Assembly (NCBI RefSeq): GCF_000328475.2
Contig: NC_026478.1
Location: 1,302,001-1,366,000, forward strand
Direction of reading: 5' to 3'
Origin: Mycosarcoma maydis
Taxonomy: Eukaryota; Basidiomycota; Ustilaginomycetes; Ustilaginales
Length of the DNA: 64,000 bases
The notes under the pieces are model-generated. The model was not told where the DNA came from and did not search any database. It saw only the letters and a list, made by a program, of their open reading frames with translations. Shown here in pieces: positions 1-64,000 of the stretch (positions are counted from its first letter, which is position 1; each line of letters starts with the position of its first letter). The position numbers and the translations under genes are program-made.

Positions 1-1102
1 AATAGGCTCGATATGCTTTGGTGCGACCCGATCGTGGGAAGAGTGTGACAAACTTGCGAATCAGTTCGAGTCTCAGATCTGCAAGCGAGAAAAGCGGACG
101 CCACTCGAGATCGATGCTCCACGCCAATTCGTCAGGTCGACCAATAATGACCATGCCGGATGCGAGCTTCAGGACTTCGTCTCGCAAAGCGCGCTTCGAC
201 TCGTCCTGCTGTTGCTCGGCCTGCTGCTGCTTCTCTTGCTGCTGCCGGTCCACCGCTGCTGTACCTGTAGGCGCGTTGCCGCTTGTCAGTTGCTTTGGTG
301 GGAACGAGGTGAGAAGAGCATAACGATGTCGTAGCAATTTAGCTTCCACCTCGATTCGAAGCTCGTCTTCTGCCTTGGGATGTGCTAAGATCTGCTCGTA
401 GAAGTATGGAAGCCGTGAAACCGAGTAAGCCTCTAGACGGACCTCTTTGATGAGCGCCTCCTTGCCCTTGTTAGCACCATCGAGACGCATCCTTCGCTTA
501 TCTACCTCCTTCTGTATGGTATCAGCCTCCCACTTTTCGGACAAGTGGATTATTTCGAGCAGTGTGTCCAGACTCGTGACATAAATGGCCATCTGTGTGT
601 CGAAGGTGGTTGTCTTTTCCGGCTGGGTCTGGTCTGGTGGGTCTAGCGTTGAAATACAGGGGTAGTACTTGGAGTCGGGAAGCAGCAGTTCCAAAGTATC
701 GATCACACGCTTGCGCCCGCCTTCTTCTCGTTCCAGCGCAAGCAGACGCTGTAGGGTTTCCGCACACTTTGTTGCATCTCCTGCGTCGTTGTAAAGATCC
801 ATGAGCTTGTAAAGCACATCTCGCAACTTGTCCCAGCTCTTGCGTTGATCGTAAAATTTCTGTAACCCTTGCCATGCTAGCAACTGTGTTGGTTGATCGC
901 GTGTTGCTGAGATGTAGGCTGCTTCTGACTCGTCAAACTTTTCCTGGTTCAGCAAGGCGAGACCGAGAAAGACATTGGCGTTGTAGTTACACCTTTCTTG
1001 CTCTAGTACGCTCGTTGCAGCTTCGGCAGCTGCCTGCCACTCCTTTTTGGCCAACGCATCGCGAGACTGCTTAAGCTTCTGCTTTACGTATGCGGAAGAC
1101 AT
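1..1102 (-). CDS. SKI3: SKI3-type TPR protein, N-terminal part (3' end beyond window)
   Basis: The minus-strand frame opens with ATG at 1102-1100 and stays open to the left edge, so about 367 N-terminal residues are visible. The start reads MSSAYVKQKLKQSRDAL, followed by helical TPR-like pairs (LGLALLNQEKFDESEAAY, then QLLAWQGLQKFYDQRKSWDK). This is the usual opening of Ski3/TTC37, the TPR scaffold of the cytoplasmic Ski2-Ski3-Ski8 complex that feeds mRNA to the exosome during 3'-5' decay. A Gln-rich stretch (QQQEKQQQAEQQQ) lies around 270-210. The gene is divergent from the siroheme synthase gene, with about 700 bp between starts. TPR proteins look alike, so the Ski3 call rests on the N-terminal pattern; the diagnostic C-terminal TPR array is outside the window. 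Confidence 0.72.
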   Translation of the reverse strand, partial: MSSAYVKQKLKQSRDALAKKEWQAAAEAATSVLEQERCNYNANVFLGLALLNQEKFDESEAAYISATRDQPTQLLAWQGLQKFYDQRKSWDKLRDVLYKLMDLYNDAGDATKCAETLQRLLALEREEGGRKRVIDTLELLLPDSKYYPCISTLDPPDQTQPEKTTTFDTQMAIYVTSLDTLLEIIHLSEKWEADTIQKEVDKRRMRLDGANKGKEALIKEVRLEAYSVSRLPYFYEQILAHPKAEDELRIEVEAKLLRHRYALLTSFPPKQLTSGNAPTGTAAVDRQQQEKQQQAEQQQDESKRALRDEVLKLASGMVIIGRPDELAWSIDLEWRPLFSLADLRLELIRKFVTLFPRSGRTKAYRAY

Positions 1103-1798
1103 GCCGAAGGTGGGATATCAGAGAAACACTGACTGTGTCTTGTTGTTTGATTGCCCCTGAATCTAGTGCTCTCTCGGTCACAAGGAAGTTGGTGGTGGCA
1201 GCGATGCAAGTCAGCCGAGTGTACGAAGCAGAAGACAGGGTATAAAGTGTGATGGTTCAGAGTGCGGGCAGATGTGAGCAATTTACGATTCATGATTCGT
1301 GATTGTGATTTCTTCTTGAACCAGACTCACGACTCACGCGACTCGTGACTCTGACTGATCCGCGCGCTTCCTCCACTTTTTCTGATTTGTCACACGTTGC
1401 CGCCAACATACTCACAACTCACACTGTACCGCATACTGCGGTGCTGTCTGGAGTCCTGCGCTCTTCTTGGTTTGTCCCTTCACCTTCTTGCGCAGGAAAC
1501 CATCCACAACCCGCTTTCAAAGCTGTGGCCTGTTCGGTCTTCCTGTTGGCCGACTAACGACGGTGATTCATGATTCTGATGTATACAAGCGCATGACAGC
1601 AAGCATGCTGAACTAGACGTTGTACGAGGGGTCATCACGTGACTAGTGCAGCTGCAGGCTCAATGCACACTCGTGACAAAAGATTTCATGGCTATCTTAA
1701 TTTCCAGATTTCCTCCACGATAAGCAGGCTTTGTATCCTTGATCGTCACCGACTCCATCCATCGACAGGCTCTGTTCGACGTTACCTTGCCGCGCAGA
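1103..1798. other. Divergent intergenic region with heptamer repeats
   Basis: This stretch lies between the SKI3-like and MET8-like starts and presumably holds both promoters. It contains an ATTCATG/ATTCGTG array near 1282-1310 and the related ACTCACG/ACTCGTG form at 1325-1347. I see no convincing gene; the short open frames here lack codon character. Confidence 0.6.
1282..1310. repeat. Intergenic heptamer array (ATTCATG/ATTCGTG)
   Basis: Consecutive 7-bp units ATTCATG (1288-1294) and ATTCGTG (1295-1301) are flanked by degenerate copies. A sister form, ACTCACG twice then ACTCGTG, follows at 1325-1347. The same family recurs in most intergenic regions of the window. Confidence 0.75.
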
Positions 1799-2722
1799 AT
1801 GGCATCACGTAATCCATCAAAGAAGCCGGTGCAGAATGAGGTGGACAAGTATCCGCGTATTTGTCCCGGAGGTGGGTTGCTCATTGCATGGCAACTCAAG
1901 GGCAAGAAGGTGCTCATCGTTGGTGGCGGGCCTGTAGCGGCGGGTCGACTGGTCAACGTGCTCGATGCGGACGCTATTCTGGACGTCATGTGTCCCTCTT
2001 CCGGTCTATGCGACGAAATGCGTTTTCGCATCTACACCGAAAAGGTGGTCGCTAACTACATCGATGCCATGTACGACGAATCCTCTCCTGAAACGCTCGA
2101 TCAATACGATATGGTGCTCACTGCTATCGACGACATCGAACTGTCCAAGAAAATTTGCTACCAGTGTCGTGCTCGACGCATCCCTGTCAACGTAGCCGAT
2201 GTCCCTCCAGAGTGCGATTTCTACTTTGGTTCTCTCATTCGCAACGGTCCTCTCCAGGTCATGGTATCCACCGGTGGGCAAGGCCCCAAAATTGCCTCAC
2301 AAACACGCCAAAAGATTCAAGCTGCTATCCCCAAGAATGTCGGTCAGGCCATCATGAATGTTGGAAAGCTACGAGCCATGTTGCGAAAGCGCGCTCCCAG
2401 CGCCGACATTGGCGCAAGAAGGATGAGATGGATGATCGAGGTGTGCGAGAAATGGAATTTGGACGAGATCTGCACCATGACAGAGTCAGATATGCTCAAA
2501 ATCCTCGACGGCTGGGAGTCTGGTTATGTTCCAAGCTATAAGCAGGTAAAGGGTGGATGGCCGTTTCTGCCATCGGATGTCAGGATAAAGAAGGCTCTGT
2601 TTGGTACGTGTCCCGTGGTCGGCTACCCGAGTCCTTATCTGACTGGATTGGCGGGTTTGCTATTGGGTGCGGGGGTGACAAGTGCCGTTTTCTTGTCGAA
2701 AGGACTCCAGCGTTCTTCATAG
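1799..2722 (+). CDS. MET8: Siroheme synthase, MET8 type (precorrin-2 dehydrogenase / ferrochelatase)
   Basis: The 307-residue protein matches fungal Met8, which oxidises precorrin-2 with NAD+ and inserts iron to make siroheme, the cofactor of sulfite reductase. Near the N-terminus an entry segment (GGGLLIAWQLKGKKVLIVGGG) carries the Rossmann glycine motif GGGPVAAGR. The conserved NVADVPPECDFYFGS segment contains the Asp that serves as catalytic residue in yeast Met8, and STGGQGPKIASQTRQKI follows as in the family. The C-terminus ends in a hydrophobic segment (YLTGLAGLLLGAGVTSAVFL) that could be a tail anchor, which yeast Met8 lacks. The frame can be extended 20 codons upstream only through TTG; I take ATG at 1799. 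It converges on the condensin gene with about 200 bp between. Confidence 0.93.
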   Translation: MASRNPSKKPVQNEVDKYPRICPGGGLLIAWQLKGKKVLIVGGGPVAAGRLVNVLDADAILDVMCPSSGLCDEMRFRIYTEKVVANYIDAMYDESSPETLDQYDMVLTAIDDIELSKKICYQCRARRIPVNVADVPPECDFYFGSLIRNGPLQVMVSTGGQGPKIASQTRQKIQAAIPKNVGQAIMNVGKLRAMLRKRAPSADIGARRMRWMIEVCEKWNLDEICTMTESDMLKILDGWESGYVPSYKQVKGGWPFLPSDVRIKKALFGTCPVVGYPSPYLTGLAGLLLGAGVTSAVFLSKGLQRSS

Positions 2723-2925
2723 CCACAGTAGTTAGTCGTAAGTGTAGTGTAGGTTTCGTTGTCACCCGCCACGTGCTTCTGTGTGCATGTTAAAACTCAC
2801 ACCTTACTGGCTCGACACGTGCACGTAGGTGACCAAAGAACGTGAACTGATTCGTGATTTCCGAGTCAAGACCAAAAAAAGCAAACAGCAGACACCAAAG
2901 TATATCTTTGACTCATGCAGAGTCT

Positions 2926-2928
2926 CTA

Positions 2929-2961
<33 letters not shown>

Positions 2962-5900
2962 TTCCTCTTCCTCTTCGGCCCCCTCTTTTCCGTCTTCATC
3001 CTCGCTTTCATCGTGGTGCTTTCGGCTCTTCTTGCTCGAAGCAGCTTCTGAGGATCGGGCCGAAGCAGTCCCCTTTGAGGTCGACTTGCGGCTCGTCTTG
3101 GTGGCAGACTTGATCGAAGAATGCGAATATGCTTCGATGATGTCGTCCAGGTCCACCCGGATTGTAGCAAAGAAACTCTTCAACCCGTCAAATGCAGACG
3201 TAGAATCCAGATCGAGGCCATCGAGACCAGCTTGGACCTGGGCAGAGTATGCCTTAGCAAAAGTGGTCTCGAATCTTGCGAGCGCATTCTTTGTCACTGT
3301 ATCTGTGATCTCGTTGAGCTCGTGCAAACCTGTGAGCACGATCAGCATTTCTTGCACCTTGACATCGTCGAGTTCTTGCGGAAGGAACAGCTTTCCAAGC
3401 AACTGACACATAACTTTGCGATCTTTGCAATCCTTGGTGTCCTCGATCGTGTACATGGCTTTGATCAGCTCGATGGCCACGTCAATGTGGACAGTCTCGT
3501 CGCGCACTTGACCAGCTCGCGTCATGACCTTGTCTGGATCCGTCCAATCCAGAAGCTGTAATCCCACTTGGGTGGGCGTAACCATCTCTTGATCCTCGTC
3601 CTTCTCTTCGTAGACCTCGGTCAGAACCTGCAGTATGGAGACAAAGACTCGCTGCAAACAACGCTGATTTCGACTCGAAGAGCCACAGTAGACGGGCAGG
3701 AAGTACGAGAGGCACTGTCGGAGCTCTTGATTGTCGACGGTCTCGGGGGACATGTAGATGAGCACCAGACTCTTGAGCGCTTCGTCGTCGTCGACCATGC
3801 CCGTCAGCATGAGCTTGGCCATGCCCTCGCAAGCCGCGCTCTGAACTGCAGCATCTTCGTCCTCGAGCAAGCTGAGCAGGTACGAGATGATCTGGAGCTT
3901 GGCCATCTCCTCTCCGGCTGGATTGCGCGAGCAGAGGTACGGAATCGTGTGGTTGATGAGCAAGTCGAATACGGCCTGCACCGCGCGCATCTTGATCTGT
4001 CCATCGGCACGTTGGACTTGATCAATGAACAGCGGAAACGAGTCGAGGGCCAGCTTGCGGTCGAGCAGGCAGCATAGGGCGAGACATACCAGTCCCAGCT
4101 CGCGAACCGGTGCATCCTTGGAGCGTACAGCAGGAGCGATGAGCTGTGGAATGAGACCGTGGAAGGCTGTGTTCTCATGCAAAGCTCCTACGACTCGCTC
4201 TAGCATGGCTCGAACAATGGTGAGGCAGCGGTGCTCAGTGACCAGCGCATCTTGGGATGGCGACGAGCTCTCCTTAGGCTTGAGCGACTTGCGTGGCTTC
4301 TTGCGAGCAAGCGGCGTACCATCGACGCTCATAGTGTCGTCCACCTCGCTCTCGTCATAATCGAGCGCCTCGACGTCGTCTTCGACGCCAAGATCCAGCA
4401 CAATTTCAACAATGATGCGCATAAAGTCTTTTTGTGTGGTGAGCTTGAGCAGCACATCCAGGCAGCCAGGCACCAGGTCTTCGGGCAGCCCGACGTCGGA
4501 GATCATTTCGCGGACCAGACCAAACATCTTGTTGCGACCGGCTTCGTCACCGTAGTCCGAGGCAAGACCGATACCGAGCAGTTGAGAGACGACAAAGGTC
4601 TTGTTGCGAATGGTGAAGAGAGCGATCTCGGCCTCATCTTCGGAAACCAATGTACTGTTAGCTATCACATTGTATTGCTGGATAAGTTGTACCAGCTCAC
4701 CGTACTCTTTCTGAATGCGGAAAGCCAGAGCGGTGACAACCGGCAGGCATTCTTCGAGTCTACGGTCGTTCTTGGTGCGTTTAAAGTAGTCAACAAAGAC
4801 GCGTGCCAGGAACGCGGTCGAGGGCGACAGATTGGCCCAGAATTCGTCGGAATCGAACGAGACCTGAGCGACGAGAGCCGGACGGCTCTCCAAGATGCTG
4901 AGAAGTGCTGCTTCGATGTGCTTGGAAGCGACCACGTCGAATTGGTTGAGGAATACAACAAGGTCGCCTCCGCAGGCGTCAAACCAGGAGATGACGAGCT
5001 TCTGGGCGGCACGCTTGACGCTGGGTTCTCGCTCTCCCATACCAATACGAACAACTTCGCCGGCCGAGTCAATGTCGAGGCCGAGACGAGACGGCCCGGC
5101 CTGAGAAGAGGCTGCAGCCTCGAGCGTCTTGCTTTGCGCCTTGAGGAGCATGGACAGACTACCAAGATAGACGCAACGGCGATTGATGGGATCAATGTCT
5201 CGTAGACGCTCGAGAAGGAGCGAAGAAGTCTCCTTGTTAGGATTCAGGTTGAAAAGAGCAGCTCGTCGCACTTCGGCGCTGGGGTCGAATCGCAGCGTCT
5301 CGATGAGGGCGTTTTTGATCTCCTCGGAGTCTTCGTCTCCATCATCGTCAGCGGTCTGAAGCTTAGTCAAGGCAATGACGGCTTGAACACGTACTGCGGA
5401 CTCCTTGTCTCTCGCACGGTTGAGGAGGAACGACTTGAGCGTTTGGAAGAGCTTCTCGTCGAGTGCTTCAAGGCCGTTGATGAGGAGAGCGATGCAGCCG
5501 CAGCAGCGAAGACGCACGTTCTTGTTCTTGGACACAGACCCTTTGAGAAGGTGCTTGAGCAGGAGCGAGGTGAAACGAGTAGCTGTGGTATCTTCCTCTT
5601 CCTCATCGTCATCCTGATCTTCGAGCTCTCCTGCTGCTTGGCCGGATGCGGCCTTGTCAGCACGAGCTTGAAGGCGGAACTGTTCCTGCGCATACGTGAC
5701 GTAGCCAGCGACGAACTTGCATACGCGGTCTGCGTTGGGCACGCCCTTTTTGACAGGCAGAACACGGTCGAGACAGCCGACAAAGATTTCGTTGAACACC
5801 TTTTCACCGATGGGTCGTACGCGACCATCCGATGCAGGTTCGACGATCGATGAGACTTTGAGGTGGATGCGATGAAGAGACACGATGTTCTTTCGGTGGT

Positions 5901-6054
5901 TGGCAAGGCTATGCTGAGCCTGTTGGAAGTGGGGTGGAATCGAGGCGTGCAGTGCGATAAGCGTAGGGTCGGTGATCTCTCGACGGGGCTTTTGGACTTC
6001 CTCACGAGAAGCACGACTGGCGGCTAATGACCTCGACGCAACGGCGACAGGCAT
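2926..6054 (-). CDS. YCG1: Condensin HEAT-repeat subunit (CAP-G / Ycg1 / Cnd3)
   Basis: A single open frame encodes 1042 residues, close to the family size. Condensin uses this HEAT subunit with kleisin Brn1 to bind DNA and compact mitotic chromosomes. The N-terminal helices (HFQQAQHSLANHRKNIVSLH) and the block FTSLLLKHLLKGSVSKNKN VRLRCC with following HEAT repeats are typical of Ycg1/CAP-G. The tail is basic and Ser-rich, then ends in a run of Asp-Glu encoded by a near-perfect 6-bp repeat at about 2929-2990. The annotated start is the first in-frame ATG (6054-6052); the 18 upstream codons begin with TTG. Another ATG at 6238 opens a different frame that could be a short first exon, but I found no phase-compatible splice pair. 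The gene is divergent from RRP42. Confidence 0.92.
2927..2990 (-). repeat. Coding hexanucleotide repeat, acidic Asp-Glu tail of condensin subunit
   Basis: On the plus strand CTCGTC and CTCTTC hexamers repeat in tandem up to about 2975. Read on the minus strand they encode alternating Glu and Asp at the extreme C-terminus. The hexamer period keeps the frame, so copy-number change would lengthen or shorten the acidic tail without a frameshift. Confidence 0.8.
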
Positions 6055-6655
6055 ATTGGGAAGGTAACGTTGCAGCGAGCAGCGGAGGTGATGGTGGTAG
6101 AGCCGCAAACGACCAAAGGCACGAGACAGCGCTGAAAGCCTTTGGCTGGATTGTTTCGTTCACCTTGTGATTGAGCAACACACGTGATTTCTCTTGTGCT
6201 TTGGGCTCGTTCTGCGACGCGTCTTTGACGACAGCCATCTGCTGCGCTCAGCATTGAGTCTAGCGTGAATCATTTATATGAATCCTATGAAATATGGATT
6301 TCTTTCTGTAGGCGTATTTTGAAACAACACAGCGCCCGCTGAAGCTCCTCTGGCTGATGCGTGTTTCGTTTAGTTGTGAGTGTTGCTCTGAATTCTTTTG
6401 TAAGATACGTTATCCCGAAATCCAACTTCACACTCGTGACTTCACGATCCTGTCCAGAGCGTGTCGAGAATTGTTGGGTCACGTGCCTCCACTTTTGCAG
6501 GAGTTCCTCTTGCTCTTGAGATTAAATTGGAAATTTTTGGTTTCCGCGCTGAAAAGCTCATGCACCTCGTCGTTCCAATTCCTTCCTGTATAGCGCTCAC
6601 TACCACCTGATCGGCATCAGAAGCACCAGCAAGGGCAACAGTGGAGTGATCCGAG
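6055..6655. other. Divergent intergenic region, condensin / RRP42
   Basis: About 600 bp lie between two divergent starts. A single diverged repeat unit (CACTCGTGACTTCACGAT, near 6431-6448) is present. An ATG at 6238 on the minus strand opens a 78-codon frame of uncertain meaning. Nothing else is recognisable. Confidence 0.5.
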
Positions 6656-7795
6656 ATGGCGCCCCAGGTACTGTCACGGTCGCAAGGCGACTTCTTTCTT
6701 CGAGGGCTCACATCGGATCCACCACAGCGTTCTGACGGGCGAGATCTTCTCGCCTTTCGTTCTCTCGATGTCGAGACAGGCGTGGCTGCGCAAGCAAACG
6801 GCTCTTCTCGCATAACCCTTGGAGGTACAGAGATCTTGTGCGGCATCAAAGCGGAAGTGCGCAGCTTTGGAGATGATAGTGATGATGAAGACGAGGAAGC
6901 CGAGTTCCGAACCCAGGACGAGCTCGAGCTGGCGAGCGAAAGCAGAAAGATGGGCAGAATCAAGTGCTCTGTCGACTATTCGCAATCATTGATACATTCC
7001 TTTGACAGCAAAAGTCTTGATTCACTATCGATATCACTCTCATCTATGGTGAATTCGACCTTTTCCCCGCGGTCGTGCCCGCTTCCCCTGCAGCAGCTGC
7101 TCATCATTGCCAACGCCAAGCACTGGACAATATACATTGATCTCTTGGTCAACTCGCTCTCAGGCGGCAACCTCTTTGATGCTGCTTTTGCAGCCATATT
7201 TTCCGCCTTCTACGATACACGTGTACCTGTGACGCGTGGTGTAGCGTTCGAGGCGCCTACTACACTGGATGCGTCGGGCAAGACGGTGCAAGGCGCTTTC
7301 GCCAATGCACAGGGTGATCTCGATCAGATGGGCATCAAAGGTCTGCTCAAGAAGAAGCCCAAATCGAATGCAGCGGGCCCATCGCGCAACGGAGCTGGGC
7401 CAAGTTCAAAAGTGGTCGATTTCGAGCTCGAGCATAGCGGAGAGGATGGGACAACATTGGAAGGACGCCAGGACTTGCCGCTCTGCATCACAGTCAACGT
7501 TCTACCCAACAGCTACTTGCTAGATGCCACTGTGGACGAGGAAGCGTGTATCGGTTCTCGCGTCCAGGTGCTAGCGACACGTAGCTCCAAAGTACTTTGC
7601 GTGCGCTCCGAAGGAACGGAAGAGATCCCTTTCAAGCGCGTCAGCGAGGCGATTCACATCGGTACTGTTCAAGCTGCGCGTCTAGCCGATGCATTGCTAC
7701 AAGAACTTACAAATACGGCTGCTCCCAATGACGTTGAGGACCAGGACGATTTGGTACACGCCTCATCTCAGGGCTCGATGGACGTTGATGCTTGA
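6656..7795 (+). CDS. RRP42: Exosome RNase PH-fold ring subunit Rrp42 (EXOSC7)
   Basis: The 379-residue protein begins MAPQVLSRSQGDFFLRGL and carries the Rrp42 signature RSDGRDLLAFRSLDVETG followed by NGSSRITLGGTEILCGIKAEV. Rrp42 is one of six RNase PH-like subunits of the eukaryotic exosome ring; in eukaryotes the ring is catalytically inert and channels RNA to Rrp44. Fungal Rrp42 is usually nearer 270-300 residues. The extra length is an acidic loop (DDSDDEDEEAE, near residue 80) and a low-complexity insertion around residues 225-265 (GLLKKKPKSNAAGPSRNGAG). The C-terminal half (CITVNVLPNSYLLDATVDEE) fits the second half of the fold. Its neighbours SKI3 and AIR act on the same machine. Confidence 0.9.
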   Translation: MAPQVLSRSQGDFFLRGLTSDPPQRSDGRDLLAFRSLDVETGVAAQANGSSRITLGGTEILCGIKAEVRSFGDDSDDEDEEAEFRTQDELELASESRKMGRIKCSVDYSQSLIHSFDSKSLDSLSISLSSMVNSTFSPRSCPLPLQQLLIIANAKHWTIYIDLLVNSLSGGNLFDAAFAAIFSAFYDTRVPVTRGVAFEAPTTLDASGKTVQGAFANAQGDLDQMGIKGLLKKKPKSNAAGPSRNGAGPSSKVVDFELEHSGEDGTTLEGRQDLPLCITVNVLPNSYLLDATVDEEACIGSRVQVLATRSSKVLCVRSEGTEEIPFKRVSEAIHIGTVQAARLADALLQELTNTAAPNDVEDQDDLVHASSQGSMDVDA

Positions 7796-8892
7796 ATGAC
7801 TTTGGCTGCAACACTTTGTTGCATGCAGTCTGTCCGAGCATACCATGTACTTCTAGTCCTGAGACTCATTTCGCTTATCTGCAGTGACGACTGCGCTCAA
7901 TCCTCCTTGACCTTGCGACTTTGCATACGGCAGCAACTGTCCCCACCTGCGAACTTCTAACGCACTGCTGTTGAAACACTTTATTGCACCTTTGAAACCA
8001 GGCTGAAGACATCCACGATTGTGACATTGGTAGCCAGATACCCAGATACAAAGCGGCTGTGATGCTTTCTAACGTACGATAAGCCAGACAAAGGTTCGGC
8101 TTTGCCCCGCAGTCAACCACGAATAGTTTCGAGGTGGGTAATAAAGTGCGGTCAGCTACTTTGCAGATGCGCTTTGAAGATGCCAAGGCTTCTTTCTAGG
8201 TTAGAGCGAGTGCCAACCTCGGCGGCTTGCAGGTGGAAGGTCAATGCAAGCATTTAATCTTATCGACCAGTGTAAGTACGGGCTCCTGCAATGAGGCTAC
8301 GAGACGGACATAGCCGGGTCACAGAGAACGTGCTCTTGATGGATGCGATAACGTGTCAACCCAATCGTGAATCGATCCTCAATCAGAAAAGAAAAGTCAG
8401 AGCTGTGCAAATTTGACTCACACTCGTGACTAGCTTCACCCGAGAACAAGCGCAGCGATGTGAATCGTGAATCACCAACGCAGCTGCTGCTGTGACTAAG
8501 TTGATTAACGAGGCTGGCGCACGTCTTGAGAGCCCATGAAAGGAAGCATCGTGGGTGATTCAAGTGAAATAACGGGGCAGTTGTCAGTCTTTAGTCATGA
8601 ATCCGTAGGTGGTGAGTGCTTCTTGCGCTTTGCACTTTTCACAAAGTCACAACTCGCTGTTCCGTGCACGGTGCAAAGTCACGAGTTCTCAGCGGCAGTG
8701 CATCTTTTCTCTGAGAATCCTGAATCATGTTGTCGGCTGACCCTGGTCGGTCCAAACCACGAGACGAGACACGAATTGTGAATTGGCTCTTGCTGAATCT
8801 ATTTCGACTGCTCAGTCGAATTGTCACGCGTCAGTTACGCATCTCCCTTTCCACCACCATCAGGTTGGTGCAGACCACCGACGAATACCATC
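7796..8892. other. Intergenic region with scattered heptamers
   Basis: The stretch is 1.1 kb between RRP42 and the PIL1-dehydratase gene, which lie in tandem. Several single heptamers occur (near 8362, 8416 and 8463). No ORF here has a recognisable product. The region presumably includes the RRP42 terminator and the promoter and leader of the next gene. Confidence 0.5.
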
Positions 8893-11800
8893 ATGGCTTC
8901 CTTCTTCCAAAAGGCCAGAGAAAGAGCCGAAGCCGCTGCTCAGCAGCTGCAGGCGCACCATGCCGCTTCCTCGGCTACCAAGATCAACGACACCTCAGCA
9001 TCAGCTAACGTCACCGCCTCCGGTGCCGGCTCAGCGTCCAGCTTCACCTATACAGGCTCCGTGCCTCACCTCTTCCGACAGGGCCTCGCTTCGGTCGACC
9101 CTCGCTACGAGTCGACGCGCCAGTTTCATCTGCTCAGCCAGGCTTTCAAAAGCTTCAACATCGACCACGAAGCCGCCGGTCGCGAAGCTAGGGGTCTTGC
9201 CAAAGCCACTTTCGTCTGGGGCCAGCACCACCTTCCCGAGAAGCGCGACGACAGTGTAGGAGACGAGATGCTCGCCGATGTTACCGACCGCCTGGCCTAC
9301 GTCTGGCACGAACTCGGTCAGCTCGAAACCGCGCACAGCCAACGGTCTGAACAGGCCCGCGGCCGTCTCAAGAGTTTTGAGAAGGCCGAGATGGAACTCG
9401 GACAGAGAAGAGCCCATCGCAGCAAGCTCAGAAAGGAACTCCACGCTCTCGTTCCCGAGCGCGCCATTGCAGCTGGCAGCTCTCGTGTTCAAGATCTCGA
9501 GACACGTCTTGAGCAACTCATCAACGACGACCAGGCCGACGAAGAGTACCTGAGCCGCACCAAGCGCCAGAGCGTCAAGGAGGGGTATGCTGCCATGTTT
9601 GACAGTCTGATCGAACTCGGCGAGAAGATGGCCCTCGTCGCACGCTACGGCAAGCTACTCACCACCTTGATGCCCATCGAAAAGTCGCCGTTCCCTGGTA
9701 CGGTCAAGCAACGCGGAGACAATATACCTTTGTGGGAGGGCGCATCTAAAACCGCTGATGTACGTGCAGCTCTCGCATCTGCTCTGTCGTCCTTCCGACC
9801 CGACCTCTCCTTGCCCATCCTGCCAGCGGACTCGGCTCTCGCGGCCACCAGCAGCCTGGGTCGCACAGACACAGTGTCATATGCAGTTTCTCACCAGTCA
9901 GAGCTCCAAGCAGATTATACCGCACCAGTAGTTTCACCCGCGGCAGCTCCACTCGCCCAGCTTTCTTCACCTCGTAGTCCTGGTCTTTCTCCCGATCGAA
10001 GCGACATGGTCCAGCTGGCCAACCCGACCTCACAGCATAGCGGTAGTGGATCAGCTCAGAAGCTCAATCTCAGTCCGTCAGCTCTGCCTGTTCCGTTGCT
10101 TCCGCCTCGTCCGCAGAGAAGCCCCTCCGCAACCACAGTAGACACATTGCGCTCACCCGCTGCCGATCCATTCGCTGACTCGGCTGCAGCCGCTGCCCCT
10201 AGTTCCAGCATTTCCGCAGCGCAAACCGAGGAAGCTCTCCCGCCCCCTGGCCCACCTGGTCCAACTGTTGCCGAGACAGGTGTGGTGCCCTCGGGACCCG
10301 GCGGACCCAAGTCAGGTACACTCCAACCACGTCGGTCCTCAGCGAGCCAGCGATCAGTGTCTATTTCGGCTGGTGCTGTCGCCTATCTAGGCCCGACTGG
10401 CACCTACAGCCACCAAGCGGCTCTCAAGGTTTTCGGCGCGACGGGCACCAACCTCATCCCTATGCAAAGTATCACCGGTGCCATCGACTTTGTTCGCCGC
10501 GGCACACCTGGTAACGCAAAGATCGCTATCGTTCCAATCGAGAACAGCACATTTGGGCCGGTTCGTGACACGCTTGACAACCTGCTCGGCATCAGCAACG
10601 GCGACCGTCATGCGTTCAAGCCTGCAGATGGAGCTCAACTGCATGTGGTAGGTGAAGCGTGCCTCTCTGTCGATCATGCCCTTTTGTGTGGACCCAAGAC
10701 CTACCACCATCTCCTTCAGCTACAAGGCGACACCGATCCGAACGCGCCCATTCGCGACGACACACTGTCCAACATCACCAACGTCATCTCACACGAGCAA
10801 GCGCTGGGACAGTGCTCGCACTACCTTACTCGTTACATGCCGCAGGCCAAGAAGCGGGCAGTCGAGTCCACCGCTGCAGCTGCCATCACGGCTTTGGAGT
10901 TCGAGGCGGGCACTGCACCCGGAAGAACATCCACGTCCATCGACCACGCACACGAATCGCTGGGTTTCTCATCAAACTCTTTGGTTGCTGCTGTAGGAGC
11001 TGAAGTAGCCGTCACCGCTGTCGGCGTCCGCGTGCTCCGCTCTCGTATTCAGGACGTTAAGGACAATCGCACACGCTTCTTGATATTGGCAAGCGAGCCA
11101 CTCGAAGCGCTGCTGAGCATCAACGCCCTGCCGTTGACCATCTCGCGTCTATACAGCGCGTCAAGCGCAGCCAGAAAGACAGGCCGATCGCTGCTGAGTG
11201 TCAGTGATACACTTGTCTCAGATCTGGCCGCAGAGGCTGACAACTATAGCAGCAGCGATAGCAGTGTACTTGACAGACTTGTGGCGCAGCTTGCCAAGTT
11301 GAACGATGTCTCTGTCCGCAAGCTAGATCGTCGAACAGCTTCAACGTCAGAAGCATTTGCCGCAAGTGGTAGCAGCGTGTGGCGTAGCAGCTATCTAGTG
11401 GAGCTGCAGTACGCTGGTGCTTCTGCCGCCGTTGCTGAAGACAAGATTCGCCGATTGGTTGCTGAGCTTTCGATCGGGAGCTCCGCGACGAGATTACTCG
11501 GAGACACTGCTCCTGTCAAGCATCTCGGTAGCTGGCTCGTTGATGCAACAATGCTGCGCGGCGAGTCCACAGACAATGCTGGCGGCCAAGCAGCACAGTC
11601 AGTGTTGACTGCAGGCCCGTCTGGCTCGCATCTCTCCCAAAGCACGTTACCTGGGTCTTTGCAACTGACCGAGAGGGAGCGAAAGGAGACGGAAGCTCGT
11701 CAGGAAGCGGCAGAAGTGCAACGACATGCAGCCCAGGCGCGGCTAAGCCGTCAGCAGCAACAAGCGGATCTGTACCGAGTTGAGGCGCAGCCGTCTGGCT

Positions 11801-11931
11801 CTTCGACCAGTGGTTCTCGCCTGACGTTGCCGCTAGCTGGACTGCAGGAGAGTGAAGCTGAGCCACGTTTGGACGAGGAAGAAGGACTGCCCGCGTATCA
11901 GCCACTCGACCCTGGATCGCGAAGCCGATGA
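8893..11931 (+). CDS. Fused PIL1/LSP1 eisosome BAR domain + prephenate dehydratase
   Basis: One uninterrupted frame of 1012 residues carries two unrelated modules. Residues about 45-270 match the Pil1/Lsp1 eisosome BAR family (TRQFHLLSQAFKSFNIDHEA, DVTDRLAYVWHELGQLE, FDSLIELGEKMALVARYGK), which scaffolds plasma-membrane furrows. A Pro/Ser/Ala-rich linker follows to about 490. Residues about 493-727 are a prephenate dehydratase domain with its hallmark motifs GPTGTYSHQAA, PIENSTFGPV, ESTAAAA and the TRF motif (NRTRFLIL); this enzyme makes phenylpyruvate for phenylalanine synthesis. A degenerate ACT-like region follows (to about 880), without a clear ESRP motif. The tail (ERERKETEARQEAAEVQRHAAQ, ending EEGLPAYQPLD) looks like the charged tail of a Pil1-type protein. 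Start is ATG 8893; upstream the frame is reached only through TTG. Internal splicing could separate the parts. Confidence 0.85.
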   Translation: MASFFQKARERAEAAAQQLQAHHAASSATKINDTSASANVTASGAGSASSFTYTGSVPHLFRQGLASVDPRYESTRQFHLLSQAFKSFNIDHEAAGREARGLAKATFVWGQHHLPEKRDDSVGDEMLADVTDRLAYVWHELGQLETAHSQRSEQARGRLKSFEKAEMELGQRRAHRSKLRKELHALVPERAIAAGSSRVQDLETRLEQLINDDQADEEYLSRTKRQSVKEGYAAMFDSLIELGEKMALVARYGKLLTTLMPIEKSPFPGTVKQRGDNIPLWEGASKTADVRAALASALSSFRPDLSLPILPADSALAATSSLGRTDTVSYAVSHQSELQADYTAPVVSPAAAPLAQLSSPRSPGLSPDRSDMVQLANPTSQHSGSGSAQKLNLSPSALPVPLLPPRPQRSPSATTVDTLRSPAADPFADSAAAAAPSSSISAAQTEEALPPPGPPGPTVAETGVVPSGPGGPKSGTLQPRRSSASQRSVSISAGAVAYLGPTGTYSHQAALKVFGATGTNLIPMQSITGAIDFVRRGTPGNAKIAIVPIENSTFGPVRDTLDNLLGISNGDRHAFKPADGAQLHVVGEACLSVDHALLCGPKTYHHLLQLQGDTDPNAPIRDDTLSNITNVISHEQALGQCSHYLTRYMPQAKKRAVESTAAAAITALEFEAGTAPGRTSTSIDHAHESLGFSSNSLVAAVGAEVAVTAVGVRVLRSRIQDVKDNRTRFLILASEPLEALLSINALPLTISRLYSASSAARKTGRSLLSVSDTLVSDLAAEADNYSSSDSSVLDRLVAQLAKLNDVSVRKLDRRTASTSEAFAASGSSVWRSSYLVELQYAGASAAVAEDKIRRLVAELSIGSSATRLLGDTAPVKHLGSWLVDATMLRGESTDNAGGQAAQSVLTAGPSGSHLSQSTLPGSLQLTERERKETEARQEAAEVQRHAAQARLSRQQQQADLYRVEAQPSGSSTSGSRLTLPLAGLQESEAEPRLDEEEGLPAYQPLDPGSRSR

Positions 11932-11985
11932 TCATGCGCTGTGTTGTGCTCTAACATGATGCCGACTCAGATTGTAATTTGCACC

Positions 11986-12006
11986 ACTCGTGACTCATGA
12001 CTCTCT
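11986..12006. repeat. Intergenic heptamer array (ACTCGTG form)
   Basis: Three consecutive 7-bp units read ACTCGTG, ACTCATG and ACTCTCT. They show the sister form of the ATTCGTG family with C in place of the second base. Confidence 0.7.
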
Positions 12007-12213
12007 GCTTGATTGGCCCCTACGTAGGTCAAGCAAGGCGATAACGTGAAGCATCTTGTCGTCGGCGGACCGATGTGAACGCCGCCTCTGGCTGAGCAGG
12101 CGCTGTCGATGGCAGTGCATCGTGAACAGGGGCCTGAGACAGCAGCGTGCATTTGACAGGCACCATGCGGCAGAAAGCACGCCAAGAGAATAGGGGCTTC
12201 TCGTGTCTGATGA

Positions 12214-12255
12214 AATCGTGAATCGTGAATCACGAATCATGAATCACGAATCACC
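12214..12255. repeat. Six-unit heptamer array (AATCGTG/AATCACG)
   Basis: Exactly six back-to-back 7-bp units fill 42 bp: AATCGTG twice, AATCACG, AATCATG, AATCACG and AATCACC. This is the longest and cleanest array of the family in the window. It lies about 730 bp upstream of the chitin synthase start. Confidence 0.9.
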
Positions 12256-12982
12256 GAACCTGAACTTTTTCTGGCTGCCATCTTTTGTTATGTCTCCAGC
12301 CAGACAGGAAGTCGTGAATGACCACGGACGCGTCGAGAGGCCGAGGCGTGAGAACTTTCAGGGTCCGGCTGTGCTGTATGCTATGCTATTGTTTTTTTGT
12401 TTTTTTTTGTTTGTGAGTACAGTCACGAGTGAGTGTGAGTGCACTGACCTGCATGACCCCCGCCGTTGCTCACAGCCAGGTGTGAGAGAAAAGGGGCAGC
12501 AGAGGCGTAGAGTGGATAGATAATCTAAGTCCAACACTCCCGACTCACGACTTGTGTCTTTTTCCTTTTTCCGCACAGCACCGGTTTGCAGAACACAGCC
12601 AGGCTGACTCGTGAATCACGCATGGTAAAGTGAATCTGGTACCGTGCTTGCCTCCGGCTGCTTTCGAGGCGGCTCGTTTCATTCACTTTGCAGCCTGGTC
12701 TCGTCTTGATCTTCTGACCGCGATCAGCTCAGCGTCGTCCGGATTGCACCCTCTTTTCTTCAGTAGCAGCATCTTCCTTTCTGTTAATACAGTCCCACCA
12801 ACCACGTCTTGCCCTGTCCATCTATCTTCCTACACCAGGAAGGCTTGCTTCATCGGTACGATCGGGTCGTTCAAGACAACGAGACCAAGGACCGTTTTCA
12901 TTGGAATCGGCACTTAAATCACAAACCCAATCGCCTTCTCTAGACCCCACTTCGATCATCGCAGCGCATTTCGATTCACAAC

Positions 12983-15811
12983 ATGCCACCTCGCTACCCA
13001 TTTGGAGGTGGGGCTCAGTCCGATGAAGCTCATCACCAGCCGTTGGAGAGGCGTACGACGGCAGAGGCGCAAGGTAACTCATTCACGCATGGCCACACCG
13101 CTTATCCAACGTATGACATGGGCGCAGAACCGCATTCACCACCTCACGTCTCTTATGATCCATACTTGCCTCCTTCCACATCAGGCGATCATTCGGGCTA
13201 CGAAATGCCTTCTGCCAACTACAACGACCATCATCGTTCTTCATACCCTCAGGCTATCCATAGCCCGCCTCGCATGACGAATCCCTACGCCAACTCGCAG
13301 CCTCGACAAGGCAGTGCGGATCCTTTCGATGAGCATGACGGTGATGTGCCCCTCTTGCCAAGAGGCGGCAACTATGCATATGCGCCCGCCTCGCACTTTG
13401 ACGAGCACGGCAACCATGTCGGCCCTGTCGACAAGTATGCCGATGGAGATGACGATGTGATGGACGAAGACGCTGTCAACGGCCAGGCGAGAGGCCGACT
13501 GCTCCACACGCAAGTTCCCCACGATGACGATTACATGCCCGGTGGCTTCGATCCCAACGTGCTCGAAAATGGCCAGGCTGGAGGTGTGCGCTTCGGCAAG
13601 ATCCCACAACGTGTGCCAAGACGATACAAGACGCTCAAGAGGGTTGAACTTTACCATGGCAACCTCGTCCTCGATTGTCCCGTCCCCTCCAAGCTGCTTG
13701 ACAAGCTCAACGACCGAGAGTCCCGAGAATTCACCCATATGCGATACACTGCTGCCACTTGCGACCCCGACGAGTTCAAAACCGAGCGTTACACATTGCG
13801 ACAGGTTCTCTTTGACCCTCCTCGTCGCACAGAGCTGTTTATAGTTCTCACCATGTATAACGAGGACGAAGAGCTTTTCACGCGCACCATGCACGGAGTC
13901 ATGACCAACATCGCCCATCTTTGTACTCGAGAGCGCTCCAAGACCTGGGGCAAGGAAGGCTGGAAGAAAGTCGTCGTCTGCATCGTCTCGGACGGCCGTC
14001 TCAAGATCAACTCGCGCACCTTGGCGTGCCTTGCTGCGATGGGAGTGTACCAGGAGGGCGTGGGCAAGAACGTCGTCAATGGCAAACCCGTCACTGCTCA
14101 CATCTACGAATACACAGCTCAGCTCTCGATCGATCCTAGCATGCACTTCAAGGGTCGCGAAAAGGGCATCATGCCCGTCCAAATTCTCTTCTGCCTCAAG
14201 GAGCGCAACCAGAAGAAGATCAACTCGCACCGTTGGTTCTTCAACGCTTTCGGCCAGATCTTGCAGCCCAACATCTGCGTACTGCTCGATGTAGGAACCA
14301 TGCCAAGACCTCGCTCCATTTACCATCTCTGGAAAGCCTTTGACATCAACTCCAACGTCGGCGGTGCCTGTGGTGAGATTGTCGCACTCAAGGGCAAATT
14401 TTGGGGCGCACTGCTCAATCCACTCGTCGCGGCGCAAAATTTCGAGTACAAGATGTCCAACATTCTCGACAAGCCGCTCGAGTCGGTCTTTGGCTACATC
14501 ACGGTGCTTCCAGGTGCCTTCTCCGCGTACCGCTACATTGCGTTACAAAACGATGCTCACGGTCAAGGGCCCTTGTGCTCGTACTTTAAGGGTGAAACAT
14601 TACACGGTGGCCAGTCGGACGCAGACGTCTTTACGTCGAACATGTATCTTGCCGAGGATCGCATCTTGTGTTGGGAGCTAGTGTCGAAGCGAGACAGCGC
14701 CTGGATCTTGCATTATGTCAAGTCTGCCCAAGCAGTCACGGATGTGCCCGACCAAGTTCCCGAACTGATCTCGCAACGCCGTCGTTGGCTTAACGGATCC
14801 TTCTTTGCCGGCATCCACTCGATCATCAAGTTTGGCTACATCTACCGCTCTTCGCATTCCTTCGGCCGCAAGTTCGCTCTGCACATCGAGATTATTTATC
14901 AGACGATCCAACTCATCTTTTCGTGGTTTGGTATGGCCAACTTCTTTATCGCCTTTTTCATTCTCACTAGTGCCATGAGCGACAAAATCCATGCGCTCAA
15001 GGTTCCTAATCTGGTCCTCTCCTACATCTATGTTGCCTTTATCATCTTCTGCTTCCTGCTTTCTATGGGTAATCGACCTGCGGGAAGTAAAGCTGGATAC
15101 ACGCTAGCTATGGTGGTGTTTGCGCTCCTAACGGTCTACATGACGGGCGCTGCAATCTACTTGGCGGTCGATTCGATTCTCAACGCCACCGGTCCCAATG
15201 GCGGTGGAACCGATGCGCTTGTTTCGAACCGTACGTTTGTCAACATTGTCATTTCGCTTGCGGCCACATTCGGTATCTGGTTGATCGCGAGTATCATGTT
15301 TCTCGAACCGATGCACATGGTCACTTCGATTGTTCAGTACCTGCTCATGGCTCCCACCTTCGTCAACGTGATCAGCATCTACGCCTTTGCCAACATCAAT
15401 GACATTTCGTGGGGAACGAAAGGATCGGATAAAGTCATGACGGATTTGGGAGTCGTCGGAGGCTCTGGCAACAACCAGGTCGAAGTTGCCATTCCGACCG
15501 AGTCCAAGGACATTAACGACGCTTATGACGATGCGATCCATGTTCTGAGCAACAAGGCGCCCAAAGCCGGGCCTGGCCCTGTCGATAAGGAACAGAAGCA
15601 GAAGGACTACTACGCTACTGTGCGTACCAATGTGGTACTCTGCTGGAGTTTGAGCAATGCCGCTCTCGTCGTGGGCATTCTGAATATCAGTTCGATTGGC
15701 ACAAGGACCATCTACATGGGATTCCTCTTGTATTCCGTCGCAGGCTTAGCGCTGTTCAGGATGATGGGTTCCACAATCTACCTGATTAAGCGGCTTTTCT
15801 CTGGAGAATAG
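12983..15811 (+). CDS. Chitin synthase, division 1 (class I-III type), first copy
   Basis: The 942-residue membrane enzyme polymerises UDP-GlcNAc into chitin at the plasma membrane. Residues 1-205 are a Pro/His/Tyr-rich cytoplasmic tail. The chitin synthase N-domain follows ([23 protein letters not shown]), then the catalytic region with [32 protein letters not shown] (near residue 555) and the signature [11 protein letters not shown] (near 599). Several transmembrane helices and a final hydrophobic pair complete the division-1 layout. U. maydis chs3 and chs4 are, as I recall, neighbours of this type, but I cannot assign the number. A second, similar enzyme lies 39 kb away at 55041-58130 on the other strand. 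Start ATG 12983 is the first in frame. Confidence 0.95.
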
Positions 15812-16479
15812 AACAGTCTCGCTACACTTTTTACGTTATAATCTCACCTACTTTAATGCAGCTATGAGATAAATCTTGAGCTGGTGGAGATGTCTTTGAT
15901 TGCTCACGATTGCATTTGTTTGTGGTTCAATGATGGCTAATGCCGAGAGCTTCATCTTTGAGCTGTACCTGGAAGCACGATGGCGCAAGAATCACTCGTG
16001 GCCGTAATCGTGAATCATGAACCACGAATCGTCAGGATTTTGCGGCGGGAAACACTCACGACTTTTTTCCTCCACTTGTGAAAAGTCCCAGAAAAAAGTG
16101 AAGAAAGAAAAAAAGAAAAGTTTGGCAGTCAAGAAAACAAATCCTAACTTACAGTACGTCCTGGCTTCGAGGCCAAGATGTGCTACAGCCGATCTACTCA
16201 CGACCGTGGGGCAGCAATCACGAATTTGGCGAGTTTGGGTCGGCAGTGACGAGTGTCGTGCATCAAGTCATCCACGATCATTCGCGCATCTGGTTCGTAA
16301 CCGATCGACCAGACGCCACTTCTCTCGTCCACGACATACGAACCAACCGAGCATTGGTGCTGCGCGAAGTTCGTCCGCCTCGCCTTGATTGCCGCGCGCG
16401 AGTGCTGCGATGGTCAACTAAGATCTCGAGGTACTATTCCGACCATCTTCCGGAGACACGCTGGAAGCAAGACGCCACA
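15812..16479. other. Intergenic region with heptamer array and open leader
   Basis: The 668-bp spacer between chitin synthase and the AIR-type gene contains a four-unit heptamer array at 16006-16033. The AIR frame is open without an ATG from 16180 on, so that part is either 5' leader or part of an unseen upstream exon. Confidence 0.5.
16006..16033. repeat. Four-unit heptamer array
   Basis: Four consecutive units read AATCGTG, AATCATG, AACCACG and AATCGTC. They lie between the 3' end of the chitin synthase gene and the AIR-type gene. Confidence 0.8.
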
Positions 16480-18669
16480 ATGAACCGCACACATGTGGCT
16501 GCTGTAGCTCAGCATGCGGTGATCTCTACCGTAGATCAGTCAGCAACATCCACCGACCCTCCATCTCGCGCATCGTCACGCGGCTCAACGCGCTCCTCGA
16601 GAGGTAAGCCCAAAGCGGCTTCCACAAGTCGAGCTGGCGGCTCGAATAGACACGTCAATGGAGCACCCGAGGACGCTGTCGTTGTTTCCGATGAGCTGGA
16701 AGACAAAGATCAATTTTTAGATGACTCACAACGAGCTGCGCACTTGGAGGACGACAGAGAGCAAGATGCGCGCTCATACACCATGCAAGAGGCTGACGAG
16801 ATGAGCTTTATCATCGACACGGCTGGCGATATGGATGTTGATCGAGAAATTGCTCTGGAAGACCAAGCCAGGGCTGATCAAGCAGATACGCACGTGGAAG
16901 CAGGCCTGCTGCTTCCGAGCCACGTCAACGTCATCCCACAAAGCAGCAGCGACCCGGTTACCCAGCCCGGAGTTAGCTCTTCGGACCCATCACGACACGT
17001 GATCTCTGACGTGCCTGAAGACGAAGACCTGGAAGGCGATATAGGCGATTTCGAGCAACTTGATATGGACCCGTCTACTGCCAACCGATACTACGGCGCC
17101 GAGGAGAAAGCCGAACGAAGAGCAAAAGAACAGTGCCTTGCCTGCGGTGAGCTCGGCCATGATCGACGACACTGCCCGCATCAACATTGCCTTGCATGTG
17201 GTGCTATGGACGACCATCCTACACGCTTCTGTCCAATGTCGACGAGCTGCTTCCGTTGTGGTGGAATGGGTCACCAGACACGCACGTGTCCGAAACCCAG
17301 AAGAGCACCTCGAAGCGAAGAATGCCAACGTTGCGGGTCTTTTACTCATGTCAACGCACTATGCCCTACCTTGTGGAGGGTGTATAGCTACACCACGTCG
17401 GACCACGTCGATCGTCATCGAGCAAAGGTATTCTTGAAGCTGCAAGGCTCTTCGAAAGCTCGTGATCCGAGGCGCGATTTGGAGCCGGATCCGGAAGAGC
17501 TTTCGGATTCCGAGGACGAGTTTATCAAAGCGGGCGAACCAGAGCTGCCCACGGGCTCATCATCGTCTTGGTCGCAGTTCGACCCGGCGACGCGTTGGTG
17601 TTACAATTGCTCGACTTCAGGCAATCACTGGGGAGACGACTGCCCGGAACCACGATGTAATCCTACACGAGGCACGGGAGAACCATCGGCGTTTTCGGAA
17701 TTCGTCTCGCGCCTAGGACCTTTTTCTAAGCTCTTACCTGGAGCTCCGCCATTAGCAGGCTTTCAAATGCCATCATCGCAGTTCACTTTTAACGTTGGAA
17801 ACAGCGCTACGATGCATGTTGCTGCTGATGCTCTACCGAGTTCGTCGGGTCGAAGCACGCCGAATGGTATCAACAAACGACATGCTATCGGGCGTCACGT
17901 CTTGTCCTCGCCCAATTCGAGTCGCACTGCCTCACCCGTTCCCAACATAGTGAGCTTCGGCCGTACCAAAGCCGTCGCCGTTGAAGGCGGATTGCTCACG
18001 CGCAAAGAGGCGAAAAAGAACAAAACACCTCTCCCGGAAAATCTGTTCAAAGAATGGATCCGAGATCGACACGACTATCCCGAGCACGCACATGAGATTC
18101 GTAGCGCTCTGGAAGAGCGTGCTGATCTGCAAGCAAAAGGTCTCGACACAACCAAGGTGCGCACAACAAAAGAGATCGTCGGCGATGCGGCCAAGCGTAC
18201 AGGCCGGCGCCAAGAGCGAGCGAGTACAAACCGCAACAGTGACGCTTCCAGCGATCCGGCAGCAGCCAGGGAGAGCGAGGACGATTTCAGAGACGATTTC
18301 AGCACCGATTCCAGCCATTCTCAACTCAACCGCCAACGCAAGAAAAAGAGGAGAGCAGACGGGAAAAATGCTCGCGCTTCTCACAAGTCCAAGAAGGACA
18401 CCGTACATACAGGATGGGCGCACACCGGCGATGGACCAGGCAACTCTGGTAAGAAGGAATCCAAACGTGCAAGGTTCTCGAACAAGCGCCAGGAAGATAG
18501 GGGTGGCAATCCGGGCGAAAGAAGAGGCGGCGGCAGCGGTAGCGGTGGCCGAGGGAAGACGACCAGAAGAGGCGGAAGCGCTCGAGCACAAGCTAACAGC
18601 AGCACCGGTGCACGTGGCGGCGGCAAAGTCAGGGGTGGTGGCAGCAAGTATCGCGGCAGCTACTTCTAG
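16480..18669 (+). CDS. AIR2: Zinc-knuckle RNA-binding protein, AIR1/AIR2 type (TRAMP subunit)
   Basis: The 729-residue protein holds five CCHC-type knuckles: CLACGELGHDRRHC, CLACGAMDDHPTRFC, CFRCGGMGHQTRTC, CQRCGSFTHVNALC and, after a spacer, CYNCSTSGNHWGDDC. Five knuckles with the last set apart is the arrangement of Air1/Air2, which recruit RNA to the Trf4-Mtr4 TRAMP complex for oligoadenylation and exosome decay in the nucleus. The N-terminus is acidic and Ser-rich; the C-terminus ends in a Gly/Arg-rich basic stretch likely to contact RNA. It is about twice the length of yeast Air1. The start is the first in-frame ATG at 16480; 100 upstream codons are open but begin with GTG. Yeast symbols are used by analogy. 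Confidence 0.8.
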   Translation: MNRTHVAAVAQHAVISTVDQSATSTDPPSRASSRGSTRSSRGKPKAASTSRAGGSNRHVNGAPEDAVVVSDELEDKDQFLDDSQRAAHLEDDREQDARSYTMQEADEMSFIIDTAGDMDVDREIALEDQARADQADTHVEAGLLLPSHVNVIPQSSSDPVTQPGVSSSDPSRHVISDVPEDEDLEGDIGDFEQLDMDPSTANRYYGAEEKAERRAKEQCLACGELGHDRRHCPHQHCLACGAMDDHPTRFCPMSTSCFRCGGMGHQTRTCPKPRRAPRSEECQRCGSFTHVNALCPTLWRVYSYTTSDHVDRHRAKVFLKLQGSSKARDPRRDLEPDPEELSDSEDEFIKAGEPELPTGSSSSWSQFDPATRWCYNCSTSGNHWGDDCPEPRCNPTRGTGEPSAFSEFVSRLGPFSKLLPGAPPLAGFQMPSSQFTFNVGNSATMHVAADALPSSSGRSTPNGINKRHAIGRHVLSSPNSSRTASPVPNIVSFGRTKAVAVEGGLLTRKEAKKNKTPLPENLFKEWIRDRHDYPEHAHEIRSALEERADLQAKGLDTTKVRTTKEIVGDAAKRTGRRQERASTNRNSDASSDPAAARESEDDFRDDFSTDSSHSQLNRQRKKKRRADGKNARASHKSKKDTVHTGWAHTGDGPGNSGKKESKRARFSNKRQEDRGGNPGERRGGGSGSGGRGKTTRRGGSARAQANSSTGARGGGKVRGGGSKYRGSYF

Positions 18670-19036
18670 CCCGCCAGCCTCTTTCACTAAGCGCTCATGG
18701 ACAACACCACTGCGCGACCACATCCGAACAATTCGCGATTCACGATTGTCAGCTTGGCACACTTGTCTCATTGAGATCGTGCTTCATTTACACACCTCAC
18801 GCCACAGAGCGACTGATGTGTAAAATTCATCTTTGCGAGCTACACCGGATCTGACGGCGATGCACGATAGCATGTCTGCTTTGATTTGACTGTGATGCTT
18901 GGATTGGAGCACGAGCGCGCGTCTGAGATGGTAGCTGCGTAACACCTGACTGATCCGCTCACGACTCGTGGCTGAGCACGTTTGCAAGGGACAGACGGGC
19001 GAAAAGCAGGATCGTGGAAGCCTGTAGAGCGCGCGC
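18670..19036. other. Convergent intergenic region
   Basis: About 370 bp separate the AIR-type gene and the arrestin gene, which converge. One repeat unit pair lies near 18731-18750 (ATTCGCG then ATTCACG). No gene is seen; it should hold both 3' ends. Confidence 0.5.
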
Positions 19037-21856
19037 TCAAGTTCGACTGGCGCTGCTATCTGTCGAGCTTTCTCCGGCACGCGCGCTCGCGGACCTGGAC
19101 GCGGACCTGCCCGAAGCCGGACTGTGAGTTCTGAACGCGGACCCTGTGCTGGTCGCGCTGATGCGACTAATGGCGCTGCCCCTACTAACGCTTTCTGCGC
19201 TATTGAACGCGGCGCCGCCTCTATACCCCGTGCTGGAGCTGCTCGACCTCCTGGCACGCAGCGCCGAGGCGATGCTGGGAGAGCGACCCTTGATACTCGC
19301 CGTAATCGAGGGGCTCCTGTCGCGCACTCGCGCCGAGGTACCAGCGTTGGGCGCCAATACCGAAGCTGCCGCCGTACGCGTGCTGCTGGTGGATCGCCTC
19401 CTACCTCCGAGCGAAGCGACGATCCCACCACTCGACGATGTGCTAGGACTTCGACGACGCGTGCTGTCCAATCGCGTCGGGAGCTCGCCAATCTTTCCTT
19501 GGTGCCGGAAGTGCTCTCCTCCCATAACGTCCAGTGGAGCACTCGGAATCAACGCCCTTTCCTGCGCAGATAGATCCTGTAACGACATTCCGCACACGCA
19601 GAACAGCTGTGAATGTCCTTTGACCGCCGTCGATGTGTTAGCAGTGTTCGGTCCCGCGGTTGAATATCCACTCTGTGGCGCTGCCGAAGTGCTGCCGTTC
19701 GCAGTAGGCGTTGCTGAAGCCGAACCGTCGCTGTTCGGCGGATGATGACTGAAACTCGACAAATCGTACGGCATCTCCGCCCTCCTAGACGACGGATCTG
19801 GAGCCGCACTGTATGCCGGCAACGTCACGGCGTCGTACGCACAACAACACGATGGCACCAACACGGGCTGTCGCAAAGCAAACACTTTCAACCTGCGTTC
19901 CTTGGCTTCTTCTTCCGCCGTCTTGGCCTTGCTTCCCACCGGTTTCCGACTGTGCACAATCTCAACCACCATGACATGGCTAAATCGGATGCTCGCTTTA
20001 GAAGCTGCCACTGTCGACGCACGAATGTGGTTGTCATCCGGCATGCGTGCAATGCTCTGTACGGTCCAAGCGTCCTCTGTCCCGCAATTGCGAACAAAGC
20101 CATCGGTGCGTTTACCGTCCCCGTGAGTTCCGTCGTTATTTTTGGGCGGCACCCAGCCCTTTTCGAACAGCTTGTGACGCTGCACAGGCACGGTCTGCTT
20201 GCCTTTTCGTTTGGTGGTGAGTTCGATCGTAGTTTCGAGCGAGATGCGGACCATGTAGACGATAAGATCTTCGGGTGGGTTGGGCGAGTTGACGTCAATA
20301 TTGAACACACCACCGACAGAGATATTGTTGGACGTGCATGCGATCGAGACGAGGCCAACGGTGGGATGAAGATCGTTGTAAAGCACAGTCAAAGGTGTGG
20401 GACCGCTATCGGTTGAAGGATTGACCATGGGATAGAGATCGCGCCAGCACTCTACATTGGATTTGGCACGGCCCGCGCCTATGGCAGTCGCTTTGATGAT
20501 GTATCGAACCCGTCCAAAGGGAGACCGTTCGTAGGGAGGAGCATCGCAAGGGATGATAAATGCAAATTCGAAGCCGTGTACCCCTTTTTGCAGTTCTAGC
20601 CCATCTTGATTCGGCTCGGTTTCCCATCCTGCTTCACCCTCTGAGCCTGGCGTGACAACGATTCCACCTGAGGAGTCGGATGATTCGAGCGGCGGACGAT
20701 CGTTTGCACCTCGGCGTCCTCTTTCGCCCTCCTCATCCACTTGCACAAGGTCGCTTGACTGACCAGAGACACCGCGCGACAGTGGCGCGCGTGACTTACT
20801 GCGCGTCTTGCGCGAACCAAAGAAGCCAATCGACGAGCTCCTCGATTTACCCTTGCCTTTGTCTTCTTCGGCAGGCGATTGTGGCTGCAACCTGGATGTG
20901 CGAGAGCAAGCTTGCTCCACTGGCGTAGCGCTCGCACTTCTGCGCTCAGTCGCAGTAGCATGGACGGCTAGCGACCTGCGAAGGTGCGCAGCCAGTTCAT
21001 CGGTCTGTTCCGACGGTGGCGGTGGTTGTGCACGTTGTTCGGGTGGAGTTTGAGACGAGAAGCTGGGCCGTCGCGATCGTTGAGGCGTAGCAACTTGACT
21101 TGGTGGCAGACTATGGCTGACAACCTGCTGCTCATGTATTAATGCTGATTCGTTCTGACAAGCTTCTGAGATGGCGTAAGCATAGGTAGGCGGAGCGCGT
21201 GTAGAAGTACGACCACGCTCGGACGAGATGGGAGCGCTTGGTGACGACGCGCGACTGGCCGATCGACTGTTTGATGGCGAAGGGCTGTGACTGATTCTGC
21301 CCATGCCTGAAGCAATCTTGCGACCCCTGGAAACAGCGCGTGCCATTGATGCAGGGATGCTTCCTCCGGGACTTTGAGACCGCAGACCAAAAGCAGAGCC
21401 GGATCGGCCGGATCGATCTTGCGTCGCTGAGCTTCTGCCGCGTGGCGGCAGGTGGGATGAAGAAGGGAGGTGGAGAGCTGGGCCTGCCGATGCAGATCTG
21501 TGATTGAACGAGAGGCGTGAATGGTGATGGTTGGCGAGGTGCTTTTCCTTGTCGCTCTGGATGCCAATCTCGACGACCTTTTCGAGCACGGTGGAATCTT
21601 CCCAGCTGATCGGAGTGAGACCGGCAGATGGATCCAAGATGGCAATCGTCTGAACGGCCTTAAGTCGAACTCGAATTCCCGAAATGTGTCGAGTGGAAGG
21701 AACATAGACTTCTACCAGGCCACGGACGATTTCGTCGTTAGCCATCGGAGGCCTCTCGTGTGACTCTGGTAGAGGACGATCGGGTGGGTGCAAGAAAATG
21801 GCATTCTGGAGCAGGTGCAGCTTGAGCTCACAAGGTTGGAAGAAGGTCGAGAACAT
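19037..21856 (-). CDS. Alpha-arrestin (arrestin-related trafficking adaptor)
   Basis: The 939-residue protein starts MFSTFFQPCELKLHLLQNA. An arrestin N-domain begins at once (GLVEVYVPSTRHISGIRVRLKAVQ), is interrupted by roughly 300 residues of Ser/Arg/Pro-rich low complexity, and resumes near residue 420 (GVHGFEFAFIIPCDAPP then GRVRYIIKATAI). An arrestin C-like domain follows. Such proteins link nutrient transporters to the Rsp5 ubiquitin ligase for endocytosis. A PPTY motif near residue 222 and LPAY near 678 fit the PPxY/LPxY ligase-binding type. The last 250 residues are Ser/Arg/Ala-rich. The start ATG at 21856 is clear. Which transporter it serves cannot be told from sequence. Confidence 0.82.
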   Translation of the reverse strand: MFSTFFQPCELKLHLLQNAIFLHPPDRPLPESHERPPMANDEIVRGLVEVYVPSTRHISGIRVRLKAVQTIAILDPSAGLTPISWEDSTVLEKVVEIGIQSDKEKHLANHHHSRLSFNHRSASAGPALHLPSSSHLPPRGRSSATQDRSGRSGSAFGLRSQSPGGSIPASMARAVSRGRKIASGMGRISHSPSPSNSRSASRASSPSAPISSERGRTSTRAPPTYAYAISEACQNESALIHEQQVVSHSLPPSQVATPQRSRRPSFSSQTPPEQRAQPPPPSEQTDELAAHLRRSLAVHATATERRSASATPVEQACSRTSRLQPQSPAEEDKGKGKSRSSSIGFFGSRKTRSKSRAPLSRGVSGQSSDLVQVDEEGERGRRGANDRPPLESSDSSGGIVVTPGSEGEAGWETEPNQDGLELQKGVHGFEFAFIIPCDAPPYERSPFGRVRYIIKATAIGAGRAKSNVECWRDLYPMVNPSTDSGPTPLTVLYNDLHPTVGLVSIACTSNNISVGGVFNIDVNSPNPPEDLIVYMVRISLETTIELTTKRKGKQTVPVQRHKLFEKGWVPPKNNDGTHGDGKRTDGFVRNCGTEDAWTVQSIARMPDDNHIRASTVAASKASIRFSHVMVVEIVHSRKPVGSKAKTAEEEAKERRLKVFALRQPVLVPSCCCAYDAVTLPAYSAAPDPSSRRAEMPYDLSSFSHHPPNSDGSASATPTANGSTSAAPQSGYSTAGPNTANTSTAVKGHSQLFCVCGMSLQDLSAQERALIPSAPLDVMGGEHFRHQGKIGELPTRLDSTRRRSPSTSSSGGIVASLGGRRRSTSSTRTAAASVLAPNAGTSARVRDRSPSITASIKGRSPSIASALRARRSSSSSTGYRGGAAFNSAESVSRGSAISRISATSTGSAFRTHSPASGRSASRSASARAGESSTDSSASRT

Positions 21857-23504
21857 GGCGCAGCGTTTCTAGCGAGCGCTCGAACCTTTCGCGCAGCGTC
21901 GTTAGATTAGACTTGAGAGTTGTGTTGGTGTTCTGAACTCGTCGGAAGATCCGACAATGCGCGATAGACTCTCGCCCTCAACGATGATGAGGGGCCGTAG
22001 CAACTAAAGGCGCATGGGAAAGGATGGGAGATACAACGCTGAGGAGCTTCGTAGGTGCGCAAGTGGTAATAGGGAATGGGTGTAATCAGGTGTCAAGCTT
22101 CTGTCGTCGCTTTGATGCGTTAGTCGTGGCGTGAGAAGATGCCTTCCGCTACTTTAGTCGTCGTAAAGCAACACTTGCCGGTATGCTTCCGATCGCGAGA
22201 GCCCTTGGTTAAGAGAACAATTCGAGCGAAGGTGTCGGCTTTCAATGGCGACCCATACAGATGGTAGGAGGAGGAAATAAAAGTACAGGCACAGCCGCAA
22301 GAAAAGGAACCAACGAGACGGGGCAAAGCGTAGTAGCACCGTCCAAAATTCACGATAAGTTTGACCCTGATGAGTTCAAAGGTACGTGCACAAGCCTGAG
22401 TCGTGTGTATCTGAGTAAGTCCGATCAGTTACACGATTCTCACACTCACGTGGGGCTGGCTCGCGTCCCGCCAAAAAAAAAAGAATCCTAAAAACCCTGT
22501 TTTGGAAGTTTTGCGAATTTTGAGCTTTGCCTTCGCTGCTGCCACTGGTTCTCATCGATATTCTCAGGGTTCATTTCAGTGAGAGACTAAATTCCCGATG
22601 CAATCGTGAATCATGAATGTGAATGTAGTCTGGCAACTTGCCCTTCTGTTTGTCTTCTTTCGGTCTTCCCGAACTCACAGTTTTGTTCAAGTCCATACGT
22701 AGCGACCGTGGATGCACTCGCAAAAAAATAAATGGATGGATGTCCCCACAAAAAATTCAAAATCCCGTGTGGTGCGACGGCACGGTTGCCGAAGTTGCAC
22801 TCATCACTGGCATCGGCCAGAGCGACAGATTCATGGTGATCATGAACGGCCACCACTTGCGTGACAGCGATCAAGTACAAATCGTGTGAGTCACGAGTGT
22901 TGCATGAGTAAAATTCGTGATTCGTGATTTAGTATCTGCTTGCGATTATCAAGATCGGGAAATCGGTCTCCGCATGTGAATTTTGATCGCGATTGCGTAC
23001 CGAAGTCAAAACGAGACGTGATCTGCAACAGCCCCTAAACCAAGGAAAATGAGCTACCAAGCGTCAAACACTGCAGCTTAGAGTTGATGCTCTTAACACT
23101 CCGCTCTTACCATAACTAAACTTACCAAGCTTCACAAGCGTCATGCACACCGTTCGCTCCCTTTCTCACCAGCCCCTGAACGACTTCAACTTGCCTTATC
23201 TGGCCAAGTCGAAAAGACAGCGTCCGTCGCCTCGTTTCAAAAGCACCTAGCATCGAATATGTCTCTGTTCAGTTGCTGCTTGTTCCGGCAGTATGATGCT
23301 GACATCTTCGTTTCTTTCCCCCTGAGCGGTATCTAAAATCTTACCGGTGTGTTGCGCCACTGTCCGTAGCTGCTTTTCTCTATAAGACTGCATAGGCTTA
23401 TGAAGCGGCTAGTGCATAGTATGTGCAGCTGGGCGTTCGCACAAAGTGTTAGCTGTTGAAGCTGTCCAACTGATCTCGGCCTTATCGTTTATCTGCGTCT
23501 GAGA
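21857..23504. other. Divergent intergenic region, arrestin / DUF4203 gene
   Basis: This 1.65 kb spacer separates two divergent genes. It contains heptamers near 22602 and an array near 22913-22930. Short open frames (for example 22120-22353 minus) have no recognisable features. It should contain two promoters; I can name no specific site. Confidence 0.5.
22913..22930. repeat. Heptamer array (ATTCGTG x2)
   Basis: Two exact ATTCGTG units are followed by a partial third. A diverged unit of the sister form (GTGAGTCACGAGTG) lies just upstream near 22886. Confidence 0.7.
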
Positions 23505-25844
23505 ATGAGTCTTGACCTCCTTCCCTCATCACCCTCGCCTTCTGAGTATCACCTTCACTCTCAACCCACCTCTGCCTCTCGTTTCTGTCTCACGGCCGGC
23601 GTAGCATCATCGCCGTGCCCGTTCACGATCAGCATGGCCCCTCGACTCTCTGTTCCATCCGTCTTGCTCACGCTCAACATCCGAGACTCTGACCCCGACC
23701 ACACGTTTCAAGGCTACGATGCGGATAACATAGCGAATGCGCTTGTAGCTCACTCACAAAAGATGGCCGAGATAGCAGCCGAGATAGCAGCCGAGACTTC
23801 CGCCTCGTCCTCATCTTATCAAGGTCACGACTCTTCCGACATCTCAAAAGCCATTCAGAGCTATGTTATCACTCACCAGGATAGTCCCTGGTTGCACAAG
23901 TTCACACAGCCGTCCGAGCTTGCAACAGCCCATGCTCAGCCGCTGGTAGAGCTCTCACACAACACATTGGCAGTCACATCATCTTCGTCCACTGGAGTCA
24001 CCGGTGATGTTTCGCTCTCTCCTGTATTCTCGTTATCCACGTTGGTCCACGAACAATACTGGATGAGCATCTTGCTGTGCATCGTGTGGATCATCACTGG
24101 TCTAATTCTACTCTTTTTTGGCTGGGCATCTTTCTTCTGGGGCTCCAACTTGGGCAACAGTCCGAAGAGGCTTGATGAAAAGATCAGAAAAGCTAGCCGT
24201 CTCGGCCCGCTTTTCGCTGGTCCACCCCTCGCAGGAGGTGTAGGTGGAGTTGTTGTCGGCTTCCTCTTCTTGTCCTTCCTCACCACCGTCGTGACAGCGT
24301 CCATCTGCGTTGCCGAGAACAAGTCGGTCTCTTCCATCGCGTACTTTGTTATCTGGCTTCTGCCTGGTCTGCTGGGTGCCTTTCTCGCCGGTCACTGGCC
24401 ATTCTTCGCAAGAGCATGTACGGGCTTGCTCTGTGGAGCTTGTTTTACCCTCATCATCACTGCCATGTTCGGCATCCACACACTAATCATCCGCGCCATC
24501 ATCATCATCGTCTTTACCTGCCTCGTCACCGCACCCTTGCTCATTCCGAAACGAAACGTGATCCGTTTCCATCTTCTCAATATCTGCACCTCGATCATCG
24601 GCATGGTTACCTTTCTCGATGGTGTGGCGCTCTTCGCGCCACCCCGTGCGAGCTCCGACAGCTGGATCGATCTCTGGGTCCTGCTCTTCGCACTTGACAA
24701 CTCAACTTCCGAGTTAAGTGCCACAAGAAAATGGGGTTCAGGTGCGTTCAAGGGCTTGATCGCTGCCTCTGTCCTCGGCACCTTGATTGGATTTGCTTTT
24801 GAGTTCATCTTCCATAAGCATGCCGCCGAGGATCCGGACATGGAATGGAACAACTATCTCGGGTCTTTCACTCAACACCTTCAAGATTCGCCAGAGGATC
24901 GTGCGGGATCGTTTGAACCGGAGGCTACTATTTGGCAGAAGTTGGCACGCGCATTCACTCCTGCTTCGCGCCCTGCTGCGTATGGCAACGTTTCGGCCAC
25001 AGCAAAAGATGACCTCGAGAAGAGCCCTTTGACCGAGCTTCCCATTGCCAAGTCTAGAAGAAAGGCACGTCGAGCTCGCTCTGCCAGAAAAGGACCAGCG
25101 AAGTTCTCCGCTCTGGATAGAGTCGAGTCGGATTCAGAAACCGATTACGACAGTGATTTCAGCATTGGCAAGCTCAACCCACGTCCCATTTCCACCAAAA
25201 CTTTCGAGTCAAAACTAGATGCAGACGAGCTAGCAGATCAACTCAAACCTCTCGCCGCAAGTAATGATTCCAAATCCACAAATGTGCCAGGTTTACTTGC
25301 CAGACCACCCAGCTATCGAACCAACTCGAGCAAGAGCGGAAGCGGCTCTACTGGAAGCGGTATTAGCGGTACCACTGCCAATTCTGCTGATATCGCCGTG
25401 ACATCCTGTTTGTCAAGCAAAAGTGGTGATGGCGCTGTGGGGCTGATGATTTCGCCTCCACGTCCAGGTTTCGAACGTGCTACCACCATGTCTCCTCCCC
25501 CTCCTTTCCCCTCGAGTGGCGCGCCATCGCCGCTGGCTCCCAGCTTCCCAGCAACTCCAAGCCTCGTAAATGCTATCACGAGAATTCAAGCCGCGCAAGC
25601 CCAGGCCAGAGCTTGGTACCAATCGAACCAGCAACAGAACACTTCGGCCGACTCCAAGTCAACCAGTGTCGAACCCAAGCAAGAGAGCTCGACGTCCAAA
25701 GATGCCTCGCAAACTCAGTCAAAGTCGACGGATGGATCGACGAAAAGAACCAGCTCACCCTTGGCACCTGCGCTTGCGACGGAAGCAAATGCAACTTTCC
25801 AAGATTGGTGGGGAAAGGAGGTTAAGGGAGAGCCCAAGTCGTGA
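23505..25844 (+). CDS. Polytopic membrane protein with DUF4203/TMEM198-like region
   Basis: The 779-residue protein has a 180-residue N-terminal part rich in Ser/His, then about seven hydrophobic helices between residues 185 and 450. These include WMSILLCIVWIITGLILLFF, a Gly-rich helix GGVGGVVVGFLFLSFL, and LLGAFLAGHWPFFARACTG. This pattern resembles fungal DUF4203 (TMEM198-like) proteins, whose function is unknown. The C-terminal 320 residues are cytosolic-looking, Ser/Lys-rich and low complexity, with a dibasic cluster (AKSRRKARRARSARK). Start ATG 23505 gives the longest form. An internal ATG at 23634 (MAPRLSVPSVLLTL) would begin with a more signal-like hydrophobic stretch and is a credible alternative. 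Confidence 0.7.
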   Translation: MSLDLLPSSPSPSEYHLHSQPTSASRFCLTAGVASSPCPFTISMAPRLSVPSVLLTLNIRDSDPDHTFQGYDADNIANALVAHSQKMAEIAAEIAAETSASSSSYQGHDSSDISKAIQSYVITHQDSPWLHKFTQPSELATAHAQPLVELSHNTLAVTSSSSTGVTGDVSLSPVFSLSTLVHEQYWMSILLCIVWIITGLILLFFGWASFFWGSNLGNSPKRLDEKIRKASRLGPLFAGPPLAGGVGGVVVGFLFLSFLTTVVTASICVAENKSVSSIAYFVIWLLPGLLGAFLAGHWPFFARACTGLLCGACFTLIITAMFGIHTLIIRAIIIIVFTCLVTAPLLIPKRNVIRFHLLNICTSIIGMVTFLDGVALFAPPRASSDSWIDLWVLLFALDNSTSELSATRKWGSGAFKGLIAASVLGTLIGFAFEFIFHKHAAEDPDMEWNNYLGSFTQHLQDSPEDRAGSFEPEATIWQKLARAFTPASRPAAYGNVSATAKDDLEKSPLTELPIAKSRRKARRARSARKGPAKFSALDRVESDSETDYDSDFSIGKLNPRPISTKTFESKLDADELADQLKPLAASNDSKSTNVPGLLARPPSYRTNSSKSGSGSTGSGISGTTANSADIAVTSCLSSKSGDGAVGLMISPPRPGFERATTMSPPPPFPSSGAPSPLAPSFPATPSLVNAITRIQAAQAQARAWYQSNQQQNTSADSKSTSVEPKQESSTSKDASQTQSKSTDGSTKRTSSPLAPALATEANATFQDWWGKEVKGEPKS

Positions 25845-26359
25845 ATTAGCTGTACAGTGCTACATCTTGTTGAATGCAGGCTGGACAAGATGACTCGGTT
25901 GCGAAATCTGCTGCCTTCGAACCTGCATAGGTAGCTCGACCATCCGTTAAGGTCCTCTTGTCTAGCCTTCTCCACTAGCGCCACACTTGCCGATACCCCC
26001 TGTGTATGATATTATTTGAGTGCTGCTCTCAGTTCTGACCGTTTGTCGTCATGCATCAATGGACAATCATGAATTTACGCCTAGCTCTGCAGATGCTATG
26101 AGTCACACGTCACAGATCTTGCCAAGCGGCACGGCAAAAAACAAACGAAATAGCGACAGACATTCACGATTCGTTCTGTGCGCAAGCGCCCTCATGACTA
26201 CATAACGACAGCACTTAGTGTAGATGGTAACACATTTTGATGGGGAAGAGAAGGCCCTTCGAACGAGCCATTGAAAGGGCTGCAGACGCTACTGAGCAGA
26301 AGCAGTCTCAAATACCTGTCTTCTCAAGCGATCAGCCTGCGAGGGTGATGACTTCGTTC
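25845..26359. other. Convergent intergenic region
   Basis: About 515 bp lie between two converging genes. A heptamer pair occurs near 26158 (ATTCACG followed by ATTCGTT). No gene is evident. Confidence 0.5.
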
Positions 26360-27445
26360 TTAGTAGTCGTGGTGACTCCAGCCGCCTTCCTTGTGGCCAC
26401 CTCCATGACCGTGCTTGCTATGGCCGCCGTGTCCACCGTGCTTGCCATGTCCACCGTGCTTGCCATGTTCACCATGCTTGCTGTGACCATGCTCGGACTT
26501 CCCCTCATCGCCCTTGCCACCCTCGCCGTCTTTCTTGTCATCTCCCTTGCCTCCCTTGCCTCCACCCTTCTTGTCATCTCCCTTGCCTCCCTTGTCATCT
26601 CCTTTGCCTCCCTTGCCTCCTTCGTCGCCACCCTTCTTGTCATCTTTCTTGTCGTCTCCCTTGTCATCTCCCTTGCCTCCCTTGCCTCCACCCTTCTTGT
26701 CATCTCCCTTGCCTCCTTTGTCATCTCCCTTGCCTCCCTTGTCATCTCCTTTGCCTCCCTTGTCATCTCCTTTGCCTCCCTTGCCTCCTTCGTCGCCACC
26801 CTTCTTGTCATCTTTCTTGTCGTCTCCCTTGTCATCTCCCTTGCCTCCCTTGCCTCCACCCTTCTTGTCATCTCCCTTGCCTCCTTTGTCATCTCCCTTG
26901 CCTCCCTTGTCATCTCCTTTGCCTCCCTTGCCTCCTTCGTCGCCACCCTTCTTGTCATCTTTCTTGTCATCTCCCTTGCCTCCCTCGTCGCCACCCTTCT
27001 TGTCATCTTTCTTGTCATCTCCCTTGCCTCCCTCGTCGCCACCCTTCTTGTCATCTTTCTTGTCATCTCCCTTGCCTCCCTCGTCGCCACCCTTCTTGTC
27101 ATCTTTCTTGTCATCTCCCTTGCCTCCCTCGTCGCCACCCTTCTTGTCATCTTTCTTGTCATCTCCCTTGCCTCCCTTGTCATCTTTCTTATCATCTCCC
27201 TTGCCTCCCTTGTCATCTTTCTTATCATCTCCCTTGCCACCCTCGTCGTCACCCTTCTTATCATCACCCTTTCCCTTATCGTCGCTCCATTCTCCGCCAC
27301 GGCCGAAGAGTGAGACACCTTGGTAGAGACCTGAGTTTCGAGCTACCAGGCTGTTGCTTGAGGTAGCATCATTACCAGTGGGTGCGGCATAGGCGCTAAG
27401 CCCAGCGGCGAGTACAACGAATGGAACTAGAGACTGGAACTTCAT
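26360..27445 (-). CDS. Secreted Gly/Lys/Asp repeat protein with His-rich tail
   Basis: The 361-residue product starts MKFQSLVPFVVLAAGLSAYA, a clear signal peptide with cleavage probably after AYA. A short non-repetitive segment ends in LVARNSGLYQGVSLFGRGGEW. About 260 residues follow made almost only of Gly, Lys and Asp in the module GGKGDDKKDDKK with GGDE spacers. It ends with a His/Gly tail (SEHGHSKHGEHGKHGGHGK) and DY. There are no cysteines in the repeat. It may be a wall or matrix protein, a hydrophilic surface protein or an effector candidate; I recognise no family. The charge is alternating and the tail could bind metal ions, which is inference. ATG 27445 is preferred over the TTG-led extension. 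A TATA box lies 155 bp upstream. Confidence 0.85.
   Translation of the reverse strand: MKFQSLVPFVVLAAGLSAYAAPTGNDATSSNSLVARNSGLYQGVSLFGRGGEWSDDKGKGDDKKGDDEGGKGDDKKDDKGGKGDDKKDDKGGKGDDKKDDKKGGDEGGKGDDKKDDKKGGDEGGKGDDKKDDKKGGDEGGKGDDKKDDKKGGDEGGKGDDKKDDKKGGDEGGKGGKGDDKGGKGDDKGGKGDDKKGGGKGGKGDDKGDDKKDDKKGGDEGGKGGKGDDKGGKGDDKGGKGDDKGGKGDDKKGGGKGGKGDDKGDDKKDDKKGGDEGGKGGKGDDKGGKGDDKKGGGKGGKGDDKKDGEGGKGDEGKSEHGHSKHGEHGKHGGHGKHGGHGGHSKHGHGGGHKEGGWSHHDY
26516..27285 (-). repeat. Long in-frame tandem repeat array inside the secreted protein gene
   Basis: The plus strand shows CTTGTCATC, CTTGCCTCC and CTTCTTGTCATC blocks in nested tandem order. Near 26970-27165 a 48-bp unit (16 codons) repeats four to five times almost exactly. 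Further downstream a longer composite block repeats two to three times. All unit lengths are multiples of three, so several other frames on both strands also stay open here. Recombination-driven copy-number variation between strains is expected. Confidence 0.85.
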
Positions 27446-27519
27446 GTTGAGGAAAGTTCGGTAGACTTGGGATGATCGATCAAAGTGAGATCGGAACGAG
27501 AATGGCAAGAAGGACTTTG

Positions 27520-27537
27520 CGTGTGTGTGTGTGTGTG
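27520..27537. repeat. GT dinucleotide microsatellite in the leader of the secreted repeat protein
   Basis: About nine GT units lie 75-92 bp upstream of the start codon, between it and the TATA box. Length variation here could alter the leader. Confidence 0.7.
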
Positions 27538-27597
27538 AGGTGCTGAGCGATGGAGAGTGTGTTTGGCCTAGAATGGCTGAGACGGCTCTGGTCGTCC

Positions 27598-27603
27598 TTT
27601 ATA
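27598..27603 (-). promoter_or_regulatory. TATA box of the secreted repeat protein gene
   Basis: The minus strand reads GGATATAAAGG here, with TATAAA at 27603-27598, about 155 bp upstream of the ATG. It is a strong TATA match and fits a highly regulated or highly expressed secreted-protein gene. Confidence 0.55.
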
Positions 27604-29013
27604 TCCTTTTTTGAAGCTTCAGGAGGGTCGAAAACTGTAGATCAACCCTCTTCAAAAGGCGCAGAGTCTGGTGACAACATGACATTCTTTGATTTGACCA
27701 ACTAGCGCCGCTACTGTGACTCTGCACTGCTCGTCTTGCTCTCGTCTACGGGAGTGCAGAGATACCTCATCCTTATGGTGAAAGAATGTGGTTCGAACAG
27801 GATGGACAGGTTTGTGTCGGCGCTGTTGGTCACTTCCGTCGGAAGTCACACTGAAGCTGTGTCGTCGAATCGTCACCCCCCTGATGACCACCTGGTCATC
27901 TGACTCAGTTGCGTGCTTCGGTGCCTTTTCTTGAGAATCAGAGTGTTTGAGTCCGGTGCATGGGAGCTTCCCGAGGAAGTCAAGCAGGAATCACCATCAA
28001 GGTGTGAAAGTGCAGTGTTGGGAAGACGGGAAGGCCATCGTGAGGTAACAACAAGTTTCTCATGAGACAACATTCACGATTGGTAAGAAAATGAGAAGAC
28101 CAAAAAAGATCGGTGAGCTTTTGGTTTCTTTGGACACCTACAGAGACATCTCGCTTTCCGTCCTGTTGAATGTGCGCCACTGAAACAACATTGAAAGGCG
28201 GCTGTGGCGCCGTGGCGTTTCTCATCGGAGCACTCCGACGATTACTGGACGAATTTGAAGATCACACGGTCAGCCGAAGTGTTGTCGGACTTGCCGACCA
28301 AAGCCTCGAACCTGAGTCTGTGAAGAAGGATGAGCTTGACCTTTGGTAGAGAGGTTGGCTTGTCAACAAAAGAAAGGTCTTGACAGCTGCGCTATTGTTA
28401 CTTCACTCTAGGTTCGGCCACCGCTCACCTTTTGTGAGTCACGCACGCCCTGAAACGAGTCACTTGAGCAAGCTTTCCGATCCGATCGCGTCTGCGCTCT
28501 CTCATTCGTGATTAGCTTGGCTCGTGTGGTCACGAGACGCCGGCTTCTGTGATCAGGGAACTTGAACTTTCTCTCGTCTCCTTTGGCGTAGCCGAAGGCC
28601 TTCCCACACAAGATCGCGCCACTGACGGCTTTCGAAACTGACTGTGCTTGCAGGCCATAGTGCCTGGCTTTCCCCCAGCGAGCATACCACATTGAATGAC
28701 CTTCTTGGGACGACAACATCAGCGCATCGGCGCACCGCCATCACCGCCACAAAAACCATGGATGAGCAATCACGAAGATCTGAAGTTGGAATTATTGGGA
28801 TGCCATATTCGTGATTGTAAGGGTCAGGAATTCTAAAAATACAAACTTGAGAGAGACAGGAGACGCAGTGCTTTGTGTGTGTGTTGACTAGTCAAGAGCG
28901 GATGCGCACATGCTGCAACAGCAACTGGACTCGCTCTCGTTCAAGTCTTTTTGGAGGCAACACGCACAGCCATGCGACGAAGCCAGCCACAATGGCCAAA
29001 ATAGGGGATGCAA

Positions 29014-31599
29014 TCAACGTAGTGCTAGAGCGAGCGGCTGACGGTCAGGAGCCAGCCAGTTCCTCGTTTCAAAAAGCGCTTCGAGGCCCGGCTCGCGGTG
29101 GAAGAAAGGTCCAAAGCTCAGGACGCTATCGAGAATACCTTGCAGTCCACGCAGATTCGCATCCAGTAGGTCGAGAACCAAGGGCGATGCAGCGCCGTAC
29201 TGGCTGATCTGTTGTAGTGCATCTGGTACAAGCGCGCAGAATGAGATGTGCAGCACCGAGGCCAGATGCGTGGGTACAGGATGCCGACTGCTGTGAATCT
29301 GTAGCGCAGGCACGATCATGTCATCCTGCGGCAACGGAACTTCGATACGAGATAGGTCCGGCAGGTGCGGCGTTTCTCCTGTGCCAGCATCGCTGCTACG
29401 ATGGCTGTTATAGCCTGATCCGCCATCCGAAGAAGGCACACTGCTGTATTTGTCGTGCGGGGGCGACCCGCCGTTGCGAAGGGTTCGCTCGACTTGCTCA
29501 TCAACCATGTGACGGGATCTCCCGATGCGAAGGGCGCTCCTCCTACGAACAATGTTGCGCGAATCGCGCGATTGATCGAGCAAATTCTGGAGCATGGCCG
29601 AAGCCCTGGGCCACGACGGATCTTTCGAGCCCTGCAGCCACGGAAGGCCCTCGAGAAAGCTGCAAAGCTCCAAAAAGAGTAGCGAGGCCTTTCCGACTTG
29701 ATTAATGAGATGTGTTGCCATTGACTGCGCCGATGCAGGCAATTGGACAAAGAGTCTCGAGTCCAAGTCGAGTAGAGGCTCGAAAGCTTGCTGCACAAAT
29801 AGGATCATGGACCACGTTCTTTGGAAGTGTTCTGAAAGCTCTGCAGCAGTGCTGTCTGGTTTGTTCAAGCAGGCTTTAAAGTTTCCAAGGCGTATCCATA
29901 TCATGATCTGTGTCGACACTCCGGCTTGGTACAGCGTTAGAAGCTCTTTGACACGAGCAGGGTTTCCGGGTGCCGCAATGATTGCAGGCAACCTTTGCGG
30001 AATTTGCTTCGAGACCTGGATTGCCCTGCGCGCAATCATATACCAAGGCTGTGCGGCGTTGGCGGAACAAGTCACCGGACTCGACAAGGCAGAGATCATG
30101 TCTTGGTTCGTGCTGGTAGCCATCGAGATGCCCTGCAGCATCGATGTTGACGGTTCCTTTCGCTGAGACCAGCCTGTATCTATGGCAGCCGGCATTGCGA
30201 GCCCGAAATCTAGTCTCAGCATGTCTGGGTTGCCAATTCCTATTGCGGTTGGATCGAGATTTGGATCCGGCGTCAGGCTGGGAGAGATATTTGTAATCGA
30301 GTTGTAACCATTCTGATCAAATGGTACGCTGGGTACCGCGATCGAAGAAACGGGCGAAGCAGCCGACAGCTGAAGTGCACCAATGTCAACTTCTTCGCGT
30401 GTGCTGCTCCGAACTGCCGGAGGCAGACCGAGTCCACCGGCAGCAGCAGCGTCGCAGATGGCCGAGTACCACAAGAGAATCTCGGCAACATCCTTGAGCG
30501 CCTCGGCACGATCGACCCGCGCACGATATGCAGGATCCGACGTGAGCACGGTATCATCAACAATACGCACACCTTCGGCGTTGTTAAAGCCCAAAGCAAA
30601 GAGGTCCTCATGCTGCTGGCGCAGTAAGTTGGTCGCCAAATCGTCCATCATGCGTAGGCCGGTTTGCATGGTGAACATTGCATCCTGAAGCACGTCCAGA
30701 TCTCCGTTGAGACTACGCAGTGGGGGGCATGTGTTGCTGAAGAGATGGAACGCATACGCCATTCGGAAAGTGGTGACGGATGAGTTGGCCATGAGAAAGT
30801 TCCTAGCACGGATCCAAGCAGCTTCAGCAATTTGGGTATCTTTCTGGCGGCGAAAGCTGTCATTGTCGTCTCCACGCCATTCTCCCGGGTCTTGTGAGCC
30901 GTACTGACTTGCATAGGCAATGATAGCGTATTGGAGGGCTTGCATGGAGATCTCGTCTGCTTTCTTTGAAGAGTGTCTGAAACGGCCAGTGGGCCGATAC
31001 AGTTCATCGCAGACAAAGGTGCTGTAGAAAAAGTTGGGCGAGAGATGCGACACGTTGTTGACCGCCATCATGTCGTCCCACGCGCGAGCGGCTGCATCGC
31101 TGAGGAGACCACGTCGAGGATGGATGACCGTATCCAGACCTATGCCAGCTGGTGTGGCGCCCGAACCGAGGAAATGCTGCCAGATCCATTCCCACGACGC
31201 AATGTAGGTGAAGAGTTGCTTGGTTGAGATGTAAAGACCATCGATCTGATCGCTCATATTCTTCGAGGTGGATGAGAGGCCTGCGGGCAAATATTGATGC
31301 GAGGAAAGCTGGAAATGAAGCGCCGAGTAGCTCGCAGAGGTCTGAGAGATTTGGCGAAGCTCTTGTCTGCTCGAGCTGACCGACTGCTGTAGCTCACTCC
31401 AATGGGTGGTACATTGAAGATTCTTGCGGACGCAGAGCTTACAAGGGCCTGTATATTGAATCGGCAAGCCGTCCCCGCCCGCTTCGGCAAGATCACATCT
31501 CCTTTTCGAACGACGACATTGGTCGCATGCGCGGTTCTGCAGGCGCGAGCCCATCCTCGCGGCTTTTACCTTTTCTTCGACGGGTCGTATCAAGTCCAT
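29014..31599 (-). CDS. Zn2Cys6 binuclear-cluster transcription regulator (first copy)
   Basis: The 861-residue protein has an N-terminal Gal4-type zinc cluster: Cys25-X2-Cys28-X6-Cys35, a 17-residue loop, then Cys53-X2-Cys56-X6-Cys63 (CDQCRRSKRRC and CKLCVRKNLQC). The loop between the third and fourth Cys is longer than the common 5-9 residues. The rest is mostly helical with a central region resembling the fungal-specific regulatory domain (for example WIRARNFLMANSSVTTFRMA). It should act as a nuclear DNA-binding regulator; no target can be named. The start ATG at 31599 is well placed just before the basic cluster. It reads toward the secreted repeat protein gene in tandem on the same strand, about 1.6 kb away. 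Confidence 0.88.
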   Translation of the reverse strand: MDLIRPVEEKVKAARMGSRLQNRACDQCRRSKRRCDLAEAGGDGLPIQYTGPCKLCVRKNLQCTTHWSELQQSVSSSRQELRQISQTSASYSALHFQLSSHQYLPAGLSSTSKNMSDQIDGLYISTKQLFTYIASWEWIWQHFLGSGATPAGIGLDTVIHPRRGLLSDAAARAWDDMMAVNNVSHLSPNFFYSTFVCDELYRPTGRFRHSSKKADEISMQALQYAIIAYASQYGSQDPGEWRGDDNDSFRRQKDTQIAEAAWIRARNFLMANSSVTTFRMAYAFHLFSNTCPPLRSLNGDLDVLQDAMFTMQTGLRMMDDLATNLLRQQHEDLFALGFNNAEGVRIVDDTVLTSDPAYRARVDRAEALKDVAEILLWYSAICDAAAAGGLGLPPAVRSSTREEVDIGALQLSAASPVSSIAVPSVPFDQNGYNSITNISPSLTPDPNLDPTAIGIGNPDMLRLDFGLAMPAAIDTGWSQRKEPSTSMLQGISMATSTNQDMISALSSPVTCSANAAQPWYMIARRAIQVSKQIPQRLPAIIAAPGNPARVKELLTLYQAGVSTQIMIWIRLGNFKACLNKPDSTAAELSEHFQRTWSMILFVQQAFEPLLDLDSRLFVQLPASAQSMATHLINQVGKASLLFLELCSFLEGLPWLQGSKDPSWPRASAMLQNLLDQSRDSRNIVRRRSALRIGRSRHMVDEQVERTLRNGGSPPHDKYSSVPSSDGGSGYNSHRSSDAGTGETPHLPDLSRIEVPLPQDDMIVPALQIHSSRHPVPTHLASVLHISFCALVPDALQQISQYGAASPLVLDLLDANLRGLQGILDSVLSFGPFFHREPGLEALFETRNWLAPDRQPLALALR

Positions 31600-32139
31600 T
31601 GCGGCGTGTCAGCTCGGAATTGGATGGGTACAACAGACTCTTCCGGTTGCGTAAAGTGACTGAGACTCTGTGCCAGACAGACGCTGAGACTGCGTTCGAA
31701 CGTCAAACGTGTTGGTTCGCTTGTCGGAAGAGATTTATCGGGTCTATAAGGATATCTGCATGCTACGACAATGAATGCAAGAACCATCAAGATGCTGCGA
31801 TGTTGGCAGCAGTATGCTGTAGGCGGAAACAGCTCCTTGATAAGGAAGGGTGTGCGTAGTATCGATTTCTCACGGTGAAAGACTCCGATGACTTACGGCG
31901 CTGCTCGATGTCGAGCTGATGCGGCTGGTCACAGTGGAATGATGGTGCAGAAAGGATGGTGGAAGAGTGGAAGCAATGCCTTGTGGCGACGAGCGGGCAA
32001 TGATCCTGGAGCAATGGTGAATACTGATGGAGGGTGTGGCGAAGACGGAGAAAGTGTAGATCTTGTGACTGTCTCGACGTTTGTCAGTCGCGTCTCTTTC
32101 TCTAAGGAGTCGAAGCTGCTACAAATATAACAGAGTTGA

Positions 32140-32195
32140 GCAGGATGGCAGGATAGCAGGATGGCGGGATAGCAGGATAGCAAGGGAGCAAGGGG
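32140..32195. repeat. Minisatellite with 8-bp units (CAGGATGG/CAGGATAG)
   Basis: Units CAGGATGG, CAGGATAG and close variants repeat about six times, trailing into AGCAAGGG copies. It lies about 550 bp upstream of the first Zn2Cys6 gene. Confidence 0.75.
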
Positions 32196-32335
32196 AGAAG
32201 AAGCGTGAGGAGGCAGGGTCCTTAATATTCTGAAGCGCTTTTGGCGGTTTTTGGGGGCGATTATTTTTGATAAATTAAATGACTACCTTGGTGGCCCAGG
32301 ATCCAAGTCAACGAGTCAGGCTAGAATCGAGCTAC

Positions 32336-32356
32336 ATTCGTGATTCGTGATTCACA
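32336..32356. repeat. Three-unit heptamer array
   Basis: Consecutive units read ATTCGTG, ATTCGTG and ATTCACA. This is one of several arrays in the gene-poor region. Confidence 0.8.
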
Positions 32357-33172
32357 GATTGACAGCCAGACTCGCAAGTCCGACTCAGGACGGGGTCTCA
32401 GGTTTCGTTTCCTCCGGCAATTTCGGTCCGACAGATGGCCAGAAGACGTGGGCTTCGATAGACAGGCTCAAGCTCGGGATGAGGCCCAAGGTGAACTTCG
32501 GGATGAGTTCATGTATCAAATTCGACTTCGAAGCTGAAGCCGAGAGATGTGCAGCGCAAGGCATCCAAGAGAAGCCCATGAATTAGCTAAAGGCTAGACG
32601 CCATGCACCAGCCGCATGACCGAGTCGAGTATAATACGAGGTCTGTGGCTTGTGGCGAATCGAAGGTTGCTTGACAAAATGATTCAAAGCTTGCATTTCA
32701 TGCGCAACAGCGTAACCTTGCCGGAAAGAATAGGGTGCAACGGACTTGCTGCTGCAGGCGTCATGATCCACCCGAACCAGGTATTGACTGGCGAAGCCAC
32801 AAGCAAAGAGCCATTGAACTAACTACATGGCAATCGTAAATAGAAACCAATCGTGAATCACGAATAGCTCGCCACACACGCCCACCCAAGAGATGTCTGA
32901 ACGTAATCGTGAATTTTACAGGATTTGGGGGCTAATTTAGAGCTCGGCGTGTCAGCGCGCTGTGAGGTCCGGCTGGCTGGCAAGACGCGTGATGAAGCAA
33001 AGCAGAATCGTCAATTTTTATTTTTATTTTTACTGTCATACACCGACCCAAGCCAAGAGAGGCTTCTGCGCAAGTCAAGAATCATAAGAGCACGAATCTT
33101 GGCAAACAAGACTCACAATCGTGAATCCATGGATGGACAACGAATCACGAATACATGCAACAAAGATTTCAT

Positions 33173-33193
33173 TTTCATGATTCGTGATTCGTG
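33173..33193. repeat. Heptamer array (ATTCGTG x2)
   Basis: Two exact ATTCGTG units (33180-33193) are preceded by a TTTCATG copy in the same 7-bp register. Confidence 0.75.
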
Positions 33194-33360
33194 AGTTGCC
33201 GGCAATGGTCGATGCGAGTTCGGTCGGGGCTGGAAAATGCTTTTGTAGGCGCATAGAAGGCACTTTCACCATGTCACTGCTTGGAGCTTTGCAGAACCCA
33301 CATGTTTCGTTCAAATTCAATTCTGCGTTCGAGGCAGAGTGATCCAAAGTTGCAGATCCT

Positions 33361-33379
33361 GATTCACGAATCACGAATG
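33361..33379. repeat. Heptamer array with inverted symmetry
   Basis: ATTCACG is followed directly by AATCACG and AATG. The junction forms a palindrome-like ATTCACGAAT core. Confidence 0.7.
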
Positions 33380-35256
33380 TCAGGTTTGTTTTGTTTTTTT
33401 TTGTTTTCTGTGAATTGTGAATTCCGAATAACGTTACAAAGAATTGACCGACGTTGGCATCTGCAGAATCTGTACGTTTGCTTGACCGGTGCCACCGGTG
33501 GAAAAATCACGAATGTAAGCAATCCATTTGGATAAGACCCGACTCACGACTTTTGGGACCAACATCCGTCGCTACCACCACTAGCGCCTTGGTTGCTGTT
33601 TTCACATAGACTTGATGCTAGGAATTGCTTCGACCATGCTGGGATCACATGTTCGCATCCAACGCAGTCTCAACATTGTCGCGCTCGACAGAGGTCATGC
33701 AATCAGACGTGAGAATCAGCCAGCTCCAGCTGCAGGTATATTTTAGTTGGACCAGGAGCAGCGGCTCTGACCGAATAAGCGAGGGCTTAGACCCAGCTCA
33801 CTTTGATGACTCGCTTCGACGACATTTGATGGATTGTACAATCGTGAATGTGGAGCTAGAGTTCGGAATTAAGGCGGGTTGGGGCGTCTGGGAGATGGAG
33901 AACGACAAGAGCATCTCGACATCAAGATCATTACGTCCTTGAGCATGTTGCAAAGCAAACGTTCTCGAGCTCTGACTCGTAGGGTTCCTCTCATCGCAGC
34001 CTCACCCGTATACATGCATGTTGGTGAGTTTGGCTCCGTCTGGCAGAAATCGATTCAGTGCAAGTTGCACTTGTGACCGGAACTGGAATTCCGACTTGAT
34101 CAGAGCTTGCGACATAATCAAGTTCAAGTTGGTCTGTCCAATTTCCGAGAGCATGCACTTGACCCATACAGTGAGTCTGAGCTGAAAGCAAGATGTTCGA
34201 GCATCAGTCACAAGTGTGTAGCAAGTTTTTCTTCCATCTTCCGAAGCAATCTCGCATTCGGGAAGGGCGCTTTCCTGGTAGGGTATCAAAGTGTCCTACC
34301 TGCTTTCCAGGTCCGAAGCGGCTACAGATTGGCGCATTTCATACCGGCCTTCGAATCCGGTGTTGAACGACACACTCAGACACACGCATGCATTACTACG
34401 CACAGCTTGCGTCTCTTACTACAACCACGCACCTCACCATGCTCTCTACTCGTCGCATCTTCGACGTGATGGTCAGGCTAGGAACAGGGAAACTTGAACT
34501 TAATCATGAATTATGCTTTGATTTGCAGCAAAGATGTGGCCGTTGTTGTTATCCAATTCATCATTATTGCTATTTTGCAATCCGTAATTTTGCGTAAAAG
34601 AGCAAAGATTCTGGGTTCGTCCAAGAGTCGGGCAAGCCCAGCATGTGGTGAGCCGAGAGCTAGATTATGCATGACTTCCTCTACATGATGGAATTTGAAT
34701 TTGATTACGAGTTCATTGTCTGGCCTTTCGAAGCATGGTCGGACTGCACGTTGCCTGCTGGACCATGTTTGATTGGACACTCAATCACGAATCGTTGCAC
34801 GGTTGTCGTGTGGACGCTTCGGAAATGCGACCCGAAAACGCGTCACGCTCAGCAGACGTTCAGAGATGTCGGACCGGCAATCACGAATTCCGTTCTTGCT
34901 CTTTGCGCCTCCATTCACGATTCTCCCAGCCGCTGAACAAGGCTGTGGGGCATGCGAATCGATCGAATCGTGTTTAATCAATGTGGCCGCGCCGGTGGAA
35001 GGCAAGTTTGTCAACACGGTCAAAGCAAGTCGATGTACATTGTCCTACCTAGACGGCAACAGTGTACAGTACAGGAGTACAGTGCAGTTGAGATACCTGC
35101 TATTATAACAAGATGTGAGCCGGGTGGAATGGTGTCGTGTTGGCGTGAGACGTGTGATGCAGGTGCTGCGTGTGATAGTTCGAGCCGGACATTACCCGAG
35201 CAGACGGGAATCCGGCTACTGGTTGCCTGCAGCGGAAGTTGACATTGTGAACCACG

Positions 35257-35277
35257 ATTCGTGATTCGTGATTGTTG
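35257..35277. repeat. Three-unit heptamer array
   Basis: Two exact ATTCGTG units are followed by ATTGTTG in register. Further single copies lie at 35308 and 35796. Confidence 0.8.
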
Positions 35278-35934
35278 GTCTTGTTTCACCTCTCTCTTTT
35301 TGCCCTATTCGTGATTGCTCTAAATTATTCATGATTATTCCAGTCGTGTCAGCTGCACGCCATCCTCAGCGAAATCCCCGCCACTCTCAAGTCCGAATCG
35401 CCGCTGCAGCTCTGAACTGTTGCGTCTTGCCAACTCACAACTCTGCCCTTGTACTGCGCCAACTGTAACGACTTCCCCATGCCTTTCTCCCGTGCTTTAC
35501 GGCTCCCAATCACAAGCCACACTTACCGCATACCCCCACCATAGCCGCAAGCTCCAACACACTCCCATGGTCCCTGTGCTCTCACATCTGTGCTCAAACC
35601 CCGCTGACACCGAACTTGCGCCTCTGCAAATCCAAACCCCCCCACACCCCCCCTCTCTCCTTACACCCTCCCACCTTTCACGCACCCCGCGGAGCACCAA
35701 GCCTCGCTATTCCTCATCTGCAACCCATGCGTGATGGTCAGCACTGCATGCCAAGATCCAACAAACAATAAGGCCCAAAACATCCTCAACATGCACAATT
35801 CGTGATTGCCTTCGCTTCTGTTTGGGTAAATCGTGAATCAGTCGTGACTTGAATTTTTGTGAAACAACATTGTACTAACACTGGGCTACAGACCGGCTAC
35901 TGCTGTCGCTGCCAACCCCCACCTCGAAAGGGCT

Positions 35935-38900
35935 TCAATCGAGTCCGATGTCATCCGGAGCGACCCCCACGGGCAAATGGTCTGCATCCTGCAACGCCCA
36001 ACGCGGCCAAGTCAATTTCGACAAATCTTCCAACGCTCGAGTGCCCGAATGAACGTTCATGCTCAAAACATGGCCAGTGAGATACTCGGCCACCTCGTCT
36101 GACCACACGCGCGAGGCAGCTCGGATTTCCAACGGCAGCCTCGAGGGTAGCACAACTACGTGCACAGCAGGACGTGGCACCACGCTAGCAATGCTGGCTG
36201 CACAGGTTCGTTGCGTAGCTTGGAGATGTGAAGCCATCTCTTCGGCCGCCCGTATGGCGCACGCTAGTCGCAGTCGATCGCCTCGAGCATCTTTGCCTAC
36301 GATCACGAACAGCTCCCGGTCCCGAAGGTTCACAATCGAAATCTTGCTTGCCCGTGTGGGCAGTAGCAGGTCGTGGACCCCATAGTAGTTCCGCTCGCTG
36401 CAGCCAAGTAGACGGAGCTCTTGCTCTTGTAGCTCGACGTCGAGGAGGACGGAATCATCTGAAGTGGTCACATCACGATGACGGTGCAACCAAGCGCTGG
36501 CGTAGGCTTCCGTCTGGTCAAAGCTTTTCCAGAACACACTATCCTCCGACCCTTCCTCCAACTCGGACATGTCTTGAATTGAGTGTGAAACAGACCTGGC
36601 AAGCGCCTGAGCGTAGCGCACTGCAGCAGCTCGAACGGAGGAGGGCGAACCGCGTCCATGCCACACTCCTATTACAGGAACCGCGTACACAAAGCTGTCG
36701 CTTGAGCAAAAGCTCGAGGTTCGCAAATCGACCTGCTCGATTGTGAAGCTCTCCGGCTGATTCTTGGTCGAGGCGACAGCTCGACGGACGCGGTACAAAG
36801 CCGGCGCAGCGGCATCAAAGCGTTTGCGCGAGCCTTGACGGGTCAATGCCCAAGTTCCTGACAGCGCTGCGATCAGCTCGCCAGACTCGCACCCGGCAGG
36901 AACCACCTCCGGCTGGGTCGAGTATTTGTGCGCCAGTTCAGCCACTTTGCGACCCTCGATACATGACATGGATTGAGGGCCCAGCTCGAAGGGATGCAGA
37001 GCAGAGCAAAGTCCTGTTCGAATCCAAACCTTAGTTTCGGTGAGACCGCGTGCGGTCTTGAACTTATGGACGACGGCAAGCGTCTCGTCATCGTACAGGA
37101 TCTGTTCGCGCCGGAGTTGCTCGCCGCGTTGAAATGTCTGATCGCCAGATAGCTCCAACTGCTCGACAAATCCATCTGCGTCGATCGTAAGAACCTCAAG
37201 TGAGATTGTCTTTGCGAATTTTGGCGAAGAATCGGATATGGTGACGCTTGCAACCTGCTTCAAGGTTGCGCTTGCATTTCGAACAATTGATGTAGCTCTA
37301 GCAACCACATCGCCGTCCTGACGTTTGAGTTGCACCATGTCCGTTAGCAAACCTTTCTTCGGCCTTGTTGTGGCGACAGTCGCATTCTGCTTCTCGGCTT
37401 CTTGACGGTCAAGCTCCTCCAAGTGGCCTTTGAGCACGAGATCGGCTGCTTGTACAATGATAATGTGCTCAACTTTGTGAATGGCCTCCTCGAGCTGCTC
37501 CAAGTCGTACGTTGGGAGAATGGGCACCTCGCGCACAATGATGGGACGTCCGCGATCGACGTCCGCCACCACTTCATGCACCATGCATCCAGTCTTGTCG
37601 GTGAGACCCTGCTTGTACGCTTCAAAAGCACGTGGAATCGCATTGGCACCATCAAACGCCTTGGGTAGTGCGGGATGCAGATTGATGATTGGCACTGCTT
37701 TCAAAGGGCGCTGTCCGATTGTGGGTGTGGTAGCAGGCAAGCTCGTCTTGTGGCCTAGAGCGTGAAGGAAGGACTCCGAGACAATGTGCATGAACCCGGC
37801 CAACACAATGAGATCGGGAGGGGTCCCTTGGCCCTCAGCACTGTCTCCGTCGAGCACGGCTCGGGCGAGCACTCTGTCGTACTCCTCTCGAGTTCCGCCC
37901 GGGTTGTGATTCTGCCACGTCTTGAGCGCAAGCACCTTGGTGGGGATGGGTGGGTTCGACTCGGCGGCCCTCGTGAGGCCGTAGGCAGCTTTGCGGTTCG
38001 AAAGGACAAAGGTAATCTGTGCGTTGTCGATAACCGGAATGCCCGACGGAGGATCAAGCAGGGTAGCGTCGATCAAAGATTGCAAGTTGGAGCCAGATCC
38101 AGAGACTAGCACGTGGATGCGCTTACCTGTGGTCCTGCGGGTAGGTTTTTTTGATCCCGTGCTGGAGGGCTTGTCTGTCATCTGATTTGCACGTGTCTGC
38201 GTCGTCTGAGGGACATCTGTAGAAGTGGTGCTCGCGGATGAAGGAGCAACGTTGGCGTCTGCAGTCGCAGCCTTTCGGACGGGACCCCTGGCCCGCGCCT
38301 TGGTAAGAGATGACAGGACCTGATCCGAGTTTGAGGAAGCATTTGCGACAGAAGTCGAGTCGGGAAGGACGATGGCATCTTCCGTTCGAGATCTGTTCTC
38401 CGCGAAGCGAGCAAAAGGGCTGACACTGCCACCCATTCCAGGCAGTCGAATAGGTTCTGCTCGTGGTTCGGCCACCATGTCGGTCTTCTTTGCGGAGGGT
38501 GACTGCCAAGGGGTCAAGCCCGTCTCTTTGGTGGGCGAACGATTGGCGAGACCTGGGAGCGCATTGCCGTACTTGGTTGGCGACCAGGGAGAGTCGGTTT
38601 TGCGTTCTTCGTGGGCCAAGTGCACGGCAGCGGCGCTGGTCTGGATAGCTGGAGGCCATCGATCGCGGACGGCAGGACTAGATGGCACGCTTCGTCCAGG
38701 GGTGCCCACCTGCATCGAATCGCTTTCCTTTTGTGCGACGACATCACGCAACTGCGCCTCTTTGATGCGCTGGCCGACCATCTTCTTGGCGCTGAGTCGG
38801 GACAAGGAGGCGGTGGGCATGCGATCAGCACCTACCAGTTCGCTGTTGGCGAAGCTGTTGGATCGGCTAGAGACCTGCAAAGCGGGAGCAACAGCCTCTT

Positions 38901-40221
38901 CTGTAGATTGAGTCCAGGCTTTGCCAAGGTTGTGGTCAGTCTTATACTGTGCTGTTGTAGCTGTAACAGAAGCAGGGCCGCGAATGTCTTCGAGCTTGAA
39001 AGGACTAGTAGAGGCATCCTTTCGCTCGGGCGAACCGTGATAAGAATGTGTCTGTGATCCAGAGTTGGGGATGGCAAGTGGTCGAGATGTTCGCAACGGG
39101 TTGTCATTGGGTGTTGGGCTGGTGGCCACATGGACAGATGAAGATGGTCCGGATGCGCCTTTCACTGGAGAAGCTGGTCGATCAAGCAGTGGTGAGGTTG
39201 TGGAGCTGTCTGCTCCGGGAAATCTGTGGAACTTGGATGGGCTCGAGGCGCGAGGAATGGCGGGCGAAGTAGGGGTGCTAGTGGGAACAGAAGCGTTCTG
39301 CTTCTCAATGAGATCCAGATAGGCCTTTTTGGGCGACGGAGGCGCTGGCGAGGCGAAGGCCGATGCGCCGGTCGAATCGACGTTGCTGGACGGGCGACCT
39401 AGTTCAGCCGGAGTGAACAAGTACTTAGCTGGGCTGCTCGCCTTTCCAGGAGAGACGAGTTCCTTCACAGGCGATGCTGGAGAGCCGGCTGCAGGTCGAC
39501 GGTGACCCGTAGCTTCAGCTCGCTCCTCGAGGAAGCTGGCAAGGGAACGTCCCGAGTTGGGAGCCAGTCCAGGCAGTGGAACTCGACGACTTTCGTGAAT
39601 GAGTTCCGCCTCGGGAGGTGCGCTCTTGCCATCTCCTGATAGCTTGCCGAGGCGAGGCCCAGCTGCCCTTCCCCCCATAAAGTTGGCAAGAGAGACAGGC
39701 GAGTCACTTGGGCCTTTCGGTCCTGCCGCTACACCCGTGGGACCATATTGGCCTCCGTAGCGAGCCAGTAACGAATTGGCCCTCTTGATCCCAGTGACAC
39801 CCGAAGCCTTTGTCGGTGACGAGCCGAGCAGCGGGGACTGAGAGGAAGTGTCAGGAGGTGCCATGGTGCCAGTTTGATTGTTGTCAAACCTTGTCGACGA
39901 GGAGCTTTCCAAACTTGGCGTAGCGAGAGGCGAGTTCGGATTGGACGACGAGATTCCGCGGATGCCTGAAACGGACAGGCGATCTCTGCGTTGCTGTCGC
40001 TCGAGACGCTGTTTCTGGAACTCGAGCTCGAGCTCTGAGGCGGGAGACTCGGTCACGTCGTCGGATCGAGGGCTTGCTAGTGCAATACGAGACGAGGCGG
40101 ACGACGAGTTGCGTTGACGAACTTTGTTCACCCACGATGCAAGATCCTGCGTCGGCGTATCCGATGGATCTGTCTTCTGTTTCGGGAACGAATGCGTTGA
40201 TGATGGATGAGGAAAAGACAT
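35935..40221 (-). CDS. GAR formyltransferase (ADE8) embedded in a DUF4045/gelsolin-type protein
   Basis: One open frame encodes 1428 residues. Residues 1-690 are Ser/Pro-rich with a short charged start (DLASWVNKVRQRNSSS, then ELEFQKQRLERQQRRDR) as in fungal DUF4045 proteins. Residues about 700-930 are a complete phosphoribosylglycinamide formyltransferase: GSGSNLQSLIDA at the N-lobe, INLHPALPKAFDGA with the catalytic Asn and His, and TGCMVHEVVADVDRGRPI with the catalytic Asp. This enzyme makes formyl-GAR in purine synthesis. Residues about 1000-1428 return to the DUF4045/gelsolin type (ISLEVLTIDADG, ILYDDETLAVVHKFK, GTWALTRQGSRKRFD, a gelsolin-like repeat at FVYAVPVIGVWHGRGSP), expected to bind actin. 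The start ATG at 40221 is clear. An internal ATG at 38181 lies 19 codons before the enzyme core, and CAG/GTAAGC at 38126 resembles a 5' splice site. So separate products are possible. Confidence 0.85.
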   Translation of the reverse strand: MSFPHPSSTHSFPKQKTDPSDTPTQDLASWVNKVRQRNSSSASSRIALASPRSDDVTESPASELELEFQKQRLERQQRRDRLSVSGIRGISSSNPNSPLATPSLESSSSTRFDNNQTGTMAPPDTSSQSPLLGSSPTKASGVTGIKRANSLLARYGGQYGPTGVAAGPKGPSDSPVSLANFMGGRAAGPRLGKLSGDGKSAPPEAELIHESRRVPLPGLAPNSGRSLASFLEERAEATGHRRPAAGSPASPVKELVSPGKASSPAKYLFTPAELGRPSSNVDSTGASAFASPAPPSPKKAYLDLIEKQNASVPTSTPTSPAIPRASSPSKFHRFPGADSSTTSPLLDRPASPVKGASGPSSSVHVATSPTPNDNPLRTSRPLAIPNSGSQTHSYHGSPERKDASTSPFKLEDIRGPASVTATTAQYKTDHNLGKAWTQSTEEAVAPALQVSSRSNSFANSELVGADRMPTASLSRLSAKKMVGQRIKEAQLRDVVAQKESDSMQVGTPGRSVPSSPAVRDRWPPAIQTSAAAVHLAHEERKTDSPWSPTKYGNALPGLANRSPTKETGLTPWQSPSAKKTDMVAEPRAEPIRLPGMGGSVSPFARFAENRSRTEDAIVLPDSTSVANASSNSDQVLSSLTKARARGPVRKAATADANVAPSSASTTSTDVPQTTQTRANQMTDKPSSTGSKKPTRRTTGKRIHVLVSGSGSNLQSLIDATLLDPPSGIPVIDNAQITFVLSNRKAAYGLTRAAESNPPIPTKVLALKTWQNHNPGGTREEYDRVLARAVLDGDSAEGQGTPPDLIVLAGFMHIVSESFLHALGHKTSLPATTPTIGQRPLKAVPIINLHPALPKAFDGANAIPRAFEAYKQGLTDKTGCMVHEVVADVDRGRPIIVREVPILPTYDLEQLEEAIHKVEHIIIVQAADLVLKGHLEELDRQEAEKQNATVATTRPKKGLLTDMVQLKRQDGDVVARATSIVRNASATLKQVASVTISDSSPKFAKTISLEVLTIDADGFVEQLELSGDQTFQRGEQLRREQILYDDETLAVVHKFKTARGLTETKVWIRTGLCSALHPFELGPQSMSCIEGRKVAELAHKYSTQPEVVPAGCESGELIAALSGTWALTRQGSRKRFDAAAPALYRVRRAVASTKNQPESFTIEQVDLRTSSFCSSDSFVYAVPVIGVWHGRGSPSSVRAAAVRYAQALARSVSHSIQDMSELEEGSEDSVFWKSFDQTEAYASAWLHRHRDVTTSDDSVLLDVELQEQELRLLGCSERNYYGVHDLLLPTRASKISIVNLRDRELFVIVGKDARGDRLRLACAIRAAEEMASHLQATQRTCAASIASVVPRPAVHVVVLPSRLPLEIRAASRVWSDEVAEYLTGHVLSMNVHSGTRALEDLSKLTWPRWALQDADHLPVGVAPDDIGLD
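38121..38130 (-). promoter_or_regulatory. Possible 5' splice site at the start of the embedded ADE8 domain
   Basis: The minus strand reads ACAGGTAAGC, a near-ideal donor, exactly where the formyltransferase domain begins. Phase-1 AG acceptors that keep the frame occur after the domain (for example exon resumption at 37352 or 37175). This is a sequence match only; use in vivo is inferred. Confidence 0.3.
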
Positions 40222-41517
40222 CCTGGTGGCACTCGCGCTGCTTTGCTTGATGTGACAGCGTGAAGACGTCTTTCTCTCTTGGTCTTGATTGCGTGTGATA
40301 TGAAGGGATGCGTGACTTTAGAGAGGAAGAGGGTCGGGGACCCTGCCGTCCAGATTCAACTTTTTGCTACCATGTAAAAGAAGAGAGAAATTCGCGTTGC
40401 TCTGTGACCACAACGCATCGCACCGCACGCGCCTTCAGGAGATTCACAGATGGCTGGACCGTGATGTGCCTTCGTGCTTTTTTTGACTGTCACAGTCTTG
40501 CAAATCTTTCGTTCACTTAGCAAGCAGCTCCCCCCCTCTTTAGCCCCCTGTTTTTCTTCTTTGCTGTCCTGTCTGTCATCTCGGCCAGCCTGGGCCGCTT
40601 GTTCTGGCTTCTTTCGTCGCGCTCATCCACTCATGATTGTTATCGTCTGTGGCTGCTCGTGCCACTTCCACCCGACTCAACGCGTGTGTTGTGTTTCGTT
40701 TCTCCTTCTCTCGTGTCTAGCGAGATTCCCTGTGAGTCAATCACGAATATAACTTAGCGGGAAGAGGTAGAGTATACTCACGACTGGCGAAAAATGATTT
40801 TGAAATCGAGGTCACAAAATATTATACTTAAACACGTCCACAAACTCACGACTCTGCGAGCTGCTATGCGAAGCTCCAAACCTCCGACGCTGCGAGGTCA
40901 GAGCCTTGCACAACATTGGCTCCGATCATGGCAGCGCCCAATCTGACTTGTCAAACGTAGTCGTACCTGCCGGCTCTTTGAAGACGCAAGATGTCCGGTC
41001 GTGAACAGTTCAAATTGAACAAGTTAGAATAGAACGAACGGGCAGAAAGACGTTAGGTGGAAGCAGTTGTCACGTGGCACGGTAAGCTGTCTGATCCGCA
41101 GGTCACGAGTTGGGACAGCTGGCTCATACTGGTTGGACCAAAAAAAAAGCAGGAGGAAGGTCAAAACACGAAACATGCTCAGAGACCCTCCGTGATCCTT
41201 TCGCGTGCTTTCAGAAAATCGGGCAGGAATCAGAGAGGTGTAGTCCGATGCGTGATGCAGGGGAACGGAATTGTTTTTGGCATGTTAATTTTGATCTGGG
41301 CTCCGATTCGGCACGACGCGCTTTTTTGTGGGCTCAGCAGGATCAGCAGGCCATCTTGACCGTTCGTGCTCTGCATCTAGCTTCGGCTTTGCAAACCACC
41401 ATCTTTGTCTCTCGGCCCTGAAATCGTCATCTGCGTACGCTCTCTTCCGCCGCCTGCAACCGCCCACCCGCTCATCCGCTCATACGCGATCACCCACCAT
41501 CCATTCCCTCGTTCAGC
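40222..41517. other. Divergent intergenic region, ADE8 fusion / H2A.Z
   Basis: The 1.3 kb region between the divergent starts includes pyrimidine-rich tracts near 40525-40620, single heptamers near 40739 and sister-form ACTCACG units near 40776 and 40847. It should hold both promoters. No gene is recognisable. Confidence 0.5.
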
Positions 41518-42494
41518 ATGTCCGACCCGCGAGCTAAGGGAGGCAAAGGCGGCGCTGCCAACGCCAAGAACGAGCCCAAGAAGCAGACCACCCAGTCTGC
41601 TCGTGCAGGTCTTCAGGTAAGCATCCATATTATTTAGTAGCAATCCATCCGCTTGCATCCTTTCCTGGCCAGCAATGCCCATGTCCCTGTCGCACTCGCA
41701 CTCGATCAGTATTGCAATCTCGCCCACCGACATCAACCTAATCAGCGCATACCACCAACCTCATTGTTGATTCACCGCAGCGGCATCCATCCACCCCCTT
41801 ATCGACGCGTTTTTGATCTTTCATCCGTCGTGCCGACGCGTAGGCGGCCCAATTAGATCTTCGCAAGCTCCGTCTCGCGTTTGCGGGCTGGATGGACGAG
41901 TCTAAGGAGTCCGGCTAAGCTCAAAAGTCGAGATGGGTTTGTCTGGACGTCGCTGCAAGGCATGGACAGGCTCTCGACCATATCGGTGATTAGCGCGCGC
42001 ATGGGCTGTCTGCGCTGCAACTATCTTGAATGCTCCCAGGCAGCCTGGCTCCTTTGCCGTCGGATTTGATGGATGGCGCTTGGACTTGGACTTGAACGGA
42101 AGGCGTTGTGATAGTTGAACATTCCTACTGACATTGATGACTGTTTTGCGCTTTTGTACCCTCATCACTGCTCGGCCCATATCAGTTCCCTGTCGGACGT
42201 ATCCACCGTCACTTGAAGAGCCGCACTCAGAACCATGTCCGCATCGGTGCCAAGGCCGCCGTCTACACATCGGCCATCTTGGAGTACCTCACCGCCGAGG
42301 TGCTTGAGTTGGCGGGCAATGCCTCCAAGGATATGCGTTTGAAGCGCATCACACCACGACACTTGCAGCTTGCGATTCGAGGCGACGAAGAGCTCGACAG
42401 CATGGTTCGCGCCACCATCGCCGGAGGTGGTGTGCTTCCACACATCCACAAGACGCTCATCAAGGCGCCAAGCAAGAAGAAGGCCTTGGAATAA
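41518..42494 (+). CDS. HTZ1: Histone variant H2A.Z, one intron
   Basis: Two exons join as 41518-41616 and 42186-42494 to give 135 residues. Exon 1 encodes the short Lys-rich tail ([20 protein letters not shown]) up to ARAGLQ; the donor is CAG/GTAAGC. Exon 2 resumes at [21 protein letters not shown] after ATATCAG. H2A.Z rather than canonical H2A is shown by the fold text ([41 protein letters not shown]). It replaces H2A in nucleosomes flanking promoters. The intron is 569 bp, long for this genome, and interrupts the gene at the boundary between tail and histone fold. The C-terminus ends [10 protein letters not shown]. Confidence 0.96.
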
Positions 42495-42765
42495 GCGATG
42501 CGCTAACGCTTTGAATCGTATGGCTCCTGGCTCCCATCACGATTGACAAAGCTAGTCGATAAGATGGTGCCTGGCCAGAACGATGCTTCCATCAGTCCTG
42601 CTTCGCTTTTCGTTTTACGTGATTGACCCTGTCCTGTATGTCCTTGTACTGTAGTATTTGTCCCCTAAACAACTCTTCTTTTTGGCCTTTTAGAGTCGGA
42701 AGCTGATTGCTCTGCGCGCTGTAGACGAGCCAAGGCGACTTGCACATGAGGCTTTGCGGGGGCGA

Positions 42766-43568
42766 TTACATAAAGGAGTCGTCGCTGTCCATGCCATCAT
42801 CGTGCTCTTGGTCTTCGTCTGCCGAGGTGGAACCGTTCTGTTTTCCAAGTTTGCGTTCCTCTTTGCGTCGACGTTCTTCCTCCATGGCTTCAGCGGAGTA
42901 CACTTTGTGCCGCAATAGCAAATTCGAGTCGGCAGAAGTAGATATCAGTCGGTAAGCTTAGAGTCTTTATCTAGGACAAGGGAGAAGGGACGGATCAACC
43001 TACGTTTTGAGTAGTCGCGGGCCTCGGCTTCCTCCTTTCTCTTCTTCTGCTCGGCCTGCTGCGCCTTCTTGTCTTCGATCGCCTTGGCCTTTTTCAATCT
43101 TCCCTCTTGACGCAGACGATCCTGACGTTCCGCCTCATGATCTACTTGAATCTCCTTCTTTGTCTTGTTTAACCGATTGACCACCGCATTATCCTTCTCC
43201 TTGACATGGAACCTCTTCACCTTTCGATCGTTATGGAACGTGACGGCGCCGACCGCCATGTCGCCACTCTTCTTGACATTGGCCCACGGAGTATAGATGA
43301 CGGTCAAATTCGACTTTTTGTTACCTTCGATCGAATTTGCTTTGACGAGTTGTGAGCAGTCGTTGATCAATGCTTCTGGTATCGCTTCCCAGCTCTCGAT
43401 CTGGGTAGGCAGACGAAGGTAGACGTGAGCGGAAGAGAGTTTATCAACATGGAACCAGACGTCTCGTTCAAGACCATACTTGAGCAACTCTTCGTTCTCG
43501 AACTTGTCTTTGCCCATGTAGATCGTCGCCGGTGGATCCACTGCTGTCGAAGTGAAATAGAGCACCAT
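42766..43568 (-). CDS. CCDC25/NFACT-R domain protein, one intron
   Basis: Exon 1 spans 43568-43004 and exon 2 spans 42902-42766, giving 233 residues. The start MVLYFTSTAVDPPATIYMGK is nearly identical to the animal CCDC25 opening, and WFHVDKLSSAHVYLRLP continues it. The family carries the NFACT-R RNA-binding fold related to Rqc2/NEMF. A charged coiled coil follows (RQDRLRQEGRLKKAKAIEDK). I infer an intron of 101 bp from donor C/GTAGGT at 43003 and acceptor CAAAG at 42903. It restores the family's acidic end (MDSDDSFM). Without it the frame ends in the unconvincing LVLDKDSKLTD. The ATG at 43568 is chosen over an upstream TTG. The gene is divergent from the Aurora kinase gene. Confidence 0.87.
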
Positions 43569-44041
43569 GTTTGAAGTTGCCAAAGGTGGCTCAAGATGCG
43601 ACCGTCTCGAACTAGCTGATTTGAGGTTGACCTCGAGGATGTCTTGAGCACGATGGTATCGAATCCCTTACACGTTAGTTAAAAAAAACGTGAAAAGGTT
43701 GCTGCAAAAGTCGTGAGTGCCAGGTCCAGTTTAGCTTGTGGAGGTGATCCAGTCACGTGCCTTGATTTGTCGTAGGGAAATTCTGCAGTTGGAGAAGGCG
43801 AAGTACGACGCGTGCTGAGCTGCAGCGTTGGATTCGAGTTTGAGAGGGTGTTGTTCTCACGTCTCGGTGTTTGTGTTGCAGATCCAACTCGGGTTACAGC
43901 CTGCAACACCGACCCTCTCTGGCTGCTGAGCACCCTCCTCCACCAATACCATCATTATCGTTGTCCTGGAACCCACCAATTGGGCTCAGTATCATCGCTA
44001 TTCTACTTTGTGAAGACGCTGCCCTCACACGTATAACCGTC
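43569..44041. other. Divergent promoter region, CCDC25-like / Aurora
   Basis: About 470 bp separate the two divergent starts. The Aurora frame is open without an ATG from 43871, so that part is most likely leader. No heptamer array is visible. I can name no specific element. Confidence 0.5.
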
Positions 44042-45469
44042 ATGGAGTCGCAGCTCGCCAACTTGCACCTGGATGGCGGCTCGACGGCAGATCTCAAGCA
44101 AGGATCCAGACCGTCACATGCACAGGCATCGCACGGAAACAGACATGTTCATCCTACAAACTCGTCACTCCGACCTCTGGCGCCTTCCAGCTCAATTGCG
44201 TCCAACATGGGTATCAATATGGGTGTCAACATGCAGCACTTCAACCGTCTAGCTGCCTCCTCAACGGGGCTCACGAACCCCAACAGCATTGCACAAGGCA
44301 TGAGCCGAGCTGCGCAGCAGCCGCTCAACGGATCGAGACCTAGCACACAACAACAGCCTACGCAGGCACATATCAAGAGTCGACCTCCTAGCGTTGCTGG
44401 CGGACTGAATGCTGCGGCTGGTCCTTCGTATCGTCCAGCGGCGCCTGCTGCTCAATCTACCAAACAACCAGCTAGTGCTGGATCAGCCGTAGCATCGGTT
44501 GATTTGGGACGATATGACGGTGGTCTGGAACGCGATGAAGCACGCGGACGTCGAGGAACGATGCAATTCGATCCGCTCACGCTTTCCTCTGCCGATGCTG
44601 GGAAACAACATCCACCAACCCGCGTGTGGTCGCTCAAAGACTTCGAAATGGGTCGACCTCTTGGCAAAGGCAAATTCGGTCGCGTGTACATGGTTCGCAC
44701 TCGCGCTGCACCCAACAAAGGCTACATTATCGCCCTCAAGTGCATGTACAAAAACGAGCTAGTCGAGAACAAGGTGGAAAAACAACTTCGAAGAGAGATC
44801 GAGATCCAGATGAACCTCCGCCATCCTCATATCCTTCGACTTCACGGATACTTCCACGATGAGGGCCGAGTCTTCCTCATGATCGAATTTGCTGGTCGTG
44901 GGGAGCTCTACAAATTGATGAACAAACTACACGATCGAAGGTTCGAAGAAAAGGTTGCAGCAACCTACATCGCGCAGATGGCAGACGCTCTATCATACCT
45001 GCACAGCAAGCACGTCATTCATCGCGACATCAAACCAGAAAACCTTCTATTGGGTATCAAAGGCGATCTCAAGATTGGTGACTTTGGATGGAGCGTTCAC
45101 GCCCCTGGAAACCGTCGTCAGACTCTGTGTGGTACCTTGGACTACTTGCCCCCCGAGATGGTAAATGGAGAGCAACACGATAAGGCAGTAGACCTGTGGG
45201 CATTGGGCGTGCTGTGTTACGAATTTTTGGAAGGTGTTCCTCCGTTTGAAGAGCTGGAAAACGCTCCCGCAGGCACGTACAAGAGAATCAACAACATCGA
45301 CTTCAAGATCCCTCGACATTTCAGCCCCGAAGCTGCCGATCTGGTAAAGGCACTGCTAAAGAAGAAACCAGACGACAGGCTACCCTTGACCAAAGTGCTG
45401 AGGCATCCGTGGATCATGAAGTACGATCCAGATGCTTGTCGTCGTGCGTCTCGTGGCAAAATTCAGTAA
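44042..45469 (+). CDS. IPL1: Aurora-family protein kinase (Ipl1/Ark1 type)
   Basis: The 475-residue protein has a disordered N-terminal region of about 195 residues (Asn/Ser/Pro-rich) and a complete kinase domain. Visible motifs are the Gly loop [11 protein letters not shown] (near residue 206), ALKCMYK with the catalytic Lys, [11 protein letters not shown] (near 326), DFGWSVHAP (near 348) and the activation loop [21 protein letters not shown] and [12 protein letters not shown] are typical of Aurora kinases, which sit in the chromosomal passenger complex and correct kinetochore attachments. The end ([16 protein letters not shown]) fits the family. ATG 44042 is the first in frame; the earlier open codons begin with TTG. 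It converges on MSH5, with 185 bp between stops. Confidence 0.95.
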
Positions 45470-45654
45470 TCCTTGTTACTCGCACCCTTCTCTTTACTTT
45501 AACTTGCATTGCTTATTGCTTATACCACACAATGTATCTCGGATCTGACCAAGATCGCTATACGGAATCTAAGGCACCCATTTACTTCGTGCTTCAGCGT
45601 CACTTTTCAACGATTCTTCTTCTGTCATCGACACTGCTCATCGCTGTTTCTGAC

Positions 45655-48600
45655 TCACGCAGCAGCTCGCTCCGTCTCGATCTGCGACATGACACGTGCA
45701 GTCCGCTCCTCTTCATCAAAGTCGCCCTCCAACACCCAACGAATCATTTTCCTCGCCGTGTCATCATCCATCTCAGGCCTCCTCTGATCCCTCTCCTCCT
45801 CCTCTTCGTTTCCCAAATCCAACTGAATCAACCTTCTCACCACCGCTTCATTCCGCCTCGCTTCGGAATCGTGCCATGCACGCAAGCCTATCCTACAGAT
45901 CCGATCAGCTCTTTCGACCACTGATTCAGGCACACCGCAAAGTCGGGCGCAGTGACAGGCGTGCGACGTGCCAGCGAAGCCCGGTCGAAGACGATATAGA
46001 TATGTAAGAGTGCTGTCGGTCGATGTGAGGGTAGGTAGCTGGAGCGTTTGCATGTGCGCACGTTGGATCGGAAGTGTCTCGGGTAGGTGCCGCTCAATCG
46101 CTCCTGTGAGTTGTCGAGCAAAGTCGAGAAGCATTAGTTGAGAAACAACAGAAGGTGTTGACGGGGGTTGTGAGACATACGCAGATGGTGAGTTGCAGAA
46201 AGAACAATGGGACACTCGATTCCTCGTTCCAAGAACTCGTAGATCGTTGCGATGAACAGTCCAGCACCATCTTGACTCGCGTGTCCACCAAATCATATCG
46301 TCACCACGAGTCAGTATCACAAATGACTCAGTATCTCAACTGCTTGGTCTTCATTGGCCTTTTACCGTGTCGTTTGAATCCAGCTTACCATCGCTACGAC
46401 ATTCTCGACCCACCTCATCGAGGATGACCAGACTCCGTTTGGTAGAAATTGCCATCGCTCGATGCAGGCGCCCAAGCTCACGTGTGAACGAGCTGCCTTC
46501 GCTCGCCACCGATTCGTCCTGTCGCATCCTCGTCAGAACTGCGACCAAGTAGACAAGGTCAGCAAGCCACCTTTCGCTTTTAACACGTCCAAGCACGTCT
46601 CTTGGACTCACTCTTGTCGAACACGCCCAGTTCAGCGGAAGCGGCGGGTACAAAGCTTCCACACTGACACAAGTACACTGCAAGTGCGGCTTGCTGAAGC
46701 AGACAGCTCTTGCCAGAAGAATTGCTGTGACGAAAGGGGTTTGTACAAGTCAGTCGACGGTATGTAGCAGCATTCAGCCGAAACGAAATTACTCACGCCC
46801 CCGTCAATACCATCAAGCTGTATGTTCTGCTAGCAGGCTCGGCAGCTGTTTCCACCGACCTTTGAGACCTCGGTCGAGAATCTACGTGTCTTCCTGCCAA
46901 CTGAGAACCGACGTCTTCGGCGACTGCATTGCTTTCTTGTTCTACAGATTCAACCGCAAGACCGAGTCCTCCATGCAGCTCAATGTCGTTTGGAACAAAG
47001 CTTTCATCCGACAAAGCCTTGAGTGCGTGCCGGCTACCTTTGATACGTAAAACTTGTTTCTCGACCAGATTTGGTTCTGATAGAGGACAACGGAAAATTC
47101 ATTGGCGGTTTAGATCCAATTAGTATGTATGGTCTTGCATGCCTTCCAAACAGCACAACACTCACTCTTGAGATCATAAAGAGTGGCGGCGCGAGCAAAT
47201 GCAATGAGACTTTGAGCAGGAAAGAGAGAACCAAGTTTGTGAGTATGCCATCGTATTCGATTGCAGAGGGATGCTCACTCACCAATCGATCTGGCACAGA
47301 GCTGCATGCGCTGCAAGCAGGACTGGACTGCATTTTTGTAGCACGGACTGCAGACTGTCAAGAATTTCAATCTCCTTGTCAACAATAAAGGAAGCTATGT
47401 CTCCGAGCTGTAGGTATGACCAGCAGCGGATTTCTGTCAGTTGGAGAAACGGCTCGCCAACATGTTCTTGGGATCCCCATAACTTACGTTGAAATCCAGT
47501 TCCGTCATGCGGCTGTTCTTCAGGTAGACGCTGTTGTCATCGAGACCGCAAATTAAGAAGTATAAACATTAAAGTTCAAGCAGCACGGGCAAGTAGAGGA
47601 AATGATAAAGAGACGACTCACTATTCGTCGCTGGCAAATTGCTGCTCCAAAGTCGGATCGGCCAGCATATCGATCATCTCTCCTCCCGGAACACAGATCA
47701 GGTAGCCGATCTGGGGAAAATAAACCACATGGAGCCTGATTGAAGCAGACAGACAAGTTTGGCGAGATCCGACGTCAACATCACCCGATTGAGATCAACG
47801 AGTTGGTTTGAGACTTGCCTGGTGGTGGGTCTGAAGGCAGGCTGTCCGCGAAGGTCCGATGCTACACGGTCCAGCTGCTGAGGCAGACGCAATTGCTGCT
47901 CACGCAGCTCATCGAGATGCGTGTCGACACCAGGCCGAACGGTGACTTTCCCTTGCTCCTTGCTGCGGATGATTAAGTAGCATCTTGCTCAGTGAGATAA
48001 CGGAAACGCGAGGGATTCTGACATAGACACCGGTTCATTAAGCATACCTCATCTCAAAATCAATCTTATTCAAGCATTCAAGTCTGTCAGCTTCGATACT
48101 TTACTCGTTGCAGCTCTTCAGTCGGTGTCTGTCTTACCGTACTTCCAATGGAGTCCGTCAGCTGCTGGAGGGAATCGACGACCAGCTGTGACTTCAGCTG
48201 GGAAGAATCAGGTCTCCAATGAGTTGAGTCCAGCGCTCTGACAAATTGATCGCCATGGAAATTTCCCACTCACCTGGTGAAGCATCTCGGACTTGGACAG
48301 ATCAAGACCATTCAGCTCATTGCGGATGGCTATGATCGCATTGCAGGTCTTTTTCGACAAGCGGATCAAAGTTGAAAGGTGTCAAAGTAAGTCACCTTTG
48401 GGTTTGTGCGTCTTTGGTTGTGCATAGAACTGATCTCTACCTTGAGCAGCCCGGCCCATGTAGAGGCTGAACCGACTCCCATGTTGAGCTTATAGCAGAT
48501 CTGAGGGACACCGCCGAGCTCCGCTAGCTGAGATCGGATCTGAATGATGTCGGATGTTGACTCCAGACGAACCAACAGCTCGACGGCTTCGTGCCTTCTA

Positions 48601-50031
48601 GAGATCTCTAAACGGTTTGCAAGGGGCAACATGAGCCATCTTCTCAATAGGGATTGCGAGACTGGAAGCCGAATCGCGGCCGCTACGACCGGCAAGGTCA
48701 GCGTCTGCCATTAATCCGAAAGTTGCTGCGATGGATTGGCGAGGGGTGACTCACATTTTGAGCAGGTCAGGCTCATCATAGCTGTTCAAGTATCTCGAAG
48801 ATAAATAAGATACGGATGTAAGACGGAGGGGGTCGATCATGCTTGGCGGCTGATTGGTACGAAGCGCGAGTACGCACCAAGTATAGAAAATCCTTCTCGC
48901 CCGCGTTTGGCGTGCACGAAGCCATGTACATCGTCGGAACAAATGTTTAGGCTTTTGAGCGTGTTCTCATCGAGGAAGAGATGGTCGTCCAAGCACAAGG
49001 GCACCAGAGTAAGGGAGCGGCCGACTTCGCCTCGGGTGCGCAGGCTCGACAAGAGCGGCCCTACGGCTGCAACCTGGACACAGCAATACGGAGCGACAGG
49101 AACAACAGACAGACATGTTGGCATCAGCCTGGCCTGTCTACACATTCCGGGCATGATGTTGTAGAAATACGCACAGAGAGGGCAGATTTCGAAATGGCCA
49201 CCTTTGCGTCGAGGACCACCCGAGCAGACAAGGACTCTTGCTCGTTCCGAAACAAGTCAGAATGATCCCGACTCGTTGTGTATCGGCTGAATACTGTTGC
49301 CTCTTCAAGACTAGAAAGCCCCACTGCTACCTGGAAGAACTTTGCAGGACGTACGTCCAGGATGCTTCGGTGCTGTTCGGCTGTCCACATATCAATATCA
49401 ACGGTAAGCGAGCAAGGTTGACGAAAATTTAGCGAAGTACAGATTCCTTGAAGCGAAAGTTGGCCGCTGGTATGGACTCGTCCGACCTTCCAAACCTGCA
49501 GCGCCTCACTTACCAAACTTAAGTAGCATGTCACGAAGCGATTCTGGACACCTAGAAGACACTACGACGAGTTCGGGACGAAACTGAGATAACACTGTTT
49601 TCAAAGTGATGAGGCAAGATATTCAACGGGCTTAGGATTTGGAAAATGACACCTGGGAAGTTATGCTCACAACTGCCCACCAAACCGTAAGAAGGATGAC
49701 CGAAAGCAGGTATGTTGTTTCCAATGACGGCAGCTGCTACTTCTGGCTCGGGATTCTCGCTGAGAGGACCGATGTCTCTGGCGGCAGAGACAGGATCACG
49801 ATCGTCGAAGGCGAAGGCACAGGGAAGTTCTTCGCAAAGTAACAGCTGCTGCTCGTCGTTCAGATAGACAGCACAACCCATTCGGCCATGCAGGACTTCG
49901 ATGGCCAAGGCCGAGGTTGGGTCGCTCTGCTGATTGACAGAGGCATGGGTGTCGTCTTGAACTGGGAAGGAGGCAGCTGCGATTGTCTCGCTTGCAGAGC
50001 CTAGCGCCTGAGAGTGCGTCACGGTGCTCAT
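45655..50031 (-). CDS. MSH5: MutS homologue MSH5, 19 exons
   Basis: The gene model joins 50031-49681, 49583-49514, 49380-49175, 49073-48878, 48781-48755, 48661-48441, 48348-48274, 48197-48138, 48064-48048, 47962-47785, 47710-47622, 47530-47488, 47407-47283, 47209-47166, 47076-46797, 46724-46612, 46538-46389, 46270-46181 and 46103-45655. All phases agree and the sum is 927 residues. Msh5 forms a meiotic heterodimer with Msh4 that stabilises crossover intermediates. Key blocks are RPELVVVSSRCPESLRD, SQSLLRRWLMLPLANRLEIS, FVPNDIELHGG, the Walker A ANSSGKS, Walker B SLVILDEVGRE and the C-terminal YLYRLRPGFAGTSHA. The first donor (49680, GTGGGC) and the exon-10 donor (47784, GTGATG) are the weakest. 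ATGs at 50049 and 50139 are alternative starts. Exons 5 and 9 are only 27 and 17 nt. Confidence 0.88.
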
Positions 50032-50417
50032 AATGATCCAAACGTACATGGAGCGACAAGCACAGGCACGACTCGAGCCTGATAGCAACGTCTCTTTTAT
50101 GCTTGTAAAATACTGAGGTGAGTGCCTGCTTGCCGACATGCAAGCCAATCAACGGAGGAAAAGCGTGAAGGCATGTCATGGTGCGTCTGACCTCGGCCTC
50201 TGAGCCGACAGGGATACCATTGACTGATGTTGCCATAGAAGCCGCAAGGTAGGGAAGATGCAAACAATACCGTAACATTTGCAGCAGGTGCTGATCGGGA
50301 GCCAACTTCGGAATCTGCTCCGAACCTCGCCGGATCAGCCGATGATGAGCCGTGGCCAACAGCGAACTGCACCTGTCCACGCGCTCACTGCTTGTATACA
50401 GTATTTTGGGTCATAAC

Positions 50418-50441
50418 AATCACGAATCACGAATCATGAAT
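50418..50441. repeat. Three-unit heptamer array
   Basis: Units AATCACG, AATCACG and AATCATG are contiguous, followed by a partial AATGGGT. They lie about 390 bp upstream of the MSH5 start. Confidence 0.8.
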
Positions 50442-50465
50442 GGGTGCAGAGAAGCCATTAGCGAC

Positions 50466-50483
50466 ATTCGTGATTCACGATTG
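50466..50483. repeat. Heptamer pair (ATTCGTG then ATTCACG)
   Basis: Two units sit head to tail and form an ATTCGTGATTCACG core, with a partial third unit ATTGC. Confidence 0.75.
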
Positions 50484-51513
50484 CATATGTCGATGGCGCT
50501 AACTATCTCAGTTCTGTATTATCCCACATCAATCGTGAATCACTGCCCTGAAAATATGTTAGCCGAAAGTGGGGACAGAAGAACAAACGCAACTCAGGTT
50601 AAATCGTGAACACTCCTGTGACTGCTGAGGCGAGGGTGCATCTGACAACTGTGCAGATGTACAGCTCGATGCAGCGGCAGCGCACATCGCCGATTTAAAA
50701 AAAGGACAAATTGGTGCGTGGTGCAGGCAAGTGATTCCCACACTATCCGTGCCGCAGCGGTTCCTCTTTAAGCTCATACAAATTCCCGAACAGGTCGCTT
50801 CACGATGATTCGACGTGTCGGGCTGGTTATGGCGGATGCTGGCGAGCCTGAAAGAGCCTGACCATGCTCGGCAAGGACGTGGCAAGCCGTCAAGTAAGCG
50901 TGAACCAGATATTGCCTATGTTTACTCAGTCTCTCCACTCGTGACTGTTTGGTCATGTCGGGTGGGTCCCGTTGTCTTCTCGTTTTGCCTGAAACGTGAA
51001 AGTACGAAGCACGAAAAGGCTTTCATGCCAAGTTGAATCGTGAATCACAACCGCACAAGTTAAGTTAGTCACGACTGTGCACGGTGGCAACACACACAGT
51101 CCCGAGTTTCACATTTTCCTCTACCTGCTTCAATCGTGAATCCCCAATTATTGACTCTTGCTCGGCTACGGTTCCGAGAGATCAATTAAGTTAGATCTCA
51201 GTCCTGTCGCACATCGGCTTTCCAGAAAAAGAAAAGACGCCGTCATGCTCAGCATGTTCTGCGCGCGTTTTCTGTCTGCTCAAATCTGTGAATTGTGAAA
51301 GTGATGGCTGACAAGATGCGAACCAAGCGTGAAGGTCGTCGCAGTCATAGAATATAGCCGCTGCCCAACCGATTTAGTGTCTCGCATACTGCAACAAGCG
51401 CTCAGCTTGCCATGCGATTCACATTCGTGATTTATTCCATCTTACACCTTTTCGACAACCTCGAACAAATTATACGTTCAAGCTAGTCGTGAGTCCTCGA
51501 GTGTGAGTAATCA

Positions 51514-51669
51514 ATGTCGTCTCCGTCCGCTTCAATGGCAAATTCCCCTGAATCCATCACAGTTCCATTCCAGCCATCGTCCTTCCTCACCAACACTCAG
51601 CCGCAAACACCTGCACCGACTCTTTGCCAACTTTGCCAGATCACTGTCCAGCTCAGTTACCAAGGATAG
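51514..51669 (+). other. Upstream open frame (51 codons) or first exon of the second Zn2Cys6 gene
   Basis: ATG at 51514 opens a 51-codon frame (MSSPSASMANSPESITVPFQ and on) that ends at TAG 51667-51669. It is in the same frame as the main ORF at 51910. The intervening text just before the main ATG (for example SALSNQVDELEERHVTSSLD) looks protein-like. So it is either a regulatory upstream ORF or a first exon whose intron removes the stops. I see no strong donor. Confidence 0.35.
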
Positions 51670-51909
51670 AGCCGAGCTAAACAATTCGCATCTTGGCGCC
51701 ATCAGATAGAGACATGACTGCAACCTCGCTCCTCCTGCACCTCTCGTCTCAAACCATCTCAATTCCAGGTCGGATCACAACCTCTCAGCGCGCTGTCGAA
51801 TCAAGTTGACGAGTTGGAAGAGAGGCATGTCACAAGTAGCTTAGATTTGCTGCTTCAACAGACCCCAACCTCCTCAGCTCGATCTGAATGCCTACATTTC
51901 ACACAGAAC

Positions 51910-54477
51910 ATGACGAGGAAGATGCCCATCGATAACCGCGACCCGGATCGCTTTTTCGAGAATCCCATGTCACCACCTCAATGGAATTCGTCTGCATCAT
52001 CCACTTCGTTCACTCTAGCAAACCACGCTGATCCTTCACGTTTACCCTACGACCCTCGCGATAGTGCCGATCATGCTTGGAACCTGCGTCCGCTCCAGTA
52101 CACTGGCCTGGCTGGTAGCTCTAGCGCATGGCCTGCTCACCATCGCAGCCCCTCACGTCTGACAGAAGGGTATCCGCGCGTGCATCCCGTTGATGGCACG
52201 ACGATGGCGGCAACCAATTACGACGGTGCACCTGCTTTTGCAGCAGCAGAGACATCAACAAAGCCTCCTTCGATGGTCTCGTCTGTTCACATGCAGCAAC
52301 GCAGAGCCTCAGATGAAGAGTGGCAGAGGCACCAACTAGAACCCCATATCCCGAGAATCAAGCACGCCCCCCTGACAGCTTCATCATTTCACGATCCCGC
52401 TTGGAAGCATCGCGAGATCGTCCTGAGCACTACGTCAGCTAAAGCAACTCCATCAGATTCTGCTGCGGCTAGTCCTGATGCGGATCCTCCACGCGCTCGA
52501 GTGGCCTGCAGCTTTTGTCGAGTTCGAAAGCTTCGATGTGATGGTGCAACACCCTGCCGACACTGTGAGCGTCGCGACATGGACTGCGTCTACGCTCCAG
52601 TCAAAACCAAAGCAAAGCCTTCTGGACGTACCTCTTCTGGCCCAGGCAGACACCCGAACGAGACTGGTCAGAGCGGTTCCAGCCACGATCGAGGTACCAA
52701 GCGCTCCGTTTTGCCAAATGCGACACACAACAGACAAACACCCTCGTTCACGAAGTCGGACACTTCGAGCGAATATTCGAAGCGAGTCAAACTGGCGGGT
52801 GGCTCATTGCGTCGAACCTCTTCAGGCGAGTCGTCCGACCTCAGCTGTGATTCGAGCTTGCAGAGCTTATCTACTCCGAGCAGCAGCATGCCCGGGTCCG
52901 ATCTTGCGATGATCCAGAACAACAATATACAAATACCCATGGAACCCACCTTCGGTAATCAGGACGAGTGGTGGAATGATCTGCTCGGCATTTTTGGACG
53001 ACCAAGGCTGAGATCAATGCGTGTTATCCAGCATCTTCTCACTCGCTTCGTTCAATCCAACGCGGTCTTCTTTGGTTTGCTCCACGCACCCACCCTTCTC
53101 GAAGTTGTGTCGGGCAATCGAGGTCACACTCGTGCGGAGCCAGCCCTGTACCTTGCTGTCTTGGCCGTATCGGTGTGCGACATGCATCAGACTCGCATCG
53201 CAGACGAACGCACCTCAGACATGCGCTCAGCCAGCGAGGCTTCACGGCGGCTTGCTTTGCAATTGTCGACCATGGCTGCCAGCTATTTGCAAACATCGCT
53301 TTCCAGCGGAACTTCTCTTACGCCTTCTGTAGGTCAAGCTGCTAGCATTCTCGCTTTGACCCAGCCAGATGGCAGTTCCCAGCAGAACGACCTGATCCGA
53401 CTTGCGGAGAATGTAGTCCGAACGCTCAAATTGCATGAGACAATTTCTTCACGTGAAGCGCTGCTCGAGGATAGCGAACCGGAATCGCCCCTATACTGGT
53501 CTCGGCCGCTCACTTCCTCCTCTCCCGAGTCCGAGGTCAAGTACGAATCTATTGTTCGACTTTGCTGGACGGGCATCAGTCATCGGTTTCGCAAGTACAT
53601 TGCCGAGCCGGATCAAGGGTTTGGGGATATCGACCTGCCCGAGTTTATCCAAGGTCTGCGGCCGATGGCTTTTTGGCAGCCCAGCCTACTACCAGAGGAT
53701 CTACCACCGCCGTTCTTTCACTCGCAAGATCTCATGCGCAGGTCGGCTCGTCTGTCACGCTTGGCTGTATCGCTGGCGCAGTTGGAAAAGATTAAGCAAG
53801 TGGATCGGACAGAGCCAGGGGATGCGCCATCGCAAGAGACACTAGAACAAGTCCACGAAATTCTACAGGCACTCGACCAGCTTGAAAGGTCTTTTGTTCG
53901 ACACAGGCCACGATCGGATGCAGAGAGGCAGAGCGTTCTGGGACGGACGCTGCAGATGTTTTGCCGAATGCACGTTTGGATGCGATTGACGGTCTGGCGC
54001 AAGTACAACCTGTGGAATCAGCCAATTTCGTCGTCAGAGAAGGCTGAAAGCGGACAATTGTTGCTACAGCAGCATCATCCGACAGTGGAGTTCTGGCTGA
54101 CAATCGTGCACGAGATGGTCGGCCGCATGCAGGACGATATGAATGCGCACGTGGTGGACGGAACGGCGTTAAAGACGAGCGTATCGGACGTGGATTCATT
54201 GGTGAGACACGCGATATGTGCGTGCGATTTGGTGGTCGCAACGCAGAAGAGGGAGCCGATTGTGGGGTTGGTGGATGCAGCGTTGAACGCATTGAAGAGA
54301 ATATTGGCGCATGCAGAATTGAACGTGGGCGTCAGGGATGCTTTAAGCGTGCCAGAGGATGTGCGTGCCAAGATTGGCAAAGCGGAGGCGCGAAGGGTGG
54401 CGCTTGAAGAGGTGGATCACGCACGCGAGCATACAATGGAAGGTGATGTTGGCGACGCCAAAGTCGGTCGGTTTTGA
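51910..54477 (+). CDS. Zn2Cys6 binuclear-cluster transcription regulator (second copy)
   Basis: The 855-residue protein carries a canonical Gal4-type cluster at residues 200-226: Cys200-X2-Cys203-X6-Cys210-X5-Cys216-X2-Cys219-X6-Cys226 (CSFCRVRKLRC, CRHCERRDMDC), followed by a basic stretch. A low-complexity Ser/Thr region precedes a helical domain of the fungal-specific regulator type (WWNDLLGIFGRPRLRSMRVI, FFGLLHAPTLLEVV). The last part (DVDSLVRHAICACDLVVATQ) is also helical. It should be a nuclear DNA-binding regulator of unknown targets. The start used is the first ATG in frame; the open text from 51814 to 51909 begins with TTG and could belong to an upstream exon. It is unrelated to the first copy outside the cluster, as far as I can see. 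Confidence 0.88.
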   Translation: MTRKMPIDNRDPDRFFENPMSPPQWNSSASSTSFTLANHADPSRLPYDPRDSADHAWNLRPLQYTGLAGSSSAWPAHHRSPSRLTEGYPRVHPVDGTTMAATNYDGAPAFAAAETSTKPPSMVSSVHMQQRRASDEEWQRHQLEPHIPRIKHAPLTASSFHDPAWKHREIVLSTTSAKATPSDSAAASPDADPPRARVACSFCRVRKLRCDGATPCRHCERRDMDCVYAPVKTKAKPSGRTSSGPGRHPNETGQSGSSHDRGTKRSVLPNATHNRQTPSFTKSDTSSEYSKRVKLAGGSLRRTSSGESSDLSCDSSLQSLSTPSSSMPGSDLAMIQNNNIQIPMEPTFGNQDEWWNDLLGIFGRPRLRSMRVIQHLLTRFVQSNAVFFGLLHAPTLLEVVSGNRGHTRAEPALYLAVLAVSVCDMHQTRIADERTSDMRSASEASRRLALQLSTMAASYLQTSLSSGTSLTPSVGQAASILALTQPDGSSQQNDLIRLAENVVRTLKLHETISSREALLEDSEPESPLYWSRPLTSSSPESEVKYESIVRLCWTGISHRFRKYIAEPDQGFGDIDLPEFIQGLRPMAFWQPSLLPEDLPPPFFHSQDLMRRSARLSRLAVSLAQLEKIKQVDRTEPGDAPSQETLEQVHEILQALDQLERSFVRHRPRSDAERQSVLGRTLQMFCRMHVWMRLTVWRKYNLWNQPISSSEKAESGQLLLQQHHPTVEFWLTIVHEMVGRMQDDMNAHVVDGTALKTSVSDVDSLVRHAICACDLVVATQKREPIVGLVDAALNALKRILAHAELNVGVRDALSVPEDVRAKIGKAEARRVALEEVDHAREHTMEGDVGDAKVGRF

Positions 54478-55040
54478 CTGGCGGATATAGATGCGAAAGC
54501 GAAAGGGGAAGGACGGCGCGATTGCAGGGACATCTGACCATGGGTGTTGAAGCGATCGAGAGACTTGGCAGAGGCGGCTAGGATCGCTGTGGATTGCTGC
54601 TGAGCAATTGATCGGCATCGTCAAGCGTCCACCCACGAAAGACACTGGCACGTCTCGAGTTCATGCACATTCCACATTCGTGATTCACGACTGACGCATC
54701 ACATGCTCCGCAGCGCTTCTCAGTGCAATCACGAATGTGCTTTTTCACTCTTACCTTCTCGTCGGGCTGTGTCATGCTGTATTCGAGCAAGGAAGGAATC
54801 TCGGCGTGTTCGTCACTTGGACGGGGCGTTTGCAGTGTATCGTACAGTATCAAGACAGAGCGCTCTGGAGGGCGAGAAAAGGTCCGTTGGAACACAGGAA
54901 AGGAAGCCAATAAAGAGAAGGAAACACGAGAAGGAAACAAGACGAGACTGAGGCGGATCAGCAGGAGTGCGACGAGGATCACGTGGAAGTGTGGTTTAGG
55001 CGTGAGCGTATGCGGAGAAGGATGTTAGCGTTAGCGCTAT
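54478..55040. other. Convergent intergenic region
   Basis: The 563 bp between two convergent genes contain a heptamer array at 54676-54696 and a single copy at 54727. No gene is seen. Confidence 0.5.
54676..54696. repeat. Heptamer array between convergent genes
   Basis: Units ATTCGTG, ATTCACG and ACTGACG lie in register. This array is in a 3'-3' spacer, which argues against a purely promoter role. Confidence 0.75.
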
Positions 55041-58000
55041 TCAACCGTTGATCAAGCGGATGGTGAGGTAAAGGGTGCTGCCGATGAAACGGATGCACGC
55101 CATTCCAGCGACGAAGATCAAGACGAGGACCATGTACACCTTGGTCCTTGTGACGCCGCCTGTATCGCTGAACGTGCCGGCGGCATCGCCATTCAAGATG
55201 AACGCGGCCAAGACACCGTTACTGAGCGCCCAGGCGAGGACGACGTTGGTTCTGATGTTTTTGTAGTAGTCCATCTGACGAGCTTCCTTTTCGGCGTTGC
55301 TGGCGTCACCACGGATGATCATCGGTCTGGTCCTCAAGTTGTTGAGTGCATCGTCGTATGCTGTATCGATGTCGGCTTGAGCTGTAGGCAGCGTGATCTC
55401 GACGGTTCCTTTCGATGTGGATACCACGGCGCCCAAATCGGCGCTAATCGAGGTGTCGCCTTTGGTGCCCCAGGAGAAGTCGTGCAAGTTGCAAAACGCG
55501 TAGATGTTGAGGATGTTGATGTAGGTCGGTGCAAGCAGAAGGTACTGGAGGAACGACGTGATCAGGTGCAAAGGATCGCACGCGAGAAGCGACGAGATCA
55601 GATACACTCCGTACGTGGCCAGAAGCGAGACCACCATCTGAGCATAGATGGCATCGTGTTCTACTCGAGCGACGACCTTGCTCAAACACAAGACGGCGGC
55701 AACCATCATGTACACGGTAAGCAGAGCAAACACGACGACGGCAGCCCAGTACTTCCACTTGCTTCCCTGCGGTCGGTTACCCATCGCGAAGATGAAGCTC
55801 GATACCACAGTACCGAGATAGATGTACTGCATAAACACATTGAATACGCCAATGCCGCGGAGCTTGAACGTCGGGTCTTCCAAAGACGTGGTGAGGATCC
55901 GGAAGAAAATGTAGTAGTTGGCCAATCCGAACCATGCAAAACACATGTTGACAAAGCTGTAGAAGCTTTCGAACACAAGCAGCGACTTTCGCCAAACATT
56001 GTGTCCGGAACGCACGAATTGCGCCGTGTGGTAGAGCGCGTAGACGGCGGCGAAGAAGGATCCGTTTAACCAACGACGTCGCTGACTGATGAATTCGGGG
56101 AGTCCCTCGGGAACATCGGTCACTCCACGAGCTGATTTCACGTACTTCAACACCCATCCATGCCCACGTTTCGCCGCCAACTCGAAGCACAAGATTCGAT
56201 CTTCGGCGAGGTACATGTTGGATGTGAAGACGTCAGCGTCAGCTCCCAACAGGTTTTCGCCTTTGAAGTAGGAAGCCAGAGGTCCATGGCCAAATTCGTC
56301 GTTCTGCAGCGCGATGTAGCGGTAAGCGGAGAATGCACCGGGAAGCACCGAGATGTATCCCATGACACTCTCGGTAGTCTTGTCGAGGATGTTGCTGATC
56401 TTGTACTCAAAGTTCTGCGCTGCTACGAGTGGATTTAGGAGCAAAGGTCCCACTCCCCATTTGCCTTTGGTCTCGGCGCAGATCTCTCCACATGCGCCGG
56501 CAACGTTCGAGTTGAGATCAAACGATTTCCACAGGTAGTAAATCGACTTGTTCTCCGGTCGTGTACCTACGTCCAACAAGATGGTGACGTTGGGTTGCAG
56601 GATAGGGCAGAACGCGTTGAAGAACCATCGATGCGAATTGATCTTTTTCGCGTTCTTCTCCTTCAAGCAGAAGATGATCTGCATTGGAACCAGCCCTCTT
56701 TCGGCGCCTTTGAACTGCAGGTTGGAATCGATCGAAAGTTGGGTCGTGTATTCGTAAAGATGCGCACGTACTTCTTTGCCATCGACCATGTTTTTCGCCA
56801 CTCCGTCTTGGTAAACTCCTAGTGCGGCGAGGCAGTCGAGCACTCTAGGGTGAATCTTCTTGCGCCCGTCCGAGATGATGGCGACCACCACTTTTTTCCA
56901 GCCATCTTTGCCCCATGTGCGTGACTTGTTGCGCGAACAGAGGTGCGCAATGTTTTTCATGACGCCGTGGAAAGTTCGACAGAAAAGCACCTCGTCTTCG
57001 TTGTACATGGTGATGGCGATGAAGAGTTCCGTGTGTCGACCGTACAGCGCTGGTCGAAGCGTGAAGGATTCGCTCGCGAAATCGTCCGGATCGCAGGTGA
57101 CGGCCGAATAACGCATCGTGGTGAATTCGTCTTCGGCTCGTCGCGTGAGGAACGTCTGCAACTTGGTCGGCACGGGGCAATCCAGAATGAGGTTACCTTT
57201 GGTGAGGCGTACGTTCTTCTTGGTCTTGTGCCTACGAAGCTGAGCACCGCGTGCTGGAGCGGGACCAAAGTGTTGCGTGTCAAAGTGGTTATCGCCAAAC
57301 TGACCGGTAGGTCCAGCCATACCGGCGCCACCATAGGCAGAGTTTGGGTCATAGCCTTGGCCGTTGTCGCCTCCGAAAGCAGAATCACGCGTCAAGACTC
57401 GGTATGGATCTTCGGCGTCCTCATCCTCGTCGTCGTCATCGTTGCGTGCAACTTGAGCATATGGGCTCTGCAAGTACGCGATACCAGCTGCTCTTCCAAA
57501 GGGAGAAGTTCCGGCTGCCGCTGAATCCGGACGATCATATGCATACTTTTCATCATGCGCCGAGCTAGGCGAGTATTTTGTCTCGGCATCGTCGTCGTCT
57601 TCATCGTCTTGGCCATGGCGGTGAGCTAGCGATGAGTAGTGTCCAGCGGCGCTCTGGCTGTAGTATGTATATTCTCCATCGACGGAGCCTGACAGGGGAG
57701 CCTGGGAGTGCTCGGGTAGCGTGGCAAGGTGAGCTGATGGGCTTAAAGCGCCTGCCGCGGGCGGTGGGCTAGCGAGCGCATACGCTGCTTGACTGTAAAA
57801 GCTCTCGCTGAGCCCAGGCATGCGAGACTGCTGCCCATCTCTCGGATCCACGCTGATGCTCATGTGTTGCTGCTGCGGTGCATGAGCAGACACTTGCTGA
57901 TGCGAGAGGGGCAGAATGGATGCCGGCGAGGCAGATGCAGCATGCGCATCCGAGAAGGGAGACGTATGAGACGCCGAAGATGCTGCGCCGGATGCTTCGT

Positions 58001-58130
58001 ATGGGTTGACAAACGATGTGTTGGCACCACTGCCGACAATCAGGTCGGGATCTGGATAGTATGGATATGGGTCTTGATCGTCCTGTGCGCGAGCCGCGCC
58101 GGCCGAAGCCGGTCTCGAATAATAGGCCAT
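55041..58130 (-). CDS. Chitin synthase, division 1 (class I-III type), second copy
   Basis: The 1029-residue enzyme starts [16 protein letters not shown] and has an N-terminal tail of about 300 residues rich in Ser/Ala/His/Asp. The chitin synthase N-domain follows ([20 protein letters not shown]), then the catalytic core: [48 protein letters not shown] (near residue 642) and [11 protein letters not shown] (near 683). Multiple transmembrane helices and the end LTIRLING complete it. It shares long identical blocks with the copy at 12983-15811 (for example FFNAFG/C..LQPN and [12 protein letters not shown]). But the N-terminal tail is unrelated and about 90 residues longer. The start is the first ATG; seven upstream codons lack one. 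It makes chitin at the plasma membrane. Confidence 0.95.
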
Positions 58131-58951
58131 GTTGCGTTTGGCGATCAACACAAGAATACAGGCGACGGATGTTCAGCTACGGGAGAGATGAATGTGGTGA
58201 TGGTAAGAAAGACGACGGGTCGTCTCGCCACGAGCAATATTCGTAAGAAAGGGAGAAAAGAGAAAGCAAGAGAGAGCAAGTAGGATACAGATGATAGAGA
58301 AGCGTCAAGGAGGAACCAGGCAAGAGGAGTGTGCAAAGTGAAAGCGACGGCGACTCAAGCAGAGCGAGCTGGCATCAAGAGGTGTGAGCGTGGATGCCGC
58401 CGAAACCAAAGACAAGGCGTAAAGGGGGTCGAGGGGTAAGCAAGGATATGTAGAAGCTCGCACAGCCAAGCGTCATGCGTGATGGCCTTCTTGATCGCAG
58501 ATCCAACATGTTGCGCTCTGCTTGACAGGAGGCTCTAGTCGTAAGATGTAAGTCGATAGAAGCGAGGTGTTGGTTTCTCTCTTTCTCTCATTTTCCTGCG
58601 CCTCCGCCATACGCTGCGCCATTTTGCAGAATTAAATTGAAATTTCTCCGGCGTTGACGCTCATCGTAGCGCAGCACCAGTGTGTAGACAATTCACCACC
58701 CATAACCCCCTTACTGTATTTGTGACTAACATGTACATTCATGATTTACGATTAACAAGTCAGCCCGTGTTGAATGACACTTCTACTCCTGTCCAATCGT
58801 GAATCCAGATATGTCCGACACAACTCGTTTGCGACGCTTGTGCTTGCACATTGTGCTGTTGCCGATGAAACACCGCCAGCGATGAGATTGCAGCTCGAAA
58901 TGACGCCTGGAGGTACGTAGTCGGGGGGATGCATGAGACAAGTAGCTTCGC

Positions 58952-58970
58952 ATTCACGATTCGTGATTGC
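58952..58970. repeat. Heptamer pair (ATTCACG then ATTCGTG)
   Basis: The two units are contiguous and followed by ATTGC, the same junction seen at 50480. Confidence 0.75.
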
Positions 58971-59219
58971 AGTGCGGGGGCAAAGATACTCCTACCTGCT
59001 CGATGAAGCGTACGAGCAAGCAAGCAGCCAAAACGAAATTTTCAGTCAAGTTAGGGGTCTCTTGCAGACGTGTTCAGGGTTCAATAAATCACTGAATCAT
59101 GGAATCACGAATCTGAATGGCAGCGCACCGGCACACGGCACCACCAAGCCCCTGTCTCATGTCACATCAGGAATCGCGGTAACTGAAGTCAACTCTAGCT
59201 TGACGCTTTATTTTCCAAC

Positions 59220-59247
59220 ATTCGTGATTCATGATTCACGATTCAAC
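59220..59247. repeat. Four-unit heptamer array
   Basis: Consecutive units read ATTCGTG, ATTCATG, ATTCACG and ATTCAAC. The register is perfect over 28 bp. Confidence 0.85.
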
Positions 59248-59483
59248 TTCTAGGTACGTGTTAACCGCACGTGACCAGCTTGCCCATAACGGTGCCATCT
59301 CTTCTGCCAACCGACTCCAGCAGTGAGGAGGACTCCCATACCCTTTGTTGAGATTCGATCATCTCTGTAATATTGTCACTTGATGAGATGGATCGCTGCC
59401 ACGCAAGCAAACAGCAGTGGCGATTGCCAATACAAGCATTGTGAAGTCTGGAGTGCACACGACGTTATGCGAAAGTGACGATT

Positions 59484-62400
59484 CTAGTCGACACTTATGT
59501 TGAGCTGCGCTTCACCGATCTGAACCCTGACGCTGCGCTCCGAGTTCCAGTGGAACCCGATCTTGTCGAACCCGACAAACTCTTGCTCCTGGTGCTGATT
59601 GCGGCGACGCTCCATCTCGGACCTACTCTGCTGATCACCTACGTTGAACAAGAACGCCTTGTATGCCCCATCAGTCAGCTTTGTATCGGTCGCACCTTGT
59701 CTTGGCATCTGGCCTGGCGAAAAGAAGCTACTAAACCCAGATGCCGTTTTCCACACCAGCACTCGGCCTTCATCCAGACTCATTGTGACTAGTCTCTTTC
59801 CGTCCACACTGAAACTCACCGCGTCAGCACGGCGTCGATGGCCTTCTAGCACGTATAGCCGTGTAGCTGTTTTCAGATCGTACACGATCACCGCCCCTTC
59901 GTGCGTACCTACCGCCAGCCTCTGTCCTCCTCCGAAAAAGCTGACGCTTGGATAGGTAGAAACAAGTTCAGTGATTATGACCGTAGCAGCGTGGACTACG
60001 GCTTCTCGCATCGTCGTGTGCGTTGGATCCAGCGATTTCACCACTGCCTCTGCCAAGCGAGGAAGATTCGCCACCAGAACACCAGGTCGCTTTCGCACCA
60101 TCAAGGCCACCAACCGCATCGTTGCTGAGCAGTGCGCCGCAGAGCGTGCGTGCAGAATGTCGAGCGAGAGCGTCGTCATGAACAGCGGCGTATTTTCGGC
60201 CGCTATCTGGAGCGTCGCTTCTCTTGCTAGCGTCCGAAGATCTCCGTCTGCGCTCGTGCTCGAGCTCGACGAAGAGGAGGTGAGCGTACTGAGCGCAAAC
60301 AACGATCGAACCACCTCCGTTGCATCAAAGTAATGCTGCCACATGGAGAATCCATTTCGACACAGTTCGATCGCTACGGCAAGTGTTTGCAGCTCGTGTG
60401 GAGTCCGCATTTCGTTACCGCGATCCGAGACAATAGCTGTGTGGATGGTGCCCGCAATATCCTTGAGCGTGCGTGGCGAAAGGCTCGTATACCGCTCCAC
60501 TGCGATGCTGCCCATCAGAGCCAGAGCGCGCGTCCGAAGCTCGGCATCTTGCATGGTATTGGATGCAGCTTTCCCGTCTACGAGAGCCTTTGAGTTTTGT
60601 GTGGATGTCTTTGCCGACATCATCAAGCCTTGCCATCGACTACACAGCTCGTCGAGCTCGCTTTGCTCAAGACGAGCAAGTGCGCCTTGGAACATGCTTC
60701 GACTAGCATTCTGCAGCTCCATATTGCTGTCCAACCAATACGGCACCAGCTCTTCGAGCCTCACACCGCGGTAGCCGACTCCAACCAGAGTTGAGAGACG
60801 AGCTTCATTCTCGACAAAGCCTTGAAGATCCACCGCCAAGCTCTGAAGCTCGTTGACGTGGCTGAGCACGCGCAGGAGCGCACATGCCACCACTAGTCGT
60901 AATGTTGTGAGCCGACTGCTCAGCTTCCACGCCTGTTTTACAGAGACCCCTAATTTTGCTGCGTTTTTGCCAACCGATTCGCCAACCATGAGAGCATCAG
61001 GTGTAGAGTGCAGGCCAACACTGAATGCAGAAGGGCCAAAGTCTTCCAGGTCAAGCAAGGCTGCGAGCTTCGCGTCCATGTCTGGATCAAGGCCCGTAGG
61101 AAAGACGGTCGGCAGCAACGGTCGGATGATGTTGACAGCTTTGCGTGCAGCTGGTGAGCCCAATCCGACCGAAGTCTCATCTTGGTTCTGCTCCACCTCC
61201 GGCTCCGACCGCAGAGTTGCCGATGGGTGGAGCGATAGGTTGTTCGTCGACCCGCTTCGAGGAGCCGTCTGCGGAAAGTCCTCTTTCGCCACAGGCTGGC
61301 CGCTTCCGTGAATAGCTCGCGCAGCTGCTTCGATCGCACGCCGAAAGTCCACTAGCAAAGACGCCGCGACACCATCACGCGCCGAGGCAAGCTGCGATAG
61401 TACGCCCGTGGTGCCCGAATGCAGTGGACTGTATGGCTCGATGTTCTTGACTGTCCACCAACCTTTTCCATCCTCGACCAGAGCTTGCGCTTGATCTGTA
61501 GCAATGCTACGGCGCAGTTCTTGCGAACGCAGATCCCATACGCGCGCCTTATCGTCATCATATGTCAACAGCAGATCATCGACACGCACTGCCAACGACG
61601 TGAGACGCGCGCCTCTGCCCGGAACAGTGTACAGCAATCGAAAGCCTTCAAGCAGTACGATCGTAACCGAGCTGTCTGCACATATGCAGGCGACACATCC
61701 GTGGAGGCGGATGGTGTTATCCTCATCGCCAAAGATGACAAGCGCTTCGATGGGCGTCGTCGAGACCGAGAGAACAGCTTCGAGCTGTGGGACAGAGATC
61801 GGGATCCCGTCCTGTGGCGCAGATGTGTTTGCTTGCCAGAATCCAACTTCGCCTTGTAGCGTTCCACCGATGATGAGGCGCTGGCCCGATCGAGGAGCAA
61901 CAGCCGAGCGAAGAAGACATATCTCGTGATCTGCACCAAGGCTGTTGCCGACGCATGAAGCTTGGCTCTGTCCTCTATGCCTTGCCACTCCAAATCCGCC
62001 CAAAGCCCCAGCTGCGATGGATGTCAGTGATACAATTCGGATGCTACCCGAGCTCGCAACTGCGATCCTTTCAAGGCTGAGAGGCAGAAGCGCAGTGATA
62101 GAATCAGGTTCAACACTTTCCGCATCGTGGCCGTCCTTGATTAGCCATGACTCTGAGCCTGGAGAAGCGAGCAGATTCTCCATCTGTGATGTGGTCAGAT
62201 TGACTGTAGCAAGCTCACTCGCTACCTGCAGGTCTTCGGCAGCCACCGATTTGTCCGACGCGAACGCCTGAAGGAGGAAAATCTTTTCGAGCAGTTCTCC
62301 AGATCCCGGCAAATTCCAGGCGAGACAGAGTCGACTTGACCAACAACTCGTGAGCACACTTAGTCTTGCCTTGTTTGTATCGAGACCGAGATGGTCCTGC

Positions 62401-64000
62401 TCTACATGTCCCGAGAGCGATGTCGCCAGGTCCAAACGTACCAGGCCCGACGTGGTCTGTATAAGCAAATACTGTCCGTCACGACTGGACCCGCAGATGC
62501 TCCTAAATTGGCCAGTTGTGGCCTCGTGCATCAATTGAGTCGATCCGTTTGCGGTATCTAGGACAGAGAGTCGAGTCGGAGATAGCACTATCACGCGATC
62601 TGCTGAGACGTGCACCTTGTCTGCTTGAGCATCATCGCCGGAGAGACACCACGAATCGTCCGTTGAAGAGTCGTCGTCGGCAAGTTTGTCCAAGACAAAA
62701 CCCTGTGGCTGTTCTTGTTGACTCGTCGTATGAGCCTGTGGTTGCCTGTCTTCTGCGCCGGGAGTCAAAATGCGTATGCGCTGCTTCTGGAGCTTATGCT
62801 GGGACTCGCTGAACCAGAGCAGCTCGAAATGATTCTGTGAGTCGATAGGAAAAGCGGCTTTCGGTATGCTAGTTGCAAGCACATCGTAGATGGGCTCATG
62901 AAGCAAGAGTCTTCCATCTGACAAGTCCACGAGGAGCACCGAAGAGGAATGAGAATCCCAAAGCAAAGCCATGGGCTTGCTGTTGATTGCGAAAGTCTGA
63001 ACCGATCCGTGCAGCTTGGCAGCATGGGACTCGCGCAATCTGGAATTGGTCGAGGCATCAGGCGCACTCAGTGCGGCTCGAAGCATCGACCGCCGCATGC
63101 TCGCGTCGACGCTTGTCATCGGAGGTCTTGGTGAAGCTCTGGCGGATCCTGCTGGACTGCGCGTTAGCGGTGTACCGATGGCTGCGGGAAGCTGCCTACT
63201 CAGCGCATGCATCATTCCCAACGATGCCGTAGCATCTTTCGAGGTCGTTTCGAGCGTCTCTGAGTTGACAGCAGCAACATCGACAGTCGTTAAATCCGAT
63301 TGCCAGATCATTGCGCCGTCAAGCAAGGACCACAAAGAGATGTACCCAGCTTCTTGGATCACCAGCACAGCCGTCTTGTTGTAAGATAATCGAGCCGTTG
63401 TCGAAGATGTCGGCATATCTTGGCCGTCCTCGTTTCTTGGTTGCAAGGGGACGAGTCGAAGAGCGACAACAGGTGATCGATCGCGGGTGTAAAGAGACAT
63501 GAGCTGGCTGAAAGTACCTCGGCTTGGATCATGAAGCCACGCATCCATGACTGAAGGCTGTATCAAAGTGTTGAGACGGGCTGCTTCCTGTGTCTTTGAG
63601 TCCTCTGCCACGGCAGCAAGGGCTTCGACAGAACGGGTACCGTTCGAGGTTGTAATAGGGGAATGCCGTGACTCGCTACTTCGCTTGCGATGAAACGACT
63701 GACGACGGGAGTGCTCCTTTGAAGACTGCGCAGGCGGTGAGGCCGGCTGCGACTGCGACTGCGAATGTGAATGTGAATGTGAATGTGAATGTGAATGTGA
63801 ATGTGAATGTGAATGTGAATGTGAATGTGAATGTGAATGTGAATGTGAATGTGAATGCGAATGTGAATGGGACGAGAAGCCGAGTCGTTCAATCACACCG
63901 CCCACTACGCCATGTTGATGATCATTGCGTTCAGCTGCTGCAATTTGTAGTTCCAACCGATTCTCTGCCTGTTCTCCAAAAGACCGCCCTGCAGTATGAC
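59484..64000 (-). CDS. WDR7 / rabconnectin-3-beta type WD-repeat protein, N-terminus beyond window
   Basis: The minus-strand frame runs from the right edge to the stop at 59484, over 1500 residues, with no ATG near its visible start. The initiator therefore lies outside the window. WD-like blades occur early (SYNKTAVLVIQEAGYISLWS, AALLDL...), a long helical middle follows, and the end has two further blades (GGGQRLAVGTHEGAVIVYDL and VDGKRLVTMSLDEGRVLVWK). The order (propeller, helical middle, late WD blades near the C-terminus) matches WDR7, the partner of rabconnectin-3-alpha that promotes V-ATPase assembly and endosome acidification. A Ser-His repeat tract lies near the right edge. The start of the first propeller and the true N-terminus cannot be judged here. 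Confidence 0.75.
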   Translation of the reverse strand, partial: HTAGRSFGEQAENRLELQIAAAERNDHQHGVVGGVIERLGFSSHSHSHSHSHSHSHSHSHSHSHSHSHSHSHSHSHSHSQSQSQPASPPAQSSKEHSRRQSFHRKRSSESRHSPITTSNGTRSVEALAAVAEDSKTQEAARLNTLIQPSVMDAWLHDPSRGTFSQLMSLYTRDRSPVVALRLVPLQPRNEDGQDMPTSSTTARLSYNKTAVLVIQEAGYISLWSLLDGAMIWQSDLTTVDVAAVNSETLETTSKDATASLGMMHALSRQLPAAIGTPLTRSPAGSARASPRPPMTSVDASMRRSMLRAALSAPDASTNSRLRESHAAKLHGSVQTFAINSKPMALLWDSHSSSVLLVDLSDGRLLLHEPIYDVLATSIPKAAFPIDSQNHFELLWFSESQHKLQKQRIRILTPGAEDRQPQAHTTSQQEQPQGFVLDKLADDDSSTDDSWCLSGDDAQADKVHVSADRVIVLSPTRLSVLDTANGSTQLMHEATTGQFRSICGSSRDGQYLLIQTTSGLVRLDLATSLSGHVEQDHLGLDTNKARLSVLTSCWSSRLCLAWNLPGSGELLEKIFLLQAFASDKSVAAEDLQVASELATVNLTTSQMENLLASPGSESWLIKDGHDAESVEPDSITALLPLSLERIAVASSGSIRIVSLTSIAAGALGGFGVARHRGQSQASCVGNSLGADHEICLLRSAVAPRSGQRLIIGGTLQGEVGFWQANTSAPQDGIPISVPQLEAVLSVSTTPIEALVIFGDEDNTIRLHGCVACICADSSVTIVLLEGFRLLYTVPGRGARLTSLAVRVDDLLLTYDDDKARVWDLRSQELRRSIATDQAQALVEDGKGWWTVKNIEPYSPLHSGTTGVLSQLASARDGVAASLLVDFRRAIEAAARAIHGSGQPVAKEDFPQTAPRSGSTNNLSLHPSATLRSEPEVEQNQDETSVGLGSPAARKAVNIIRPLLPTVFPTGLDPDMDAKLAALLDLEDFGPSAFSVGLHSTPDALMVGESVGKNAAKLGVSVKQAWKLSSRLTTLRLVVACALLRVLSHVNELQSLAVDLQGFVENEARLSTLVGVGYRGVRLEELVPYWLDSNMELQNASRSMFQGALARLEQSELDELCSRWQGLMMSAKTSTQNSKALVDGKAASNTMQDAELRTRALALMGSIAVERYTSLSPRTLKDIAGTIHTAIVSDRGNEMRTPHELQTLAVAIELCRNGFSMWQHYFDATEVVRSLFALSTLTSSSSSSSTSADGDLRTLAREATLQIAAENTPLFMTTLSLDILHARSAAHCSATMRLVALMVRKRPGVLVANLPRLAEAVVKSLDPTHTTMREAVVHAATVIITELVSTYPSVSFFGGGQRLAVGTHEGAVIVYDLKTATRLYVLEGHRRRADAVSFSVDGKRLVTMSLDEGRVLVWKTASGFSSFFSPGQMPRQGATDTKLTDGAYKAFLFNVGDQQSRSEMERRRNQHQEQEFVGFDKIGFHWNSERSVRVQIGEAQLNISVD
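63744..63871 (-). repeat. Hexanucleotide repeat encoding a Ser-His tract
   Basis: The plus strand repeats GAATGT about 18 times, preceded by GACTGC copies. On the minus strand this gives alternating Ser-His, then Ser-Gln, in the WDR7-like protein. The hexamer period keeps the frame. Interspersed His could bind divalent metal; that is inference. Confidence 0.85.

What the first reader, a model, noticed from the sequence alone, without database searches (positions are those of the whole stretch)
35935..40221. ADE8 GAR formyltransferase nested inside a DUF4045/gelsolin-type protein
The purine enzyme domain (about residues 700-930) carries its catalytic Asn, His and Asp. It sits between a DUF4045-like N-terminus and a gelsolin-type C-terminus that match one known fungal protein type in which no enzyme is present. 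A near-ideal 5' splice site lies exactly at the domain border (38126) and an internal ATG (38181) lies just before it, so the locus may encode a scaffold protein, an enzyme, and a joint product.
Basis: partly seen in the sequence, partly recalled or inferred. Interest (0 to 1): 0.88.

Follow-up and report, generated by a model that had tools for sequence, protein, structure and literature searches.

The report
Purine enzyme inside an actin-type scaffold
In this smut fungus the only gene found for an essential purine-making enzyme (GAR transformylase) lies in the middle of a long protein whose end is predicted to fold like the actin-binding protein gelsolin, and related fungi carry the same arrangement, so a housekeeping enzyme seems to be permanently attached to a cytoskeleton-type protein.

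The parts
35935..40221 (-). Single open reading frame, 1428 aa: N-terminal scaffold part, GAR transformylase, gelsolin module
   Evidence: identical protein P0001 listed from another source, cluster of 21 sequences on 2 contigs
38152..40221 (-). N-terminal part, aa 1-690: low-complexity sequence with conserved short motifs (LLARYGGQYGPTG, SLANFMGGRAAGPRLGK, SLASFLEER, PTASLSRLSAKKMVGQRI, three LPG[LM], LTKARARGP); some recur in Agaricomycete homologues without the enzyme
   Evidence: no Pfam domain there; no paralogue in the genome
37420..38124 (-). GAR transformylase (PurN/ADE8) domain, aa 700-934
37681..37683 (-). Asn847 codon (catalytic, role recalled)
   Evidence: 29 of 29 fused proteins
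37675..37677 (-). His849 codon (catalytic, role recalled)
   Evidence: 29 of 29 fused proteins
37555..37557 (-). Asp889 codon (catalytic, role recalled)
   Evidence: 29 of 29 fused proteins
36082..37224 (-). Three gelsolin-like repeats, about aa 1000-1380 (DUF7904 sub-threshold at aa 1037-1123)
38122..38126 (-). GTAAG at the enzyme's N-terminal border, the only GTRAG in the frame; probably not a used splice donor
37318..37347 (-). CTAAC (37347-37343) and CAG (37320-37318): possible acceptor after the enzyme; out of frame with 38126, branch site not conserved
38179..38181 (-). In-frame internal ATG (Met681), not conserved

Best explanation
The gene makes one fused protein. An ancestral scaffold without the enzyme (short-motif N-terminal part plus gelsolin-type C-terminus, still found in Agaricomycetes) received the ADE8 coding region in its low-complexity middle, once, early in Ustilaginomycotina; the separate ADE8 was lost, and the fused domain supplies the third step of purine synthesis. 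Shown: one open frame, an intact catalytic triad, no other GAR transformylase found in this genome, a gelsolin fold in the model, the same order across two classes, and fused enzyme domains on one side of a well-supported branch. Inferred: that the cell makes the full-length protein, that the enzyme is active, and that the gelsolin module still binds actin or an actin-linked partner and so places the enzyme at the cytoskeleton.
For: Single frame. PurN match and PDB GART match. The genome search finds three formyltransferase loci: this one, one that passes the PurU deformylase cut-off (304.8 against 285.95 bits) and one whose best family is Met-tRNA formyltransferase (142.3 bits, below its 201.5 cut-off). 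PurT: best 124.9 bits against 502.15. PurD lies in a separate 904-aa frame. 29 of 32 proteins are fused; triad 29 of 29; three parts 25 of 29. In six of the 13 relatives compared, both linkers are at 11-28% identity with 5-174 gapped positions and the frame runs on. 25 fused domains plus three short models form one group, support 100/98, in a tree of 52 rows. Cantharellus anzutake has a stand-alone enzyme (P0122) and an enzyme-free homologue (P0153). Gelsolin fold. No paralogue of either flank.
Against: No transcript, protein or activity data were available. Open linkers in relatives rest on deposited or predicted proteins, not on DNA; some models may have been spliced to fit. P0016 ends just after the enzyme and P0021 is cut short in the gelsolin part, real or model error. 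P0034 (Ceraceosorus guamensis, 'partial', 248 aa) lacks the N-terminal motifs, and three further short models without the gelsolin part exist (P0033, P0035, P0090). The pair of acids expected in a calcium site of repeat 2 (site recalled) is not kept together in any row, so calcium-controlled severing is not implied.
Confidence: 0.8

Rival explanations
1. The locus makes several products by alternative splicing at 38126 and/or an internal start at 38181: scaffold without enzyme, enzyme alone, and the fusion.
For: The only GTRAG in 4287 nt sits at the enzyme border with consensus CAG|GTAAG, and the first CTRAY word downstream, a CTAAC, lies just after the enzyme. Smuts do splice alternatively: about 11% of U. 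maydis genes (PMC5414199, passages only). A distant frame-keeping acceptor exists at 36858-36867.
Against: AGGTRAG once against 0.22 expected in codon shuffles; five copies in the window against 2.65 expected. The 809-nt splice is out of frame and gives 704 aa without gelsolin. Branch-site residues in 3 of 29, Met681 in 1 of 29, 19 preceding ATGs.
Confidence: 0.1
2. The fusion is translated but the gelsolin and N-terminal parts no longer act on actin; the joint is a frozen accident that gives co-expression only.
For: The flanks evolve faster than the enzyme: identity 0.33-0.76 (N part), 0.29-0.74 (gelsolin part), 0.55-0.94 (enzyme) over 13 of the 28 other fused proteins. The acidic pair of a calcium site (recalled) is not kept in repeat 2.
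Against: The gelsolin fold is predicted and several short motifs persist across classes, and the flanks are aligned in 25 of 29, so they seem to be under selection for something.
Confidence: 0.35
3. Assembly or annotation artefact.
For: Four of the 29 fused proteins do not align over all three parts by the thresholds used; P0016 stops after the enzyme and P0018 is filed under a plant.
Against: The same protein is listed from another source and fused relatives come from many records; single frame in the window.
Confidence: 0.01

Closest known systems
Stand-alone fungal ADE8 (phosphoribosylglycinamide formyltransferase, about 220-320 aa)
   Same: Same enzyme family and fungal-type INLHPALPxAFDG motif
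   Different: Here it is an inner domain of a 1428-aa protein, not a separate gene
Animal GART (GARS-AIRS-GART trifunctional protein; architecture recalled, named)
   Same: GAR transformylase as a domain of a larger protein
   Different: The animal fusion joins enzymes of one pathway; here the partner is a gelsolin-type protein and PurD is in another frame
DUF7904/gelsolin-type proteins of Agaricomycetes without the enzyme (P0030-P0032, P0153)
   Same: N-terminal motifs such as SLAxFIGGRAxGPRL and TKxRAxKP, and a homologous C-terminal part
   Different: No formyltransferase domain
Gelsolin/villin family (G4-G6 half)
   Different: Only three repeats, preceded by an enzyme; by sequence alone the PDB gives only 2DGel3 chains at E 0.089 and 1.2, below unrelated ribosomal chains at 0.037

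Membership tests
PurN / GAR transformylase | Profile match to TIGR00639 over its length, above its cut-off | tested here: met
   aa 700-933, positions 1-188 of 192, E 5.9e-42; 143.4 bits alone against cut-off 150.1, 151 with neighbouring pieces, counted as over the cut-off by the genome search
PurN / GAR transformylase | Catalytic Asn-His-Asp (recalled) | tested here: met
   N847 H849 D889, 29 of 29 fused proteins
PurN / GAR transformylase | Fold of GAR transformylase | tested here: met
PurN / GAR transformylase | Enzyme activity | not testable with these tools
   needs complementation or an assay
Gelsolin superfamily | Gelsolin repeats | tested here: met
Gelsolin superfamily | Acidic pair of a calcium site (recalled) | tested here: inconclusive
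   Repeat 2 only: 12 of 25 rows keep the Asp, 9 others keep the Glu, none both; other sites not examined
Gelsolin superfamily | Actin binding | not testable with these tools
   needs co-sedimentation or imaging
DUF4045 | Pfam match in the N-terminal part | tested here: inconclusive
   No hit at E<=10 in this protein or at E<=1 in 7 relatives; no positive control was run
DUF7904 (PF25480) | Pfam match above the curated cut-off | tested here: inconclusive
   23.6 bits here against cut-off 30; 43, 37.6 and 31.4 bits in fused relatives P0022, P0025, P0026

The most novel reading that the evidence does not exclude
In a whole fungal subphylum, de novo purine supply passes through an enzyme built into an actin-binding protein, so that purine synthesis is physically placed at, or reports on, the actin cytoskeleton; by contrast a purinosome marker in animal cells was found along microtubules and not actin (PMC10912719, passages only). 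The Pil1-prephenate dehydratase frame nearby in the same window hints at a wider habit of joining biosynthetic enzymes to cortical scaffolds.
Probability: 0.3. Interest if true: 0.82.

Novelty: new variant of a known kind. Interest (0 to 1): 0.6.

Why it matters
A core metabolic enzyme, with no second copy found in this genome, sits inside a gelsolin-type protein in two classes of fungi. It is a natural, genetically simple test of whether attaching a purine enzyme to the cytoskeleton matters: removing the flanks while keeping the enzyme, or the reverse, separates the two roles. Public records already name several of these proteins as GAR transformylases, but no paper on the combined architecture turned up in the listings of the searches made, which cover open-licence papers only.

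Tried and rejected
Alternative splicing and internal start: examined and judged unlikely, not excluded. DUF4045 label: not recovered. Second ADE8 or PurT: none found. Paralogue of the flanks in the same genome: none at E<=1; the DUF7904 profile search rang nowhere, this locus and its controls included, so it is uninformative. The three PF00626 loci elsewhere were not followed. A sequence-only PDB search with the gelsolin part found nothing convincing, so that fold rests on the model.

Rows dropped and limits: the tree used 25 of 29 fused rows (P0003, P0014, P0015, P0018 left out as near copies or chimera), 24 of the 120 listed of 1095 hits from the enzyme-only search, and three short models. 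Linker identities were computed for 13 of the 28 other fused proteins. Alignment A2 used 25 sequences. The whole-protein search admits only proteins of 0.55-1.75 times the query's length, so it cannot show short separate enzymes; the enzyme-only search likewise cannot show full-length fusions.

Full report
The window lies in a 19.66-Mb genome of 27 contigs, on a contig of 2,476,501 bases. The size and the closest named relatives (Pseudozyma hubeiensis 76%, Sporisorium reilianum 74%) fit Ustilago maydis chromosome 1.

The only GAR transformylase found. A genome search with PF00551 rang at three loci (TIGR00639). The second (contig 1, 607 kb) passes the cut-off of the formyltetrahydrofolate deformylase PurU (304.8 against 285.95 bits) and fails PurN's (112.9 against 150.1). 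The third (contig 17) matches Met-tRNA formyltransferase best, at 142.3 bits, below that family's cut-off of 201.5, and PurN only at 27.2 bits. Formate-dependent PurT did not reach its cut-off. PurD is in another 904-aa frame. The search ignores introns and the assembly may lack pieces.

Relatives. A search with the whole protein listed 32 proteins, the same protein (P0001) among them; 29 carry the enzyme and three, from Trametes, Lentinus and Daedaleopsis, do not. The triad is kept in 29 of 29. By the thresholds used (alignment over more than 30% of aa 150-647, 60% of 700-934 and 60% of 1012-1428), 25 of 29 have all three parts. The four others are P0016 (ends after the enzyme), P0018 (filed under chicory, broken), P0021 (C-terminal model cut short) and P0028 (N-terminal part just under the threshold at 29%, gelsolin part present). 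Named carriers lie in Ustilaginomycetes (Sporisorium; Thecaphora) and Exobasidiomycetes (Tilletiaria, Microstroma, Tilletia). P0028 and P0035 are unnamed; Malassezia is a guess. The enzyme-only search gave 1095 hits, 120 listed, of lengths set by the tool to about 140-450 aa. Among the listed, the only named Ustilaginomycotina record is P0034 of Ceraceosorus guamensis (partial; class). Unnamed P0033, P0035 and P0090 are short models that begin with fused-type N-terminal or linker sequence. Most other named rows are Agaricomycotina by name (recalled, except Cantharellus), plus Bartheletia. Cantharellus anzutake has both a 226-aa enzyme (P0122) and an enzyme-free homologue of the scaffold (P0153). 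In a tree of 52 rows, 25 fused domains and three short models lie together on one side of a branch with support 100/98; the short models sit among the fused ones, so the fused label alone is not one clade; the root is at the midpoint, for drawing only. One fusion followed by vertical descent is the simplest reading. P0034 inside that group may be a loss or a split model.

One protein or several. Identity to this protein in the linkers falls to 13-28% (first) and 11-25% (second) in five distant relatives of the 13 compared (P0020, P0022, P0025, P0027, P0028), with up to 174 gapped positions, while the enzyme keeps 55-83%. A base-shuffled linker of this gene stays open in 18% (first) and 1.8% (second) of trials. 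Linkers that change this much and yet stay in frame are expected mainly if ribosomes read through them. The caveat is that the relatives were seen as proteins, not DNA. The donor at 38126 is real as sequence and is the only GTRAG in the frame. However, AGGTRAG is expected 0.22 times under synonymous shuffles, and five AGGTAAG exist in the window against 2.65 expected. The acceptor just after the enzyme gives an 809-nt intron (38126-37318), a frameshift and a 704-aa product. A frame-keeping but weak option lies further on (acceptors ending 36867 and 36858), which would take out much of the first gelsolin repeat as well. The needed Leu-Thr is in 3 of 29 proteins, in a region where the alignment is loose, and Lys700 is replaced in 3 of 29. 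Met681 occurs in 1 of 29. So splicing and internal starts remain possible in this species, but nothing shows them to be a conserved property.

How it may work. The enzyme would transfer the formyl group in purine step three while the flanks give the protein an address. The gelsolin fold suggests actin or an actin-linked partner. Passages of a review say that a purinosome marker followed microtubules and not actin (PMC10912719), and passages of another say that gelsolin takes part in actin remodelling in the rice blast fungus (PMC10952683). The acidic pair of a calcium site (recalled) is not kept in repeat 2, so classical calcium-controlled severing is not claimed.

Literature. Full-text searches for DUF4045, for Ustilago maydis with gelsolin, with glycinamide ribonucleotide transformylase and with phosphoribosylglycinamide formyltransferase, for gelsolin with gene fusion and purine, for fungal gelsolin/villin, for Ustilaginomycotina with glycinamide, and a six-term mix showed no paper on this architecture in their listings. 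Two further searches served background (alternative splicing in Ustilago; purinosome with actin and GART). Of the papers, I saw passages of PMC5414199, PMC10952683, PMC10969196 and PMC10912719 and listings only of the rest. Most subscription papers are not in that library.

Verdict. A genuine, conserved, lineage-specific domain fusion of an essential enzyme with a gelsolin-type scaffold. The fusion is well supported, the actin role is inferred, and the several-products idea is weak.

Noticed in passing
window 8821-11931 (+): A second enzyme-plus-scaffold frame: eisosome protein Pil1 (PF13805, aa 54-328, E 2e-69) and prephenate dehydratase (PF00800, aa 520-759, E 2e-45) in one 1036-aa frame. 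It is the only prephenate dehydratase match in the genome search. Its relatives were not searched beyond plasmid records, which matched only the enzyme part in the 20 of 24 rows listed.
   Followed up: partly
window 12983-15811 (+) and 55041-58151 (-): Two chitin synthase genes about 40 kb apart.
   Followed up: no
P0016 (Sporisorium graminicola): The gene model ends right after the enzyme domain, without the gelsolin part, unlike its close relatives: real loss, frameshift or model error.
   Followed up: no
window 35935-40221 (-): Branch-site-like CTRAY words are depleted in this frame: 5 seen against 16.2 expected in synonymous shuffles, none of 500 as low. In 10 of the 11 other long frames of the window tested the count also lies below expectation, mostly by little.
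   Followed up: partly
gelsolin repeat 2, aa 1173-1201: In alignment A2, 12 of 25 rows (this protein and the Ustilaginales-like ones) have Asp in the SxDSF loop but no Glu in the next helix; 9 others have the Glu but no Asp; 4 have neither.
   Followed up: no
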